From Fimbriimonadia bacterium (lineage in GTDB: Bacteria > Armatimonadota > Fimbriimonadia > Fimbriimonadales > Fimbriimonadaceae): 64,000 nucleotides of DNA. Position 1 is the stretch's first letter, and each line of letters begins with the position of its first letter. Positions 1 to 64,000 of the stretch are shown here, piece by piece. The position numbers and the translations under genes were made by a program. The DNA lies in assembly GCA_030430755.1 (NCBI GenBank), contig JAUIKO010000003.1:62001-126000 (forward strand), in the 5' to 3' direction. The notes under the pieces are model-generated. The model did not search any database and was not told the origin of the DNA. It saw nothing but the letters and a program-made list of their open reading frames with translations.

Positions 1-155
1 ATGCTCATTAAATCGCCTAGCGTATCATCCTCTACTCTAGTAGAATAACCCGCTATACTAGACTTACCTGCATTAGATCCTCCACAACCTGTTAATGCTA
101 CTGCTGCTGCTAAACCAAATAAAGGTAAACTGTACTTCTTTGCAAATTGTTTCAT
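1..155 (-). CDS. Putative lipoprotein, N-terminal part only
   Basis: The first 51 codons of a minus-strand gene run off the left edge of the window. The start is the ATG at 155-153, preceded by a good GGAG ribosome site eight bases upstream. The peptide begins MKQFAKKYSLPLFGLAAAVA and is followed by the lipobox LTGC with GGSNAGKSS after it. This is a textbook lipoprotein signal peptide with a Gly/Ser linker, so the product should be a membrane-anchored lipoprotein. The start resembles that of the large lipoprotein at 59797-62217 (VGCGGSSSG), but no further homology is visible in the part available. Its function cannot be judged. Confidence 0.8.
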   Translation of the reverse strand, partial: MKQFAKKYSLPLFGLAAAVALTGCGGSNAGKSSIAGYSTRVEDDTLGDLMS

Positions 156-347
156 ATATATTTCTCCAAATTAATCCTATATAACATTAAAGTATTATAT
201 GATAAATACTTATCTACTCATGATTATTGGAGCTGATATCTAATTCCGCACAACCTATCTCAATTTTCTTGCTTTTGGCGAAATATCTCGTAATACTTTC
301 AGCTAGATAGAAATCACAAAAATCTAGTAACATTTAACTAGGACGTT

Positions 348-1469
348 ATGATAGATAATATAAAAAAAGGACCGGTGCTTGTCGCTATGTCTGGTGGAGT
401 AGATAGTAGTGTAGTAGCAGCTATACTTAAAGACCAGGGATATGATGTAATTGGAATGACCATGCAAATATGGCAAGAATCTCAAGTTGATCCTCGAAAA
501 AACGGGTGTTGTTCATTGGGAGCAGTTGAAGATGCTAGGCGAGTTGCAAGAAAACTCAATATTCCATTTTATGTTGTCAATTATAAGGACGAATTTAAAA
601 AAGACGTCATCGATTATTTTATTGAAGAATACGCCAACGGGCGAACTCCTAATCCGTGTGTAGAATGTAATCGAAAAGTTAAATTTGATCATCTTTACAA
701 AAAAATGAAAGAACTTGGCTGTACACATCTTGCTACAGGGCATTATGCTTCAATTGTACATCATCCAGACACAGATTCTTATCACTTAAAACGCTCTAAA
801 AATACTGCAAAAGACCAGAGTTATGTTCTGTATTCTTTAAATCAACAGATGTTATCATCTATTTTATTTCCTCTTGGAGAGATGGAAAATAAAGAAGATA
901 TTAGAAAGTTAGCTGAACACTACCAACTTCCTGTTGCAAGAAAACCTGATTCTCAGGAAATATGTTTTGTCAGTGAAGCTGGCGGATATTCAGAATTTCT
1001 TAAAAAGAATAGACCAGAGCTGTTTAAAGATCAAGGAGATTTAGTAAATACCAAAGGGGAAAAAATCGGATCTCACCAAGGAACCTCAAAATATACGATA
1101 GGACAACGAAAAGGAATAGGTGTGTCTGGACCGAAACCTCTTTATGTTATCGATATTAAACCCAAAATCAATCAGATCGTTATTGGGGAAAAAGAAAATC
1201 TCAAAACAAGAAAAGTTCTTATCGATCAGGTTCATATCACTATACCAAAAGACCAACTTCCTTTAAAGGTAACCGCGAAAATAAGGTACAACATGACACC
1301 TGCTCCAGCAACATTATATTGTATAAATAATGAAACCTATTTAGAGTTTGATGAAGATGTCAGTGCTCCGACACCTGGACAGATTGCTGTGGCTTACAAT
1401 GAATTTGATATCGTAATTGCTGGCGGTATCATAGAGAAATCACCATCCACCCACTCTTATTTAAGCTAA
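348..1469 (+). CDS. mnmA: tRNA-specific 2-thiouridylase MnmA
   Basis: MnmA activates the wobble uridine of tRNA-Lys, -Glu and -Gln with ATP and installs sulfur relayed from a cysteine desulfurase. The 373-residue length is normal for the family. The PP-loop ATP motif SGGVDSS lies at residues 15-21. The catalytic cysteine pair is present: Cys104 in TPNPCVECNR and Cys206 in DSQEICFV, matching E. coli Cys102 and Cys199. GHYA (131-134) and the C-terminal beta-barrel are also visible. An AGGA sits six bases before the ATG. The gene stands alone on the plus strand, divergent from the lipoprotein on its left, and ends at a strong hairpin. Confidence 0.97.
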   Translation: MIDNIKKGPVLVAMSGGVDSSVVAAILKDQGYDVIGMTMQIWQESQVDPRKNGCCSLGAVEDARRVARKLNIPFYVVNYKDEFKKDVIDYFIEEYANGRTPNPCVECNRKVKFDHLYKKMKELGCTHLATGHYASIVHHPDTDSYHLKRSKNTAKDQSYVLYSLNQQMLSSILFPLGEMENKEDIRKLAEHYQLPVARKPDSQEICFVSEAGGYSEFLKKNRPELFKDQGDLVNTKGEKIGSHQGTSKYTIGQRKGIGVSGPKPLYVIDIKPKINQIVIGEKENLKTRKVLIDQVHITIPKDQLPLKVTAKIRYNMTPAPATLYCINNETYLEFDEDVSAPTPGQIAVAYNEFDIVIAGGIIEKSPSTHSYLS

Positions 1470-1471
1470 AT

Positions 1472-1521
1472 ATTTCAGCTCCGAGTGATTCTTATTATTC
1501 TCTGGAGCTGAAATGGTTTTT
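1472..1521 (+). terminator. Hairpin terminator between convergent genes
   Basis: A perfect 11-bp inverted repeat (ATTTCAGCTCC at 1472-1482, GGAGCTGAAAT at 1504-1514) has a 21-base loop and is followed by GG and five T. It lies directly behind the mnmA stop codon and just before the end of the convergent metalloprotease gene, so it probably ends transcription from mnmA and perhaps from both sides. Confidence 0.75.
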
Positions 1522-1522
1522 A

Positions 1523-4500
1523 CTACATCTGAATAGGCAAACGTTCTTCAGCTTTCTGAATACAATGCAGCAATCGTTCACAATGTTGTATAGAAATCTC
1601 ATTTAACTTTTTCTTTTTATCACTTTTGAGTATGTTCTGAAGATTTCTTTTCAATTTCTTTATCTCTTTGTGGAAACATAGCTCCAGTTCAGATAACGTA
1701 GGGGTTATTCCCTTACCCCAGAAAGAGCTCCATACCGATAACATCTGAGATAAAGTTATATTCTGTGTATCACGACGAATATCTGTTATATTTTTCTTAT
1801 GGAATATCTCTTGAAAAACAGCTTCAGAAATACCACTGACATGTTCATTCACTGAATAATAATCCTTTCCTAGCGGCTTAATCATAAACTGCGTTTCTAT
1901 TATCTGAGCTACTTTTTCGCAAGATAATAAGTCTCTTATAATGGAGCCTGTAATACATTGCAAGGTATGCCTCGGGTTTGGTGACCAGAGATGATCTCTA
2001 TACCTATACATAGTACTGTGGTCACTTCGTTCACTATCAAAGTGGTATCCCATATTTAAGTTGTTAATAACATGTTCTGGCAAGTGAAATGTATCTATTT
2101 TAATCCAGTTGCTAATCAAAAGATTTAATGCTTCTCGCTGGAGTGCTGGATCAATTGGTTTTGCACTGGCAGAAAAACCTTTATCCCCAGGTTTGCTTCT
2201 ACTTCTATTTAATCCGCCAATAAAACTAGAAGTCAATTTAGCATATTGATGCTGAGAAAAAAACGTATTGAACAAGTATCTAGTCTGCTTTGCAAAATCC
2301 TTCCCTTCTACAACAAAATTATGAATAATATTTTTTCTTACTTTGTTCATAAATTCATGAAAATCTTTATTGAACTGCACTCCATCTTTAGCAAGAGCAA
2401 ACACTGTAACATAAGGTAATTTACCACCAGAAAAATAGCAATCTTCATCAGTCATAAACTGGTAAGCTGGATCTCCACTTTTTTTAGCAACGAGTTCTTC
2501 CAGTATCTTTTTCTCGGTCTGAATATTCGTGGAAACAATCGGTTTATAACCATACTCTATCGCGTGGTAATCATACACGCCTATCGTCTGAGAATAAAAT
2601 GTTCCCTTCCCTTTCTGCAAGGCATATAGATTAATGGATGCATAATCCATGACACTCGAGCTTACGCCTAATTTACTAATAATGCTTTCATCTTTTAATT
2701 CATCAGTGGTTAAAAATGCCGGTGATATAAAATTATGTCTAAGACCTAAACAGTGTCCCATTTCATGCATAATTCCTTGCTTTAACCACTGCCGTACTAT
2801 TTCCTTCTTTACTTCCTTTTTATTTAATCCAGGCCATGAATTTAAGCAAGTCGATATGATATTACACTGTTCTTGGTATCCGGAATTTTCTCGAAGTTTT
2901 GTTTTACTCGAACAATCATTGCATGGATGTATTGTTATCGATGTTTTATTTGATGGCTTTCGGATGATAGCATCTGAAGATGCTCCGTAATATAAATAAT
3001 CTCCATACCCATACTTCAATTTCCTCACAAGAGATGCATCTAGATTGAAGTAAGAGCTCAATATCTCACCTGTAAATGGATCACATAGCCATGAAGCACG
3101 ACCTCCATATGAGACTCCTCCAACCAACCATCGAACAACATTAAACCTCGCATCTGCATGATGATAATTTTTATCTTTTGGGGGATCTTGAACGATAATA
3201 GCATTTTTAAATCCTATTTGCTCAAATGCTTTATTCCATTCTAAAATACCTTCTCTTACTAAAACTCGATACTTTTTGGGTACTGAATGATCTATTGTCC
3301 AAACGATAGGTTTAATGGGTTCGGAAAGCTCCTGAGAGGGGTTTTTCTTTTTTAAATTCCAGCGATTGATATACTCCTCACGGACCTTCGCTTTTTCTAT
3401 TCTGTCTAAGTTAAAAATATCTGTCGTAAAGTACCCTACTCTCGTATCATAAAGCCTTGGTTTATAGCCCGTATCTTTTCTGTACCAGAGATTCGCTATC
3501 ATTTCAACAGGATGTTCTCTATCGACTTCTCCATGATTACCGAGTTTATCATTACTGCTTGAGCTATAATTTTTAAATTGAGAACCAAATCGGATTACTG
3601 CATTTTTTGGAAAAGATTTAACATCTAAAATTTGAACATCCTCAGATCGAGGAATACCATACGAATCATCTCCCAAATGCCCTTTTCCTGTAAAATATTT
3701 CTCCATAAACGGTTTAAAATCCACAAGATATTGGTTTAAATCTGGTCGCTCTGCAATGATAGGCATCTTAAACAGAATCGGTTCCTTATAAGCATTTTTT
3801 GCACTTTCAGCAATTTCTCCATCATCTGACCACTTATAGTTAGCCCTTGCATGTTTAATATATATTTTCTGATTCGATTTTTCAAATACATAAGGAGTTA
3901 TTGTATTATATACATTCGATCCGCCAGTTTCATAGGGCGCAATCGATCCTATACTAACAGTTGAACGTGCACACCAAATTCTACCTAACTTGTTTTTATC
4001 GACTAATAAATATAACTGATCTTTATTTTTATAAAAAGTAAAAACTCCATCTATCTTCGTAGCATCTTGGGTAATTCTATTAAATGCATCAATTTTTGAT
4101 TGATACTTCTCGTATGGAATCATCCCTGCATCTTTATGATGAAGATTTAGGATAGATTTTAAAAGAAGCATAAAAACATTATAAGCAATAAGATCTTTAT
4201 CATAAAAAGAATTAATGATATGCTTATCCTCTCCTGAATCAGTAATATGAAGAATATCTCCAGTATATTGGACCCTATCCCGTTCTGAATCAAAGCTAGA
4301 GATAAAATCCATCTGGGTGTAGATAGAATCATTAGAGGATAATTCTAAAGTATTTCTCAAAAGACTTAACGGTTCACTCAATCCATGGAATGATTTTTCA
4401 CTTAGCTGGATCTTATCTGATCCAAATTTAGGTCCAAAATTAATAATGATTTCTTTTTGTTTAAAATCGAGTTGAATAAATCCCAAAATGTCATCTTTTC

Positions 4501-4867
4501 CAACATTGGTAACTACAGAAATATAGGTTTCAGGTGTTAATATTGTTTGAATAGTTGATTTCATATCAACACCTTTATGTATCTTATCATTCTGTTTGAC
4601 AATATTCATCCAAAGATCTTTTGCAAGTAACTTTGTATGGATTCCTTCTGAAAAATACTTGCTTTCTAGTATTGTTTTCAAAGTGCTTCTTTTTTCTTCG
4701 ATCGGTGACAATTGTATATTGCCTCTATGCCGATGATTATCAGAAAAGGATGTAGTGGCAGGCAAATCTAAATTTATAGATGGATCATCTTTTGCAAAGA
4801 TTTCTTTACTAAAAAGAAAAGAAAAGGAATGAACTATAACCAATAGAGCTGATAGTGAATACTTCAT
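1523..4867 (-). CDS. Secreted zinc metalloprotease (DUF5117/5118 type)
   Basis: This is a large exported protease of 1114 residues. A signal peptide covers roughly residues 1-25. The zinc site HEMGHCLGLRH lies at 701-711 and fits the metzincin pattern HExxHxxGxxH. The upstream part (residues about 270-640), with IAERPDL, TVSIGSIAPYET and the WNKAFEQIGFKNAI stretch, matches the bacterial zinc-dependent metalloproteases annotated with DUF5117/DUF5118 and a reprolysin-like propeptide. That family is usually nearer 800-900 residues; the extra length here lies in the N-terminal 250 residues and the charged C-terminus. It should act in the periplasm or outside the cell; the substrate is unknown. 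The gene is monocistronic, with a hairpin shared with mnmA at its 3' end. Confidence 0.9.
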   Translation of the reverse strand: MKYSLSALLVIVHSFSFLFSKEIFAKDDPSINLDLPATTSFSDNHRHRGNIQLSPIEEKRSTLKTILESKYFSEGIHTKLLAKDLWMNIVKQNDKIHKGVDMKSTIQTILTPETYISVVTNVGKDDILGFIQLDFKQKEIIINFGPKFGSDKIQLSEKSFHGLSEPLSLLRNTLELSSNDSIYTQMDFISSFDSERDRVQYTGDILHITDSGEDKHIINSFYDKDLIAYNVFMLLLKSILNLHHKDAGMIPYEKYQSKIDAFNRITQDATKIDGVFTFYKNKDQLYLLVDKNKLGRIWCARSTVSIGSIAPYETGGSNVYNTITPYVFEKSNQKIYIKHARANYKWSDDGEIAESAKNAYKEPILFKMPIIAERPDLNQYLVDFKPFMEKYFTGKGHLGDDSYGIPRSEDVQILDVKSFPKNAVIRFGSQFKNYSSSSNDKLGNHGEVDREHPVEMIANLWYRKDTGYKPRLYDTRVGYFTTDIFNLDRIEKAKVREEYINRWNLKKKNPSQELSEPIKPIVWTIDHSVPKKYRVLVREGILEWNKAFEQIGFKNAIIVQDPPKDKNYHHADARFNVVRWLVGGVSYGGRASWLCDPFTGEILSSYFNLDASLVRKLKYGYGDYLYYGASSDAIIRKPSNKTSITIHPCNDCSSKTKLRENSGYQEQCNIISTCLNSWPGLNKKEVKKEIVRQWLKQGIMHEMGHCLGLRHNFISPAFLTTDELKDESIISKLGVSSSVMDYASINLYALQKGKGTFYSQTIGVYDYHAIEYGYKPIVSTNIQTEKKILEELVAKKSGDPAYQFMTDEDCYFSGGKLPYVTVFALAKDGVQFNKDFHEFMNKVRKNIIHNFVVEGKDFAKQTRYLFNTFFSQHQYAKLTSSFIGGLNRSRSKPGDKGFSASAKPIDPALQREALNLLISNWIKIDTFHLPEHVINNLNMGYHFDSERSDHSTMYRYRDHLWSPNPRHTLQCITGSIIRDLLSCEKVAQIIETQFMIKPLGKDYYSVNEHVSGISEAVFQEIFHKKNITDIRRDTQNITLSQMLSVWSSFWGKGITPTLSELELCFHKEIKKLKRNLQNILKSDKKKKLNEISIQHCERLLHCIQKAEERLPIQM

Positions 4868-4952
4868 AACCCCTATTATAACATAACGATTCTAACCAGA
4901 AAAGAATAATAACTATTTAGTATTCCTGCTAATATTTATTCTTTCCTAGATT

Positions 4953-5825
4953 CTACATTAATACACATTCTTGTACTTTTTTAGGCTTTATATAAGGAGT
5001 ATCGGGATCCATCAATTTATCTAATTCATCAACAGATATCGAATCCATAAACTCATGATTGCTTGAAAACATAAAGTACATAGAAAACTTTCGCGAAAAA
5101 TAGACTCTCTCTCCTGTACTCAATCTTATTTTTAGACTAGGATTATAATCAGAACAAGATATAAATTGATAGGCGCTATACATCGAAGTTCGTACTTGAG
5201 TTCCAGCAGGATATTTTCTGTCAGATTTCTGATCGATTTTGATCCTTTTCGGAGCAAGAAATGTTTTATGATATTCTCCAAATTCTGAGAGTTTCCATTC
5301 CGAAATGATGCCATTCTTGCTATCTTTAACTTTCCAAAAACCTTTATATTCTTTTCTAATCATGTAGTCTTCAAAATATTGATCTATATATAAATCATTA
5401 AAATAATATATCTTATTCCCATCATTTCTAAGAAAACATATATCAGAATCATCATAACAAATAATCCGTAAATCATTCATTCTCTTAACCATGAACCTTA
5501 CAGGAAAACAACATTCAACTAGATAATTTGAATGATCCGTATTTTTAATTAGATAAACTTCAAAGTCTCGCAAATATCTAACCGCTCTACATGGAGATAA
5601 ACATTCTTGGCATATATCTCCCTCTAAATATCTAATTTTTGAAGGGTCATGAACATCATAAGATTGTCTCGTTGTGTTAAAATTAGAATTTCTCGCCGCG
5701 TTTCGATCGATGATAGAGGTTATATTACATTGAGATATACTTGCAGAGTGAATAGTTTTCATTAAAATGGAGCAGATCCACAAACAACTAAAATTAAATG
5801 CAACTTTCAAGGCTTTAAATATCAT
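4953..5825 (-). CDS. Hypothetical exported protein
   Basis: The product has 290 residues and I do not recognise a family. The first 28 residues are hydrophobic and look like a signal peptide; an internal Met at residue 22 would remove most of it, so the long start is preferred although no clear ribosome site is visible. A small Cys cluster (CQECLSPC) lies near residue 75, and the rest is rich in Tyr, Asp and charged residues with no repeats. The same strand and 85-base spacing put it upstream of the metalloprotease, so the two could be co-transcribed. Codon use resembles neighbouring genes, so it is probably real. Confidence 0.65.
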   Translation of the reverse strand: MIFKALKVAFNFSCLWICSILMKTIHSASISQCNITSIIDRNAARNSNFNTTRQSYDVHDPSKIRYLEGDICQECLSPCRAVRYLRDFEVYLIKNTDHSNYLVECCFPVRFMVKRMNDLRIICYDDSDICFLRNDGNKIYYFNDLYIDQYFEDYMIRKEYKGFWKVKDSKNGIISEWKLSEFGEYHKTFLAPKRIKIDQKSDRKYPAGTQVRTSMYSAYQFISCSDYNPSLKIRLSTGERVYFSRKFSMYFMFSSNHEFMDSISVDELDKLMDPDTPYIKPKKVQECVLM

Positions 5826-5945
5826 TAATATTATTTATAACACATCTAATAATAAAATATCTGAAGTTTTGCTTTTTTGCAGCATTATTCCTTGATGTAT
5901 AATCATGCTACTGAATCATCATCTCACAGATATTGAAGTTATCAT

Positions 5946-6527
5946 ATGGAACCACACAACTTAAACAAATTATTACCAGAACATGCTTTTAACTGGCCAA
6001 AATGGATCATAGGATCCCAACTTATAAATGGCGAAAAGAAATGCAGGATTATTGAAGTAGAAATTTACCGTGGTAAAGATGATCCCGGAAGTCATGCGTA
6101 TCGAGGTAAAACTAAAAGAAATAGCAACATGTTTGGCCCTCCAGGTTACAGTTATATTTATTTAAATTACGGTATTCATTGGCTTTTAAATATTGTCGTA
6201 GAACCTGAATCATCCCCTGCAGCCATTCTCATACGTGGAGCGATTCCGATTTCAGGTTTTGATAAAGAAGTAAACCTTATTGGGCCTGGTAGACTCACTA
6301 AAGGAATGGGTATTGAACGCATGCATCACAATTTGTATCTTTTCTCTGATTCTAGCAATATATATATAAACCTTCCTGATCAACCTACTGAGAATATCAT
6401 CAAAACAGAACGTATTGGTTTATCAGAAAAAAAAGGTAAGTCCTTCCTCTGGAGATTTGTAGATTCATCTTACAAAGATATGGTAGTTTCTACTTATAAA
6501 ACGCAAAAAACACCTGAAATGCGATAA
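5946..6527 (+). CDS. 3-methyladenine DNA glycosylase (AAG/MPG family)
   Basis: This 193-residue enzyme removes alkylated purines such as 3-methyladenine from DNA, starting base-excision repair. The family signature is intact: IIEVEIY at 35-41, DPGSHAYRGKTKRNSNMFG from about 46, and PPGYSYIYLNYGIHW next. Glu39, Tyr41 and His50 correspond to the catalytic Glu125, Tyr127 and His136 of the human enzyme, with identical spacing. The length matches bacterial members. It stands alone, divergent from the hypothetical gene on its left and followed by an MFS transporter 81 bases downstream. The symbol mpg is often used for such genes. Confidence 0.95.
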   Translation: MEPHNLNKLLPEHAFNWPKWIIGSQLINGEKKCRIIEVEIYRGKDDPGSHAYRGKTKRNSNMFGPPGYSYIYLNYGIHWLLNIVVEPESSPAAILIRGAIPISGFDKEVNLIGPGRLTKGMGIERMHHNLYLFSDSSNIYINLPDQPTENIIKTERIGLSEKKGKSFLWRFVDSSYKDMVVSTYKTQKTPEMR

Positions 6528-6608
6528 AATGATAATACTATTACATCGTATATTCAATATTCATGTAATTTGAACATGTGAATCTGTTTATCCTATACTA
6601 AACCGCTT

Positions 6609-7883
6609 ATGGACACTCAAAATAATACTCCTCACCACCAACCGATATGGAAACAAAAAAATGTATATAGCCTACTGATTGTAGCACTTCTTGCAGAAAT
6701 AGGTTATGCTCTTTTGAATATGTCTGCAATGCCTGTCTATTTAAAAAATGACCTCGGTATTACTACGAGTGTTATTGGGTTTGTTGTAGCAACATTTCTC
6801 CTCTCTGAAGCATTTTTCAAAAGCATCACCGGACAACTGGCAGACCAAATAGGTAGAAAAAGATTAATCATTCCTGGTACAGCTATTACTATTTTCACAC
6901 CTATTTTAACTCTTTTAATTCCAAAAAGCTTCGGAGCTTGTGGGATCGCTATGATTATGATGTTAAGAGTCCTTGATGGAATAGGTATAGCAATGTTTTG
7001 GCCAGCAGCTTTTGCTTTGATGAGTGAAGAAGTTGGAAAAAAAGATCGAGCACAATCGATGGCCCTCCTTAACACATGTTATTTAATAGGTGTTGCCATA
7101 GCCATGCCTCTTGGGGGCTTGGTAAATGATTTAACTCAGCAAAAAGAAGCAAGTTTTATATTAACTTCTATTATATTTACAGCTCTAACTTATTATGCGT
7201 GGAGGTATATTAAACCCGATAAAGAAATTCCACCCTTAAGAACCGTGCTTTTTTCTAATAAATGGACATATTTTAAAGATATATATAAAGCAGCAACACA
7301 CATCCCTCATTTTGTAATGCTTGCCATGATGACGTTTATGTCGATTGGACTTTTAGTACCGATTATTAAAATCTTTGCTGAAGCGCAATTTGGTCTTAGT
7401 GAAGCATCATTTGGGCTCATATTCATACCTGGTGCTTTAGGATTGGCATTTCTTGCAACACCTATATCTAATTTAGTAAAAGATTATAAAACAAGTAAAA
7501 CCGTTCTTATTGGTAATATTATTTGCTCGATAGGCATGTTGATCATATCATCTGGCGCAGTGATTCCCTTCATGAGAAATCTGTTTATCATGGGTATTGC
7601 CTCCATTCCAGTTGGCATAGGCTTTCTGATGGCTGTTCCTTCCTGGTACTCATTTATCACAAATATTAACCCTAAAAAAAGTGGCACCTATATTGGAGTC
7701 ATGTTAACAGCGCAAGGCATCGGTATGATTATGGGTACTCCTATAGGTGGTGCTTCTTATCAGTTTTTCCAGGTTATTGATCCTGACTTTGGAAGATATT
7801 CCCCACTCATTCTTTCGACGATATGTGTTACAGCCTGTATACCCATTGCTGTAAGTTTAAGGAAAACGGATACTTCATCATAG
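6609..7883 (+). CDS. MFS transporter
   Basis: The product is a 424-residue inner-membrane protein with about twelve hydrophobic segments. The major-facilitator motif A is visible as GQLADQIGRKR between the second and third segments, and a weaker copy (SNLVKDYKTSK) lies between segments eight and nine, as expected for two six-helix halves. The family moves small solutes or drugs using the proton gradient; nothing in the sequence shows the substrate. The gene lies 81 bases behind the DNA glycosylase and could share its transcript. A gene-poor stretch follows. Confidence 0.9.
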   Translation: MDTQNNTPHHQPIWKQKNVYSLLIVALLAEIGYALLNMSAMPVYLKNDLGITTSVIGFVVATFLLSEAFFKSITGQLADQIGRKRLIIPGTAITIFTPILTLLIPKSFGACGIAMIMMLRVLDGIGIAMFWPAAFALMSEEVGKKDRAQSMALLNTCYLIGVAIAMPLGGLVNDLTQQKEASFILTSIIFTALTYYAWRYIKPDKEIPPLRTVLFSNKWTYFKDIYKAATHIPHFVMLAMMTFMSIGLLVPIIKIFAEAQFGLSEASFGLIFIPGALGLAFLATPISNLVKDYKTSKTVLIGNIICSIGMLIISSGAVIPFMRNLFIMGIASIPVGIGFLMAVPSWYSFITNINPKKSGTYIGVMLTAQGIGMIMGTPIGGASYQFFQVIDPDFGRYSPLILSTICVTACIPIAVSLRKTDTSS

Positions 7884-7991
7884 ATCTTCTTTCTTTATTT
7901 TATACATAAACCCATATAGATGCATCCCTAGGAAAACTATATTTAGATAAGTCTAGTTAATAGTAATCTGTCACAAACATCATCACAATCC

Positions 7992-8298
7992 AATCACCAG
8001 TATAGAATTTACCCGTGCAGAAATTACCACGACTAAAATTTATAATACAGAATACTCATAATAGAGCTAGCTCCTATACATAAGGCCGCACTAATGCAAT
8101 TCACCAGTATGGCTGGATAAAGTTAAAATTCACCCATACAACCCCGCGCACATGTAGATACTTGCCTAATATAAAAATCACCATTAATCAATGGCCAGTA
8201 TAGCATCCACCAGTAACAGCATCCACACAAGTAACAGCATCTACACAAGTAACAGCATCCACCAATTACGATACCACCAAGGCAAAATGAACCCATGA
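7992..8298. repeat. Degenerate short-repeat tract in gene-poor gap
   Basis: The gap 7884-8429 holds no convincing gene. Within it, the phrase CACCAGTAT or CACCAGTA recurs (7992-8010, 8098-8110, 8208-8216), and three 18-bp units GTAACAGCATCCACACAA stand in tandem at 8213-8230, 8231-8248 and 8249-8266, the last one diverged. The unit length is a multiple of three, so each unit could encode six residues (VTASTQ), but the frame is stopped just upstream. A short ATG frame (8191-8298) merely follows the repeat. This looks like the remains of a repeat-rich coding region or a local microsatellite. Confidence 0.5.
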
Positions 8299-8429
8299 AG
8301 TAACTCTTACAGAAGTCATTTGTATATAAAATCCCATATCCACTGAAATTTGCTTTTTTTCTTGATTACATAATGCACTTATAGAAAACATAGATTTAAT
8401 ATCTGTTTAATATTAGTATTCAATTACAA

Positions 8430-8603
8430 ATGAATAAATCATCTAAACACTTCTGGAGAAAACTATTTTGACTACAGGAATATTTAGGTGTCAGTGAAAA
8501 TGTATTTAAAAATCGAATTAAAAAAATATCAACAAGATAAGGTGTTTCCAAAAAAAAAGCATCATTCCTCGTTGATATTGATTTAAAAAAGGTTCTATTC
8601 TAA
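8430..8603 (+). pseudogene. Dead helix-turn-helix (HTH_17/excisionase-like) gene
   Basis: A single reading frame from the ATG at 8430 to the TAA at 8601 reads MNKSSKHFWRKLF, stop, LQEYLGVSENVFKNRIKK and ISTR, stop, then GVSKKKASFLVDIDLKKVLF. The middle part fits the MerR-like/excisionase HTH_17 pattern (EYLGVSxNTVxxxIKKG), and the last part fits the end of that domain, where a basic strand leads into DIDxxKxWL. Two in-frame stops, TGA at 8469 and TAA at 8538, break it, with no frameshift. The domain is about the usual 50-60 residues. It is probably a decayed small DNA-binding gene, perhaps left by a mobile element. Confidence 0.6.
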
Positions 8604-8629
8604 CATAAAAACCTTCCATCATCTGATTT

Positions 8630-9598
8630 TTATATAGACATATGATACGCAAGTTTTAGCTTACTAAGATCAATTTCTCTTTTGGATCCCAATACGGTTT
8701 CTAAATCAGTGGCAACCAGTGATCTTCCTTGTATTCCTGCCATTTTTCCGGATTCACCGCTAAGCAATAAATCTACTGCATGCGCTCCTAACTGCATGGA
8801 AAGGACTCTGTCATGCGCAGTTGGACTTCCACCTCTTTGCATATGCCCTAGGACCATATATCTTACTTCAAATCCTGTATGCTCTTGAATAGAATCTCTT
8901 ACATCTCGAGCTGCAGCAGCACCTTCAGCAACTATGATAATACTGCTTTTTTTACCCTTATCTCTCATCTGAATAAGGTTTTCGCTAATATCCATAAGAT
9001 TGTATGGCATTTCAGGAATAATGATCGCTTCTGCCCCTGCAGATAAACCTACGTCCACAGCTATAAATCCATTTCTCCTTCCCATGACCTCTATCACAAA
9101 AACTCGATCGTGGGAATAAGCAGTATCTCTGACTTTATCAATAGCGCTCAATGCAGTATTGACAGCAGTATCAAAACCAATCGAATAATCAGAACAAGGG
9201 ATATCATTATCAATGGATGCTGGCACTCCTATAACAGGAAAACCTGCCTCCTGATAAAGCTTCATGGCACCTGTTAATGACCCATCACCTCCGATAACAA
9301 CTAACCCATCTATTCCAATATGGCGCAGAGATCTTAATGCTTGCTCTCTCCCCTCTGGCTTCATAAACTCTAAACACCTAGCAGTTCTTAAAATAGTTCC
9401 ACCCGTTGTGACAATACCACCTACACTAATAGTATTCATCTGCTGGTAATTTTCTTCCATTACACCTCTCCAGCCATGATAAAAACCATAAGGTTCCACA
9501 CCTTTTGCCAAACATGTCCTTACTACAGACCGGATTGCAGCATTCATACCTGGTGAATCACCACCACTTGTTAAAATTCCTATTTTCTTCAAAATCAA
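8630..9598 (-). CDS. pfkA: ATP-dependent 6-phosphofructokinase
   Basis: PfkA phosphorylates fructose 6-phosphate to the 1,6-bisphosphate, the committed step of glycolysis. The 322 residues match bacterial PfkA. GGDSPGMNAAIR lies at 12-23. GGDGS at 103-107, with Gly106 at the discriminating position, indicates ATP rather than pyrophosphate as phosphoryl donor. The catalytic Asp129 sits in SIDND, where the usual Thr is a Ser. MGRRNGFIA and AEGA follow. The gene lies 70 bases behind polA on the same strand and is probably in one transcript with it. A glycolytic kinase implies sugar catabolism, in keeping with the ABC sugar importer at 12.9-16.2 kb. Confidence 0.97.
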   Translation of the reverse strand: MILKKIGILTSGGDSPGMNAAIRSVVRTCLAKGVEPYGFYHGWRGVMEENYQQMNTISVGGIVTTGGTILRTARCLEFMKPEGREQALRSLRHIGIDGLVVIGGDGSLTGAMKLYQEAGFPVIGVPASIDNDIPCSDYSIGFDTAVNTALSAIDKVRDTAYSHDRVFVIEVMGRRNGFIAVDVGLSAGAEAIIIPEMPYNLMDISENLIQMRDKGKKSSIIIVAEGAAAARDVRDSIQEHTGFEVRYMVLGHMQRGGSPTAHDRVLSMQLGAHAVDLLLSGESGKMAGIQGRSLVATDLETVLGSKREIDLSKLKLAYHMSI

Positions 9599-9668
9599 CC
9601 TCTAACTATTAAACTATATACTTCTAAATTAGATATTCCACACATAAACCCTATCTGTTGCAATAATT

Positions 9669-12281
9669 TTACTGTAATTCTCCCCAATCGTTACCAATAC
9701 TAGAATCGACTACAACAGGAACATCCAAACTCAATACGTGCTCCATTACATTTTTAATTTTCTCAACAATGCTTAGCTGGTCTTCATGTATCTCTAAAAT
9801 AAGCTCATCATGTACTTGTAGTAGAATGTGTGCATCATATCCCTGTAATATCTTATCAACATGAATAACAGCGAGTTTAGCCATGTCTGCGGCACTTCCT
9901 TGAATGGGCGCGTTGATCGCTTGTCTCTCTACATATAATCTACGATGTCTATTGGATGTATGTATATCTGGAAAATACCGACGACGTCCTAACAGAGTCT
10001 CTGTATATCCATACTTTTTTGCATCTTCTACAATGGATTCAGTGAATGCCTTTACCGAAGGAAAGCGAGCATAATATTCTATAATTAAATGCTTTGCATC
10101 ATTAAATCCAAAACCTTTTCCAAGTTGATTCGCTAAGCCAAATTCTGTAACACCATATAAAACCGAGAAGTTTAGAATTTTTGCAAGTCTTCGCTGTTCT
10201 TTTGTAACCTCATCCTGTTTCTGATGAAACATTAAAGCTGCTGTTGCGGCATGGATATCTTGATGGTGATTAAAAGCTTCTAAGAGTGCTCGATCTTTGC
10301 TCATATGCGCTAAAAGCCTCAGTTCTATTTGTGAATAGTCACAAGAAACAAGTTTATAACCTTCTGGAGCGCAAAAAGCCTTTCGTATCTGCCGTCCCAT
10401 CTCGGTTCGTATTGGAATATTCTGAAGATTAGGTTCAGTACTACTCAATCTCCCTGTTGCTGCCCCTGATTGTTGAAAAGTAGTATGAATTCTATTTTGC
10501 TTAGTAATAACTTTCCCGAGAGCATCAGCATATGTATTCTGAAGCTTTGTTATTTCTCTCCAAGATAATATCTTTTCACAGATTTCATATTCTGGAGCCA
10601 GATCTTGCAACACCTCAGCGCCTGTTGCATAACCAGTTTTGTTCTTCTTTCCACCGGGTATCTTTAACTTCTCAAAGAGCACTTCTCCAAGTTGTTTAGG
10701 TGAGGATATCAAAAACTCCTCATTTGCAAGAAGATGAATCTCTGATGAAAGACCTTCGAGAACCTTTTTAAATTCTACAGAAAGATGTTCTAATGATTTT
10801 TTATCGACATGAATACCATACCGCTCCATTTTCGCAAGAATTGGAGTGAGAGGTATCTCAATTCGCAGGTAAATCTCCCACATATTCTCTTTCTTCAAAC
10901 TTGACTCTAGAATATCAGGAAGAACCGTCATACACGCTGCAATATTTTCAGGAGATCTTGGCATCTCTATCTCCATGTAGTTTCTAATAATATCTTCCAA
11001 TTGTGGATTAGCTCTATGGGGTTGCAACAGCGCTGCTGCAACATAAATATCATGAAGAACATGTTTTTCAAATGAAGAAACATTTTTGTACCAAGTCTTT
11101 GCATTAAAAAGAATCGCCTGATCCGCTTTAGAGCGAAAAATATCAACAGCAAGAAGTTTTGAGACCATTTTTACTTCTAAATCGATAGCTATCCAGCATG
11201 TAGCTCCTTTATCCATATCAAATTGATCGAATAAATCTAACTGTTTTTTGGCAGGCTCCTCATATAAAACAAAATCATGTTGAGAAATCCAATCTAATGC
11301 CTCTGTTAATGTATGAAGCTCACCTGTGTATTTTGCATCAACTATATCCGATTTAACAATGAGATCCAGATTTTCAACAGAGCTGAAATTATCTGGCTGA
11401 ACAAGATAGTCGGTAAATATTTTTTCAAACCTATCTTGAAAAGTTCTAAACTCTAACTGGTTTAAATACTGAATAATATCTTTTTTAGCCTCTAGGCCAA
11501 TCTTATATGGTGCATACTCAAACGGAATCTGCATATCCGTTTCAATTGTAGCTAAACTTTTCGAAAGAACAAGTTGATCCTTTAATTCTTCAATTTTATC
11601 TTTCCATTTAGTTTCCAAGACAGATGTATCTTGTAAAATATTCTCTACTTTTCCAAAATTTGAAATCCATTTAGAAGCTGTTTTCGGACCCACTCCAGGA
11701 ATACCCGGTATGGCGTCACTCGCATCTCCTACAAATGCTTTATAATCAGTAATAAATTCGGGACCAAAACCATATCTTTCAAAAACTTTTTCAGGAGTAT
11801 AAATCAAAAAATCTGAAACTCCTTTTTTATTGGTTAACACACATACATGCTCATCAACCAGCTGTAAAGCGTCTAAATCACCTGTGATAATGGTAGTATG
11901 CACTCCATCTTTAGAGGCTTTTTTAGCAATAGTGCCAATGATATCATCTGCCTCGAACCCTTCTTTCTCTATTGCTGGAATTCTAAAAACACTTAGCAAC
12001 TCTCTGGCCCGGATAAGTTGATGCTTTAAATCATCGGGAGTCGGTTTTCTTGTACTTTTATATAATGCATAACTTTGGTGCCGAAAGGTTTTACCAGGAT
12101 AATCTAATGCGGTAATAAGCATGTCTGGATGAAATTTATCGATAATTTTATATACCATCCCTAAAAACCCATAGAGCGCTCCTGTTGGCGATCCATCTGA
12201 TGTACTCAGGTATTTTGTTGCATAATATGACCTGTACAATAAACTATAAGCATCAAGAATAAATAATTTTTTAGGCTTCAT
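9669..12281 (-). CDS. polA: DNA polymerase I
   Basis: This 870-residue repair and Okazaki-fragment polymerase has an N-terminal 5'-3' exonuclease (residues about 1-290, with GFEADDIIGTIA and GVGPKTASKW). The polymerase domain has motif A DYSQIELR at 648-655, motif B from RRLAK (697-701) to Tyr709, and motif C VHDE at 823-826. The middle proofreading domain is present in length but its exo I position reads FVLYEEPA rather than FDTET, and the other metal ligands are not evident, so proofreading is probably lost, as in Taq and Bacillus enzymes. It is probably co-transcribed with pfkA. Divergent upstream is the TfoX-like gene. Confidence 0.97.
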   Translation of the reverse strand: MKPKKLFILDAYSLLYRSYYATKYLSTSDGSPTGALYGFLGMVYKIIDKFHPDMLITALDYPGKTFRHQSYALYKSTRKPTPDDLKHQLIRARELLSVFRIPAIEKEGFEADDIIGTIAKKASKDGVHTTIITGDLDALQLVDEHVCVLTNKKGVSDFLIYTPEKVFERYGFGPEFITDYKAFVGDASDAIPGIPGVGPKTASKWISNFGKVENILQDTSVLETKWKDKIEELKDQLVLSKSLATIETDMQIPFEYAPYKIGLEAKKDIIQYLNQLEFRTFQDRFEKIFTDYLVQPDNFSSVENLDLIVKSDIVDAKYTGELHTLTEALDWISQHDFVLYEEPAKKQLDLFDQFDMDKGATCWIAIDLEVKMVSKLLAVDIFRSKADQAILFNAKTWYKNVSSFEKHVLHDIYVAAALLQPHRANPQLEDIIRNYMEIEMPRSPENIAACMTVLPDILESSLKKENMWEIYLRIEIPLTPILAKMERYGIHVDKKSLEHLSVEFKKVLEGLSSEIHLLANEEFLISSPKQLGEVLFEKLKIPGGKKNKTGYATGAEVLQDLAPEYEICEKILSWREITKLQNTYADALGKVITKQNRIHTTFQQSGAATGRLSSTEPNLQNIPIRTEMGRQIRKAFCAPEGYKLVSCDYSQIELRLLAHMSKDRALLEAFNHHQDIHAATAALMFHQKQDEVTKEQRRLAKILNFSVLYGVTEFGLANQLGKGFGFNDAKHLIIEYYARFPSVKAFTESIVEDAKKYGYTETLLGRRRYFPDIHTSNRHRRLYVERQAINAPIQGSAADMAKLAVIHVDKILQGYDAHILLQVHDELILEIHEDQLSIVEKIKNVMEHVLSLDVPVVVDSSIGNDWGELQ

Positions 12282-12448
12282 GATATTTTAAACAGCTTTT
12301 CTCCTTCATTAACGATACCATGTTGCGTAAGTACATTACTTTAGCTCTAAACAGGGACTTTCGACCCCTGTGAAGTCTCCAGTGTTCTAAAATGTTTAAT
12401 AGGAGTATAAAGAACGATCTATAATTGAGTTCAAGGATAAACTATATT

Positions 12449-12790
12449 ATGAGTACAACAACCTACAGACCGATTAGATACGAACAAATTATGCAAGCTA
12501 CTGAAGGCATGGATATCAGAGCAAGAAGGAAGCTAGATAGTATGTGTATATATATCGGTGACAAGATGTTTGCATACTTAGCAGGAGATGATATTGGACT
12601 CAAGTTACCCCAAAATGACATATTAGAAATCATAGAAAAATACAATGCAGAACATTATACTGCAAATCCTGGCTCATCACCTTTAAAAGAGTACGTAAAA
12701 CTTCCCAAAGAAATTCTTGATGATTTTGAATACTTCATTGAATGGGTTAATAAAAGCATCACTTATACACAAAGCATTCATCATCATTAA
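12449..12790 (+). CDS. TfoX N-terminal-domain-like protein
   Basis: A small protein of 113 residues if it starts at the ATG at 12449, which has AAGGA eleven bases upstream; a TTG at 12425 would add eight residues but has no better signal. The pattern of a short strand (CIYIGDKMFAYLAGDDIGLK), a helix, YVKLPKEILDD and FIEWVNKSI resembles the TfoX/Sxy N-terminal domain, which ends in LPxEvLdDxeel.eWv. Members regulate competence in some proteobacteria, but many stand-alone domains have no known role. The gene ends in a clear terminator and ends in three His codons. Confidence 0.6.
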   Translation: MSTTTYRPIRYEQIMQATEGMDIRARRKLDSMCIYIGDKMFAYLAGDDIGLKLPQNDILEIIEKYNAEHYTANPGSSPLKEYVKLPKEILDDFEYFIEWVNKSITYTQSIHHH

Positions 12791-12825
12791 ATTGATATTC
12801 AGGTAATCATTAATCATAAATTATG

Positions 12826-12852
12826 AAACCAAGATTTTTCTTGGTTTTTTTT
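12826..12852 (+). terminator. Rho-independent terminator
   Basis: AAACCAAG (12826-12833) pairs perfectly with CTTGGTTT (12840-12847) around a six-base loop and runs into an unbroken T-tract to 12852. It ends the TfoX-like gene and insulates the ABC transporter downstream. Confidence 0.85.
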
Positions 12853-12926
12853 ATTCAACCGAGTAAAATGGTATGTAACTATCATTTATAAATTTATTTT
12901 TCAAAAACTTTTCAGCGCCCGTACTC

Positions 12927-15311
12927 ATGAATAAATTGTTTTATAAAACTTGCCTCTTATCCATATTTTTTTTTCTAATCTGTAGTATTCCATTTTCCAA
13001 GACAACTTTACGACTCGCATTATGGGATGGATCTCAAGGTCTACAGATCATCATGGAATGTGTCAAGGAATTTGAAAAACAAAACCCAGACATCGAAGTT
13101 AAAATAGAAAAACCGGGATACTCTGTATACTATCAAAAATTACTAATGCAATGCGCAGCAGGTGTTGAACCGGATGTAGTAGTATTAGGATTAAAACAAT
13201 ATAGACAATTTGTGTCTAAAAATGTACTAGCGCCTTTGAATAAATTTATTCACAAGGATCAAGAAAACGATTTAAATGATTATTATCCAGGTGTCATCGA
13301 ACAGTTCTCTTATAATCAGAACATATATGTAATGCCTCGGGATATCACTTCTTTTGGTGTAGTTTACTATAATAAAGATCTTTTTAAAAAAGCAAACATA
13401 CCGATACCTCATAAAACATGGTCATGGGATTACAAGATAAGACCAGATCTAAAAGAAAAAGATTTTCTTTGGGTTCTCGACAACCTTACAAAATTTAATC
13501 AAAAAGGTGAAGTTATTCAATGGAGCCTTGCCCCATGGCAATATCATTTTTTAGCAGATGCTCTTGCATTATCAGCTGGTGGAGATTATGCAGATAACTA
13601 CCGAAATCCCACAAAAGTTACTTTCAATCATCCAGATATTATTAAGCCCTATCAGTTTGTATCTGATTTGTGCCACAAAAAAAAATACATTCCATGTAAT
13701 CAAACTGTAAGTAATATTGCTCAAACCACACGAAGAGAGTTATGGCTCAATCAAAAAGTAGCTCTGTATATGAGTGGAAACTGGGATATCCCTGTAATCA
13801 GAAAAAGGTTAAATAAAAATAGTAAAGATTGGTTTGAGTGGGATGTTATCAATTTTCCATCATATAAAGACGGAGGTAACAGGATTCCTGCAGATGCATG
13901 TGGATATGCAATGATGAAATCTTCACAACACCCACAAGAAGCATGGAGACTGATAAACTTTCTATCTGGCAAGTTTACAATGAAGAAAACAACTGCTGCT
14001 GGACTAACTCAACCTGCGAATAGAAAGCTAGCCCTTGAATACTGGATACCTAAAAAAGATTTTCCTAAAGAAGAACAATATCCACAGAATAGAATTTGTA
14101 CAGATGATTTAATTCTTAATGGCTTTTTTGAACCTAGAAGTGAATATTGGCCCAGAATGAGTACCTTTCTAACAGAAGAACTTCCTCTTCTTTGGAATAA
14201 TCAAGCAAGTGCAAATAACGTATTGAATATAGCCAATACGAATGCTCAAAAATATTTAGATCGAATTAATAATCCAGCGTCTAATTCTGTCTTATTTAAC
14301 TGGAATATCGCACTGAGTATCACAGCTATACTTATTATGATTCTTGCTGTATGGGTTCTCTGGCCAAAGAAAAACACCCTGCCTAGTAAAAATAACAAAT
14401 TAGCATATATACTGCTTTCTCCTTGGCTTATTGGTATAATATGCTTAACATTAGGCCCTGTAATCATATCACTGATTCTAAGTGGAACTGAATGGGATAT
14501 GATTCTTCCAGCAAAATGGTTAGGCCTGCAAAACTATGTAGAAGCCTTTACCCAAGATGATTTATTTTTTAATGCTTTGATGGTATCCACTCTCTATACT
14601 ATTGTTTCAGTTCCGATTGGAGTGTTCATTTCTTTACTTATCGCGCTTCTCTTAAATATTCCGGTAAAAGGGACAAAACTTTTCCGTCTATTTTTCTATC
14701 TTCCTTGTATGGCTAGTAGCGTTGCTACAAGTTTAATTTGGAGAAAAATGTTTCAAGTCCAAGGTGGCCTCATCAATTTATTTATTTATGGAAAAACAGG
14801 CAACGAAAATCCTCTCGGTCTTAGAGGTATCGTAGAACTATTTCTAGGTACTTCTGAAACAATAGATTGGTTAGGAACCAAAAACACTGCATTGGGAACT
14901 TTAACCTTTATTTCATTTTGGTCTCTAGGGGTTTGTATTATTATTTTCCTTGCAAGACTACAGTCACTACCTAAATCTAGAATGGAGGCTGCAATTATCG
15001 AAGGAGCTGGTAAATGGAAGAGGTTTTATTCTATTACACTTCCCCACTTATCTCCAACAATATGGTTTTGTCTTATTACCGGAGTTATAGCAAGTTTTCA
15101 AGTTTTCACAAAAGCATATGTTCTAACAGAAGGTGGGCCTGGTCATGCTACAGAATTTTACGTTCTTCACTTATATAAAGAAGCTTTTATTTCTCTTAGA
15201 ATGGGTTATGCATGCGCATTAGCTTGGATATTATTTGGTATTATTTTCTTATTGACTTATATACAAATTAAAAAGAATCGATGGATCAATGCAGAGATGG
15301 AGATGAAATAA
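12927..15311 (+). CDS. Sugar ABC importer: binding protein fused to MalF-type permease
   Basis: One 794-residue chain joins two normally separate subunits. After a signal segment (1-24), residues about 25-430 form a family 1 extracellular solute-binding protein (LRLALWDGSQGLQ, then GVEPDVVVLG, MSGNWDIPVIRK and ACGYAMMKSSQHPQEAWRLI). A membrane helix near 455-475 leads to a MalF-like permease with about six helices and the EAA loop EAAIIEGAGKWKRFYSITLP, which docks to the ATPase. The fusion tethers the binding domain outside the inner membrane. There is no lipobox. It overlaps nothing: its stop codon abuts the start of the partner permease. No ATPase gene is in the window, so a shared MsmK/UgpC-type ATPase is likely elsewhere. 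Confidence 0.92.
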   Translation: MNKLFYKTCLLSIFFFLICSIPFSKTTLRLALWDGSQGLQIIMECVKEFEKQNPDIEVKIEKPGYSVYYQKLLMQCAAGVEPDVVVLGLKQYRQFVSKNVLAPLNKFIHKDQENDLNDYYPGVIEQFSYNQNIYVMPRDITSFGVVYYNKDLFKKANIPIPHKTWSWDYKIRPDLKEKDFLWVLDNLTKFNQKGEVIQWSLAPWQYHFLADALALSAGGDYADNYRNPTKVTFNHPDIIKPYQFVSDLCHKKKYIPCNQTVSNIAQTTRRELWLNQKVALYMSGNWDIPVIRKRLNKNSKDWFEWDVINFPSYKDGGNRIPADACGYAMMKSSQHPQEAWRLINFLSGKFTMKKTTAAGLTQPANRKLALEYWIPKKDFPKEEQYPQNRICTDDLILNGFFEPRSEYWPRMSTFLTEELPLLWNNQASANNVLNIANTNAQKYLDRINNPASNSVLFNWNIALSITAILIMILAVWVLWPKKNTLPSKNNKLAYILLSPWLIGIICLTLGPVIISLILSGTEWDMILPAKWLGLQNYVEAFTQDDLFFNALMVSTLYTIVSVPIGVFISLLIALLLNIPVKGTKLFRLFFYLPCMASSVATSLIWRKMFQVQGGLINLFIYGKTGNENPLGLRGIVELFLGTSETIDWLGTKNTALGTLTFISFWSLGVCIIIFLARLQSLPKSRMEAAIIEGAGKWKRFYSITLPHLSPTIWFCLITGVIASFQVFTKAYVLTEGGPGHATEFYVLHLYKEAFISLRMGYACALAWILFGIIFLLTYIQIKKNRWINAEMEMK

Positions 15312-16160
15312 ATGAATTCAAAATGGATACATGCAAAACGCATTCTAAAAAAGAGCCTAACGTACTTTTTTTTATGTATCGCGACCATTTTCTTCCTAGG
15401 TCCTTACTACATTATGATAACCATATCATTTAAATCACCACAAGAAATAGCTCTCAATCCAAGTTGGTCTTTACCAGAATCTTTTTCTTTGCAGAATTAT
15501 ATGGAAGTTTTTAGTGATCCTTCTGTAAATTTCATTTTATGTTTCTGGAATACTTTAGTGATTGCATCTCTGAGCATGATTGGTAACGTATTTTCTTCAA
15601 GTTTGGCCGCGTATGCTTTTGCAAGACTTGAATTCCGTGGTAAAAATAAATTATTTTTAATTTTACTCAGCACAATGATGATTCCAAGTATTGTTTTATC
15701 TCTCCCTTCATTTGTGCTTTTTAAACACCTGGGATGGATTAATACCTTTTATCCTCTGATTGTTCCCCAAATGTGTGGAAGTGCTTTTAGTATATTTCTA
15801 TTAAGACAATTTTTCAGAAATATACCTAAAGAATACGAAGAAGCTGCAATGATTGATGGAGCTAACTTTGTGAATATCTTTATAAAAATTATTCTTCCTA
15901 CATCAAAACCAGCTCTTGTAACCGTTGCTTTGCTTACTATTGTAGCAACCTGGAAAGACTTCTTTAATCCTTTAATTTATCTAAATGATCCTAATAAACA
16001 AACCTTAGAAATAGCATTAAGAACCTACCAATACTTTCATTATGAACAGTGGAATTTGCTGATGGCAGGAGCAGTAATTGTCATGCTCCCATTGATTGTT
16101 TTTTTCATTTTTGCTCAGAATTACTTTTTAAAAGGTTTATCTATTACAAATCATAAATAA
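15312..16160 (+). CDS. Sugar ABC importer permease, MalG type
   Basis: This is the second membrane subunit of a CUT1-type carbohydrate importer, 282 residues with six hydrophobic segments. The MalG-type EAA loop is present as EEAAMIDGANFVNIFIKIIL, and the start FFLGPYYIMITISFKSPQEI is typical for the family. The ATG follows the stop of the fused binding-protein/permease gene with no gap, so the two are translationally coupled and should form one heterodimeric channel. The substrate is probably a sugar or polyol, but the sequence does not say which. Confidence 0.94.
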   Translation: MNSKWIHAKRILKKSLTYFFLCIATIFFLGPYYIMITISFKSPQEIALNPSWSLPESFSLQNYMEVFSDPSVNFILCFWNTLVIASLSMIGNVFSSSLAAYAFARLEFRGKNKLFLILLSTMMIPSIVLSLPSFVLFKHLGWINTFYPLIVPQMCGSAFSIFLLRQFFRNIPKEYEEAAMIDGANFVNIFIKIILPTSKPALVTVALLTIVATWKDFFNPLIYLNDPNKQTLEIALRTYQYFHYEQWNLLMAGAVIVMLPLIVFFIFAQNYFLKGLSITNHK

Positions 16161-16161
16161 G

Positions 16162-16404
16162 ATTTCATCTTCAAATCACCACAATAAGATTAATCACTAC
16201 TCATTTACCATATTAAGAACCGCTCAAAGCTTAACTTCGCTCCAGATTTCTTTTATTAATGGTGATGTATTAGATGAAACGCGTTATATCCCAACTTTAG
16301 AAATTCAAACACAAGGCATCATATTAACACTCTACACATTAAACATTTGGCAATCAGTAGATTATATTGATGTATCATCATGCATTACTATTTCCTTTTT
16401 TTAA
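16162..16404 (+). pseudogene. Possible gene remnant in 340-base gap
   Basis: The gap 16161-16500 carries one frame that stays open for about 80 codons with protein-like composition (for example SLTSLQISFINGDVLDETRY and IPTLEIQTQGIILTLYTLN) and stops at 16402. It has no ATG or ribosome site and overlaps the permease stop. It could be the tail of a decayed gene or chance. I recognise no family. The remaining 96 bases are AT-rich and lead to the lipase start. Confidence 0.25.
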
Positions 16405-16500
16405 AAACAATCTGCGATAAAACTAGTATTTTCAAGTGCAAGAACATCCCTCTCTAAGTGGAACGAAAGAGATATAAATTCATGGAAGTAGATAAAAAAA

Positions 16501-17799
16501 ATGAAACATTTCAAACGTACACTTTTTATAATATTATCTTTAGCACCAACTTTTCATTATAGTATTGATAGTAATGATGTACTAGATTTTTTTTCAACAG
16601 TCCATAAAGTCATTAAAAAGGAAGCTCCTAGAATGATACAATCTGGAGTCAAAGAGGCTGAAGAAGCTCAGACAACAAAGCCTTTTAACTGGTGCGTTTA
16701 TGAAAATGAACCAGGAAAAGTTGGAAAATGGAATATAAAACCTGAATCTGAGATCGATACAACTCAGAAAAGAGTTGCTCTACTTGTTCATGGACATAAC
16801 ACAACAAGTTTGATTAATGGTTTTAAAAATTATGCACATACGATGCTAAATTCACCCATTGGAAAAATAGGAGTAGATATTGTAGGGCTCTTTAGCCAAT
16901 CCAAGAAAGAAAAAGTAGAGAAAATGACTTCAACATGGACAGAACCTATGAAGCCTACATTTGGTTTAGGAAGTTTAATTCATTTAGCAAGATTCTTATA
17001 TAACGATGTATATCATCTAGATAACCCAAATGAAAAAAAATATGACATTATCGTAGGATACGCATACTCTTCCGTAGGGAGACTCTCTAATTTAGCAAGC
17101 GATTTTTCTCACAGAGCAAAGGAATTGTTTAAAAATGCAAGCAAGGTAGATATCTTTGCGCATAGCATGGGAGGACTTCTATCAAGAGCTGCTTTAGAAG
17201 AAAATGATCTACTCTTAGAAAGCTCAAAAGATCAAAATCCTAAGTTCGGAAACCTGATAACCTTTGGTTCTCCTCATATGGGAATACCTGCAAGATTCTT
17301 TAATATTATTCCAAGTGAGGAAACCTGGTCTACTCTCGATATGTTTACAGCGTTTGATCCTTTCAAAGAAAGATCAGAATTTCTAACAAAATTAAATGAT
17401 GCATCCCAACCTGAGGAATCAAGAAAAATAGCTAATTACTTTACTCTTGTAGGAGATAAGTATGATGATTATATGACAGGAAATACTGAAGATCGAAACC
17501 CTCCTCAAAGTAATACTTCTACAACAGGAAGTTTTATCCAGAATATTTTCTCAATATTTATACCTGGAATTATTACGGATGGGCTCATACCAACTTATAG
17601 CGCATCTGGGAAAGCTTGTTTAAAGGAAAAATCCGATTCATATAAAGAGAATGTTGAGGGACATACCAAAACAGTCCATTTAAATCATACGCGAATACTA
17701 GGCTCATCTGACCCATTAAATGATGGACATGTCCAAGGCGATCAATGCCCACAGTGTATCATGACTGAGGCTATAAAACCTTGGGTCGCCACTCTTTAG
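16501..17799 (+). CDS. Secreted alpha/beta-hydrolase, lipase/PGAP1-like
   Basis: This 432-residue protein begins with a signal peptide (about 1-21) and then a hydrolase fold. LLVHGHNTT at 95-102 supplies the oxyanion region, and the nucleophile motif AHSMGG at 220-225 puts the catalytic Ser at 222. GSPHMGIPARFF follows, as in class 2 lipases and PGAP1-like esterases, and a His in VHLNHTRILG near the end could complete the triad. It should act outside the inner membrane on an ester of unknown nature. It follows the sugar importer but is 340 bases away, with its own start region, and ends at a long hairpin. Confidence 0.82.
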   Translation: MKHFKRTLFIILSLAPTFHYSIDSNDVLDFFSTVHKVIKKEAPRMIQSGVKEAEEAQTTKPFNWCVYENEPGKVGKWNIKPESEIDTTQKRVALLVHGHNTTSLINGFKNYAHTMLNSPIGKIGVDIVGLFSQSKKEKVEKMTSTWTEPMKPTFGLGSLIHLARFLYNDVYHLDNPNEKKYDIIVGYAYSSVGRLSNLASDFSHRAKELFKNASKVDIFAHSMGGLLSRAALEENDLLLESSKDQNPKFGNLITFGSPHMGIPARFFNIIPSEETWSTLDMFTAFDPFKERSEFLTKLNDASQPEESRKIANYFTLVGDKYDDYMTGNTEDRNPPQSNTSTTGSFIQNIFSIFIPGIITDGLIPTYSASGKACLKEKSDSYKENVEGHTKTVHLNHTRILGSSDPLNDGHVQGDQCPQCIMTEAIKPWVATL

Positions 17800-17805
17800 A
17801 AATCG

Positions 17806-17846
17806 TTCATCTATTAAGATATATAAAATATATCTTAATAGATGAA
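17806..17846 (+). terminator. Perfect 18-bp hairpin after lipase gene
   Basis: TTCATCTATTAAGATATA (17806-17823) and its exact complement (17829-17846) enclose a five-base loop, seven bases behind the lipase stop. There is no T-tract on either side, so it may be a terminator of unusual type or an mRNA 3'-end stabiliser. Confidence 0.55.
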
Positions 17847-18459
17847 TTACCTTCTAGTAAGGAATCTACGCTTAAAAGATTGCAATAATTTATATCGCTA
17901 AAGATACTCATAACTAAAAAAATATCGGCAATTACAGAAAATGAGATATGTATATCAAAATAATTTTTTATACCTATAAATTGCTTGAATTTAACAAATA
18001 AGCTCATACATTAATAAATTAATTGAATAATAAAAAAAATCACGTACTTGTCTTGCAGAATATATTTCTTGCAGGTAATCCACTCAACTCTAAGCTAGAC
18101 TGTAACTAACTTGAAAAATTCTACCTTTGCTAGAAAGAACTCTTTCAATCAACAGGATCCATTGTAATTGCTGATATCCGCAAATCAAAGCATAGAACTG
18201 ATATCAGAAAAACAAATCACACTATCGCGATATATAAGGTGTTTTAATCAATATCTTCATAAAACAGATTGAGAAAGAGTTTTCATGGAAAGAAGACATC
18301 TTGCCTATGCATATTTTTTTATCATAATCCGATAGAATGTTTTTATTTTTACAAAAGAGGATGATCATTCTTAATATGAATGCCTTATAAAAATCAAGTC
18401 CATCTATTATATAATTTAATATAATAAAAAGAATCTGATTAAAATCGATCCATATGTAT
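17847..18459. other. Gene-poor AT-rich gap
   Basis: No supported gene lies between the lipase hairpin and the M50 protease. Short minus-strand frames (66 and 89 codons) are AT-driven, lack ribosome sites and show no family signature. A palindromic CTGATATCAG occurs near 18197 with a second CTGATATC about 35 bases earlier; nothing further is recognised. Confidence 0.5.
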
Positions 18460-19098
18460 TCAGGAAATCCCTGTAATAAACTTAAACACAATACGAACCA
18501 TAGGTTCTAGGATTTTCATGATAAAAGAATTGCCTGTCATCTGACCTATAACAATTATTGCAATCAAAACATTTCCACCATACAACATATTCCATTTAAC
18601 CCACTGATATCGTAATCTATCAGGCAATAATGTTCCTACCAAGTGCTGACCATCTAAAGGACCAATGGGAATCAAATTAAAAAAACATAAAAATAGATTG
18701 ATATATATAGCTTGAATTAAAAATCGAGCCATTTCTATCGAAATCTTCAGTTCAGAAGAAATCAATGCCTGAAGAATGAATCCAAAAAAGACTGCGATAA
18801 AAAAATTTGTTATCGGTCCCGCTGCCACGGCTGCAAAAAAATCCCATCGAGGATTTTTCATTTTTCTTGGATCCATCGGAACAGGTTTCCCCCACCCTAT
18901 CCCAAAACCTGCCAGGGATGATAAAACGATCATGACGGTTCCTAGAGGATCTAAATGTTTTAAAATGTTTAAAGTAACTCTTCCATACATCCTAGGAGTC
19001 GGATCACCAGCACTGTCTGCAAGTTTAGCGTGAGCATACTCATGTAATCCTAAGGATACAAATATTACTCCCATGGTATATAAAAATTGAAAATCCAT
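18460..19098 (-). CDS. Site-2 protease family (M50) membrane metalloprotease
   Basis: A compact intramembrane zinc protease of 212 residues. The zinc motif HEYAH (19-23) lies in the first membrane segment, and the third ligand, Asp149, lies in NLIPIGPLDG (141-150), both at the spacing usual for the short PDZ-less S2P group. Four to five hydrophobic segments are visible. It also carries the MYGRVTLNILKHLDPLGT stretch seen in YwhC/YydH-like members. Such proteases cut membrane-bound regulators, but this subgroup is poorly studied. The gene is alone on the minus strand. Confidence 0.95.
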   Translation of the reverse strand: MDFQFLYTMGVIFVSLGLHEYAHAKLADSAGDPTPRMYGRVTLNILKHLDPLGTVMIVLSSLAGFGIGWGKPVPMDPRKMKNPRWDFFAAVAAGPITNFFIAVFFGFILQALISSELKISIEMARFLIQAIYINLFLCFFNLIPIGPLDGQHLVGTLLPDRLRYQWVKWNMLYGGNVLIAIIVIGQMTGNSFIMKILEPMVRIVFKFITGIS

Positions 19099-19374
19099 AA
19101 ATTGTTATTAGTCCTCCAGAATCGAAAAAAACACCTCTTTGATATTTCGTTTAGATGCGTTACGATTATGCCATATAAATAATATTTTATCTAGACTCAT
19201 CAAAAATCCTAAACGATTCTAGTACAAAAGTATTCTGTAATCGATTGGCTAGTATTACTACTAAGTATAAATTATTTATCGAATAATGTAAACTAATGAT
19301 TGATAGACTCTTAATTATTATTATTATTTTCTATATCATACATTGATAGAATCTTCAAAAATAGCATTATAAGC

Positions 19375-21153
19375 ATGAAAACAGATCATTCAGAAATACA
19401 ACCCGTAAATACCATCGATACCCATATGGACACTAACCATGTATCTTCCAAGAATAGTAAAAAATCTTACCCTTTCCAATCTTTTCGATTCGATCTTAGA
19501 CCTGCTATTTTAGACTACATTAAAAACTATAATATAAGTACAGCATATTCAGATTTTTCATCTGCTTTAGTCGTTGCTTCTACGTCCCTCCCTCTTCTAA
19601 TGGCTTATGCTATTTCTTCCAATCTTCGACCAGAAATAGGACTTTACTGTGCATTTGCATCAGGACTTATTGCTGCTCTATTAACTGGATCAAGATACCA
19701 AATGACAAGTCCAGCAGCAGGATTTCATATGTTTGTCATTGCAACGATGTCAGAACATGGTGTGGATGGTCTTTTTACATGTATGGTGCTAACGGGGATT
19801 ATTCTCATAGCACTCGGATTCCTTGGCATGGGAGCTATTATTGACTACATTCCGAGAACTATTATTCTGGCTATGACAAATGGAATCGGAGCCATGCTAG
19901 TGGTAGGAGAACTCACTCGTTTTTTTGGAGTCCAAATACCTTCTCACATTTCCGCCAAAAATATTCCAGAAAAAGCATATGCTTTTTGTCAATATTTCCA
20001 TACCTTTTCAATAGAAACAACTCTTCTTTCCCTTGCTGTTTTTCTAAGTATGTTCTTTCTTAAAAATCGAATGAAAAAAATTCCTCTCGGTGTAATCATT
20101 ACTTTAGGTGGAACATTTTTTGCAAGCTTCTTTAAATTAAATGTTATCACCATTGGTTCTTGTTATCCAGGTGGAATACCTATAGGTTTTCCAGATTTAT
20201 TCCCAGGCTCATTTAATTATTCACTAATCCCAGTTCTTTTTCAAAAAAGCTTCACAATTGCAATGCTTGTAGCTTTTAAATCCATGCTATCAGCAGTAGT
20301 AGGTGATAAAATGGGTGAAAGTAAACATAATCCGAATATGGAACTCATTGCTCAAGGCGGTGGAAATATTGCATCTGCCTTCATGGGAGGAATGCCCTGT
20401 ACAGGTTCTATAGGAAGAACCGCCAGTAATATCGGCAATGGTGGAAAAACTCCTTTTGCTGCTGTTTTTCAATCTTTGATTATCTTTAGTATTGTTTTAG
20501 TTTTTGCACCAGTTGCAAACCATATCCCGCTCTGCGTCCTTTCAGGAATTATGTTTTATGTCGTGTATAGCGTTGGTGAATGGCACCTTATTCCTGAAAT
20601 GATGAAATTAAGTAAGTCAGATATAGCTGTCTGGATTATCACGTTCTTATGTTGTGTTTTTAAAAATCTAGAAACAGCTATGCAAGCAGGTATTCTTCTT
20701 TCTGGTATTCTCTATATTCAAAAAGTTTCATCTAGCACTAAAATAAATCTCTGGAACAATAATCATTATCAAGATCATGTCAGCCATTTATTACCTCTTG
20801 AAATACCAAAAGACACGCATATATACGAGATTTCTGGCCCTATGATGTTTGGCACCTCTAGTAAGCTGCAAAAGATTTCCCATAATATCCAAGATGACCA
20901 TAACACGAAGACGATTATTCTTTATCTTAAAAACATGACCGCTATAGATAGTACAGCGATAGATGCTTTTAAAGATTTATTAAAAGAATTAAAAGCAAAA
21001 AAGAAACATTTATTTATTTGTGGACTTTCTGGTCAAACATATGATATGTTTATAAAAGCAGGTTTTAATGACATCTTGGGAAATGAAAACATCTATAAGG
21101 ATTTACAATCCGCAATCAACAATACAAAAAGTTCTCAATTTAAGTTAAAATAA
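19375..21153 (+). CDS. SulP-family anion transporter with STAS domain
   Basis: The product has 592 residues. An N-terminal cytoplasmic tail of about 60 residues leads to a SulP/SLC26 core of 10-14 membrane segments (SSALVVASTSLPLLMAYAIS, then TSPAAGFHMFVIATM and GMPCTGSIGRTASNI). A C-terminal STAS domain (about 485-580) carries MTAIDSTAIDAFKDLL. The family moves sulfate, bicarbonate or organic anions. The substrate-binding segment keeps the usual small residues, but the anion cannot be told from sequence. A MerR-like gene follows after 22 bases and is probably in the same operon. An AT-rich 276-base region precedes the start. Confidence 0.93.
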   Translation: MKTDHSEIQPVNTIDTHMDTNHVSSKNSKKSYPFQSFRFDLRPAILDYIKNYNISTAYSDFSSALVVASTSLPLLMAYAISSNLRPEIGLYCAFASGLIAALLTGSRYQMTSPAAGFHMFVIATMSEHGVDGLFTCMVLTGIILIALGFLGMGAIIDYIPRTIILAMTNGIGAMLVVGELTRFFGVQIPSHISAKNIPEKAYAFCQYFHTFSIETTLLSLAVFLSMFFLKNRMKKIPLGVIITLGGTFFASFFKLNVITIGSCYPGGIPIGFPDLFPGSFNYSLIPVLFQKSFTIAMLVAFKSMLSAVVGDKMGESKHNPNMELIAQGGGNIASAFMGGMPCTGSIGRTASNIGNGGKTPFAAVFQSLIIFSIVLVFAPVANHIPLCVLSGIMFYVVYSVGEWHLIPEMMKLSKSDIAVWIITFLCCVFKNLETAMQAGILLSGILYIQKVSSSTKINLWNNNHYQDHVSHLLPLEIPKDTHIYEISGPMMFGTSSKLQKISHNIQDDHNTKTIILYLKNMTAIDSTAIDAFKDLLKELKAKKKHLFICGLSGQTYDMFIKAGFNDILGNENIYKDLQSAINNTKSSQFKLK

Positions 21154-21175
21154 AACAACGTTCAATTGATATACT

Positions 21176-21754
21176 ATGCCTATTCATCACTTGAAAACAA
21201 AAGGACCTTACAAAATAGACGATCTTCTCGTCATTGTAAACTCCTACCTTAAACAAGTGTATCAGGATACAATCACACTTCGTGGATTAAAATATTACAT
21301 CCATAACAATATTATCCCAAAACCTTCAGGTAAAAATAGACTTGCCAGATATGGATATGAACATGTGGTGGGCCTCATAGCGTGTAGAATGTATCAAGAT
21401 AAAGGATTTGAACTGAAAGAATTAAAAAAAAACAATCAGATTTTCTCTAACATTGATTCCACCTTGTTTAAAGACCTTGAACAGAAAGTTATCCATTGGC
21501 TTGAAGATAAACATAAATACTCACCTCAACAATATTACATTTCTCACGGTCAAACAGCAACATTAAACGAAAACAACCCGAATTACAACTATACACCAGG
21601 TGAATTCAAACATATCAAAGATCCTATATCGTCTATTGATTACTACGAAAATTTGATCGATTATCAAAATACTACACAAGAGGATCAGAGAAATTTACAA
21701 CAAATCGCTTTTCGAATCATTAATAAACTTATACAAAACGCATCAAATAACTAG
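21176..21754 (+). CDS. MerR-like DNA-binding protein
   Basis: A 192-residue protein whose residues about 35-80 fit a MerR-type winged helix: TLRGLKYYIHNNIIPKPSG is the recognition helix and start of the wing, RYGYEHVVGLIACRMYQDKG follows, then a leucine/lysine helix. No cysteine-rich effector loop is present, and the C-terminal half is polar, with no recognised domain. It lies 22 bases behind the SulP gene, so it may control that transporter or sense its anion; that is inference from position only. Confidence 0.65.
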   Translation: MPIHHLKTKGPYKIDDLLVIVNSYLKQVYQDTITLRGLKYYIHNNIIPKPSGKNRLARYGYEHVVGLIACRMYQDKGFELKELKKNNQIFSNIDSTLFKDLEQKVIHWLEDKHKYSPQQYYISHGQTATLNENNPNYNYTPGEFKHIKDPISSIDYYENLIDYQNTTQEDQRNLQQIAFRIINKLIQNASNN

Positions 21755-21836
21755 AATCCTCAATGTCATCATGAATTCAGTATCAAATTGAGTTTTTCAT
21801 ATGGAAACCAATACTGAATCAATAATCTCTCTTATC

Positions 21837-21869
21837 TCCCTATGAGTATTAAATTTATACTCATAGGGA
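21837..21869. terminator. Perfect 13-bp hairpin between convergent genes
   Basis: TCCCTATGAGTAT (21837-21849) and its exact complement (21857-21869) enclose a seven-base AT loop between the MerR-like gene and the convergent exported-protein gene. AAAATTC follows on the plus strand. It is probably a bidirectional terminator. Confidence 0.6.
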
Positions 21870-21907
21870 AAATTCATAACTTTGTATCTAATATGAACAA
21901 ACGTTTA

Positions 21908-22561
21908 TTATGATGATGTATGAGCGTGTTCTGAAAAGAATGCATTCACTTTCAACTCTGTATCATCCAGTTTTTTCTGATCTATTGGATCTTTAGCAGG
22001 ATGTACACTTGGGTGTTCAGCTGAAGATTTAGGTTGTTCTGAATCGATTTCGGATTTATCTTCAGTATGATTTAAATTCTTACTTGCATTATCTTGCCAA
22101 CCTAAAGCATGCCAGAACTTATCCAAATAACCTCCTGAAGAAGCTTCTTTTTGTGAAGTTTTATCATCTTTTTTTTCAGAATAATCTTCTTTTCCAGTTA
22201 TATACTTCCAAAAAGCGCTCATATATCCATCAGAAGCGCCTGTCATAGAATCTTTTACTTTACCACCTACTTTTTTGGATTGCTCCCAAAACCAAGATCC
22301 TGACTCTTTTGCCGCTTGCCCAATAAACATAAGCTGAACGGTTGCCACTTTATAGGGATATACAATAGATAAAGCAGTTATATAGTTTACAGGGTATGGC
22401 AGATAGTTTATAGCCTTTCTAGCTAAGAAGGATTCGTTAATCTCCTTATCAATCTGATCAATTTTACTAGAGATACTACTAATACTGGACGCTGATGAAG
22501 TTCTGTTCATAACTGTATTTTTTTCAACATGAGTTTGCATATACTCTTTTAACAGGTCCAT
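21908..22561 (-). CDS. Second half of a tandem exported-protein pair, out of frame
   Basis: This 217-residue reading frame has no signal peptide and no good ribosome site (the AAGGA is one base from its ATG). Residues about 45-130 (ARKAINYLPYPVN then FWEQSKKVGGKVKDSM) are clearly related to the preceding gene's AKEAMDKLPTPLN and TWNWTKEKGKGVYN, so the two are tandem paralogues. Its frame stays open upstream of the first ATG, through DLVPGNVEKD, up to an A9 run at 22592-22600; with A8 the two frames would join into one two-repeat secreted protein of about 390 residues. It may therefore be a detached C-terminal half. No family is recognised. Confidence 0.55.
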   Translation of the reverse strand: MDLLKEYMQTHVEKNTVMNRTSSASSISSISSKIDQIDKEINESFLARKAINYLPYPVNYITALSIVYPYKVATVQLMFIGQAAKESGSWFWEQSKKVGGKVKDSMTGASDGYMSAFWKYITGKEDYSEKKDDKTSQKEASSGGYLDKFWHALGWQDNASKNLNHTEDKSEIDSEQPKSSAEHPSVHPAKDPIDQKKLDDTELKVNAFFSEHAHTSS

Positions 22562-23078
22562 ATCCTTCTCTACATTGCCCGGTACTAAATCTTTTTTTTT
22601 CTTTCTCTCGCTCTTTTTCTCCTAGGAAATAGCTAAATATAGATTGATATGCTTGTAGGGTGCGATTATAGACTCCTTTTCCTTTTTCTTTCGTCCAATT
22701 CCAGGTATCTTGTGTTTTCTGAGTAATCATTGAAGGTAAATCATTCACACTATTTTTAACATAAGATTTGCATACTCCGTAAAACTCAGATGGATATAAT
22801 TTAAACATGGCCATGATAAAATTTAACGGAGTGGGAAGTTTATCCATGGCTTCTTTTGCACTTTTAGAATGAGCAATATCACTTTCCAATTTCTCTCTAA
22901 AAGATAGACTCTTATTAGAATCCTCCATCTTTAAGACTTTTTCAGCTTTCTTTACAGATTGAGAATCCGTTTGAGACAAGTCGCTTCCATATGAAAAAAT
23001 CATCATACAACATACCGTATTTACACATATGATAAAGCTGGTTATTTTTTTTATTCTAAACATCTTATACACTTCCAT
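22524..23078 (-). CDS. Exported protein of unknown function, first tandem copy
   Basis: The 184-residue product has a signal peptide (start probably at residue 6; hydrophobic core IICVNTVCCMMIFSYG). A helical region follows with AKEAMDKLPTPLNFIMAMFK and TWNWTKEKGKGVY, paralogous to the next gene. The last 21 residues, after a run of Lys and Glu, are read from the frame that the downstream gene does not use and are probably an artefact of a one-base slip in the A9 tract. The two genes overlap by 38 bases. Located between small lipoprotein frames and the MerR-like gene, it belongs to a cluster of small envelope proteins. No family is recognised. Confidence 0.6.
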   Translation of the reverse strand: MEVYKMFRIKKITSFIICVNTVCCMMIFSYGSDLSQTDSQSVKKAEKVLKMEDSNKSLSFREKLESDIAHSKSAKEAMDKLPTPLNFIMAMFKLYPSEFYGVCKSYVKNSVNDLPSMITQKTQDTWNWTKEKGKGVYNRTLQAYQSIFSYFLGEKEREKEKKRFSTGQCREGYGPVKRVYANSC

Positions 23079-23114
23079 TTATGCTCTCTTTGTAATACAT
23101 TTTTTATCAAATAA

Positions 23115-23327
23115 CTAATTATTTTGCTTAATTAAAACGGGACTCTCAACTTCTTGATTTTTATTGCTATCTACAAGTTCATGATACTCTGCTGGAGTCC
23201 AATTGTAATCAGAGGCGCTAAGATTCGGTTTTATATTATAATCTTCAAATAATTTAAATATCTTTTGGTCTAATTCTTTTAGAGTACTTCTGCTCGCTTC
23301 TAACTCACTCACGAGTTTATCATGCAC
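23115..23327 (-). pseudogene. C-terminal part of an interrupted lipoprotein
   Basis: This 70-codon frame begins at a GTG with no ribosome site. It is in the same frame as the lipoprotein fragment upstream; only a TAG at 23361-23363 and eleven sense codons lie between them. The joined text would give a coiled-coil-forming helix across the stop (KERKTELIRFEN, stop, ADSIKQASEK, then LVSELEASRSTLKELDQKI), so this is most likely the detached end of one 150- to 160-residue lipoprotein. It could be a pseudogene or a genuine amber read-through. Confidence 0.55.
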
Positions 23328-23360
23328 ACTTTTTTCAGAAGCTTGTTTAATTGAATCGGC

Positions 23361-23606
23361 CTAATTCTCAAAACGAATTAATTCTGTTTTTCTTTCCTTT
23401 AAATACTCTTCTTCTTGTTTAAATACTTCATTAGGTACGTGCAATGCGCCGTTACTCAACGACTTTTTTCCTATGCTATCCATACCAGGAAAAATATCAC
23501 TCATTGTAAAACATCCTGTTAGCAACATCGTCAATATGACAAATCTGATAGTATTCATACAAATTTTTCTCAACAAACAATCCTCATTAGTATTTTTATC
23601 AATCAT
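23361..23606 (-). CDS. Small lipoprotein, cut short by an in-frame amber stop
   Basis: The frame has 81 codons; the real start is probably the ATG at residue 17 (MNTIRFVILTMLLTGC), which gives a lipoprotein signal with lipobox LTGC. The mature part is acidic and ends in a Glu/Lys-rich helix that breaks at TAG 23361. The frame continues openly beyond the stop for another 81 codons. As it stands it yields a stub of about 50 residues anchored to a membrane. No function can be assigned. Confidence 0.55.
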   Translation of the reverse strand: MIDKNTNEDCLLRKICMNTIRFVILTMLLTGCFTMSDIFPGMDSIGKKSLSNGALHVPNEVFKQEEEYLKERKTELIRFEN

Positions 23607-23710
23607 TTATTCAATTAATAAAGATTATTGGAAGATATATCAAATAAACCATAGAAATCATTCTCTATTCAACCTATAACCATCAAAACCTAAGATATAA
23701 TTTATACAGC

Positions 23711-24718
23711 ATGCAGTATAGAAGTCTCGGAAGAACAGGTGTTCAAGTCTCCGTAATATCGTTAGGAACTATGACCTTTGGAGAAAGTAACTGGAATATC
23801 GGTACGTCGGACGAAACTTCTAAAGAGATTTTTTTGGAAGCTGTCCATTTAGGAATCAACTTTTTTGACACAGCAAATGTCTACGGCCATGGTAATAGTG
23901 AAAAAACACTCGGTTCATTTATCACACCATCTATTCGAAATAAAATTCTTATAGCCACTAAAGGGCATGGAAAAATGGAAGAAGATAACTGTAATTCTTG
24001 GGGGAATACTCGTAGAAATATCATAGAAAGTTGCGAAGCATCTCTTAAAAGACTAAATACAGATTGGATAGATCTTTATCAGCTCCATCGTCCACATCCA
24101 CAAGTCCCAATCGATGAAACCCTACGCGCTTTAGACGATCTTATCAAATCTGGAAAAGTTCGATATATTGGAACTTCTACATTTTCTGCATGGCAAGCCT
24201 GTGAAGCTAAATACGTAGCAAAAGCATTAGGTACCCATAGTTTCGTCTCCGAACAGCCTCCATATAATTTATTAGATAGACGTATAGAGAGAGAACTCAT
24301 CCCCTATTGCAAAACATATGACATTGGAATTTTCCCCTGGTCTCCTCTTGCTGGTGGTCAACTCTCTGGAAAATATCTAAGTAGCATGCCACCTCATTCT
24401 AGGTATTCGAAAAGTGATCCTCATGGAAGATTTATCGGCACCTGTGCTCCCAAAATACTTGAGCTAGATAAAATTGCTAAAAAATATGAATTAAGTCTTT
24501 CAAGACTCTCCCTATCTTGGATTTCTAGCCAAAAAGGAATTACTTCTGTACTTACTGGCGCCACTTCATTAGATCAACTCAGAGAAAATGTTATTTCATG
24601 CCAAATAGAGTTAGAAGAAAAAATCAAAGAAGATATTGATAAAGTCATCCCGCCAGGATCTCATATTATTGATTATTATAATGCATCTTTTGGGCCAAAT
24701 AAAATACCTTTTGTATAA
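23711..24718 (+). CDS. Aldo/keto reductase
   Basis: An NADPH-dependent (beta/alpha)8 oxidoreductase of 335 residues that reduces or oxidises carbonyl compounds. The catalytic tetrad is intact: Asp53 and Tyr58 in FFDTANVYGHG, Lys84 in IATKGHG and His126 in YQLHRPHP. The start MQYRSLGRTGVQVSVISLGT is typical of the AKR/YajO-like group related to potassium-channel beta subunits. The cofactor region SVLTGATSLDQLREN is near the C-terminus. It stands alone on the plus strand; the NHLP-type precursor gene converges on it with 14 bases between, too little for separate terminators. The substrate is unknown. Confidence 0.95.
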   Translation: MQYRSLGRTGVQVSVISLGTMTFGESNWNIGTSDETSKEIFLEAVHLGINFFDTANVYGHGNSEKTLGSFITPSIRNKILIATKGHGKMEEDNCNSWGNTRRNIIESCEASLKRLNTDWIDLYQLHRPHPQVPIDETLRALDDLIKSGKVRYIGTSTFSAWQACEAKYVAKALGTHSFVSEQPPYNLLDRRIERELIPYCKTYDIGIFPWSPLAGGQLSGKYLSSMPPHSRYSKSDPHGRFIGTCAPKILELDKIAKKYELSLSRLSLSWISSQKGITSVLTGATSLDQLRENVISCQIELEEKIKEDIDKVIPPGSHIIDYYNASFGPNKIPFV

Positions 24719-24732
24719 TGCTACTCACCTAC

Positions 24733-25116
24733 TTAGTTCGTGTACTTCCCTTCTTCTAGTTTAGAAGAGATGGTGAAGCTATCTGTATCGGAATAATGAT
24801 TAGAGGAAACTCCTCCAGATACCTGATCTAAATCCTCTATCCCCAACTCTTCACTACCCTTTTTTTTATTTATGGCATCAAATTCATATGAACTATAGTT
24901 TCCTGATGGATGCCGTAGAACAATCATTATTTCCATCTCTTGTTCTTCTATCAGTGTAATTTTCAATGAACTTACTTTTGATATCCCTAACTCTTCACAT
25001 ACGACGTCTTTGGGATTACTCACAAGTCTCTCTCGAAAAGATTTACTTGATGATGCCATAGCTTCAATATTTATTTTTTTACAGTTAAGGCTTTTTTCTG
25101 TGAATTGCCTTTTCAT
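24733..25116 (-). CDS. NHLP-type RiPP precursor peptide
   Basis: The 127-residue product looks like a nitrile-hydratase-like leader peptide (NHLP) precursor. SFRERLVSNPKDVVCEELGI at about 26-45, then SSLKITLIEEQEMEIMIVL, match the NHLP core, which in this family guides modifying enzymes. ELGIEDLDQVSGG ends at Gly102, the double-glycine site usually cut by a C39 peptidase-ABC exporter. The predicted core is the 25 residues after it (VSSNHYSDTDSFTIS and SKLEEGKYTN): no Cys, eight Ser/Thr. The ATG at 25116 lies eight bases behind GGAG; an ATG just before it is also possible. No modifying enzyme, protease or exporter gene is in the window, so the pathway partners would have to lie elsewhere. Confidence 0.8.
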   Translation of the reverse strand: MKRQFTEKSLNCKKINIEAMASSSKSFRERLVSNPKDVVCEELGISKVSSLKITLIEEQEMEIMIVLRHPSGNYSSYEFDAINKKKGSEELGIEDLDQVSGGVSSNHYSDTDSFTISSKLEEGKYTN

Positions 25117-25299
25117 CATTATTTCTCCAAATGTAAACAATATAATGGTTGGTATAAAATTTGCAGTAATAGGTATTTAGGACTAATTTCTGCTTGTATA
25201 TATTGAAATTCTTTTTTCACGTGAGATATCCTGCTTATATTTTTTTTTAGAAAAAATATTTTTGATTTAAATGATCTAAATAAAGAGTAAAATTTCTTC

Positions 25300-25926
25300 A
25301 TGAAAACACCGTTTTTAAGTATTTTTTTTAGAATAACCTGCATCTTTCTATTAAATTTAACTTACGCTAAAGCATCACAAACCCCTCAACCCACCACCAT
25401 GTATGACATATTAGACTCCATGAAAGTAAATGTTTTTTATGGCAACTACACTCCTACGGACAAAAACACGCAGAAATTATTCGGGAAAAGATGGCTTCAC
25501 TTTGGTATCAATTGTAAAACGGAATCAGATCTCAATGGTACGCATCCTGTATTTTTTTTCGATATTCTACACAAAAAAAGATCGAACGATCTTTCAGAGG
25601 AAAAAAAAAGCAATTCCGAAAACAGTAATCTCCTCTCCTTTTTTTCATGTATGCCTAGTATTGGTTTTTCACATTCCATAGGTTCTGATACGTCCAGAAT
25701 TCAACTATACTCCTGTATTGGCCCAAGAATAGATCTGTATCAGTCGGAAACATCCCAATTTCAATTAGGCTGGCATCTGAACTTTGGACTAGGAGTGAAC
25801 ATTAAAAAACTCATAACATTTGAGGCATCTTATCATCTTGGCAGTAAAATAGAAGAGGTTAATATTGATGGTTTCCGTATATCCATTCAAGCAAGATTAT
25901 TGGAAAGCAAGCATATTACTGGTTAA
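25300..25926 (+). CDS. Probable outer-membrane beta-barrel protein
   Basis: A 208-residue exported protein: signal peptide (about 1-25, ending AKASQ), then alternating polar/hydrophobic strands such as WHLNFGLGVNIKKLITFEAS and a C-terminal strand GFRISIQARLLES. This pattern and length fit a small eight-strand barrel, but no family motif is recognised. It starts divergently from the RiPP precursor region with 183 bases to that gene's ATG, and is followed 62 bases later by the pseudopilin operon. Confidence 0.6.
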   Translation: MKTPFLSIFFRITCIFLLNLTYAKASQTPQPTTMYDILDSMKVNVFYGNYTPTDKNTQKLFGKRWLHFGINCKTESDLNGTHPVFFFDILHKKRSNDLSEEKKSNSENSNLLSFFSCMPSIGFSHSIGSDTSRIQLYSCIGPRIDLYQSETSQFQLGWHLNFGLGVNIKKLITFEASYHLGSKIEEVNIDGFRISIQARLLESKHITG

Positions 25927-25988
25927 AAAACAATCTATAGATATCAATGATCCTCGAATAAAAAGTATATTAGCAGTAAACTACTAGT

Positions 25989-26828
25989 ATGAGAAATAAA
26001 CAGGGATTTACAATTATGGAACTCCTGGCAGTAATGGCAGTTATCGGTCTTCTTAGCGCCATCAGTTTTCCAGCACTCCAGAATATACGACTAAAATCAT
26101 CCCGAAATTCTGATATCAGTTCCATGAAAGAAATTTGGGCTGGATTAATAATGTATAAAGAAGATCATGGATATTTCCCTGAATCCTTGGCTGGGCATGC
26201 AACTGTTGACTCAACGAATAATAACGAACTTAAGGTAACAAAAACTCTTTATCCAAAATACGTTAAAAGCATTCAAGCCTTTAAACCCTCTCAACTAAAA
26301 GAAACATTCCTAACCTCAGCATCCAACATGCTTCCTAATTTTTTCCCTCATAAAAATAATAACACAGAACAAGCTTTTCATTCTTCTGATGGATTCGCAC
26401 CTCTTCTAAATTTAACCACTACAAGCAATCCCAATCAGCGCCGTACAATAAGCACCCTCCCTCAAAATAAAAATTCACCAAACGTAAAACATACATACAA
26501 ATTTAGCGGATATGATGCTATAAAAGTCCCATACAAACCCAGATTTTTAGCAAATAATCAAGAAGCAAACGAATTAAGATACACTCTTTATTGGTCCACA
26601 AAAGCAATCAAATACGGAGGATCCCCCACGGATAATCCCAGGCAACTAGGTTATTATAATCCGCCATCAAACACCATAGTAACATGGAACTCCTCTTATA
26701 GAAAATGGAAAAATAATATCCCAGACACAGATAGCAAGGACTTGGTCCTTTATCTTAATGGACATATTGAAATAGTTTCTTCCTTAGATATGTTCCAGTA
26801 CAGCTGGAGTTATATACCGAGAGAATAA
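25989..26828 (+). CDS. Type IV pilin-like protein (pseudopilin), gene 1 of 4
   Basis: The prepilin signal GFTIMELLAVMAVIGLLSAI begins at residue 6: the prepilin peptidase would cut between Gly and Phe, and Glu5 of the mature chain is present. The remaining 279-residue protein has the expected N-terminal helix and a large polar C-terminal domain of no recognised family. It is larger than major pilins and more like a minor pseudopilin of a type II secretion or type IV pilus machine. It is the first of four tightly packed genes. Confidence 0.85.
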   Translation: MRNKQGFTIMELLAVMAVIGLLSAISFPALQNIRLKSSRNSDISSMKEIWAGLIMYKEDHGYFPESLAGHATVDSTNNNELKVTKTLYPKYVKSIQAFKPSQLKETFLTSASNMLPNFFPHKNNNTEQAFHSSDGFAPLLNLTTTSNPNQRRTISTLPQNKNSPNVKHTYKFSGYDAIKVPYKPRFLANNQEANELRYTLYWSTKAIKYGGSPTDNPRQLGYYNPPSNTIVTWNSSYRKWKNNIPDTDSKDLVLYLNGHIEIVSSLDMFQYSWSYIPRE

Positions 26829-26834
26829 AAAGAT

Positions 26835-27791
26835 ATGCAATATTCGAGAATTTGTCATCAGAAAGGATTTACACTTCAAGAAATTCTTGTTGTTCTAACC
26901 ATATTTACTGTAGGTATCTTATATGCTCTTCAGATATTCCCTACTGGGATTAAATCCCTCAAACGTGTTCAACTAAAAGATGAGGCAGTCCAGCTTGCCA
27001 ACATTATATCGCAACGATTAGAAAACCATCCACATGAAATTCTATTCAGTGATCCTGGACAATCTGATATTCCCGCAAAAGTTGAAGAGCGAATTTCTCT
27101 AAGTAAATGCAGAATCATTGAGAATGAAAACGTTGATCGCTCGAGAATGATTTCAGTGGATACTTTTTTTCCAATATCAGAAATTGATTCAATAACGATT
27201 AAATATACTCCAAACATCGATGCAAACCTTGAACAGAGAAAAGTGTCTTTAGAAAAAATCAACCTTGAATACTCCTTTGATCAACAGCAAAAATATACCT
27301 ATAAAACCTTAGGCAACAACATATTACAAGTCTTCATAAACCCATTTTTATTCTCTAACGGAAGAAATCCATCTATGGATATTATATATAAACCGATTTC
27401 AAATAATATCTTTTACGAATACATATACCAAAATTCTAATTCTACAGAAAACAGTATCAGTAATGCTTCCAAATATCATTTTATATTTGGAAGCATTCAT
27501 CCAAATGAACAGAATCATAACATCTTAAGTTTAAAAACAGGTTCTCTTATAGATAAAAATAAATATATAATCCATCCAGCAATGGGAACCATCCAGTTTA
27601 AGAATTCCAATGATATACCAAATTCTCTACTTCTCCTATTTAAAAAGAAACATCAATTTAAAGCATCCGTTATTATTTCATCACAACAAAATAGTAGAAT
27701 AGAGATTAGCTGGAATCAACTAGAAAATCGCCAGGATAGCAATCATGTTTTTGTTCTTCCTGCCATTCAAGGACATGCAATTAAAACATAA
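26835..27791 (+). CDS. Type IV pilin-like protein (pseudopilin), gene 2 of 4
   Basis: The N-terminus carries a prepilin cleavage site at KGFTLQEILVVLTIFTVGIL, with Glu5 in place, in a 318-residue protein. The C-terminal domain is beta-rich, with FIFGSIHPNE near the end, and is not recognised. It starts six bases behind the first pseudopilin gene and overlaps the next gene's upstream start. It belongs to a minor pseudopilin set, probably assembled at a pilus tip or in a type II secretion pseudopilus. Confidence 0.85.
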   Translation: MQYSRICHQKGFTLQEILVVLTIFTVGILYALQIFPTGIKSLKRVQLKDEAVQLANIISQRLENHPHEILFSDPGQSDIPAKVEERISLSKCRIIENENVDRSRMISVDTFFPISEIDSITIKYTPNIDANLEQRKVSLEKINLEYSFDQQQKYTYKTLGNNILQVFINPFLFSNGRNPSMDIIYKPISNNIFYEYIYQNSNSTENSISNASKYHFIFGSIHPNEQNHNILSLKTGSLIDKNKYIIHPAMGTIQFKNSNDIPNSLLLLFKKKHQFKASVIISSQQNSRIEISWNQLENRQDSNHVFVLPAIQGHAIKT

Positions 27792-29361
27792 ATTTTCACC
27801 ATATGGATTTACAACTATAGAACTGCTTACTGCTGTTAGTCTATTAGGAATCATATTATCAATCATCTTTATGCCTATGCTTCATAGCATGAAAATCGTA
27901 TCTCAAACCGATAGTAGAATAGATACTAAATTAGCTCTCAACCATGCAGGATTAAGAATAAAGAAAGATTTAGATTTAGCAAATAGTTATTCTGCTCCGA
28001 ATGTAAATATCACCATTCCCTTAAGCAATAGAAATACAATCACTCTCAATTCGACTCAACTAAATCTTTTCATACCTACGCAGCAGACCGCGAGTCCATA
28101 TCAGCTAAATCCATATGCGGGTAATCGTATAGATCCTACTTTAAAACAGACTCTATCTATTCCAGACAAAAGAGAAAAACAAGCATATCATTTTGTTCGA
28201 TATTATATTGATAGAAAAAATTCATTGCGCCCATATCAATCTCCTGATATCGACAATAATATTCGTAAAAATAATATCAATCTGTTAACTCTCAAACGTC
28301 TTATTATCTTTAACTATTCTTCTCTTGCAGACACTCGCCCTGACATACCAAATATCAAATCAGACCTAGAACAGTTCGAAAAAATGGATACGGCTCAGTT
28401 CATTGACTATCTCAAAGCAATCAATGCTCCACATGATGTTGAAGATCTCATCCCAGATAGACATATTGATTTACTCCATTGGGATACATCAGGCAGTATT
28501 CATTCTGGACTAATCATCAAAGAATCTTTCCAGACCATTTCAAACAGCGAAAACAGAAATATCCGCCAAGAAATCAGTATTCCTGCTATACCTAAATATG
28601 ATCTTCCATCTCTTATGTTAAAGGATATTTCCGATCTTATCCATATCTTTGCAACCACAAAACACCCCTATATAAAATCTACATCATATAACCTCATCAT
28701 GAATAGAATTGCACCAGATATAGCTCAAGAGGTCATCATTCCTCCACATATAAATTTATTCGAAACGATTTCAGATTCTATTTCAAGCAATCCTATCATC
28801 GCTACCAATTCTATCCAGTTATTCATAAGCAATGGATCAGAGCGAGACAATGCAGTAGCAAACGAAGCTCTTTCTTCATTAGAAGAAACTATTTTTATTC
28901 CTTTTAGATTAGTTACAGATGAATCAAAATCGAAAGAATTTCAATATCCTATATATTCAGACACCATCTCATCATATACACTAGATACTGTATCAGAATC
29001 TGAAAAAGTTGCTAAGGCTATAAATGTTATCTCTGAAAATCTAGTGCAGACGATAGATGAAACTTCTACAACCATTGAGAGTCTTAAAAATTATATAGAG
29101 AACTATTTTTTAAAACAAAAAATATTTATGATTACTTTATCCGATGAAATAAATTCTAATCTTTTACAGAAAAATTGGAACCTATCCTTTAGCTACAATC
29201 TGAACGATCCAATGAATAGATCCAATACTTCTCAAGATATCTGTTTATCCATAATATTATCAGGCATAAAAAAAATAAATACAAACTTTAAGTCGAATGA
29301 ATTAGCAGAATTTCGAACCACATCCTTTTTCAAAAAAGAAGAGGAGACACCTTTAGAATGA
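27745..29361 (+). CDS. Type IV pilin-like protein (pseudopilin), gene 3 of 4
   Basis: This 538-residue protein has the cleavage signal YGFTTIELLTAVSLLGIILS with Glu5 present. The ATG at 27745 has AGGA eight bases upstream and gives a 20-residue leader; the ATG at 27775 would give a short basic leader but has a poor ribosome site. It overlaps the end of gene 2. The large soluble part is unusually long for a pseudopilin, as in GspK/PilW-like members. No further domain is recognised. ATGA overlap (29358-29361) couples it to the next gene. Confidence 0.8.
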   Translation: MFLFFLPFKDMQLKHKFSPYGFTTIELLTAVSLLGIILSIIFMPMLHSMKIVSQTDSRIDTKLALNHAGLRIKKDLDLANSYSAPNVNITIPLSNRNTITLNSTQLNLFIPTQQTASPYQLNPYAGNRIDPTLKQTLSIPDKREKQAYHFVRYYIDRKNSLRPYQSPDIDNNIRKNNINLLTLKRLIIFNYSSLADTRPDIPNIKSDLEQFEKMDTAQFIDYLKAINAPHDVEDLIPDRHIDLLHWDTSGSIHSGLIIKESFQTISNSENRNIRQEISIPAIPKYDLPSLMLKDISDLIHIFATTKHPYIKSTSYNLIMNRIAPDIAQEVIIPPHINLFETISDSISSNPIIATNSIQLFISNGSERDNAVANEALSSLEETIFIPFRLVTDESKSKEFQYPIYSDTISSYTLDTVSESEKVAKAINVISENLVQTIDETSTTIESLKNYIENYFLKQKIFMITLSDEINSNLLQKNWNLSFSYNLNDPMNRSNTSQDICLSIILSGIKKINTNFKSNELAEFRTTSFFKKEEETPLE

Positions 29362-31415
29362 CTCATTACCAGCGTGCTACTCGGGTAACACCTCGAAGAA
29401 TACATGACATATCTGGACAAGCACTTGTTCTAACTATCATGATTCTATCCATCATGACGTTAATTACTTTTATATTCACAGCACTTATTGCAAAAAACAT
29501 TCACTCTTCTTCTGTGCACCATAAACGAACTTCTTTATACCAGTCAGCAAAACAACATGTCATTCAAACATATCAAAAAATAATACAAAGCGAGCCGTTA
29601 GCTGCTGACTGGAGAGAGAATATACAGAACACCAATACCAATGATCCCGACTACCGATATTTATCCCTTGATGGACCAGATGGTAAAGGTTATTTTACAA
29701 GAGAAATAGACTCTATCAATAACACGAGAATTCTTACACGAATAAGAATTATCAAAAGCTTAAATGATACTTCTGCATTTATTCCAAATTGTAGTAACAT
29801 CATCCATAAAACTGTTATTGAATGTGTTGCGAAACAAGGTGTTTACTTAGAAAACGACCCAACCACTCATCACCAAAACCTATCATATCAAGAAGCAAAA
29901 TGTATAGGAATTATCGATTCACCTCTTATGAGAAATTCATATAATCAAACATCCTACTTGCGTCTATTTCACAATCTCGATCATATCAAAAATAAATTAG
30001 CACTCCAAGTTTCAACACCTGATTCTTTCGAAATATTGAGCAATAGACTCCTACTTCAAAGAGTAAACACAGATTTAGAAAAAATCATAACTCAAGCAGG
30101 TTTTTCCTATGATACAAATATTAACCTGCCTCATCTCTTTTCTAACATGAGCTCTTCTTTCTGGAATCTATGGAAATCAAAGCCTCAAGATGTTAACAAT
30201 AACCCCCTTGCTTTTTTCTTTACATCACCTTATCAAACCGAAGATATTCATGCTGTTCCTCAAAAATGGATGCGAAAAAATACGCACTGGTTTGGTCCAT
30301 ACTTCCAGCCACAAGTAGCTTCTATAGAATTTCAAAATGAAGGTTTTGTCTGGAAGAATCAAAACATTGAACCTGTGTTCACCAAGTATACAGATATCAA
30401 AAATTGTCCTATATGTATTGATGGCGACTGTTCTGTAAGCGGCATGGTTCCACCAAACCAAAATCTCACATTAGTCTGCAATGGAACTATCTATATATCT
30501 GGACCTATCTATCATCAGCAGAACAGACCCAACATCTTTTTCGTTTCCAAAAATCATATTGTCGTGAACCCAACACAATTTATTGCTCCTGAACATCTAG
30601 AAACAAAAAATATTGATTATAACGAAGCATTTGTCTTTAAAAAATGTCTACTTCCTTTAAAGTCTTACCAAGCCTTTCTTGACAATGATAACACTCAAAT
30701 TGAAATACATCTAAAATATGCTGACACACCATCATATCTATCAACTCGTGAAGATGATCCTAAGTATAACCATCGAAAAGAGGATCAATCCGCATCCGAT
30801 ACCGACCAGATAAACGGGGATCTCGAAGAAACAAATCCCTCTTCTTCTTATGCTCTATTCTTTAATCTTGCCTACACCTCTAAAATCGATGAAGGAAAAC
30901 AGTTCATACCACTAACTGTCAACCTCTCTGAACAGCCAAGTATAAATAATCTCAAAATTATTAATATAAAATTGAAAGATATCATTGATAAACTTATGCT
31001 TAAAGGATATACACGCGATCAGCTACCTGAACATATTTATCTAGAAATCTATTCAAACCAAAATTTGCACCTCATCAAATCTACATGGATGAATGTAGCT
31101 GTACCAATCCAAGCCTCTCTATACTCAGAGAGAGGATCGTTCTATGTTATTCCTCCTAATCTACATCAAGACAAAACAGAAGACTTTATAAATTATGACA
31201 TTCACATTCAGAGTCTCTTTATATCTGAAAACATTCCAGCACCTCTTTCTTACCAAAACTCTTGGAATCAGATTTTTAAAAACAGAATTCAGATTCAAAA
31301 AATATCTTTCAAACCTGAAGATTACCGAAAAGATGAGTTAGGAAACTATCTATATCCACTCCCCTTCACTCCTCTAAACCAACACTTCATGTATCTTGGA
31401 CCTCCCATACGTTAA
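29358..31415 (+). CDS. PilX/GspK-like membrane-anchored protein, gene 4 of 4
   Basis: The 685-residue product starts with a short polar segment and one helix (QALVLTIMILSIMTLITFIF) without a Gly-Phe cleavage signal, as in PilX-N-type proteins that co-occur with minor pilins. A polar beta-rich ectodomain follows, with a Cys-rich hairpin (NCPICIDGDCSVSG, then LVCNGTIYISGPIY) that resembles the parallel-beta part of some pilus tip proteins. It is translationally coupled to gene 3 by an ATGA overlap and ends the operon. The exact family is uncertain. Confidence 0.65.
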   Translation: MTHYQRATRVTPRRIHDISGQALVLTIMILSIMTLITFIFTALIAKNIHSSSVHHKRTSLYQSAKQHVIQTYQKIIQSEPLAADWRENIQNTNTNDPDYRYLSLDGPDGKGYFTREIDSINNTRILTRIRIIKSLNDTSAFIPNCSNIIHKTVIECVAKQGVYLENDPTTHHQNLSYQEAKCIGIIDSPLMRNSYNQTSYLRLFHNLDHIKNKLALQVSTPDSFEILSNRLLLQRVNTDLEKIITQAGFSYDTNINLPHLFSNMSSSFWNLWKSKPQDVNNNPLAFFFTSPYQTEDIHAVPQKWMRKNTHWFGPYFQPQVASIEFQNEGFVWKNQNIEPVFTKYTDIKNCPICIDGDCSVSGMVPPNQNLTLVCNGTIYISGPIYHQQNRPNIFFVSKNHIVVNPTQFIAPEHLETKNIDYNEAFVFKKCLLPLKSYQAFLDNDNTQIEIHLKYADTPSYLSTREDDPKYNHRKEDQSASDTDQINGDLEETNPSSSYALFFNLAYTSKIDEGKQFIPLTVNLSEQPSINNLKIINIKLKDIIDKLMLKGYTRDQLPEHIYLEIYSNQNLHLIKSTWMNVAVPIQASLYSERGSFYVIPPNLHQDKTEDFINYDIHIQSLFISENIPAPLSYQNSWNQIFKNRIQIQKISFKPEDYRKDELGNYLYPLPFTPLNQHFMYLGPPIR

Positions 31416-31506
31416 TTTAAGATAGAGAGCAGAATATCCATAGATTGTTGAGAAAATTAAATACCTAGCACTAAAGACAGCTAGTACTTATACCAATAAA
31501 ATAGTC

Positions 31507-33225
31507 ATGAGTGCATCACTTCAAAAAGAAAAAGATTATCAAGCTATTGGACCTGTATTAGAAAACAACCAACTAAATGCCAAAAAAAGCAAGGTCAGAA
31601 ATGATTCATACTACAAGATATTGAACTCAAATCTGGCCGAATTGATCCCACAATATGCAGAAAAAATTCTTGATATCGGATGCGGGATGGGCGTACTAGG
31701 CTCAGCTCTCAAAAAGAAACATCCTCATATGAAAATTTGGGGAGTTGAAGAGGTGCACTCAATCGCAGAACTTGCAAAACATCATTTAGATACTGTCATC
31801 GAGGGTGATATTGAGACAAATCTATTCCTTCCATTTGATAAACAATTCTTTGATGTACTCGTTTTTGATGAAACACTTGGCCTATTGAACGATCCAGAAG
31901 CAACCATTAAAAAACTTCTTCCTTATCTTAAAACAGGTGGGAAAGTCATTGCGAGCTCTTCGAATATTGCGCACTGGTCCGTTATTATGAACCTTGTTAA
32001 AGGTGATATTGAAGTAAAAGAACAATCCGTTTTTGATCCAGATCGTATTCGATTTTTTACATCAAAAACAATGAGAGCTTTATTTGAAAAACTAGATCTT
32101 GAAATTGATCATTTTGAACGTATTGTAAAACCTAGTAAAAGAGCGAATAAATATCTTTCTCAGCTCGCAACTATTTATGAGTATTCTTTAGATGGTTTAG
32201 AAGAAGAGTGGTCGACATATCAGTTTATGTTAAGCGCATCTCTTCCCTCACATGTTGTGGATAAGTTGCATTCAAATCATTCTTATACCAAAGCAGTTGT
32301 TGAGCATACTAAAACGAATACTCAACCTGAAGTGAACTCCGTTCATAAAGAAGAATTATCAACACAAAACAGACCACCTATGGTCTCTAAAGTCCGAACT
32401 CTTGATCAAGAAGCCCATAACCAAAAAGAGATTACTGAGTCATTAAAAATGTTAGTTGCGGATCAACTTCTAAAAAATCAATCATTAGAAGAACAGGTAG
32501 AAAGTAAAGAAAAACTTGATATTTCATCTCATGCCCCTGCGCCAAACAGTGTAGAATCGACAGCTAAAAAGCATATGTTGGGTATTACCATTTTTCATTG
32601 TGATAAAGATGCTGATTTTCCACTCTTTTTAGAACAACTCTCTAGAAACACTGATACAAATACTCCCATTCATATTATCAATCTTACCGATCAAACAGAA
32701 GTTTTTGAATCACAAAAAGAAAATTTAAATTTATGGTCTAACCTTCAGATACTTGAAAAAAATATTTCTTTAAATACCCTACTATCTGGTTTTGCTCACT
32801 CTGTGCTTATGAGAACTGAGTGTATAGTTTCTTCTGGCTGGCTTTCCAGACTAGAACACCACTTATATCAAAAACAATTTCAAATTATTGGTCCAGTTAT
32901 AGATATGGGTGAAGGGCTGCAAAGGGTCGAATACCATGTTCCTAAAGACATTAGTGGAGATTATACGTTCCATACTATGAATGATCTATTATATGAGCAT
33001 AATCAACACCAGTCTGCTCCTATGAAAATTATTGAAAAATATTGCATCGCCATCGATACAGAAAACATAGGTACATTAGACATTGATTTATTAAATCATG
33101 AATCAAAACTGAAGCAACTCGTAGATACTTATAAAGATAAAGAAAAAGGTATCGCCGTTGCAAGAGATGTCTTTATTCATATTGAAAAGAATCTATCTAT
33201 AACAGAACTTCTGAACAGTTTATAA
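31507..33225 (+). CDS. Methyltransferase with GT-A-like C-terminal domain
   Basis: The N-terminal 230 residues are a class I SAM methyltransferase: ILDIGCGMGVLG is the glycine-rich motif I, VFDETLGLLN lies further on, and GGKVIASSSNIAHWS is the motif near strand five. A linker of roughly 110 residues with coiled-coil-like segments leads to a C-terminal domain (about 360-560) that resembles part of a family 2 glycosyltransferase (SGWLSRLEHHLYQKQFQIIG), although DxD is not clear. Methyltransferase-glycosyltransferase chains are common in surface-polysaccharide and flagellin-glycan clusters. The gene is alone and ends in a strong terminator. Whether the C-terminal half is active is uncertain. 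Confidence 0.75.
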   Translation: MSASLQKEKDYQAIGPVLENNQLNAKKSKVRNDSYYKILNSNLAELIPQYAEKILDIGCGMGVLGSALKKKHPHMKIWGVEEVHSIAELAKHHLDTVIEGDIETNLFLPFDKQFFDVLVFDETLGLLNDPEATIKKLLPYLKTGGKVIASSSNIAHWSVIMNLVKGDIEVKEQSVFDPDRIRFFTSKTMRALFEKLDLEIDHFERIVKPSKRANKYLSQLATIYEYSLDGLEEEWSTYQFMLSASLPSHVVDKLHSNHSYTKAVVEHTKTNTQPEVNSVHKEELSTQNRPPMVSKVRTLDQEAHNQKEITESLKMLVADQLLKNQSLEEQVESKEKLDISSHAPAPNSVESTAKKHMLGITIFHCDKDADFPLFLEQLSRNTDTNTPIHIINLTDQTEVFESQKENLNLWSNLQILEKNISLNTLLSGFAHSVLMRTECIVSSGWLSRLEHHLYQKQFQIIGPVIDMGEGLQRVEYHVPKDISGDYTFHTMNDLLYEHNQHQSAPMKIIEKYCIAIDTENIGTLDIDLLNHESKLKQLVDTYKDKEKGIAVARDVFIHIEKNLSITELLNSL

Positions 33226-33242
33226 TCGAATAAGACTACTCA

Positions 33243-33281
33243 AAAACATAGCCGTATGTTTGCATACGGCTATGTTTTTTT
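33243..33281 (+). terminator. Rho-independent terminator
   Basis: A 16-bp perfect inverted repeat (33243-33258 and 33263-33278) with a four-base loop TTTG includes the GC-rich core CATAGCCGTATG and runs into T7. It ends the methyltransferase gene. Confidence 0.92.
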
Positions 33282-33348
33282 CTATCTATATGAATAAAAT
33301 ATCAACGCAGCCTGCAGTATGTGCAAATAACATCCAATATTAATATCA

Positions 33349-33558
33349 ATGCATCTTAATAGAAATAACTTTTATAGATTTAATAAGTATTTAGTATTCA
33401 TCGTACCAGGTGTTTTACTGATTGGATCAACAGGATGTACCGGTTATGAGAAAAGCTCCTTGCGAAATAAATCCAATGATGTCCATCTATATAGTTTAGA
33501 TATAGAAAGAGAAAATGAATTAGAAGAATTGTTAGAACATACTGATAACAATAATTGA
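33349..33558 (+). CDS. Small putative lipoprotein
   Basis: A 69-residue frame with basic N-terminus, hydrophobic stretch (YLVFIVPGVLLIG) and STGC, a weak lipobox because position -3 is Ser rather than Leu. The short tail is acidic and ends in Asp-Asn repeats. It begins 68 bases behind the terminator and has no very clear ribosome site. The function is unknown, and the gene may not be real. Confidence 0.4.
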   Translation: MHLNRNNFYRFNKYLVFIVPGVLLIGSTGCTGYEKSSLRNKSNDVHLYSLDIERENELEELLEHTDNNN

Positions 33559-33587
33559 TATATATTCCATTCACTCGATCAAGCAAA

Positions 33588-33664
<77 letters not shown>

Positions 33665-33925
33665 TTCTTACTCATTTATGATACCTCTTACTTAAATGCT
33701 TGTACAAGAGTTATTCAAGATATTATCTCTTTTCAAAAAAATTAACCTCTGATAGAAAAAATTTCCCAGACAACAATATGAGATCATAGACAATGCTACG
33801 ATCTCACTCTAAAGTATTTTTATATCGACACCTTTCGCTATGTTCATAGATTTATGGTATATTCATATCCTTACACTGAGGAATGGACCTATCTATTCTT
33901 CATTTTGTTCAGATAAAGCTAAATA

Positions 33926-36391
33926 CTACTTCTTAGACCCACCGCCGCCGCCACTGCCAGGGCCGTTCAAGCTAGACATAATAGCTCCTAATCTCGAGGC
34001 TTGAGCACTGTATTTAGCAATAGATCCATCCATAACCTGGAACTTTCTCATGAGCTGTTGTTCTTCTTCATGTAAACGTAATTTTAAGTCCACTCTGTTA
34101 CTTTCTAGCTCATTGTACTGCTCTTTCAAAGATTCTTCCATAGCGGTAAGAATTCCGGGGTTACCATTCTGAGAAGTATATTTAGATTGAAGTACGGTAT
34201 CCAAGTAAGATACCATTTGCTGAATGGCACCATTCGACACAGAAACACTTCCCACAGCACCTGTAGCATTTCCTGTGTAGCGAATCTTCAGACCATCCGT
34301 AGTCGTATTTCCTGCAGTATAACCACTACTTCCAAATGTTCCACTAGCAGAGTTACCTCTCAAATACTGTCCATCTCCTGTACAAGTCTCACCGTTAATG
34401 GTTCCGGCAACATCTGTTCCAGATGCATCGACTGGTGTGGTACCAATGCCTGAAGAATCTGCAGCTGCTGCAATATCACTTACAACAGTAAAATCTCCAT
34501 ATTGACCATAATATTTACTCGTAATCTTTATATTTCCACCACTATTTTCAGCTGTAACATACCTTCCAACTGTATCGTGCTGATTAATCGCATTGATATT
34601 ATCCGTAATACTATTTCCACCTGTAAGTGCTACAATATAAGATTTTCCATGGAAAGTAAATGTTAATTGTTCAGCAGTAGCATTATTTAATGTCTGAGCA
34701 GTTCCAGCAGTTGTAGTTGCTTGCGTAGCAATGGTCGTAATATTTACAGCATAGGCAGAATTTTGCACAGTATTATTGGTAGAACTGATAAACTGAATGG
34801 TATTTGTACTTCCCTTACCAGATGGTAAAAGAATATTCTGTGTATCATTCAAGTTCGTCATTAAATAGTTTTTAAACGTAGATTCATCTAACTGAATCTT
34901 CCCACTAATACGAACACCATTTTTAGTAACATTACCATCTGCATCACTCAATTGTTGAGAAATGCCTATATGTGTTAAATTCGTAAGACTGGTTCCTGAA
35001 AGTCCAGTCGGACTTGTAAACAGTTTCAGGTTCAATTCAGAAGGTAAATTTGAAGCAAGAGTATCTCCCATTAATACTCCTCCTTCTTGTGTATCATCAT
35101 ACCACTGCGTCTCTTCGGCGACGTATTCTACAAGATCATTATAGCTTTCGACAACACTCTTCATCTTATCAACAATAGCATCATAATCTCGATTTACATT
35201 CAATTCTGCATACGTCAAGGTAGAAAGTCCATGCAAGCTTATTGTTGTTCCTGAAATAGAATCCATGTGATTTGACTGACTAGATACAGAAACACCATCT
35301 AAAGTAACACTTGCATTCTGACCTGCGACAATATTACAACCAGCATTATAACCTGATTGCAAAACACCTAAAGATTCTAAGATATTACTATTATCTGTAA
35401 AATCACCCGTACCGATAGCTCCACCACCTTTCGTAATATACAAAGCGTAAGTAGTACTACCATTCTCTTCTAGTTCGTTTATAGAAGCTGTACAAGTACC
35501 ACCAGCTGCATTAATAGAGTTTGCTATTGTTTGGAGCGTATCATTATCTCTATCAATATTTACTGCAACACCACCAATGGTCACGTTTCCAGAGGCAAGA
35601 CCTGTTAAGCCCATCTGCGTGCCTATAGAAAGTGTATCTTTATCAGAAAATCGGAATGAACACGCTGTATCGCTTGCAATGGTATCGGTAACATTTGTTC
35701 TAAGTGCTAGTGTTCCATTTAACATATTAAAATCCGAACCTCCCGCACCACTCAAAAGAGTTCCACCATCTACATCACAAATTTGAACCGTATTATTTGT
35801 ACCCTTTGTTGTATTGAGTGCACCTGTTTTTTCATTAGCAATAACTATATAATAGTTACCAGCTCCATCATCTAATAAATTGGCATCTGCACCACAATTA
35901 GCATCATTAATCTTTCCGATAAATTCACTTAAGGTATCTGAGCCAGAACTTACAATACCTTTTCCATTAATAACAATCGTTCCACTTGATAGCGTAGCAG
36001 TATAAGAAGTATAGGCTTGAGATCGAATTTTATCTGCTTTGGCATATGAACTCACCGTTAGCAAGACTTTCTGAGAAACTGCACTCGAAGTCGCAGAAAT
36101 AGTTGCAATATCTTCATTTGAGCTAGTCGTAGTATATTCATTGAAAGCGGCCTTCATATTTAATGTTTTTGCAGCAGTTTGCACAGCATCTAATTTTTCT
36201 CTAAAATCTTTATAAGCATCTATTTTTTCTTGAAGTTCTTCTTGCTGCTTCTCAATTTTCTCTACGGCTTTATTCTTCTTTTTCATGATCGATTCGATCA
36301 TTTTGTCATATTCAATTCCACTTCCTAAACCTGTGATGGTAGTATTTGCTACATAATTTCCAGATGATACTGATGATGTTTTATTAGGCAT
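33926..36391 (-). CDS. fliD: Flagellar filament capping protein FliD
   Basis: FliD forms the cap that folds flagellin at the filament tip. The N-terminal signature TITGLGSGIEYDKMIESIM fits FliD N-terminus, followed by the coiled-coil helix KKKNKAVEKIEKQQEELQEK. The middle (about 120-640) is a very long, Ser/Thr/Gly/Asn-rich set of beta domains. The C-terminus (SYLDTVLQSKYTS then EEQQLMRKFQVMDGSIAKY) is typical FliD. At 821 residues it is longer than most members, and it ends in GPGSGGGGGSKK, an odd glycine tail. Start is at 36391 with AGGAG upstream. No other flagellar gene is in the window, so it is an orphan here. Confidence 0.9.
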   Translation of the reverse strand: MPNKTSSVSSGNYVANTTITGLGSGIEYDKMIESIMKKKNKAVEKIEKQQEELQEKIDAYKDFREKLDAVQTAAKTLNMKAAFNEYTTTSSNEDIATISATSSAVSQKVLLTVSSYAKADKIRSQAYTSYTATLSSGTIVINGKGIVSSGSDTLSEFIGKINDANCGADANLLDDGAGNYYIVIANEKTGALNTTKGTNNTVQICDVDGGTLLSGAGGSDFNMLNGTLALRTNVTDTIASDTACSFRFSDKDTLSIGTQMGLTGLASGNVTIGGVAVNIDRDNDTLQTIANSINAAGGTCTASINELEENGSTTYALYITKGGGAIGTGDFTDNSNILESLGVLQSGYNAGCNIVAGQNASVTLDGVSVSSQSNHMDSISGTTISLHGLSTLTYAELNVNRDYDAIVDKMKSVVESYNDLVEYVAEETQWYDDTQEGGVLMGDTLASNLPSELNLKLFTSPTGLSGTSLTNLTHIGISQQLSDADGNVTKNGVRISGKIQLDESTFKNYLMTNLNDTQNILLPSGKGSTNTIQFISSTNNTVQNSAYAVNITTIATQATTTAGTAQTLNNATAEQLTFTFHGKSYIVALTGGNSITDNINAINQHDTVGRYVTAENSGGNIKITSKYYGQYGDFTVVSDIAAAADSSGIGTTPVDASGTDVAGTINGETCTGDGQYLRGNSASGTFGSSGYTAGNTTTDGLKIRYTGNATGAVGSVSVSNGAIQQMVSYLDTVLQSKYTSQNGNPGILTAMEESLKEQYNELESNRVDLKLRLHEEEQQLMRKFQVMDGSIAKYSAQASRLGAIMSSLNGPGSGGGGGSKK

Positions 36392-36718
36392 TTAGCTCTC
36401 CTTAGCACCTATATTTCTATCCTTGAATATATGATGAATCCGTTTCAATCATACATTTCAGAATTATTGGAAAAGAGTTATATAAGGATAGATTTGAAAG
36501 AAACATTCGTAAAAATACTAGTTTATTAAAAAAAAATCCATCCACTTCTTATTTTCAAATTTGTTTATTTTAAGAAGGATTTATTAAATATATATAGAAT
36601 GTTTCTAGATATAGAAAGAACAATCTTTGGATAATTGAACGCGATTAAGTTCGTGAACTAGTATAAAGTCCTATTTATTCTGGTAATCTTAAGTTGTTAT
36701 ACGTAAGGTGGTAATATA
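36392..36718. other. Divergent intergenic region between fliD and murA
   Basis: This 327-base stretch separates two divergent genes and should hold both promoters. A strong ribosome site (AAGGTGG at 36705-36711) serves the TTG start of murA, and AGGAG serves fliD. It is AT-rich, with a long A run near 36531; I see no sigma-28 box or operator with confidence. Confidence 0.45.
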
Positions 36719-38011
36719 TTGGAAATTTTAAATATTAACGGCGGAAGACGCTTGCATGGAACAGTACAAATACCCGCAAGTAAGAATTCTGCATTAGCTA
36801 TACTATCCTCAGTACTTTTGTCGCATGAAACCTGCATTATCCACAATGTACCTCAAGTTACTGACATCAGACATAAACTCAATTTACTAGAACTGTTTGG
36901 AGCTAAAATTGAAACATTCAATAATGGTACATCTATTTCAATAGACTGTACTAAAATTCATCATCATGAAGCAGATGAAGAGAATGCAAGACCCATCAGA
37001 ACGTCCTTTTTTATGATGGGCCCATTACTTGCAAAGTTAGGGAAAGCTCATCTTCCTGCCCCTGGCGGTTGCAAATTAGGAGCAAGACCTGTTGATTTCC
37101 ATTTAAAAGGTTTATCCAAGTTAGGTGCCGATATCGAACTTGAGAAAGGCGCATATACAGGTAAAGCTATTCAATTATTTGGATCAGATATTTATCTAGA
37201 CTTTCCAAGCGCAGGTGCAACACAACATTTAATGTCAACGGCTACTCTTGCTAGAGGTACAACGGTCATCCATAATGCAGCAGCTGAACCTGAGGTCCTG
37301 ATACTTGCAGATTTCTTAATGTCCATGGGAGCAAAAATCACTGGTATCGGTACCAGCACGATTACAATTATAGGCACCCCTTATTTAAGAGGAACAGAGT
37401 TTACTATTCCATCAGATAGAATTCAAGCATCCACATACATGGTTGCCGCAGCAGCTACATGTGGAGATGTAACCGTCGAAAATGTTATCCCTGATCACCT
37501 TACTGCACTTTCTACAAAGTTATCTGAGGCAGGAGCTACCGTTATAGAAGGAACGGACTGGGTAAGAGTCAAAAGTGACTCTAGGCTTAAACCGATTAAA
37601 ATTAAGACACTCCCCTACCCTGGGTTCCCAACGGATGTTCAACAGATTATTACATCTGCATTAACCGTTGCATCGGGAACTAGCGTTATTGAAGAGACGA
37701 TCTATGAAAGCCGGATAGGTCATATTCCAGAACTTGTTAGAATGGGTGCAAAAATCTCTCTAGAAGGTCGATTAAGCATTATTGAAGGCGTAGACAAATT
37801 AAAAGGCGCTATTGTAGAAGCTAGTGACTTACGTGCAGGGGCAGCTCTTTGTATAGCAGCTCTGATTTCAGAAAAAGAGACCATTATTAAAAATGTTAAC
37901 TTTATTGATAGAGGATATCAGGATCTGGAACAAAACTTAACTCAATTAGGGGCATGTATTCACAGAGTGCCTACGAGTAATTGGGAATACGATCATGTAT
38001 GTTTAAAATAA
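36719..38011 (+). CDS. murA: UDP-N-acetylglucosamine 1-carboxyvinyltransferase
   Basis: MurA transfers enolpyruvate from phosphoenolpyruvate to UDP-GlcNAc, the first committed step of peptidoglycan synthesis. The 430-residue chain has Lys22 in PASKNSALAI and Cys118 in LPAPGGCKLGARPVDFHL, the residues that bind phosphoenolpyruvate and act as general acid; fosfomycin sensitivity is therefore expected. The start is TTG at 36719, set by AAGGTGG seven bases before it. The stop codon lies inside a perfect 14-bp hairpin. Divergent from fliD and followed by a membrane-protein gene 37 bases downstream. Confidence 0.98.
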   Translation: MEILNINGGRRLHGTVQIPASKNSALAILSSVLLSHETCIIHNVPQVTDIRHKLNLLELFGAKIETFNNGTSISIDCTKIHHHEADEENARPIRTSFFMMGPLLAKLGKAHLPAPGGCKLGARPVDFHLKGLSKLGADIELEKGAYTGKAIQLFGSDIYLDFPSAGATQHLMSTATLARGTTVIHNAAAEPEVLILADFLMSMGAKITGIGTSTITIIGTPYLRGTEFTIPSDRIQASTYMVAAAATCGDVTVENVIPDHLTALSTKLSEAGATVIEGTDWVRVKSDSRLKPIKIKTLPYPGFPTDVQQIITSALTVASGTSVIEETIYESRIGHIPELVRMGAKISLEGRLSIIEGVDKLKGAIVEASDLRAGAALCIAALISEKETIIKNVNFIDRGYQDLEQNLTQLGACIHRVPTSNWEYDHVCLK

Positions 38012-38022
38012 ACATACATGAT
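37992..38022 (+). terminator. Perfect hairpin straddling the murA stop codon
   Basis: ATCATGTATGTTTA (37992-38005) and its exact complement (38009-38022) enclose three A; the right arm begins with the murA stop TAA. A short TTT follows. It may be a stop-proximal terminator or an attenuator between murA and the next gene. Confidence 0.5.
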
Positions 38023-38048
38023 TTAAATAAAACTTATTAAGTATAAAT

Positions 38049-38678
38049 ATGACTCTATATTATGTATTAAATACTATTGGCATACTGCTCTCCATTGTTT
38101 TTTTTGTTTTAACACAACAGTTTATCTATCCTTTTTTAACAAAAATCTCGTTAAACTCTAAAACATCTCCTTTCATATATGCTGTTGGCATTATTCTACT
38201 CATCACTGTTTGGAGTCTGTTTTTTCTAGCCCTTACTATTTGCATGATTTGGCTTATGGCTGCCTTTGAGATTGGTGAATGGAGAATGCTGGTAAATCAA
38301 AACTATATTCTAAACATCTTTTTTCTTTTTTTACCTATAGCACTACTTCAGAATTTAAGAAAGAAGATATACTCACAATACCTAACTTCGCAACACAATC
38401 TTACTAAATGTACTTCTATTCTCCATTCATTTATAAATTACTTCTTTATCCTCTATATCATATTAGATAAATGGACTAGTAATCATATGTTTCCCTATGC
38501 AAGCTTGATTCAGAACAAACAGCTATCGATCCAAACAAATGCCTTTTTCACAGACAATTTTTATATTTACTTACAAACTTTTTTAGTGAAATATGGTTTA
38601 TTTTTCATCATCGACGTTTTAATTATATATATAGAAAATATGAAAGATAGTGGAGCAAATAACAAGAAAAAACATTAA
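38049..38678 (+). CDS. Hypothetical multi-pass membrane protein
   Basis: A 209-residue protein with about five hydrophobic segments (for example YVLNTIGILLSIVFFVLTQQ and AVGIILLITVWSLFFLALTI) and a polar Lys/Asn-rich tail. No family is recognised; the first half, with its FEIGEWRML loop, resembles general inner-membrane proteins of unknown role. It follows murA by 37 bases and is followed by an A/T-rich hairpin that includes its own stop codon. It could be an accessory to envelope synthesis, but that is only position. Confidence 0.65.
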   Translation: MTLYYVLNTIGILLSIVFFVLTQQFIYPFLTKISLNSKTSPFIYAVGIILLITVWSLFFLALTICMIWLMAAFEIGEWRMLVNQNYILNIFFLFLPIALLQNLRKKIYSQYLTSQHNLTKCTSILHSFINYFFILYIILDKWTSNHMFPYASLIQNKQLSIQTNAFFTDNFYIYLQTFLVKYGLFFIIDVLIIYIENMKDSGANNKKKH

Positions 38679-38694
38679 ATGTTATTTTTCTTGT
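38662..38694 (+). terminator. Terminator-like hairpin across the stop codon
   Basis: ACAAGAAAAA at the end of the membrane-protein gene pairs with TTTTTCTTGT after the stop, with an inner stem ACAT/ATGT and a small bulge. The T-run lies inside the right arm. It probably ends the murA transcript. Confidence 0.5.
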
Positions 38695-38711
38695 AAAATA
38701 AACTTAGATTC

Positions 38712-39647
38712 ATGATGATCGTACCTGAAAAACAAAAAACAAAAAAAATTGTTTCTATTAGTCTTGGAACTAGTCAGCGAAATAAATCAAGTAAAGTTCA
38801 GCTTCTAGGACATCTATTTGATATCGAAAGAATAGGTACTGATGGCTCTATCGAGAAATTCAAAAAATTATGCAAAGAACTTGATGGGAACATTGATGTC
38901 GTAGGGATAGGTGGTGCAGATCTTTATGTCGTGCAAGGGGAAACAAAGTACACTTTTCAACAAGTAAAAGATATGGTGTCTCATCTCAAGACCACACCTT
39001 ATGTAGATGGAAGTGGATTAAAGCATACGTTAGAACGATATGCCATAGAGTATTTATATACTCAGAAAATCATTCCGTTTGATAAATTAAAGACATTAGT
39101 AGTCTCAGCAGCTGATCGATATGGGATGGCACAAAAAATTGATGAAATTGGTGGAAAGGTTATCTACGGAGATTTTATCTTTGGTTTAGGACTTCCTATC
39201 CCGATTCATTCTTACGACATGGTTAAAAAAATAGGTAAAGTACTTCTGCCTATTATTACAAAACTCCCAATTCAATGGTTTTATCCTACTGGTCATAAAC
39301 AAGATCAAAGGCAACCAAGATTCCCTAAGTTTTTTAATCAAGCAGATATCATAGCTGGAGATTGGCACTATATTAAAAGATATGCTCCTGATCAGTTACC
39401 AGGGAAAATCATTATTACTCAAACAGTCCGAAGCGCAGATATAGAATGGCTTAGAAAAGCTGGTGTCAGTAAACTCATCACGACAACACCTATCATTGAA
39501 GGAGAAACGTTTGCTACAAATGTCATGGAAGCAACAATTGTTGCCTTACTTGAAAAAAATCCAAAAGATATCTCCGAAAAAGAGTATCATAAGATTATTA
39601 ATACGCTCAACTGGACACCCCAGGTGATCAATTTACAAGAAGATTAA
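38712..39647 (+). CDS. Quinate 5-dehydrogenase-like protein (function uncertain)
   Basis: The 311-residue protein fits the family usually labelled quinate 5-dehydrogenase in Firmicutes and Deinococci, although that activity is doubtful. Conserved features include ISLGTSQRNKSSKVQLLG, VDGSGLKHTLER, VVSAADRYGMAQ, GLGLPIPIHSYDM, DIIAGDWHYIKRYAP and TTTPIIEGETFATNVMEA. The central VSAADRYGMA loop lies in a Rossmann-like half. It is followed 26 bases later by an acyl-ACP-reductase-like gene, a pairing seen in other genomes, so the two probably work together. The reaction is unknown. Confidence 0.75.
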   Translation: MMIVPEKQKTKKIVSISLGTSQRNKSSKVQLLGHLFDIERIGTDGSIEKFKKLCKELDGNIDVVGIGGADLYVVQGETKYTFQQVKDMVSHLKTTPYVDGSGLKHTLERYAIEYLYTQKIIPFDKLKTLVVSAADRYGMAQKIDEIGGKVIYGDFIFGLGLPIPIHSYDMVKKIGKVLLPIITKLPIQWFYPTGHKQDQRQPRFPKFFNQADIIAGDWHYIKRYAPDQLPGKIIITQTVRSADIEWLRKAGVSKLITTTPIIEGETFATNVMEATIVALLEKNPKDISEKEYHKIINTLNWTPQVINLQED

Positions 39648-39673
39648 GATTATCTTATTTAGAAAGGTGCACA

Positions 39674-40753
39674 TTGAAATTCGCTTTTATTATTCATCCA
39701 CTACAAACAAGAGACTTATCACGTTTTGCAACTTGGACAAAACTTTTTCCAGAATTCATGCTGGAAAAGATGATGCTAAAAAAGAAACCACAAATTGTAA
39801 GCCATATTAAAGGTATACAATCCAAAACAGGAAACACTACTGAAGGTTGGTTTATAGGTCTCCCCCTTACCCCAGATTTAATGATGAATAAACTTCCACT
39901 AGAAGATGTTTACGAAAGAATTATCAAGTGTTGTGAAATCGCTGCAGACGAAGGTGCATCTATTATCGGCTTAGGAGCCTTTACCAGCGTTGTAGGTGAC
40001 GGAGGTGTCACGATCGCAAGTAAATCCCCCATCGCCGTAACAACAGGTAATAGCTACACTGTTGAAACAGCTATTGAAGGAAGTCTAGCAGCATGCAGCA
40101 TGGTGGGTATCATCCCAGGTGAATCCACTTTAGCCATTGTAGGTGCAACAGGTTCTATTGGACAAGCATGTGCACGAATTCTTGCTCCTCGATTTGGACA
40201 CACGATATTAGTAGGAAGAGACTTAACGAAAACTAAACAGATTCTAAAACATATCGACCATGCTAAAGCAACGACTTCTCTATCCGAAATTAAAAAAGCT
40301 GACCTTGTTATCACGGTAACTTCCAGTGAAACTGCTGTTCTGAAATCTAGTCACTTTAAAAGCGGTGCTGTAATTTGCGATGTAGCAAGGCCAAGAGATG
40401 TATCTCATAAAGTATCTAAGGAAAGGGATGATATTCTCGTTATAGAGGGTGGAGTAGTAAAAGTACCAGGAGCAGATGTCGACTTCGGTTTTAATTTTGG
40501 ATTTCCACAAGGAACAGCATATGCATGTATGTGTGAAACTATTATGTTAGCGCTAGAACAGAATGCAGAATCATTCACACTTGGAAAATCATTAACCGTT
40601 AAGCAGATTGAACAGACTAAAAAGTGGTCAAAAAAGCATGGGTTTGAGCTTGCAGGGTTTAGATCATTCGAAAAAGCTCTTGCTAACGATGCTATTCAAA
40701 AGGTTGCAAACTACCGGGTATTTGGATCATCGACTCCCCTTTCATCTATTTAA
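39674..40753 (+). CDS. Long-chain acyl-ACP reductase (AAR)-like / shikimate-dehydrogenase-fold protein
   Basis: This 359-residue protein resembles cyanobacterial acyl-[acyl-carrier-protein] reductase, which makes fatty aldehydes from acyl-ACP. Shared features: IIGLGAFTSVVGDGGVTIA (compare LGGFTSI), TTGNSYTV, the NAD(P)-loop AIVGATGSIGQACARIL, and TAYACMCETIML at 281-292, in which Cys285 aligns with the catalytic Cys294 of the Synechococcus enzyme. Start is TTG at 39674, six bases after AAAGGTG. It lies behind the quinate-dehydrogenase-like gene and before the DapL-like aminotransferase. No aldehyde-deformylating oxygenase gene is visible. Bacteria outside Cyanobacteria carry such genes with unknown roles. 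Confidence 0.7.
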   Translation: MKFAFIIHPLQTRDLSRFATWTKLFPEFMLEKMMLKKKPQIVSHIKGIQSKTGNTTEGWFIGLPLTPDLMMNKLPLEDVYERIIKCCEIAADEGASIIGLGAFTSVVGDGGVTIASKSPIAVTTGNSYTVETAIEGSLAACSMVGIIPGESTLAIVGATGSIGQACARILAPRFGHTILVGRDLTKTKQILKHIDHAKATTSLSEIKKADLVITVTSSETAVLKSSHFKSGAVICDVARPRDVSHKVSKERDDILVIEGGVVKVPGADVDFGFNFGFPQGTAYACMCETIMLALEQNAESFTLGKSLTVKQIEQTKKWSKKHGFELAGFRSFEKALANDAIQKVANYRVFGSSTPLSSI

Positions 40754-40862
40754 TAACACCTTCATTGAAGCGAATAATAATTTAATATTCGAAGAAAACT
40801 AGACCCCTTCTAAGGATAGAGGATAGACTTTTCTAAATATTTATGCAGGTATAATAAGTTAT

Positions 40863-42071
40863 ATGATGAAACCTTCAAGTAGATTAGATCTGATCCCTCC
40901 ATACTTATTTTCTGAAATAAGTAGAATCAAAAATGAAGCTATTAAGAAAGGTGCAGATATTATAGATTTAGGGATTGGTGATCCTGATCAACCTACTCCT
41001 CACGCAATTATTGAAGTCCTTAAAAAAGCAGCTGAAAAGCCCATCTTTCATCGATATGATGAGAGCGCTAGAGGATATGAACCTTTTCTAAAAGCGGCTA
41101 TCTATTGGCTAAAAAAAGAATTCGGTGTAGATATTGACATCCATTCAGAAATAGGACAAGTCATTGGTAGTAAAGAAGGTTTAGCTCATTTATGTTGGTC
41201 CATGATTGAACCTGGTGATATATCAATTGTCCCGAACCCAGGATATACCGTATATGGTGTAAACACCCTCATGGCTGGTGGAAGTGTTTATGAAACTCCT
41301 CTCCTTGAAAAAAATCAATACTTACCTGTGCTAGAAGACATCCCTACTGATATAGCTAAAAAAGCAAAACTCTTCTTTGTTTGTTATCCTCATAACCCAA
41401 CAGGAGCAACATGTTCGATAGAATACTATAAAAAACTCATAGAGTTCTGTAAAGATTATAATATTCTAGCTGTGAGTGATTTGGCGTATGCAGGTGTTAC
41501 CTTTGATGATTATAAATCACCTTCTATCTTACAAGTTGAAAACAGCAAAAATCATGCCATCGAATTTCACTCCTTGAGCAAATCACACAATATGACGGGC
41601 TGGAGAATCGGTTTTGCAGCGGGCAATCAAGATGCTGTTGCTGCACTCATGAAAATTAAATCCAATATAGATAGCAAACAGTTCCCCGCAATTTCAGAAG
41701 CGGCAGCTTACGCGTTAAAAGAAGTAGTTAATAGACACACTCTTTCGATTTATACCAAACGAAGAGATATCCTCTGTGATGGGCTTGCAGAGATCGGATG
41801 GAATATCCCTAAACCAAAAGCATCATTCTATTTATGGGCTAAAATTCCGAATGCTTCTATGAACTCCGCAACATTCGCTAAGGAGCTCCTCGAAAAAAGT
41901 CATATACTGACCATTCCCGGATCTGGCTATGGCGAGCATGGCGAAGGATATGTCCGAATGGCTTTAAGTATCCAAGGAGACACTAATGGTAATCGATGCA
42001 AAGAAGCAGTTAAAAGGATTGCTTCTAGTGGTCTTATCAATGTCAAATATACTTCTGTATCTTTAGCTTAA
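40863..42071 (+). CDS. LL-diaminopimelate aminotransferase-like PLP enzyme
   Basis: A fold type I aminotransferase of 402 residues. The start DIIDLGIGDPDQPTPHAIIE is the signature of the DapL group that turns tetrahydrodipicolinate into LL-diaminopimelate for lysine and murein. Lys240 in SLSKSHNMTGWRIGF is the PLP Schiff-base residue, and NPGYTVY, CYPHNPTGA and SDLAYAGVTFDD are the usual cofactor-binding stretches. The gene is 110 bases behind the AAR-like gene. Many DapL-like enzymes have other amino-donor substrates, so the exact role is likely but not certain; dapL is the best symbol if confirmed. Confidence 0.85.
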   Translation: MMKPSSRLDLIPPYLFSEISRIKNEAIKKGADIIDLGIGDPDQPTPHAIIEVLKKAAEKPIFHRYDESARGYEPFLKAAIYWLKKEFGVDIDIHSEIGQVIGSKEGLAHLCWSMIEPGDISIVPNPGYTVYGVNTLMAGGSVYETPLLEKNQYLPVLEDIPTDIAKKAKLFFVCYPHNPTGATCSIEYYKKLIEFCKDYNILAVSDLAYAGVTFDDYKSPSILQVENSKNHAIEFHSLSKSHNMTGWRIGFAAGNQDAVAALMKIKSNIDSKQFPAISEAAAYALKEVVNRHTLSIYTKRRDILCDGLAEIGWNIPKPKASFYLWAKIPNASMNSATFAKELLEKSHILTIPGSGYGEHGEGYVRMALSIQGDTNGNRCKEAVKRIASSGLINVKYTSVSLA

Positions 42072-42089
42072 TATATATATTTAACTCTT

Positions 42090-42133
42090 TATCTGAATAC
42101 CTCCAAGAATTTAGCATGGATCGTATTCAGATA
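42090..42133. terminator. Hairpin between convergent genes
   Basis: TATCTGAATAC (42090-42100) and its exact complement GTATTCAGATA (42123-42133) enclose 22 bases between the DapL-like gene and the convergent M16 protease gene. There is no T-tract; a bidirectional terminator is possible. Confidence 0.45.
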
Positions 42134-42202
42134 TTACAGAGAATTTAATAGAGTAAACAAATGAATCTATACTTTTAGAGTCAACTTAATCCAAGTATGC
42201 CT

Positions 42203-43441
42203 TTAAAACGGTCCTAAAGCAGTAATATTCATCAGATCAGGATCCAATACTTTATTTGCGTATGTTATAACATCATCCATGGTTACGCTTCTAATTTTTT
42301 CAACTGTTTCCTGAACTGGAATAATCTTATCATGAAATAGAACTTGTCTTCCGTTTCTTTGCATTCTAGAACTCATCGATTCGGTCCCTAAAACAATGTT
42401 TCCACAAATATGATTCGCTGTTTTCTCCAGCTCATCTTGAGTTATATCACCTTGTTTTAATTTATCAAACTCTTTAAAGACAAGTTCTTGAACTAAATCC
42501 CAATGCTCCTTACTTGTTCCACCAAATACATTAAAGATTCCTCCGCAAGAATAATTTAATTTATAACTACCCACAGAATATGCAAGTCCCCTCTTTTCAC
42601 GAATTTCTTGGAATAGCCTGCTACTCATGCCTCCTCCTAAGATTGTATTCATTACCGAACAGGGATATATTTCTGAATCTTCGTAAATTGACGAAATATC
42701 ACTTCCTATACAAAAATGAACTTGTTCGATATCTTTTGAAATCTCTTTTTTCTTGCAAGATCCGATGGGTTTATTAAACTTATCTCCTTCTTTACACTTA
42801 GAGGATATACCGGTTAGTTTTTCTTCTGCTATGGATAAAACTTCATCTGGATCAACGTGGCCCGCTACTGATAATAAAATATTACCAGAATAATAACGCC
42901 TTTCTAAGTACCTAAGGATGTCTGAACGTGTAAATTTTGCTACAGATTCATTCGTTCCGATGACAGGTTTACCATACGGATGATCGCCCCACCGTTGTTC
43001 TAAATGAAGCTCATGGATATGATCTGACGGTTCATCTTCCCCACGTTTAATTTCTTCTAAAACAACATGAATCTCTTTTTCTAATTCATCAGGATGATAA
43101 ACAGAATTCAACACCATATCTGAAAGAAGATCGATACCATGCTCAATGTCATCTTTTAGTAATAAGTTATAGTAGCAAGTAACCTCTTTATCCGTATAGG
43201 CATTCAGTATTCCACCTCTACCTTCAATAACTTCAGCTATTTCTTTTGAATTTCTTTCTTTCGTCCCTTTAAACATCATATGTTCAATTAAATGGGAAAT
43301 TCCTGCTTCGTTATCGAGTTCATTAGCACTACCCGTTTTTGTAAATACACCTACTGCGGCAGATTGAACCGTAGGATTCTTTTCAATAACAACTTCTACA
43401 CCGTTACTTAATTTTTTTTGTATGATATCGATATGCTTCAT
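42203..43441 (-). CDS. M16 family zinc peptidase
   Basis: A 412-residue inverzincin. The inverted zinc motif HLIEH lies at 50-54 and the third ligand region EKEIHVVLEEIKRGEDEP puts Glu130 at the expected spacing. GGGMSSRLFQEIREKRGLAYSV is the C-domain signature. This size and pattern match the single-chain bacterial PqqL/YmxG-type processing peptidases related to mitochondrial processing peptidase. It probably degrades or processes peptides. The gene ends a long minus-strand run that begins near 50.2 kb, with 27 bases to the FAH-like gene upstream. Confidence 0.95.
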   Translation of the reverse strand: MKHIDIIQKKLSNGVEVVIEKNPTVQSAAVGVFTKTGSANELDNEAGISHLIEHMMFKGTKERNSKEIAEVIEGRGGILNAYTDKEVTCYYNLLLKDDIEHGIDLLSDMVLNSVYHPDELEKEIHVVLEEIKRGEDEPSDHIHELHLEQRWGDHPYGKPVIGTNESVAKFTRSDILRYLERRYYSGNILLSVAGHVDPDEVLSIAEEKLTGISSKCKEGDKFNKPIGSCKKKEISKDIEQVHFCIGSDISSIYEDSEIYPCSVMNTILGGGMSSRLFQEIREKRGLAYSVGSYKLNYSCGGIFNVFGGTSKEHWDLVQELVFKEFDKLKQGDITQDELEKTANHICGNIVLGTESMSSRMQRNGRQVLFHDKIIPVQETVEKIRSVTMDDVITYANKVLDPDLMNITALGPF

Positions 43442-43468
43442 AATTCAAGTTGCTCTATATAGTTAATA

Positions 43469-44260
43469 TTAAAGTAATTTTACCTGTATAGCTCCTAAGT
43501 CCTCTATCTGTATATTCAATTCATCTCCTGGAGTGATATATCTCTTCCAACTCATCTCATTCACGGACGGTACATTGAATGGAGGACTAAGAAGTAATTC
43601 ACCTGCACGAAGAGGTGTGTATTTAGATGTAAAACGGATCATTTCATTAAATGAAATAGTTTGTGTATGAGTATCGGAATGGAGTATTTCATCTCCATGA
43701 GATATTTTAATATTCCAATCTCTTTTTAAATGTTCATTTAAATCATCTTCTTTATTCGGATAACACTCTTCCTCTGTTATAAGCAAAGCTCCAGGCAATA
43801 AAGGTAAATCATTACCAATGCATACAGGCATCCCTTCTTTAATCTCTTCGCGAATTAAAGTCTGAGAAACCACTTCGCATACAGGAATGAACCCTAATAT
43901 ACTTCTTTGCACTTCATAAATAGTAGGGTTTAAAATATTCTCTTGAATCATACAAGCGATCCGAATCTGTATATCAAGTCCTTCTATTTGATGGTCCAGC
44001 GAAAAGAATTGAGCGGGTTCAAGAAGATTTAATGGATTTCCATACTGATAGAAAAATTTTTTAACCGAATCTCCGTGAGTAAAGGATTCGAATTTTCTCA
44101 TAGTGAAAGGGGTCCCAATAGGCTTTAAAAACTCAACATTACTTACTTCATGTACTGAAACTGGTACCATCCCCTCAGTCTGGTATATTTTACTGTTTTT
44201 ATATATACCTGTTAAAATTTTTTCAGGTTCTGCGTCTAGTCGAAATCTACATAACTTCAT
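43469..44260 (-). CDS. Fumarylacetoacetate-hydrolase-fold protein, degenerate
   Basis: The 263-residue protein has the N-terminal MKLCRFR strand and the C-terminal LRAGELLLSPPFNVPS then ITPGDELNIQIEDLG pattern of the FAH family, in which the loop GDxxxTGTP precedes LxPGD. The acidic metal ligands normally found in the ExE motif (ELAVVIG) are not evident; that position reads DIQIRIACM. It may have lost catalysis or have a different substrate. It lies between a HAD phosphatase and an M16 peptidase gene, each with 20-30 bases spacing, so it is in the same transcript. Confidence 0.65.
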   Translation of the reverse strand: MKLCRFRLDAEPEKILTGIYKNSKIYQTEGMVPVSVHEVSNVEFLKPIGTPFTMRKFESFTHGDSVKKFFYQYGNPLNLLEPAQFFSLDHQIEGLDIQIRIACMIQENILNPTIYEVQRSILGFIPVCEVVSQTLIREEIKEGMPVCIGNDLPLLPGALLITEEECYPNKEDDLNEHLKRDWNIKISHGDEILHSDTHTQTISFNEMIRFTSKYTPLRAGELLLSPPFNVPSVNEMSWKRYITPGDELNIQIEDLGAIQVKLL

Positions 44261-44279
44261 ACAACTTCAGGGTACCTGA

Positions 44280-45065
44280 TTATACATAATCGAATAACTC
44301 TGAAAGATGATGAATAATATAAGATGGTTTAGGAGACTTTGGAGGAATAATAAAATTAGGCTTGTTCAAACGTAAACTGAAAGGTATATCCGAATCCCTT
44401 TGAATCCATATCGCTTTCCAACCTCTCTGCAGCGGTGGTCTTATATCCTGATTATACGTATTCCCAACCATTAAAATATCTTTTGAATCACACTGAGCAA
44501 GCCTTTCTGCGTCTTCATAGACAGCAGCATCTGGTTTACCATATCCAAGTTCCCCTTCTATAAGAATAACTTTAAAAAAACTTTCGATGTTTAATTTCTG
44601 AATCTTGCTTCTTTGTACATGTTTTGGTCCATTGGTTATTAAACCTAACTGATACGATTGGCTTAATTTTTCCAAAACATATTCAGCATTATCAAAGAGT
44701 GATAACTTTTCTAATCTGCGCGCATGGTATGTTTTAGACATTTCTAACGCTAAATTATGCTGATCGAGGCCATGTGTATCCAAACAGTGCTTAAATATAT
44801 GATGAAGAATATCTTCATCCGACTCAAGATAGGAAGAGTACCATTTTTTGCTCTTTAAATTTCTCCGGACGTAATCAAACTCTTTGCACCAAAGATCAAA
44901 AAAAGAATTTCTCTGATCAGAGTCCGAAACAACATCGTCAATCGTTGATAGTAGTGCTGATTTAGCTGAGTCCCAATAATTACATAGTGTATCATCTAAA
45001 TCAAAATATATAAATTTCACCTGTATTGGACTCATGATATTTATCATTCTATCAGAAAAAATCAC
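44280..45065 (-). CDS. HAD-superfamily hydrolase (subfamily IA)
   Basis: A phosphatase-like protein of 251-261 residues; the ATG at 45035 (MSPIQVKF) starts just before the fold and is as likely as the longer start. The four HAD motifs are visible: FDLDDTLC with the nucleophile Asp, ITNGPKHVQ, the lysine in GYGKPDAAVY, and MVGNTYNQDIRPPLQRGWKAIW. It resembles YjjG-type nucleotidases and phosphoglycolate phosphatases. The gene is 20 bases upstream of the FAH-like gene. The substrate is unknown. Confidence 0.9.
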   Translation of the reverse strand: MIFSDRMINIMSPIQVKFIYFDLDDTLCNYWDSAKSALLSTIDDVVSDSDQRNSFFDLWCKEFDYVRRNLKSKKWYSSYLESDEDILHHIFKHCLDTHGLDQHNLALEMSKTYHARRLEKLSLFDNAEYVLEKLSQSYQLGLITNGPKHVQRSKIQKLNIESFFKVILIEGELGYGKPDAAVYEDAERLAQCDSKDILMVGNTYNQDIRPPLQRGWKAIWIQRDSDIPFSLRLNKPNFIIPPKSPKPSYIIHHLSELFDYV

Positions 45066-45104
45066 TTCCTGTTATCAATGAATGGAAAGTTACAATCCGA
45101 TATA

Positions 45105-46130
45105 TTATTTCTTAGGACTAACAAGAATAGTAAAGTGTTGAGTAAGTTCATACTTTAATCCCAGTCTCCTACATATAAGCTCGACTGCATCTTTCACTCT
45201 TTTTCTAATTAAGTGCGCATCCATTCGAACAGATTTAACATTAGGACTTAACTCAATCTTTACTTTTGATTGTTTTGTTATCTCCTGAAATACCTCAGCT
45301 AGTCGAACTTTATTTAATTTAACGGTAACAGCCTTATGTAATTCTTTCTTAGTCAATTTTTTAGCAGGGATATTTTTTTTACGATCAATAATTTTCTTTT
45401 TACTGTCTTTTACTTTACCAGGCTTCTTGTGAATCTCTAATTTAGTATTGGAATGTACTTTATTATTTTTCTTCTCGATTTCCTTCTTTTCGATGGAATG
45501 GCTTTCTGAATCTTTTTTCAATGATGCAGCAATACTTTTTGATTTAGAATCTTCATTTAATTTTTTTTTCGGATTATCTTTGTCATTTTCCTCATAGGGA
45601 ATAAAAACCGTACTTTCTGGAAGAGGTACATCTAATGGTGGAGGAATCACTTCATCAAAAATTACTTTTGGTGCATCACTCTCTTCTAACGTAGATAGTG
45701 GAGAAATATTTCTGTCTTCGGTATCCTGACTAAAATTTCTTCTTAGTAGAGTCTTATCTAAATTCGTATTTTTAGAATAAATATAATAAACACCATCCAT
45801 AAATTTATAATTTAAATTTGATAAATCACAAATCAATGATAAAGCTTTTTTAAATTTCAAATTTTTTACTGAAAGAAAAACAGGAACAGATGGAACTTTA
45901 TCTAATACAAACTCTTCATATGTCTGAGTAAATAAATCATAAATTAAATCTTTAACTTCTATCCCTTTTGCATGAATAGATACAAATTTTTCTGATTTTC
46001 TTTTGGAAACATACTTAACAGAACTCGAATTTGCTGAATGTCCTATAGAAATAAAGAATAAAGATAATACTAGTAGGTTTTTAAATTTATTCATAACTAC
46101 TAGTATTATTGGCAGCATATTAAGCTTCAT
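45105..46130 (-). CDS. Exported protein with two STN-like domains
   Basis: The product has 341 residues with a signal peptide. Residues about 45-125 (FVSIHAKGIEVKDLIYDLF then LNYKFMDGVYYIYS) and about 262-340 (VTVKLNKVRLAEVFQEITKQ then KYELTQHFTILVSPKK) both have the secretin/TonB short N-terminal (STN) fold pattern. Between them lies a Lys/Asp/Pro-rich linker of 130 residues. It resembles a secretin N0 piece without a secretin channel, and may bind a periplasmic partner. It overlaps the end of the zinc-finger gene upstream by 11 bases; a start at 46094 is also possible. Confidence 0.65.
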   Translation of the reverse strand: MKLNMLPIILVVMNKFKNLLVLSLFFISIGHSANSSSVKYVSKRKSEKFVSIHAKGIEVKDLIYDLFTQTYEEFVLDKVPSVPVFLSVKNLKFKKALSLICDLSNLNYKFMDGVYYIYSKNTNLDKTLLRRNFSQDTEDRNISPLSTLEESDAPKVIFDEVIPPPLDVPLPESTVFIPYEENDKDNPKKKLNEDSKSKSIAASLKKDSESHSIEKKEIEKKNNKVHSNTKLEIHKKPGKVKDSKKKIIDRKKNIPAKKLTKKELHKAVTVKLNKVRLAEVFQEITKQSKVKIELSPNVKSVRMDAHLIRKRVKDAVELICRRLGLKYELTQHFTILVSPKK

Positions 46131-47481
46131 AAACCCTTATTCTAGAATTTTGTGGTTTTAATGTCTGTTTTTTATTTGTTCTGATAGGCCCCTGTATTCT
46201 TTTTTGTGATAATACAGGTTTTTTACTTTGCAAGGTAGAAGTTCTTCTCAAGCGTTTTCTTCTAGGAATTCTCTTTTTCACTTGTGATATCTTCTTTTTA
46301 ACACCAGTCAGTTTCTCTTTCTTTGCAACGGGCAGATTTGGTTTAGGTGTTTTTAATGTTTTTTCGGTTTTCTTGTTTTGATTTAACTTTTGAGATACCA
46401 CCTTATCATTCTTTGGTGCTATTTTTTCTTTTTTTGGAATGGAAACTTTTTCTTCAGAACTTTCCTTAGTAGGATTAGATTTTGATTCCATAGCAATAAC
46501 AGCTTTACCAACTTTTTCTTGTACTAACGGATTTACATACGATCCTTCTGAACGATTTAATTGCTTGCTAAGAAGTTGATAAACATAATCCACTACTTCA
46601 TCAGATCTTTCATATCTAATAGGTGCTGCATCTTTTATTGCCTGCAAATCCATATCAATATCATCTTCAAGATGAGATGATAATTCTTCAGAGTTCGGCG
46701 CTATAGATTCCGATGGTTTTTCATTTTTGGAAGCAGTTACCCTCTGTTCTACAGAAGGTTCTGAATGAACAATCTCTCTATCCTCAGCCTTCTCCGCATT
46801 TGTTTTTATGGTCGAAGAAATCTCTCTTAATTCTTTCTTCAGTAAACTTACCTGCTCTTCTAGTGTTTGCTTCTTAATATCATTCACTATAGGAAGAGGA
46901 GTCTCATTTATTTTTTCTTTTGAAGAATGATGAGTAGATTTTTTTTCTATACCATTATCTGATTTAAACACCTTTTTCCCAAGCATAACAAATGGATCTG
47001 ATAAAGCATGATTCATCATAATTAGCATCACTGCAGCACCAGCTGACCAGGCTAGTTTATTGAAAACTTTATTTTTAGGAGCTGTTTTTTCAATGACATC
47101 TTTCAAAGTAGGTTTTGTTGCTGAGATGGACTCAGCAGCTAATCTATGCTGGAGTTTAGAGGTAGCAGATTTTGAGTTTTTAATAATTTGAGAATGTTTT
47201 ATGGATAACTGATCTAATAAATTCGTTGCATTTGTATTTTCGCTTGCTTTTTCAGATCCTCTTTCCTGAACATCCTTTTGCGCGACATGCATCATATTCT
47301 CTAACTGGTTCTGTTTTTTCGATAATTCCTTTGTACAAACTGTACATACAGATATATGTTTTTCAACAGCATTAACAAGATCATCAGACATCGATACTCC
47401 TAACAAGTATTTATGAATCTGCGCCTGAACTAATTTACATTTACTCAAAGTTTTAACATTATTTTTAATCGGACTACTCAT
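46120..47481 (-). CDS. Zinc-finger (zf-HC2) anti-sigma-like membrane protein
   Basis: The ATG at 47481 has AGGAG eight bases upstream and gives a 453-residue protein. Residues about 15-55 carry Cys18 and His45-x3-Cys49-x2-Cys52, the zf-HC2 pattern of ZAS anti-sigma factors (numbering from the longer GTG start). One helix, LAWSAGAAVMLIMMNHAL, follows near residue 160. The remainder is periplasmic, rich in Lys, Glu and Pro, with no recognised domain. Such proteins hold a sigma factor until cleaved, but no sigma factor gene lies near it. The next genes encode an STN-domain protein, and upstream lie two CtpA-type genes. Confidence 0.65.
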   Translation of the reverse strand: MSSPIKNNVKTLSKCKLVQAQIHKYLLGVSMSDDLVNAVEKHISVCTVCTKELSKKQNQLENMMHVAQKDVQERGSEKASENTNATNLLDQLSIKHSQIIKNSKSATSKLQHRLAAESISATKPTLKDVIEKTAPKNKVFNKLAWSAGAAVMLIMMNHALSDPFVMLGKKVFKSDNGIEKKSTHHSSKEKINETPLPIVNDIKKQTLEEQVSLLKKELREISSTIKTNAEKAEDREIVHSEPSVEQRVTASKNEKPSESIAPNSEELSSHLEDDIDMDLQAIKDAAPIRYERSDEVVDYVYQLLSKQLNRSEGSYVNPLVQEKVGKAVIAMESKSNPTKESSEEKVSIPKKEKIAPKNDKVVSQKLNQNKKTEKTLKTPKPNLPVAKKEKLTGVKKKISQVKKRIPRRKRLRRTSTLQSKKPVLSQKRIQGPIRTNKKQTLKPQNSRIRVYEA

Positions 47482-47631
47482 GAATGTCACTCCTAATAAT
47501 TTCTCTATTTGGATTATAGGTATATATACCAGTCTTCTTTAGATTTATGTTAATTTTACCTATGAAAGGTGGAATATATAATCTTTTCTGAAGACTCGTG
47601 AGTCTTTTGAGCTATTCTTTGTTAATCTGTT

Positions 47632-48957
47632 CTAATTCTTTTTTGAATTAGTATCATTCTTCAGCATTGTGTAGAGTAATTCGATAGATTCATCCAGTTG
47701 ATTATCTTTCCCTGGTTCTCCATAAACGATAGGATGTTGTGTGAAATCTAATGGTACATTTATATCTGGAAAAATCCCTCCAGAGATATACCTTCCATCA
47801 GAATCCTCTTTACGTGCTATATCTCTACCTTTTGGTAAAATATATTTTGCAATGGTCATTTTTAAACTTGAATGATTCTCGAGTGATATCATAGTTTGAA
47901 CGGATGATTTTCCATACGTATGCATCCCGATAATTTTTGCCATTTGATAGTCTTGTAGAACACCAGCAAATATTTCAGCAGCACTTGCAGTGTCCTGATT
48001 CACTAGAATAACCATTGGAAGTTTAGAAAAATAATGTTTATTCTTATTTTTCATCGTGTATTTATGTAATTTGTGTTGACGATTATATTGTATGGTTAAG
48101 GCAAGTTTATCATTAAGAAAATTAGAAAGCATGCTGATAGTCGATTCTACGACTCCTCCAAGGTTCCCCCTTAAATCAATAATCAGCCCTTGTATTTTTT
48201 GATTTTCTAAATCTCTTAAAATTTTATCAAACTGTCCATCCGTATTCTCTGCAAAGCTAGTTATTTCAATATATCCAAAGGGAGTGTTCGATAGAATCTT
48301 ATGATGAGTACTCGGAATATGAATGACATCTCTTATAACATCTATTTTCTTCATAAGAGATTTCTTCGATTTTTCTTTACTCTCTTTTTCTATCCATAAA
48401 ACAACATTACTTTTCTTAGGACCTTTAATTTTTTCAACAATACTTGGAAGATCTATATTCTGAACAACTTCTTGATTCACTTTTATAATAATATCTCCAT
48501 TTTCTAAACCTGCTTTCTGTGCAGGACTGTTTTCAAAAATTCTTACAATGCGTGCTCCTTTTATATGTGGTTCTAAGAGTGCGCCAATACCAAAGAAATT
48601 CCCCTTAGTTTGAGTAAAAAGTGCTTCAGTCATTTTAGGGTTAAAAAACTGAGTATGTTTATCACCTAACCCACTGACAAGACCATCTAAAGCTCCATAA
48701 ACCAAATGATCATGCAATGTGTCGTATTTCTGTTTTTGTGTTGAATGATTATCAGAAGACATGTAATTTTCTACAATATTGTTCTTAGAAGATTCTAATA
48801 GTTCATAGTATTCTAAATTTTTGTTGAATTCTTTAGATCTTAGAAAGATAAACAGAACATCATCCAAGTAAAAGCCTATACCCAAAAATCCAATGCAAAC
48901 CAGGAGAGAGAAAAGATTCTTTTTAATAACAGAAACAAACTTAGTGTATAAAATCAA
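47632..48957 (-). CDS. ctpA: S41 C-terminal processing peptidase (CtpA)
   Basis: A membrane-anchored periplasmic serine protease of 441 residues. After one hydrophobic segment (about 15-40) there is a PDZ domain (GIGALLEPHIKGARIVRIFENSPA onward, about 120-200) and the S41 domain with Ser325 in DTASAAEIFAGV and Lys350 in TYGKSSVQT, the Ser-Lys dyad. LRGNLGGVVESTISM is the oxyanion strand. Its ATG overlaps the stop of the upstream gene by four bases (ATGA), so the two are translationally coupled. It probably trims envelope proteins. A small hairpin lies at 47591-47606 behind it. Confidence 0.93.
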   Translation of the reverse strand: MILYTKFVSVIKKNLFSLLVCIGFLGIGFYLDDVLFIFLRSKEFNKNLEYYELLESSKNNIVENYMSSDNHSTQKQKYDTLHDHLVYGALDGLVSGLGDKHTQFFNPKMTEALFTQTKGNFFGIGALLEPHIKGARIVRIFENSPAQKAGLENGDIIIKVNQEVVQNIDLPSIVEKIKGPKKSNVVLWIEKESKEKSKKSLMKKIDVIRDVIHIPSTHHKILSNTPFGYIEITSFAENTDGQFDKILRDLENQKIQGLIIDLRGNLGGVVESTISMLSNFLNDKLALTIQYNRQHKLHKYTMKNKNKHYFSKLPMVILVNQDTASAAEIFAGVLQDYQMAKIIGMHTYGKSSVQTMISLENHSSLKMTIAKYILPKGRDIARKEDSDGRYISGGIFPDINVPLDFTQHPIVYGEPGKDNQLDESIELLYTMLKNDTNSKKN

Positions 48958-50198
48958 CGATCTACCTCTTTACTGCTGATATTCCAACAATACATTTTAT
49001 TCGGGATAATATATTCATTTCCATTCTCTAATCGGAATATTTTTTTAAGTGTAATGAACTCTGTCTTTCCTAAAAGTACAATATTCTTTTTTCCGATTAT
49101 ATTTCCATAACCACTTTTATAGATCGCTTTTGCTAATGCTAGAGCAGCTCCTTGTGTAGTTTCGTCGATGTAAATATTATATTTCTTCGGTAAATTATGA
49201 TTTTTAAGATGAATAACATCTACGGCTTGTTCCCTGTTTTTAACATAACCATACTTTCCACTAGGTAATAAAGCATTTAAACAATCCATTAAGGCCTCAT
49301 CATCTGTAAAATAATTATGTCTTAAATCTATAGACTTTATTGAATCTAATGGAAGCTTGTTCTGTACAAGGTATGATTTCATTTGATGATTAAATCTTAA
49401 ACGGAGAACACCTTTTTTGTCAAGTTCAACAGGCTGTAGATGAACTACACCTTTTTTTAAGTGAAACTCTTTTATGTCTTTGTTATTTCTTAAAGCTTTA
49501 ATCTTGACTTCTCCACTGTCACCCATCAATAACTTTTCAAAAGTTTTAGGAATGGAAATATGAGAATGGAAGATCTCCTCAAAACTACTTATTAAAGGCT
49601 CTTGTTGAAATTTATCCTTGTGCTTTTTTTTCTTTGAATTCGTTAATATTTCCTTTATATTTTCATAACACCATACTTTTTTTCCATCTACGCTAAGTAT
49701 GATATCGCCAGGTAAAAGAAATGATGCAGATTTTCCCCATACATGACAAACTTTTATATTTGGTAATGATTTCGCTATTGCCTCTTTTTCATCTGAAAAA
49801 ACAAGATCACAGTAAACACCAATTCCTTTGATATATCCGTTTAAATAATCCTTATAAATATTATTTTTAGAATGTGAAATAAATAGTGTATGTGGATTAT
49901 TCAATGACCGAATCATTCCAGCAAGGCCCTCTTCTACATACTCATCACACATTTTAAATGACGATATATAACCCGCTTCCAAATAATGAAGTACTTCGTT
50001 ATATAAGCCTTTAAAATTAACATTTTCAGGTAGGAGTCCCGCGTTTTGATCTATATTTTTCTCATTGTTATACGAAAAAAAATAACTTATATCATTTCTT
50101 TCAAACAAATTTTTTAAAGAATATCCTAGAAAAAAACTAATAAAAACTAATAAAAAAGTATTTTTACCCCATATTGTTTTCATTTTTCTAGAAATCAT
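48954..50198 (-). CDS. Catalytically dead CtpA paralogue
   Basis: The 414-residue protein is a diverged paralogue of the CtpA gene that follows. It keeps an N-terminal membrane segment, a PDZ-like stretch (GIGVYCDLVFSDEKEA, then LLPGDIILSVDGKKVW) and the fold around IDLRHNYFTDDEALM, but the nucleophile segment reads DETTQGAALALAKA where CtpA has DTASAAEIFAG, so the Ser is missing; a Lys survives in LGKTEF. It is probably a non-catalytic partner or inhibitor of CtpA, made in a fixed ratio by the ATGA overlap. It opens a minus-strand run that may reach 42.2 kb. Confidence 0.75.
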   Translation of the reverse strand: MISRKMKTIWGKNTFLLVFISFFLGYSLKNLFERNDISYFFSYNNEKNIDQNAGLLPENVNFKGLYNEVLHYLEAGYISSFKMCDEYVEEGLAGMIRSLNNPHTLFISHSKNNIYKDYLNGYIKGIGVYCDLVFSDEKEAIAKSLPNIKVCHVWGKSASFLLPGDIILSVDGKKVWCYENIKEILTNSKKKKHKDKFQQEPLISSFEEIFHSHISIPKTFEKLLMGDSGEVKIKALRNNKDIKEFHLKKGVVHLQPVELDKKGVLRLRFNHQMKSYLVQNKLPLDSIKSIDLRHNYFTDDEALMDCLNALLPSGKYGYVKNREQAVDVIHLKNHNLPKKYNIYIDETTQGAALALAKAIYKSGYGNIIGKKNIVLLGKTEFITLKKIFRLENGNEYIIPNKMYCWNISSKEVDR

Positions 50199-50387
50199 TC
50201 ATTCAGTTTACTAGAGATATAACAAGTTTAGAAAATTATAAACATTTTCATTAAATATTACAATTAGTAGATAATCAATTTTCTGAGTATTTACTTAATA
50301 CAAGCAGATATACAGATAACCTCAACCGTTGAAAATCCATTAATTAATAATAGACAAAAATCATTTTTAACTTGCCGAGGAAATATT

Positions 50388-52916
50388 ATGAATAAATTTA
50401 AATACTTGTACACCATACCTTTCATTGCATCTAGCTTCAACTTACAGATTGTAAAAAGTAACGATCATCACACCAGTGAAACACAGAATGTTGAGGTGAT
50501 GAATAATGCAACCAGTCATAATCCAGAATCATCTAAAATAGATACAGAAAGTTTAGAAGAAAATCTTGATACTATTTTCCAGGATCTTCCAACGCTAGAT
50601 GTTTTATTAGAAAAATATATTAAGTCTAACATTAGTAACCCTGGTGATTTTCCTATAAAAGACTTAAGTGTAGAATCTCTTAAAACCATCTCCCTAAACG
50701 ATATAAATCAAGATGAGATTCCTGAAGATATTAAACTCTTCGGCAAAAGTGAAAGTGAATCTATCGATTTTGAACAACTGATAAAAAATAACGAAGTTGA
50801 AGATTTTCAAATAGATCCAAGCAACACTTTAGAGCTTAACCTCGGCCAACTTATGAATTCAATACAATCAGAGAAAGACTCAAATGAAACGGATCATGAA
50901 AACACTGATAATGAACAACAACAAAATTCTTTAGAAGACCTACTCTCCTTTGATCCATTTAAAGAAGATCTTATGCCTGAAAAAAAAGCAACGGACGCAG
51001 TATCTCATCCAACTGAAGATTCTTCCTCAAATTCTGATCCATCTCATTCAAATAACACAGATAATCCTTCAAGCTCTAATAATTGGCTAGAATCATTTAT
51101 TAAAAAAGTACAAGAAGCAAAAGACGATATTGCACAAGAAAAACAGAATAAGGAAGAAAATGAATCTAACAATAATATCACACCTCCTGATCAACTGGAA
51201 GAAGATTACAAACCAGAAACACCCGTTGAACAAGAAGAACCAGCTGATACGCCAAGACCAGAATCACCAAGACCAGAATCACCAAGACCAGAAACACCTA
51301 GAGCTGATACACCTAGAGCAGAAACGCCTCCTTCTGAAAATAACAATCCAGAAGATGAAGATAAAGGAGGTACAGAGCAGTATGATCCAGAAAATGATTA
51401 TCAGATCATGCTACAAGCGGTTCTCAAAAACGACTATAAAATAAACAATAACATCTTAAATGATCCTATCGTGCTAGAAGCTGTTAAGAGAATTAATAGC
51501 CACGGGCTTTTGCAGCAAATGCAGCAAAGAGCTATACAAGATGCTAATAAGATCAAACAAGAGAACAGTCCAGAATCACCAAGAGCTGAAACACCTGGGC
51601 CAGAATTACCAAGACCTGAAACACCTAGAGCTGATACGCCAAGAGCTGAAACACCTCATTCTGAAAATAACAATCCAGAAGATGAAGATAAAGGAGATAC
51701 ACAGCAGTATGATCCAGAAAATGATTATCAGATCATGCTACAAGCGGTTCTCAAAAACGACTATAAAATAAACAATAACATCTTAAATGATCCTATCATG
51801 CTAGAAGCTGTTATTAGAATCAATAAAATAAACAATAACATCTTAAATGATCCTATCGCGCTAGAAGCTGTTATTAGAATCAATAGCCAGGGTTTGCTAC
51901 AACAAATGCAGCAAAGAGCTATGCAAGATGCTAATAAGATCAAACAAGAGAACAGACCTAAAACACCCGTTGAACAAGAAGAGCCAACTGAATCGCCCAG
52001 ACCAGAATCACCAAGACCAGAAACGCCTAGAGCTGATACACCTGTTGAACAAGAAAAGCCAGCTGAATCGCCAAGACCTGAAACGCCAAGAGCTGAAACG
52101 CCTCCTTCTGAAAATAACAATCCAGAAGATGAAGGTAAAGGAGGTACAGAGCAGTATGATCCAGAAAATGATTATCAGATCATGCTACAAGCGGTTCTCA
52201 AAAACGACTATAAAATAAACAATAACATCTTAAATGATCCTATCGTGCTAGAAGCTGTTAAGAGAATTAATAGCCACGGGCTTTTGCAGCAAATGCAGCA
52301 AAGAGCTATGCAAGATGCTAATAAGATCAAACAAGAAAACAGACCAAAAACACCCGTTGAACAAGAAGAGCCAGCTGAAACGCCAAGAGCTGAAACGCCT
52401 CATTCTGAAAATAACAATCCAGAAGATGAAGGTAAAGGAGAAACTAGAGCTGATACACCAACAGCTGAAACACCATCAGATCAAGGTGAAGCAAAACAAG
52501 ATATAGAAGAGTTTTTCACCATAGCAGAGCAAGAATTTGATATTCAACTAAAAGAGGTATCCGATATCTTGAATAATATATGTATCACTATTGCTCAAAA
52601 ATTTAAATCCAGCAAACAAAATCGAGAATTCAGTACTATTCCAAACATAAGTGGAGCTGTCATCATAGCGATAACAGGAAGCCAGAAGAACAATCTTGTA
52701 TATAGTACTAATGCTGATCTACAAACGGTTATCAACCAACTAATAACTGTAAGAAACTTCTTTTTACAAGATAAAGTAAGGAATAAATACGATCTTGATG
52801 AGCTTTATAGATTATTTTTATCAAAAATCACAAATAATGTTATAGAGAATACAGATAGTAATCAAATCCAAGTCCTAAATATTGATTGGGTTCATAAATT
52901 ATTCAATACAAAGTAG
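50388..52916 (+). CDS. Exported repeat-rich Pro/Glu protein
   Basis: The 842-residue protein has a probable signal peptide, then an acidic Asn/Ser/Glu-rich region. Four blocks of RPESPRPETPRADTPRAETP-like repeats alternate with helical units of about 79 residues (NDYQIMLQAVLKNDYKINNN). The C-terminal 140 residues are free of repeats and end in WVHKLFNTK. The units are nearly identical even at the DNA level, which implies recent duplication. The Pro-rich links look like surface spacers, and many threonines follow Pro. No anchor motif is seen; a role at the cell surface is inference. Confidence 0.8.
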   Translation: MNKFKYLYTIPFIASSFNLQIVKSNDHHTSETQNVEVMNNATSHNPESSKIDTESLEENLDTIFQDLPTLDVLLEKYIKSNISNPGDFPIKDLSVESLKTISLNDINQDEIPEDIKLFGKSESESIDFEQLIKNNEVEDFQIDPSNTLELNLGQLMNSIQSEKDSNETDHENTDNEQQQNSLEDLLSFDPFKEDLMPEKKATDAVSHPTEDSSSNSDPSHSNNTDNPSSSNNWLESFIKKVQEAKDDIAQEKQNKEENESNNNITPPDQLEEDYKPETPVEQEEPADTPRPESPRPESPRPETPRADTPRAETPPSENNNPEDEDKGGTEQYDPENDYQIMLQAVLKNDYKINNNILNDPIVLEAVKRINSHGLLQQMQQRAIQDANKIKQENSPESPRAETPGPELPRPETPRADTPRAETPHSENNNPEDEDKGDTQQYDPENDYQIMLQAVLKNDYKINNNILNDPIMLEAVIRINKINNNILNDPIALEAVIRINSQGLLQQMQQRAMQDANKIKQENRPKTPVEQEEPTESPRPESPRPETPRADTPVEQEKPAESPRPETPRAETPPSENNNPEDEGKGGTEQYDPENDYQIMLQAVLKNDYKINNNILNDPIVLEAVKRINSHGLLQQMQQRAMQDANKIKQENRPKTPVEQEEPAETPRAETPHSENNNPEDEGKGETRADTPTAETPSDQGEAKQDIEEFFTIAEQEFDIQLKEVSDILNNICITIAQKFKSSKQNREFSTIPNISGAVIIAITGSQKNNLVYSTNADLQTVINQLITVRNFFLQDKVRNKYDLDELYRLFLSKITNNVIENTDSNQIQVLNIDWVHKLFNTK
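51333..52440 (+). repeat. Tandem 236-bp repeat units inside the Pro-rich gene
   Basis: Units begin at TCTGAAAATAACAATCCAGA: 51333-51568, 51660-51955, 52107-52342, and a stub at 52404-52440. The first and third are 236 bp; the second is longer by exactly 60 bp. They are separated by variable-length Pro/Glu linkers. The near-identity of codons shows that copies were made or homogenised recently. Confidence 0.9.
51765..51884 (+). repeat. Internal 60-bp tandem duplication
   Basis: Two 60-bp copies (51765-51824 and 51825-51884) encode KINNNILNDPIxLEAVIRIN twice, with a single changed residue (Met versus Ala). The duplication accounts for the extra length of the second large unit. Confidence 0.92.
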
Positions 52917-52921
52917 ATTCA

Positions 52922-52961
52922 TTCATGAATGATAATGTTCTAATACATTATCATTCATGAA
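52922..52961. terminator. Perfect 16-bp hairpin between convergent genes
   Basis: TTCATGAATGATAATG (52922-52937) and its exact complement (52946-52961) enclose eight bases between the repeat-protein gene and the convergent rsfS. There is no T-tract on either side. Confidence 0.6.
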
Positions 52962-52983
52962 CATCAGCCTATCTGGTTTCTGT

Positions 52984-53331
52984 TTACAGTAAATCATTTG
53001 AAGGAGATATATTCTGCCAGAGTGATTCTAAATCATAGTACTGCCTGTTTTCTTCAAGCATCACATGGAGTAAAACATCTCCAAAATCGATTAGAACCCA
53101 TCCATTATCACCGTATTCTTCTCTGGTGGGTTTTAATTTTTCTTTTCTCATTTTATCAACAACGTTTTCTGCTATAGATTTAACGTGAATTGAACTAGTA
53201 CCAGTGCAAACAATATAATAATCTGCTAAAGATGTCTTATCTTTTACATCTAAAAATAATATATCTTGAGCTTTAATTTCCTCTGCAAAGCTTTTTATCT
53301 TATTAACCTTTTCAGTGCTATCAATAAACAA
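52984..53331 (-). CDS. rsfS: Ribosomal silencing factor RsfS
   Basis: RsfS binds ribosomal protein uL14 and blocks joining of the subunits when nutrients are scarce. The 115 residues carry the family signature: ILFLDVKDKTSLADYYIVCT, GTSSIHVKSIAENV and GWVLIDFGDVLLHVMLEENR. It lies four bases behind the NadD-like gene, the usual nadD-rsfS order, and is the last gene of an obg-nadD-rsfS operon. Confidence 0.97.
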   Translation of the reverse strand: MFIDSTEKVNKIKSFAEEIKAQDILFLDVKDKTSLADYYIVCTGTSSIHVKSIAENVVDKMRKEKLKPTREEYGDNGWVLIDFGDVLLHVMLEENRQYYDLESLWQNISPSNDLL

Positions 53332-53335
53332 ATTT

Positions 53336-53938
53336 TTACCCCTTGTTCGTATATAAATCTTTACTCTTAATATAATGATCAGTTGAACTCTTAATCATTC
53401 CTTCAATTGAAAAACGATGCAAATATCTATCCTGTAGCTCTTTATTGAATAATATATTTGGATCCACTCTCATAATTTCTGTTTTTTTCTTTAACCAATC
53501 AGGAAGTATAGAATAATAAACATCTTCATGGACAAATTTTTTAGAATATAGAATTAACTGATTCAGAACACCTTTATTCTTCTTGGTTTTCTGTGTTGAA
53601 ATAAATGATATATGATCAACATCCATAATAACCGAGTAATTATTAGGACTAACCATATAAATTTCATGTAATATGTCAAGCCAATGCTCAGGACTATTAT
53701 TCTGACAAGCAATATCGCATATACTTACCTGACTAAGTCCATTAAACTCCTTCATACACATCTCCAATCTTTGAAAGGCTCTTGCTTGAATATTATTTTC
53801 CCCAAGCGCATTATCTTGAATTGGAACGATTATGGCATTATCTATCTTGCAAGATTCAAATAAATTACTAATAATCAAACGATGCCCTAAGCATGGAGGA
53901 TCAAAACTGTCTAAAAATAATCCAATATTTTTCATCAA
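53336..53938 (-). CDS. nadD: NadD-like nicotinate-nucleotide adenylyltransferase
   Basis: NadD joins nicotinate mononucleotide to AMP in NAD synthesis. The 200-residue chain begins with the nucleotidyltransferase strand NIGLFLDSFDPPCLGHRLI, but the family's HxGH motif reads CLGH (Cys16 for the first His), and the last motif IKSSTDHYIKS is close to SSTxIR but with the Arg shifted. The middle (VIMDVDHISF) keeps an Asp in the expected strand. The gene overlaps obg by four bases and precedes rsfS, the usual place of nadD. The missing catalytic His leaves doubt that it is an ordinary NadD. Confidence 0.75.
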   Translation of the reverse strand: MMKNIGLFLDSFDPPCLGHRLIISNLFESCKIDNAIIVPIQDNALGENNIQARAFQRLEMCMKEFNGLSQVSICDIACQNNSPEHWLDILHEIYMVSPNNYSVIMDVDHISFISTQKTKKNKGVLNQLILYSKKFVHEDVYYSILPDWLKKKTEIMRVDPNILFNKELQDRYLHRFSIEGMIKSSTDHYIKSKDLYTNKG

Positions 53939-55287
53939 TACTGTTCATCCTTATAATAAACAAGATCTACACTACCAATTTTAACAGGCGTATTGTCTTG
54001 AATACCACTTTCTTCCAGAGCGGAAATAACGCCCATTTTCTTCAATCTACGATATAAATACCGAACGGATTCATCATGCTGCATTTGTGTCATAGCAACC
54101 ATTCTTTCTACTTTTTCTCCTGTAACTCTATAGGTATCATGATCCACTTCTACCCTAAATCCTGGATCAAGATTTTTTCGATGGTGAATCGTTGGTTCTG
54201 GTTTCAATATAGGTACTGACATATCTTCAGATAGCAGTCTAGTTTCTAAAGATTCGTCCATTTTGACTTCTTCTTCTACAAGTAGCTTTTTCAAATGATC
54301 TAGTAGCTCAGGAATTCCTTTTCCACTTACACCAGATATAAATAGTGGCACCACTCCTATGCTTTGAAACTTTTTTAAAACAGTTGCTTCCTGCTCATGC
54401 TGTGCAATATCACATTTATTAATGACAACACACATTGGTTTTTTTTCTAAGTTTTCAGAATACGTAAAGAGTTCTTTTTGAATTAATTTGTAATTATCTA
54501 CTGGATCAGAATCATCTATTGGAAAACCATCGATCAAATGGAGTAAAACTTTTGTACGTTCTATATGCTTTAAAAATTGAATTCCAAGTCCTGCACCTTC
54601 ACTTGCATCTTCTATAAGCCCTGGCATGTCAGCAATTGTAAACGTATCGTCTCCACTAACCACAACGCCTAAATTTGGAGAAAGAGTTGTAAAAGGATAA
54701 TTCCCTATTTTGGGTTTAGCCCTGGTCATAACACTTAAAAGTGTGCTTTTCCCCGCATTAGGTAATCCAACCAAACCCACATCTGCAAGTAATTTCAATT
54801 CTAATCGAACTTTTTTTTCTTGAGCCGGCTCTCCATTTTCTGCAATTTTAGGCACTTGCCTTGTACTACTTACATAGTGCAAGTTTCCATGCCCTCCTCG
54901 GCCACCTTGGCAGAGTAGGTACTCTTTACCATGATAATCTAAATCAGTAATCTGCTCACCTGTATCAACATTAACAATTAAAGTTCCTACAGGAACATGT
55001 AATATGATACTTTTGCCATCCTTACCTTTTTTATTTCCGATAGCTGGATGTCCATTCTCGGCATTATAGCTCTGTTTTAACTTAAAATCATAAAGAGTCC
55101 GCTCATGTCTACTAGCAATCAGGACAATATCACCACCTCTTCCACCATCTGCTCCATTAGGTCCTCCTCTTGGAACATGTTTTTCTCGGTGAAAGCTTAC
55201 GCAACCATTGCCACCTTTGCCTGATTTAAACTCAACAATCGACTCATCTACAAACATGAATATGAATATTTTACAACAAAAATGCAA
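53935..55287 (-). CDS. obg: GTPase Obg
   Basis: Obg is a ribosome-associated GTPase. The likely start is the ATG at 55257 (MFVDESIVEFKSG), as the preceding ten residues are not part of the family. The glycine-rich OBG domain (HVPRGGPNGADGGRGGDI) comes first. The G domain follows: G1 GLPNAGKST, G2 with YPFTTLSPNLG, G3 ADMPGLIEDASEG, G4 NKCD, G5 near FISGVSGKGI. The C-terminal OCT domain begins near RVEVDHDTYRVTGEKVER. It heads the obg-nadD-rsfS operon. Confidence 0.97.
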   Translation of the reverse strand: MHFCCKIFIFMFVDESIVEFKSGKGGNGCVSFHREKHVPRGGPNGADGGRGGDIVLIASRHERTLYDFKLKQSYNAENGHPAIGNKKGKDGKSIILHVPVGTLIVNVDTGEQITDLDYHGKEYLLCQGGRGGHGNLHYVSSTRQVPKIAENGEPAQEKKVRLELKLLADVGLVGLPNAGKSTLLSVMTRAKPKIGNYPFTTLSPNLGVVVSGDDTFTIADMPGLIEDASEGAGLGIQFLKHIERTKVLLHLIDGFPIDDSDPVDNYKLIQKELFTYSENLEKKPMCVVINKCDIAQHEQEATVLKKFQSIGVVPLFISGVSGKGIPELLDHLKKLLVEEEVKMDESLETRLLSEDMSVPILKPEPTIHHRKNLDPGFRVEVDHDTYRVTGEKVERMVAMTQMQHDESVRYLYRRLKKMGVISALEESGIQDNTPVKIGSVDLVYYKDEQY

Positions 55288-55440
55288 CTTTCTGCACTGA
55301 TCATTTTATATTATCTACTACTCTTCAGAAAAGTAAAATACCCCTCTAATATCTATATAATACAAGGAACTCCTTATCCAACATGAGTGTTTTCTAGTAA
55401 ACTTAAAGTTTATAAGTACCTATATTAACATACATTACTC

Positions 55441-56142
55441 ATGAAGCATTTTTACTTTATTACAATTTTTCCAGAAAATATTCTTATACCCATCCGCTGT
55501 TCAATCACAGGCAGGGCAGAAAAAAAGAATATCACTTCTTATACTGCCGTCGATCCTAGAACATTTACAAATGACCTTCATCGCACCATTGATGACAAAC
55601 CTTACGGTGGTGGTCCTGGGATGGTGATGAAAGCAGAACCTATTTCTAAAGCAATTGAAAGTCTAAACTTACCCACTGATACTGAGATCATCCTTACAGA
55701 TCCTGTTGCTCCACTCTTCACCCAAGAAGACGCCAAAGATTTATCAACTAAAAAACACATTACCTTTATCTGTGGACATTACGAAGGAATCGATGAAAGA
55801 ATACGGGATACATATGCAACTCGTGTCTATAGCATTGGTGACTATATACTTACCGGGGGTGAATTACCAGCTCTTGTGATGGCAGACAGTATCATACGTT
55901 TAATACCCGGAGTGTTAGGATCTCAAGAGAGTCTCGATATAGACTCTTACTCTCAACAACATCTCAGTTATCCACAATATACAAGACCGGAAGTCTGGAA
56001 TGGAATGGAAATTCCAGAGGTTTTAAAATCTGGACACCATAAAAACATTGAAGCATGGAGAAAAAACCAGTCTCTGCTTAGAACGAAAAAGTATAGACCT
56101 CATCTATTTAATAAGATGATTAACACAGATCCTCTAATTTAG
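55441..56142 (+). CDS. trmD: tRNA (guanine-N1)-methyltransferase TrmD
   Basis: TrmD methylates G37 of tRNAs to prevent frameshifting. The 233-residue chain is typical: YFITIFPENI, then DDKPYGGGPGMVMKAEPI, HYEGIDERI and the trefoil-knot motif IGDYILTGGELPALVMADSI, all SPOUT-fold hallmarks. The ATG has no strong ribosome site. It stands without its usual neighbours rpsP, rimM and rplS. The last 23 bases overlap the convergent rpe gene. Confidence 0.97.
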   Translation: MKHFYFITIFPENILIPIRCSITGRAEKKNITSYTAVDPRTFTNDLHRTIDDKPYGGGPGMVMKAEPISKAIESLNLPTDTEIILTDPVAPLFTQEDAKDLSTKKHITFICGHYEGIDERIRDTYATRVYSIGDYILTGGELPALVMADSIIRLIPGVLGSQESLDIDSYSQQHLSYPQYTRPEVWNGMEIPEVLKSGHHKNIEAWRKNQSLLRTKKYRPHLFNKMINTDPLI

Positions 56143-56782
56143 ATATCAAATGCATCATAGGTTCTTCTAAATGAGGATAATGATTAGCTAAATAACTTCC
56201 TACAACAAATAAGTTTGCTCCAGCAAGATATAAATCTTTAATATTTTCAGGAGCTACTCCACCGTCAACTTCAATGGTGATATCTGGATAATGTTTTCGA
56301 ATGTATTCTATTTTCTTTATTGTACTAGGAATTAAAGATTGACCACCCCAACCAGGATTCACAGTCATGACGGTTACCATATCGATCTCATCTAACATAC
56401 ATTCTATTTGTTCTGTGGAAGTACCAGGATTTAATGCAAGCCCCACTTCTATTCCCTTCCCCTTTAAAAATTGAACATGTCTATGGATATGCTGAGTCGC
56501 CTCTACATGAAAGATAATACGTTTACACCCCGATGCAATAAATGCTTCAAAATGACGTTCAGGTGTATAAGTCATAAGATGAGCTTCGTAAAGTAACTCA
56601 TTTTTTTTTGAAAGATATTTTACAAATTCAGAACCAAAACTGATAGGAGGAACAAATTGACCATCCATAATGTCTAGATGAATAACTCTGACTCCCATAT
56701 CATAAACATCACAAATAAAATCTTCCAAATATATCGGATTTAAATTTAATATGGATGGAGCAATAAGAGATTGTTTTTGCAT
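56120..56782 (-). CDS. rpe: Ribulose-phosphate 3-epimerase
   Basis: Rpe interconverts ribulose 5-phosphate and xylulose 5-phosphate in the pentose phosphate pathway. The 220-residue TIM barrel has APSILNL at the start, HLDIMDGQFVPPISFG with the metal and catalytic Asp, HVEAT, VNPGWGGQS (Trp where Phe is usual), and EVDGGVAPENI with the second catalytic Asp. The 3' end overlaps trmD by 23 bases on the opposite strand. The PASTA-receptor gene lies 15 bases upstream on the same strand, so these two are probably one transcript. Confidence 0.96.
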   Translation of the reverse strand: MQKQSLIAPSILNLNPIYLEDFICDVYDMGVRVIHLDIMDGQFVPPISFGSEFVKYLSKKNELLYEAHLMTYTPERHFEAFIASGCKRIIFHVEATQHIHRHVQFLKGKGIEVGLALNPGTSTEQIECMLDEIDMVTVMTVNPGWGGQSLIPSTIKKIEYIRKHYPDITIEVDGGVAPENIKDLYLAGANLFVVGSYLANHYPHLEEPMMHLISKLEDLC

Positions 56783-56797
56783 ATATATTGGATCACC

Positions 56798-58927
56798 CTA
56801 TATTTCTAAATTCGTACCTTTCTCTTTAGCATCAGATCTCTGTTGATCAACGGATGTATTCTTATTTTCCAGCTTTAGTGGATCAGGTTTTTCCTGATTC
56901 TGAAGTGTTCTGCTATTACGAGAATCTATCGCACCTGAATGATCTTCTTGCTTTTGATTTATTTCTTTTTTAGTTTCAACTAGCCTTTCTGTTTTCGGAG
57001 TACTAGCATGATATTTAGGCCCTTCTTGCTTCGCTGTGATAGGGATTGTTCTTTGTAGTACCCCATCATAATAAACCCTGAAGACAGACTGATTTCCATA
57101 ACCCTCAGCTACTTCTTCTATTTTTCCAGGTTCATGATGTAATTTTTCATAGATTGTTTTTGTCTCTACCTCATCCGTCATATCTACTCGTACTAAGACA
57201 GGCTTTGTAACATTAATTTTAATATTATATTTATATGATGGGCCGCTTCTGTTTCGAAGATGTTTTGGAAGGCCAGAGCTCACCCAGATTTTTACACTTC
57301 TTCCCCTTTCCATTTTGGATGAAGAAACAGGAGTTTGTTTTGCAATACGATTTACGGCATACGCACCACTAGGAATTCTCTCAACCATTTCCTCAACCTC
57401 GATCCCTACATTCGCAGCAAGTGTCTTGGCTTCATCTGGTAATAACCCTCTGAAATCTGGCAGTTGAACAAATTTACTTCCCTGACTTACAGTTACATTG
57501 ATTGTTGATCCTTCTTTCACTTGAAAACCAGGTTGTGGATTTACATCTAAAATCGTACCAGCAGGAAACTTTTCATTTGTTTCCCTCTTTTGAATATTCA
57601 GTGATAAATTTAAATCTTTCAACTTATCCTTCGTTTGATAAACACTTAGACCAGTGATATCAGGCATCACATGCTTTTTGGGAGCATTTAAATTAAAGTA
57701 TATCCATCCCCCTAGTACAACAAAAACACCACACAAACATAAATACACTAAGTTCAACAACCATTTAGGAACTTGAGTGTTAGCACTAGATTTTCTTTTT
57801 CTTGACAATTTCGACTCCTTACTATAAACTGCTCCCATGGCAGGTGCAACATTGCGTGTTTCATTCTTTAAAGCAGAATTCCGCACTTGACTTCCAATTC
57901 TTAATAAATTTTCTTTAGAATGTTCGATCTGATCAACTTTCTGATTTGATAAAACATCCGTTTTCTCCTGATAATCCATTTGTTCGCTGTTGTTTTTATC
58001 ATTCCTTTTCATAGGATTTTCTGAACTTGAGAATGGATATTTCCTTAATGAAGATTTATCATTCCTTCCTACAATCTTAGAGGGTAATGATAATTTTTTG
58101 CCAAATTTCATAGCATCTCTAATACATCTTAAATCTGCTATAAGAGAACGCATACATTCATATCTATCTTCTGGAGATTTTGCTAAACATTTTTTTATCA
58201 CCCATTCATATGACTCTGGAACATCTGGATAATACGCGCATATTTTAGGAACAGGTGCTGAGATATGTTTTTCCTTATAACCTTCATAACTATCAGCGAT
58301 AAAAGGCACTTTACCAGTTAACAGTTCATAAAATACAGCGCCTAAGGCATAAATATCTGAGCTTTTTGAATGCCCTGAATCGGAATAAAATTCTGGGGAT
58401 AAATATGGAAACAAATGAAAAAACATTGCTACCATTGTATCATCACATGACGTATATACATCCCAAAATCCGGGATGCAGCAACTTCACTGCTCCATCTT
58501 GAGAAACTGCTATACTAGCTGGGGTCACATGACCGTGCACAAGTTGTTTCAGGTGCATCTCATCTAATGCTTCGCCGATAAACAAGACAAGCTCTATACT
58601 AAGAGAGGGTGTAAATGGCGCTAACTTTGGAATACTTACAGAAAGCAATTCACCTCGATATAGATCGCTTAAAACAAGTAAGTCTCCTTCGGAATCTAAA
58701 ACTTCATGTAATTTTTCTAAACAAGGATGATGAAGACTATGAGACTCATGAACGGCTTGATATAAAGCGTCTCTTACTGCAGGCACATGCTTATATCGAT
58801 CTTTCAATATCCGGATGCAAATATCTTTTGATGTAACTCTATCTTTTGCTCCAAAAACCTTGAATAATGGATGTGATGCTAATTCCCTCTTAAGTTCATA
58901 TCGTGTATTTAACATCATCCCTACCAT
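56798..58927 (-). CDS. PASTA-domain pseudokinase, transmembrane
   Basis: The 709-residue protein has the layout of PknB/PrkC receptor kinases: kinase-like domain (about 6-270), linker, membrane helix (LVYLCLCGVFVVLGGWIYF, about 395-413), then two PASTA domains (VMPDITGLSVYQTKDKLKD and FVQLPDFRGLLPDEAKTLA) and a further beta domain and acidic tail. The kinase part is catalytically dead by sequence: the glycine loop reads ASHPLF, the VAIK Lys is Arg39, HRD reads HGH (131-133) and DFG reads HPG (151-153). The C-lobe (SPEFYS, SSDIYALGAVFYELLTGKVPF) is well kept. It probably binds murein fragments and acts as a scaffold or regulator. Confidence 0.88.
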   Translation of the reverse strand: MVGMMLNTRYELKRELASHPLFKVFGAKDRVTSKDICIRILKDRYKHVPAVRDALYQAVHESHSLHHPCLEKLHEVLDSEGDLLVLSDLYRGELLSVSIPKLAPFTPSLSIELVLFIGEALDEMHLKQLVHGHVTPASIAVSQDGAVKLLHPGFWDVYTSCDDTMVAMFFHLFPYLSPEFYSDSGHSKSSDIYALGAVFYELLTGKVPFIADSYEGYKEKHISAPVPKICAYYPDVPESYEWVIKKCLAKSPEDRYECMRSLIADLRCIRDAMKFGKKLSLPSKIVGRNDKSSLRKYPFSSSENPMKRNDKNNSEQMDYQEKTDVLSNQKVDQIEHSKENLLRIGSQVRNSALKNETRNVAPAMGAVYSKESKLSRKRKSSANTQVPKWLLNLVYLCLCGVFVVLGGWIYFNLNAPKKHVMPDITGLSVYQTKDKLKDLNLSLNIQKRETNEKFPAGTILDVNPQPGFQVKEGSTINVTVSQGSKFVQLPDFRGLLPDEAKTLAANVGIEVEEMVERIPSGAYAVNRIAKQTPVSSSKMERGRSVKIWVSSGLPKHLRNRSGPSYKYNIKINVTKPVLVRVDMTDEVETKTIYEKLHHEPGKIEEVAEGYGNQSVFRVYYDGVLQRTIPITAKQEGPKYHASTPKTERLVETKKEINQKQEDHSGAIDSRNSRTLQNQEKPDPLKLENKNTSVDQQRSDAKEKGTNLEI

Positions 58928-59050
58928 GCTTAACCTGCGCTAATATTCATTTCTTATTATCACAATTTTACACCTTTCAATTCACTCTATGCTGATAAAT
59001 GACACCTATCAGTAAATTCTTATCATAGGGCTCTAAAAACGTCGCTGTTG

Positions 59051-59097
59051 AAAATTTATCTAGCCTCATCTAAAATGCTTAGATGAGGCTAGATAAA
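59051..59097 (-). terminator. Perfect 19-bp terminator hairpin (minus strand)
   Basis: TTTATCTAGCCTCATCTAA (59055-59073) and its exact complement (59079-59097) enclose a five-base loop. On the minus strand a TTTT follows, so it should terminate the transcript that ends at 59138. Confidence 0.75.
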
Positions 59098-59137
59098 CAG
59101 ACTTCGCTTTTTACGGTCTTTAAACTCTTCAGATATA

Positions 59138-59770
59138 TTAATTCTGAAGTAGATATTCTTCTACTAATGATTTCAAAGGACCTGTTTGAAGTAATTCTTC
59201 AACTTTATATTCAGTATTATCTGTACCATCTTGCATAGACATTCTACTGTGCTCATCTAACCAAACAGCTAAGATAAATCGGTACAATTCCTCTACATCT
59301 CCATCATCCATATGCTTACTTACAAATTCACCAAGGTTTTTAATATGTTTGGCATAATCAGTCTTGAAATTATTATTGAAAGAAAGCCACTCTTGGACCA
59401 TTGCTCCTTCAACTGTATAAGTACGATAAGCTAAAGCCTCTGTAGTGTCAACATTACTACTGACTTCTTCATGAGTATTATCTTCTTTGATAATTATCTT
59501 TTCTAGCCCACCACTCATGCCTGAGACAAGATTTCGAACCTCTTCCTCTAAGTATTTAAAGTTTCCACTTACAGGAACATGCCCCATATCATACTCATCA
59601 GTACTTGCTACTCCTTCTTTCTCAGCAAATCTGTCAGGTTTAGAGGTTTCTTGATTCATAGAACCATCATCAACTCCAGCTGTTTTCTCTAATTGAGGAC
59701 TCATCTTCTGAATTTCTACAACTTCCTCATGCTCATCTAGTGGTCTTATACCCTCAACCTTCTCAATCAT
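59138..59770 (-). pseudogene. Detached C-terminal part of the large lipoprotein
   Basis: The 210-residue frame starts at ATG 59770 without a ribosome site. Its reading frame is open upstream through GNPVEWNQNEGTH, which continues the repeat seen at the end of the lipoprotein gene (GNPVEWDQDGVG). A single missing base near 59810 shifts the frame, so this was the C-terminus of one protein of roughly 1025 residues. The segment is acidic and helical (VEEEVRNL-like helices, YAKHIKNLGEFVSKHMDDGD), with no recognised family. Confidence 0.6.
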
Positions 59771-59787
59771 ATGAGTTCCTTCATTCT

Positions 59788-60083
59788 GATTCCACTCTAC
59801 GGGATTTCCTCTGCATCAAATGAATGAGGAGCGACATCACCTTCTGCAGGATACGTACCATCATTCATACCGTGATTATCTGAGTCTGGATGTTCATCAA
59901 AATGAGATTCGCCTACACCATCCTGATCCCATTCAACGGGATTTCCTTCTGCATCAAATGAGTGAGGAGCAACTTTACCCATATAATCTTCAGAACCAGA
60001 AACATACTTTTCATCTTCTGCAGGATAGGTACCATCATTCATATCATGCCCACCAGCGCCAGGATGATCGTCAAAATGAGATC
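59788..60083 (-). repeat. Two-copy coding repeat in the lipoprotein C-terminus
   Basis: Copy 1 at 59788-59910 (123 bp) and copy 2 at 59925-60083 (159 bp) share GGAAATCCCGTxGAxTGG and the HDMNDGTYPAE-type text; copy 2 has 36 extra bases. Copy 1 lacks one base (near 59810), which causes the frameshift. Confidence 0.8.
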
Positions 60084-62217
60084 CACTTCCTGGATGACCG
60101 TGCATATCTTGCTGATGATCTACATGAGATGGATCATATGGATCGTGGCCCTCATCATCGGATGGATAATAAGGTGCACCTGCACTTTGACTAAATCTTC
60201 CTACACTAGCAACTGAATCTTCAAATTCAGGCATATCTACACCCATTTCAACTAAGTGATGTCTAATTTCGTTAAACATCATTTTCATATTTTCTACTTT
60301 TGATTGATCAGATGATCTTGGAGATGCACTTCTTTGATCCATGATAGAATCTAAGTGATCTTTATAAAATCTTGTTACATCTCTCATCTGGTTTTCAACC
60401 TGAGTTACAACCTGATTTATTTTAGAATAGTCATGGGATTTAGGTTTAGTAGAAGATTTTATAGCTTTGAATAGTAGTTCATTAAATCTATGGTTGACCA
60501 TATTAACAAGATGCTCATGGGCTCTATGAGAAACTTCAAATTTGCTCTTTACATCGAGAGCTTTTTCTAACGCTGCTCCAGCTTCTGAATCTACAATGCT
60601 CTGACATTGACCTAACATTTCCAACGTACTCGCAGAAATCGTGTAATCATGTTGGAAAGGACTTCCAGAATGCTCTTTACCATGTTCTCCATGCGGTGGC
60701 ATATATTCAGAATCACTATCTGAAACATAATGATGATCACCATGATCTACCATTGGAACATTCTCATTATCCACTTCTTTGCTCATGTCTGATTCAATAT
60801 CACGGTCAAACATTTCTTTATCTTGCACATGAACATCCTTATCTTTTTGATCATTCACAAAATTTTCTACTGGAACCTGCTTATCAGCCATACTATCAGG
60901 CAACCAAGCATCTTTTTCGCTGTTGTAACTATACTTATATTTAACTTCATCATTCAGCTTAATAGAGATGTTCGATTTATCATGATTAACAACACGGAGA
61001 ATAATTTCTTCACCTTCAAAGGCTCCTTTCATGTATGATAACTTCTCATCTACTTCATTGTAATAAGCTCGTCCAAATTTCATATTATTCAAATCATGGC
61101 TGGAAATAGATTCTCCTGATTCAAGCTTTTGAATCATGGATTTCATATAATTTTCTTCAAAAACCCACTCTGTTTGCTCTTCATTTAAAAAGTATTTATA
61201 ATGATACTTTGCATTCGCTTCCAGATCATATATTCTATATTGATACTCACTTAATCCACCTGTAAAACCTAGTTCTTTTGATATCACAATTGCAGCGCCA
61301 CGCTCACCATAATTGCTCTGTACTCTGAAATCTATACTACTAACATTTAAATCATTAACTGTATGTCTACTCTTTATCGAGTCATAATCAGAGTCAGTTA
61401 CAAATTCAGATCTCTTTTGATTTTCATAATCATAATACTCAACATCATGATATTTAGAAGGATAATAGCTTTGATAATCTTTAAACTCAGATACTGTGAA
61501 ATTCTCTTTAGCTAGGATCTTCTTGTACATTTCATGATCAAACTGATCAGCAGTATACAACTGTAATAATTGATCTAAAGACTTAGCATCACTATTCTTG
61601 CTATATTTGTTTTTCCACTCATCACCAGAACTCTCATACATAAAAGTTAAGCTGATTTCTTTATCAACATTCTTTTTTTGAACAAAAATACTTTTCTCAT
61701 CCTCTAAATCTCGAATGTGAAATCTATATTTGGTACCCATTTTATCTTCAAAATCCACCTCAGATGATCCTGATTTATCAGAATCTTTAATAAAAACTAT
61801 ATCTTCAAGTGGGATATCTTTATATTGAATAATATTTTCATAAATAGAGAGTAATCTCTGTACAGTATCAGACTTTTCATCAACTTTCTTCTGTCCATCA
61901 AGCTCTTCACTTTTTGTAGAAATAGCTGTAGTTGTAACGAATGCATCGGGAGCTTTTACAATTTCCGCATCACCACCTGCTAATTTATTTTCTTCAGAAA
62001 CTGAAGATACTGCATCTACATTAGCGACTTTAGACTGACCAGGTGCTACGATCTCCTGACTTGAATCATCACCCGAAATACTTCTGGTCGTTTGATTTTT
62101 TATCGAAGCTTTTGATGATGTAACTCCTAAACCACTGGAAGATCCTCCGCAACCTACCAAACCCATAAAAACAACCATTCCTGCTATGTTACATAGTCTA
62201 TTTTTCCTATACTGCAT
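59797..62217 (-). CDS. Large acidic lipoprotein, C-terminus frameshifted
   Basis: The 806-residue lipoprotein starts at 62217 (GGAG six bases upstream) with signal peptide and lipobox (VGCGGSSSG). The mature part has beta-type segments rich in Asp, Ser, Tyr and His, then a helical region (about 540-650, QCQSIVDSEAGAALEKAL) and a His/Asp/Gly-rich repeat region at the end. The last repeat breaks with DAEEIP and a stop, where the other copy reads DAEGNPVEWDQD: a one-base deletion. The intact gene would run through to 59138. Surface location is likely; no family is recognised. Confidence 0.75.
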   Translation of the reverse strand: MQYRKNRLCNIAGMVVFMGLVGCGGSSSGLGVTSSKASIKNQTTRSISGDDSSQEIVAPGQSKVANVDAVSSVSEENKLAGGDAEIVKAPDAFVTTTAISTKSEELDGQKKVDEKSDTVQRLLSIYENIIQYKDIPLEDIVFIKDSDKSGSSEVDFEDKMGTKYRFHIRDLEDEKSIFVQKKNVDKEISLTFMYESSGDEWKNKYSKNSDAKSLDQLLQLYTADQFDHEMYKKILAKENFTVSEFKDYQSYYPSKYHDVEYYDYENQKRSEFVTDSDYDSIKSRHTVNDLNVSSIDFRVQSNYGERGAAIVISKELGFTGGLSEYQYRIYDLEANAKYHYKYFLNEEQTEWVFEENYMKSMIQKLESGESISSHDLNNMKFGRAYYNEVDEKLSYMKGAFEGEEIILRVVNHDKSNISIKLNDEVKYKYSYNSEKDAWLPDSMADKQVPVENFVNDQKDKDVHVQDKEMFDRDIESDMSKEVDNENVPMVDHGDHHYVSDSDSEYMPPHGEHGKEHSGSPFQHDYTISASTLEMLGQCQSIVDSEAGAALEKALDVKSKFEVSHRAHEHLVNMVNHRFNELLFKAIKSSTKPKSHDYSKINQVVTQVENQMRDVTRFYKDHLDSIMDQRSASPRSSDQSKVENMKMMFNEIRHHLVEMGVDMPEFEDSVASVGRFSQSAGAPYYPSDDEGHDPYDPSHVDHQQDMHGHPGSGSHFDDHPGAGGHDMNDGTYPAEDEKYVSGSEDYMGKVAPHSFDAEGNPVEWDQDGVGESHFDEHPDSDNHGMNDGTYPAEGDVAPHSFDAEEIP

Positions 62218-62447
62218 TTTAACTCCAATAAATACGGCTTGTTCATCCTGTGCAATTCATTCAACCTACTCACTATAAATGAACAGGTCTTTTTGACACA
62301 AAAAATAAACACTTTTGCTACAAGTGAATTATTGGAGTCTCTAAAGTTTTCGAAAGCCTAGCTGCAAGAATTTTTCAATAACAGGCAATGTTACAAGGTA
62401 AAACACATGTCTTTTTGGTTGGAATGTTTAAATTTGCTTAGCTTGAA

Positions 62448-63200
62448 TCACTCTTTTTCATCTATCGTTTTTTTTCGTGAACGTTTTAGAAAAAGGCGCT
62501 TCATTTTACGCATATATATTTTCTTAAAATGGTAGTTTTTCAATTTTAATCTTTTACCAGGTGCCCAAATGGCAGAACCTATCTCTCGGTACATTCTTGC
62601 TCTAGCTACAGCCCCTTGCAACACTCCCATTTTTCTTTCTTTATGAGTATTACTAACCCCTCTTAGAAAGACGTATTTGAAAGGTATTTTATGCTGTTTG
62701 GAATATCGATGCAGAGCCATTTCTATTCCCATTCTTAATTTATCAGTATCCTGAATCGATAAGAAAAGTTCTTTTTTCAAGGCTCGCTGTCCGCTCAACC
62801 AAGGTGAAATCACTTGCGCTGCAGTACTCCAGAATTTTTTCGAAAGAAGCCTACCTATGCACATGTCTACATGACCATTTACAACCGGCATAACCATCAA
62901 ATCGATATGCTTCCCTTGCACTCCTTTTAGATCAGCATCCATAAACACAACGATGCTATTTTTAGCATCTAGCACGCCTTGACGCATAGCAGATGCTTTC
63001 CCTTTATTATCAGGTAGTGCCAATACTTTCAATCTAGTATCTTGATGGAGTAAACTTTGCACCACTTCAACTGTGCGATCTGTACTTCCATCGCTTACTA
63101 CAATAATTTCATCTACGAATACAGCATCAAAGCTACTTAGCACTACTTCAGAAATTCTATCTTCTTCATTGTAAGCAGGGATAATAAGGGTAGCTTTCAT
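62448..63200 (-). CDS. Family 2 glycosyltransferase
   Basis: The ATG at 63200 (MKATLIIPAYNEE) gives about 250 residues and is preferred over an upstream start. The GT-A motifs are visible: IIPAYNEED, VVSDGSTDRTVE, DNKGKASAMRQGVLDAK, and the metal-binding FMDADLKG. This resembles undecaprenyl-phosphate or polyprenyl-sugar transferases of the DPM1 type, but no C-terminal membrane segment is seen. The C-terminus is very basic (RKMKRLFLKRSRKKT). It transfers a sugar from a nucleotide donor; the acceptor is unknown. It stands alone behind the lipoprotein gene. Confidence 0.88.
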   Translation of the reverse strand: MKATLIIPAYNEEDRISEVVLSSFDAVFVDEIIVVSDGSTDRTVEVVQSLLHQDTRLKVLALPDNKGKASAMRQGVLDAKNSIVVFMDADLKGVQGKHIDLMVMPVVNGHVDMCIGRLLSKKFWSTAAQVISPWLSGQRALKKELFLSIQDTDKLRMGIEMALHRYSKQHKIPFKYVFLRGVSNTHKERKMGVLQGAVARARMYREIGSAIWAPGKRLKLKNYHFKKIYMRKMKRLFLKRSRKKTIDEKE

Positions 63201-63347
63201 AATATAATATATTGACTGTATAACATTGTACACCTATTAGCCATCGTTTTACGCTTTACAACCCTATTAATTGTTATCAAATAAACTACACGAATAAACT
63301 ATTTTCTGATAAATGAATATAAACTGTAAAATAATAAGACATAGCTA

Positions 63348-63818
63348 ATGAAATGGAAAAACTTTTATATCTGGAATAAACGACTTCCCCACTGGCGTGC
63401 AGATTCGGTTATGTACTACATAACGTTTAAACATCGAATCAGTCTAGATGAACCTGCACTATCTAAAATTTTTTCTAATATTCTAAAGACAAATGGTAGA
63501 AAATGGGATATCCTAGCACTATCTACAAGCGCTGATGCAACGCATATGTTGGCTACATTTCAATCACATCAAGCTTCTAAAGCAAAAGAAATTGCCAAAA
63601 TCATAGAACCTTTAAAGCTTAAAATTCAACAAGATATCATAAAACATTCCTGCAATACGCACACATTACTTTTTTATCAAGAAAGTTATGACCATATCAT
63701 ACGGAACGAAGAAGATTTAGATTCACACTTAAATATTATAAAATCCATTCACAACCCGGATTTACTATGGATAAATCAACCCTCATTAGAAAATTTTGAT
63801 TTTCTAATGAATGAATAA
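63348..63818 (+). CDS. Domesticated Y1-transposase (RAYT)-like protein
   Basis: The 156-residue protein resembles REP-associated tyrosine transposases: KRLPHWRADSVMYYITFKH at the start, WDILALSTSADATHMLATFQ where RAYTs have the HxH motif (NHVHLL), and FYQESYDHIIRNEEDLDSHL followed by IHNPDLLW, the usual YxxxIRxxeEldxHLxYI.xNP pattern. The first His of HxH is missing (Asp-Ala-Thr-His) and the catalytic Tyr position of the C-terminal helix is unclear. No terminal repeats are seen around the gene. It may be a domesticated DNA-binding protein. The ATG at 63348 has no strong ribosome site. Confidence 0.65.
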   Translation: MKWKNFYIWNKRLPHWRADSVMYYITFKHRISLDEPALSKIFSNILKTNGRKWDILALSTSADATHMLATFQSHQASKAKEIAKIIEPLKLKIQQDIIKHSCNTHTLLFYQESYDHIIRNEEDLDSHLNIIKSIHNPDLLWINQPSLENFDFLMNE

Positions 63819-63866
63819 ATCTTTACGGGAACTAAATTATTTTTCAAAATGTTTACATGAGTGCAC

Positions 63867-63894
63867 TAGACTCAACTATCTTGTATGCTATAAT
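63867..63894 (+). promoter_or_regulatory. Candidate dnaK promoter
   Basis: TATAAT at 63889-63894 lies 16 bases after TAGACT (63867-63872), close to the -35 consensus, and 47 bases before the dnaK ATG. A small dyad TGAGT-N7-ACTCA overlaps the -35; a full CIRCE element is not present. Confidence 0.45.
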
Positions 63895-63941
63895 ATAAAT
63901 ATCAACGATTATTTTAAGCGTTTAAGAAAAAGAGGTTAATT

Positions 63942-64000
63942 ATGGGAAAAACAGTAGGAATCGATTTAGGAACAACAAACTCTGTTGTTGCAGTTATGGA
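63942..64000 (+). CDS. dnaK: Chaperone DnaK, first 19 codons
   Basis: The frame starting at ATG 63942, behind AAGAGG, reads MGKTVGIDLGTTNSVVAVM and runs off the window edge. This is the phosphate-1 motif of the Hsp70 ATPase domain, typical of DnaK, which folds and refolds proteins with DnaJ and GrpE. Paralogues such as HscA start similarly, but the text here is closest to DnaK. Confidence 0.85.
   Translation, partial: MGKTVGIDLGTTNSVVAVM

Follow-up and report, generated by a model that had tools for sequence, protein, structure and literature searches.

Introduction

An NHLP leader is usually taken to indicate a RiPP cluster. In the prochlorosins, Nif11-type precursors with unrelated cores are dispersed over the genome and share one LanM enzyme, ProcM. 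One passage in the literature describes ProcM as a solitary promiscuous enzyme (PMC10783134). NHLPs have also been noted in species that lack both TOMM and lanthionine enzymes, and exporter and NHLP leaders occur together across bacteria (Haft et al. 2010, PMC2887384).

FkbM-family enzymes of known pathways are mostly O-methyltransferases acting on PKS, NRPS and other products (PMC9259500). EreM, which belongs to the same family and acts on the proteusin pythonamide, adds methyl groups to backbone amides of a core that follows an NHLP leader (PMC9259500; PMC11285071). Asn is the residue methylated by PoyE and AerE of polytheonamide and aeronamide, and both of these enzymes are unrelated to FkbM (PMC11285071).

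The locus compared here with these systems is an NHLP-leader precursor gene in a window of 64 kb, the whole stretch of DNA that was analysed. The window is C19:62001-126000 of a 1.48-Mb genome of 19 contigs (G000). A sister species of the same genus (G001) and the other genomes of the phylum were used for comparison.

Precursor gene and NHLP leader

The precursor gene is located at 24733..25116 of the window and encodes 127 aa; it was recognised by a TIGR03793 match and an orthologue in the sister species. It is read from the minus strand, a point absent from the earlier note on this DNA. The ORF starts at 25116, and an alternative ATG is present at 25119 (tandem ATGATG). A Shine-Dalgarno-like GGAG upstream of the ATGATG start (25125..25128, minus strand), observed directly in the sequence, is a strong ribosome-binding site.

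Residues 1–102 (24811..25116, minus strand) form the leader, a nitrile-hydratase-alpha-derived domain according to TIGR03793 and PDB profile matches. The NCBIfam model TIGR03793 matched residues 19–102 with an E-value of 4.5e-8 and 32.8 bits, below the curated cut-off of 50.9 bits, which was reached by none of the NHLPs of the source genome. The model matched all 14 aligned NHLP members (the window ORF and 13 relatives). When the profile of these 14 members was compared with all PDB sequences, the top match was the solved NHLP protein 9cjx (E 7e-13), followed by nitrile hydratase alpha chains (E 1e-9, C-terminal part only). By this profile, the NHLP leader lacks the metal-binding part of nitrile hydratase alpha, to which it is homologous. 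The only tblastn match of the precursor in 72,556 plasmids was a gene that carries an NHLP precursor annotation, and Pfam alone gave no significant family for the ORF. The AlphaFold model of the precursor had a pLDDT of only 64, and its best Foldseek match was the proteusin 9cjx (E 0.75); this predicted fold match is only supportive. The earlier note had recognised an NHLP leader, and the TIGR03793 check agreed with it. By sequence homology, which suffices despite the score below the cut-off, the window leader is a divergent member of the NHLP family.

The leader is closed by the double-glycine cleavage motif ELGIEDLDQVSGG (24811..24849, minus strand), with L-12, L-7, V-4, G-2 and G-1, at the site that had been proposed for cleavage. 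The bare pattern [LMIVY]x4Lxx[VIL][SA]GG was searched in ORFs of fewer than 260 aa in the readable genome. Eight small ORFs were matched, all of them NHLP genes or a decayed copy, compared with 0.8 on average for shuffled ORFs. Behind the motif lies the core VSSNHYSDTDSFTISSKLEEGKYTN of 25 aa (24733..24810 with the stop codon, minus strand), taken from the ORF translation. The core contains no Cys and 9 Ser/Thr among its 25 residues (chance of about 0.004 among C-terminal 25-mers from the genome), and the earlier description of a Cys-free, Ser/Thr-rich core was confirmed.

Evolution of leader and core in the sister species

The orthologue of the window gene in G001 is located at L021:9157-9555 and has 36–39% identity. 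The two cores share 28% identity over 25 aa (z 4.6), with F-I-..KL..G..TN in common, and by sequence their similarity appears weak but recognisable. Between paired orthologues of G000 and G001, leaders were 37–50% identical (z 17–24). The paired cores mostly did not exceed the similarity of shuffled sequences, the window gene being the exception. The comparison of cores between relatives, proposed in the earlier note, had this mixed outcome: most cores could not be aligned, and that of the window gene could be recognised. Conservation in the NHLP set ends at the Gly-Gly site, and the tail behind it is hypervariable. In both species, the C15 NHLP genes still have the same neighbours, genes for enoyl-CoA hydratase and biotin carboxylase, despite this general lack of core similarity. 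Matched genes of the compared loci had a median identity of 54%.

Gene order around the NHLP genes differs between the two species (L007, L010, L021 and L063). HIT-UDG, radC-rluD-lptF and a thymidine-phosphorylase-like gene each lie by or near one NHLP gene in G000 and a different one in G001.

Other NHLP genes in the genome and phylum

With TIGR03793 and the profile built here, six further intact, GG-bearing NHLP ORFs were detected in G000, giving seven in total on four contigs. They are located at C19:139 kb, C19:151 kb, C15:20 kb and C7:63 kb, and as a tandem pair at C4:114-115 kb. A decayed copy with stops and frameshifts (G000:C4:113044-113392, minus strand; L009 about 8044-8392) adjoins the intact tandem pair. 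In one member of this pair, the core is preceded by a doubled cleavage motif (QLNSVAGALNGLRADQLNSVAGG). An NHLP-leader-like ORF without a GG site was also observed at L069:1360-1878 (G000:C6:45532-46050); it had no NCBIfam or Pfam match.

The leader profile was searched across the phylum. NHLP suites were found in G000 and G001, and a single gene was found in G082, which belongs to another family of the phylum. The lone G082 precursor (L055:1489-1773) has a tiny Cys-bearing core (EGLGQGPCSCLVG), and no exporter over the NHLM cut-off was detected in this 64% complete genome.

The amino acid composition of the seven G000 cores was investigated as a pool. Asn made up 13.5%, compared with 5.2% in large ORFs (5–6% in the proteome), a value reached in 0 of 20,000 samples, and the cores were Gly-rich too. 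Ser, Thr and Cys were not enriched in the set. Lanthionine or azoline chemistry would call for a core set rich in Ser/Thr/Cys, which this composition test rejected.

Exporter encoded elsewhere in the genome

A complete NHLM export locus was found on contig C6, with hlyD, C39-ABC and ABC genes in one run. The peptidase-ABC protein scored 921.8 bits with TIGR03796 (cut-off 853.3) and the second ABC protein 786.8 bits with TIGR03797 (cut-off 709.4); HlyD was just short of the TIGR03794 cut-off (149.2 against 156.2 bits). The C39 peptidase is the only one in the genome. Its domain has the C39 residues Q32, C38, H111 and D127, and a Walker A motif is present in the exporter. A TolC homologue (OEP, E 1.4e-40) is located apart from the export locus at C6:85138-86544. 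Among 291 genomes of the phylum, G000 and G001, the two members of the genus, were the only ones with a TIGR03796 score over the cut-off. They are also the two that carry the NHLP suites, which shows that exporter and leaders occur together. No NHLP substrate gene was found near the exporter in either species.

The earlier note had called the precursor an orphan. Within the window this was correct, as no exporter or RiPP enzyme was evident among the ORFs of the 64 kb. At genome scale the term did not hold: an NHLM exporter and a TolC are encoded on C6, and six more intact NHLP genes are present. It is very likely that the window peptide is cut and exported by this exporter in trans.

The NHLP genes could also be relics of a lost pathway, decaying in a shrinking genome. 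At 1.48 Mb the genome is small beside those of other family members (about 2–6.5 Mb), and one NHLP copy is clearly decayed. However, the orthologue of the window gene is intact, its leader and cleavage site are conserved, its core is partly conserved, and the exporter motifs are intact. The relic explanation is considered highly improbable.

Search for RiPP modifying enzymes

The LANC and YcaO models gave no match in G000 or G001, and the controls worked. Seven radical-SAM proteins were found in G000 (MiaB, MtaB, HemW, MqnC, MqnE, LipA and RlmN), and all seven are housekeeping proteins; the radical-SAM matches of G001 were equal in number. The genome-wide search proposed in the earlier note returned no LanM, YcaO or RiPP radical SAM in the roughly 95% of G000 that could be read, and for NHLP precursors and C39 exporters it recovered six intact genes, one decayed copy and one C39-ABC locus.

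A classical or new-class RiPP pathway would require that a maturation enzyme was missed, either in the part of the genome outside the search or in a class without a model. The searches covered about 95% of G000, with C4:1-72000 and the tiny contigs C10 and C11 outside (5% of the genome), and were confined to enzyme classes for which models exist; NHLP leaders serve different enzyme classes (PMC2887384). However, searches for the same families in G001 were negative as well. No evident peptide-modifying gene adjoined the NHLP loci that were read; by appearance, the genes around them are housekeeping genes or code for unknown secreted proteins. A missed enzyme of this kind is judged quite unlikely.

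FkbM methyltransferase beside the exporter

An FkbM-family gene (FkbM METHYLTRANSFERASE) is divergent from hlyD-pcat-abc in both species. The flanks of this FkbM-exporter module are pnp and gyrB in G000 and other genes in G001, and the four module genes were the only ones found common to both exporter regions. Between the two species, FkbM was the best-conserved module gene with 62% identity, compared with 57%, 51% and 44% for the other three. Within its genome, FkbM matched only itself. Elsewhere in the phylum (289 genomes), no homologue came comparably close; the best match had 35% identity over most of its length.

The fixed position and conservation of fkbM argue for a minimal proteusin-type RiPP system, in which the enzyme would act in trans on all scattered NHLP cores, N-methylating backbone or side chains, ahead of cleavage and release by the common exporter. 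The N-methylation of the NHLP-led pythonamide backbone by EreM is a precedent (PMC9259500; PMC11285071). The Asn-rich core set is consistent with it as well, since Asn is methylated by the unrelated PoyE and AerE (PMC11285071). However, known FkbM enzymes are mostly O-methyltransferases, and the NHLM exporters fetched from other phyla showed no FkbM gene next to them. Asn-richness is also usual in disordered secreted tails, and the window core contains only 2 Asn. Methylation in trans is possibly at work, by analogy with EreM and given the FkbM linkage and the Asn/Gly-rich cores. It is the main rival of export without modification, with a tentative standing.

Divergent outer-membrane barrel gene

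The neighbour of the precursor gene, divergent from it, is located at 25300..25926 on the plus strand. It encodes a putative outer-membrane beta-barrel of 208 aa with a signal peptide, as indicated by PF13505, the predicted fold and synteny. PF13505 matched the protein with an E-value of 0.0015 and its G001 orthologue with 7.9e-6. The model (pLDDT 62) has 8 predicted strands, and the nearest PDB folds are OmpX, NspA, PagL and OmpA. At high score, the barrel gene is confined to G000 and G001.

The pair of barrel and NHLP genes is flanked by aldo-keto reductase and pseudopilin genes in G000, and by radC and a thymidine-phosphorylase-like gene in G001. Because the pair stays together while its surroundings change, the comparison of these two genomes, a small sample, suggests that the two genes are linked. 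The barrel is probably a specific partner of the window peptide, for example in self-protection, tethering or reception.

Other ORFs in the window

The protein encoded at 50388-52916 (842 aa) looks secreted and contains long repeats of the ESPRPETPRAETP type as well as repeated NDYQIMLQAVLKNDYKINNNILNDPI units. An 806-aa acidic, His-rich, lipoprotein-like protein at 59797-62217 has repeats (MNDGTYPAE, for example) close to its C-terminus. The ORF at 63348-63818 resembled, by eye only, a REP-associated (IS200-like) tyrosine transposase. Four small minus-strand ORFs form a run at 21908-23606; some have signal peptides, and those tested had no significant family match.

Proposed mechanism

The favoured reading is a set of dispersed, genus-specific, leader-tagged peptides that use one exporter in trans, undergo no classical RiPP maturation and are most likely unmodified. 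This reading as a whole is held to be somewhat probable. Its unmodified product is favoured because no LanC or YcaO was found, the radical SAMs are housekeeping proteins, and Ser, Thr and Cys are not enriched. The nitrile-hydratase-derived leader would bring the precursor to the single NHLM exporter encoded elsewhere. The C39 domain of the exporter would cut after Gly-Gly (residue 102) and release a 25-residue peptide, and the ABC pair, HlyD and TolC would carry it through both membranes. With no classical maturation step, the peptide would most likely be unmodified on leaving; this is the likelier outcome, judged from the enzyme searches. The NHLP genes, each with its own locus and its own core, would share one exporter, much as class II bacteriocins or microcins do. 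The outer-membrane barrel would be the probable specific partner of the window peptide; this role, like the biological activity of the peptide, is inferred.

The earlier note had offered two options for a precursor without a local pathway. A leader used only for export was the better supported. Classical enzymes acting in trans were not found, and FkbM remains a candidate for such a role. In the fullest form of that alternative, a one-enzyme, many-substrate proteusin system, the FkbM locked to the NHLM exporter would act in trans on about seven NHLP precursors that are scattered and evolve individually, N-methylating their Asn/Gly-rich cores, and the window peptide would work with a dedicated barrel. 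This combination is rather unlikely.

Comparison with known systems

The genes agree with the NHLP family (TIGR03793; Haft et al. 2010, PMC2887384) in leader homology, GG site, hypervariable tail, several paralogues per genome and correlation with ABC export. In contrast, the window gene is below the cut-off, its core is without Cys, the genes are scattered with none beside the exporter, and no TOMM or LanM enzyme was found. The export genes agree with the NHLM exporter (TIGR03794/03796/03797), a type I secretion system, and with Legionella LB2SS/LB3SS (PMC6959600) in a single run of C39-ABC, second ABC and HlyD with TolC elsewhere. Unlike in those systems, a divergent FkbM is a fixed partner here, and no NHLP gene is near the exporter in either species. 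The pythonamide/EreM proteusin (PMC9259500) has the same combination of an NHLP-led precursor and an FkbM-family methyltransferase in one genome. However, no RiPP radical-SAM epimerase or other maturase was found here, enzyme and substrates are unlinked, and the FkbM activity is putative. The prochlorosins are alike in having many leader-bearing precursors with unrelated cores on one machine. They differ in that the leader here is of the NHLP and not the Nif11 type, no lanthionine synthetase was found, and the common machine is the exporter.

Instead of the usual RiPP cluster, this genus keeps its NHLP genes, with their fast-changing tails, as a scattered suite; it has a single exporter, and the searches found no standard modifying enzyme. 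The question of 2010, whether NHLP leaders are for export first and chemistry second, becomes testable in one small system. With it comes an FkbM enzyme that may methylate peptides and would then have several natural substrates. NHLPs without TOMM or lanthionine enzymes are of a known kind, and what is new is a suite that is stable, scattered and common to the genus, together with a single exporter-FkbM module.
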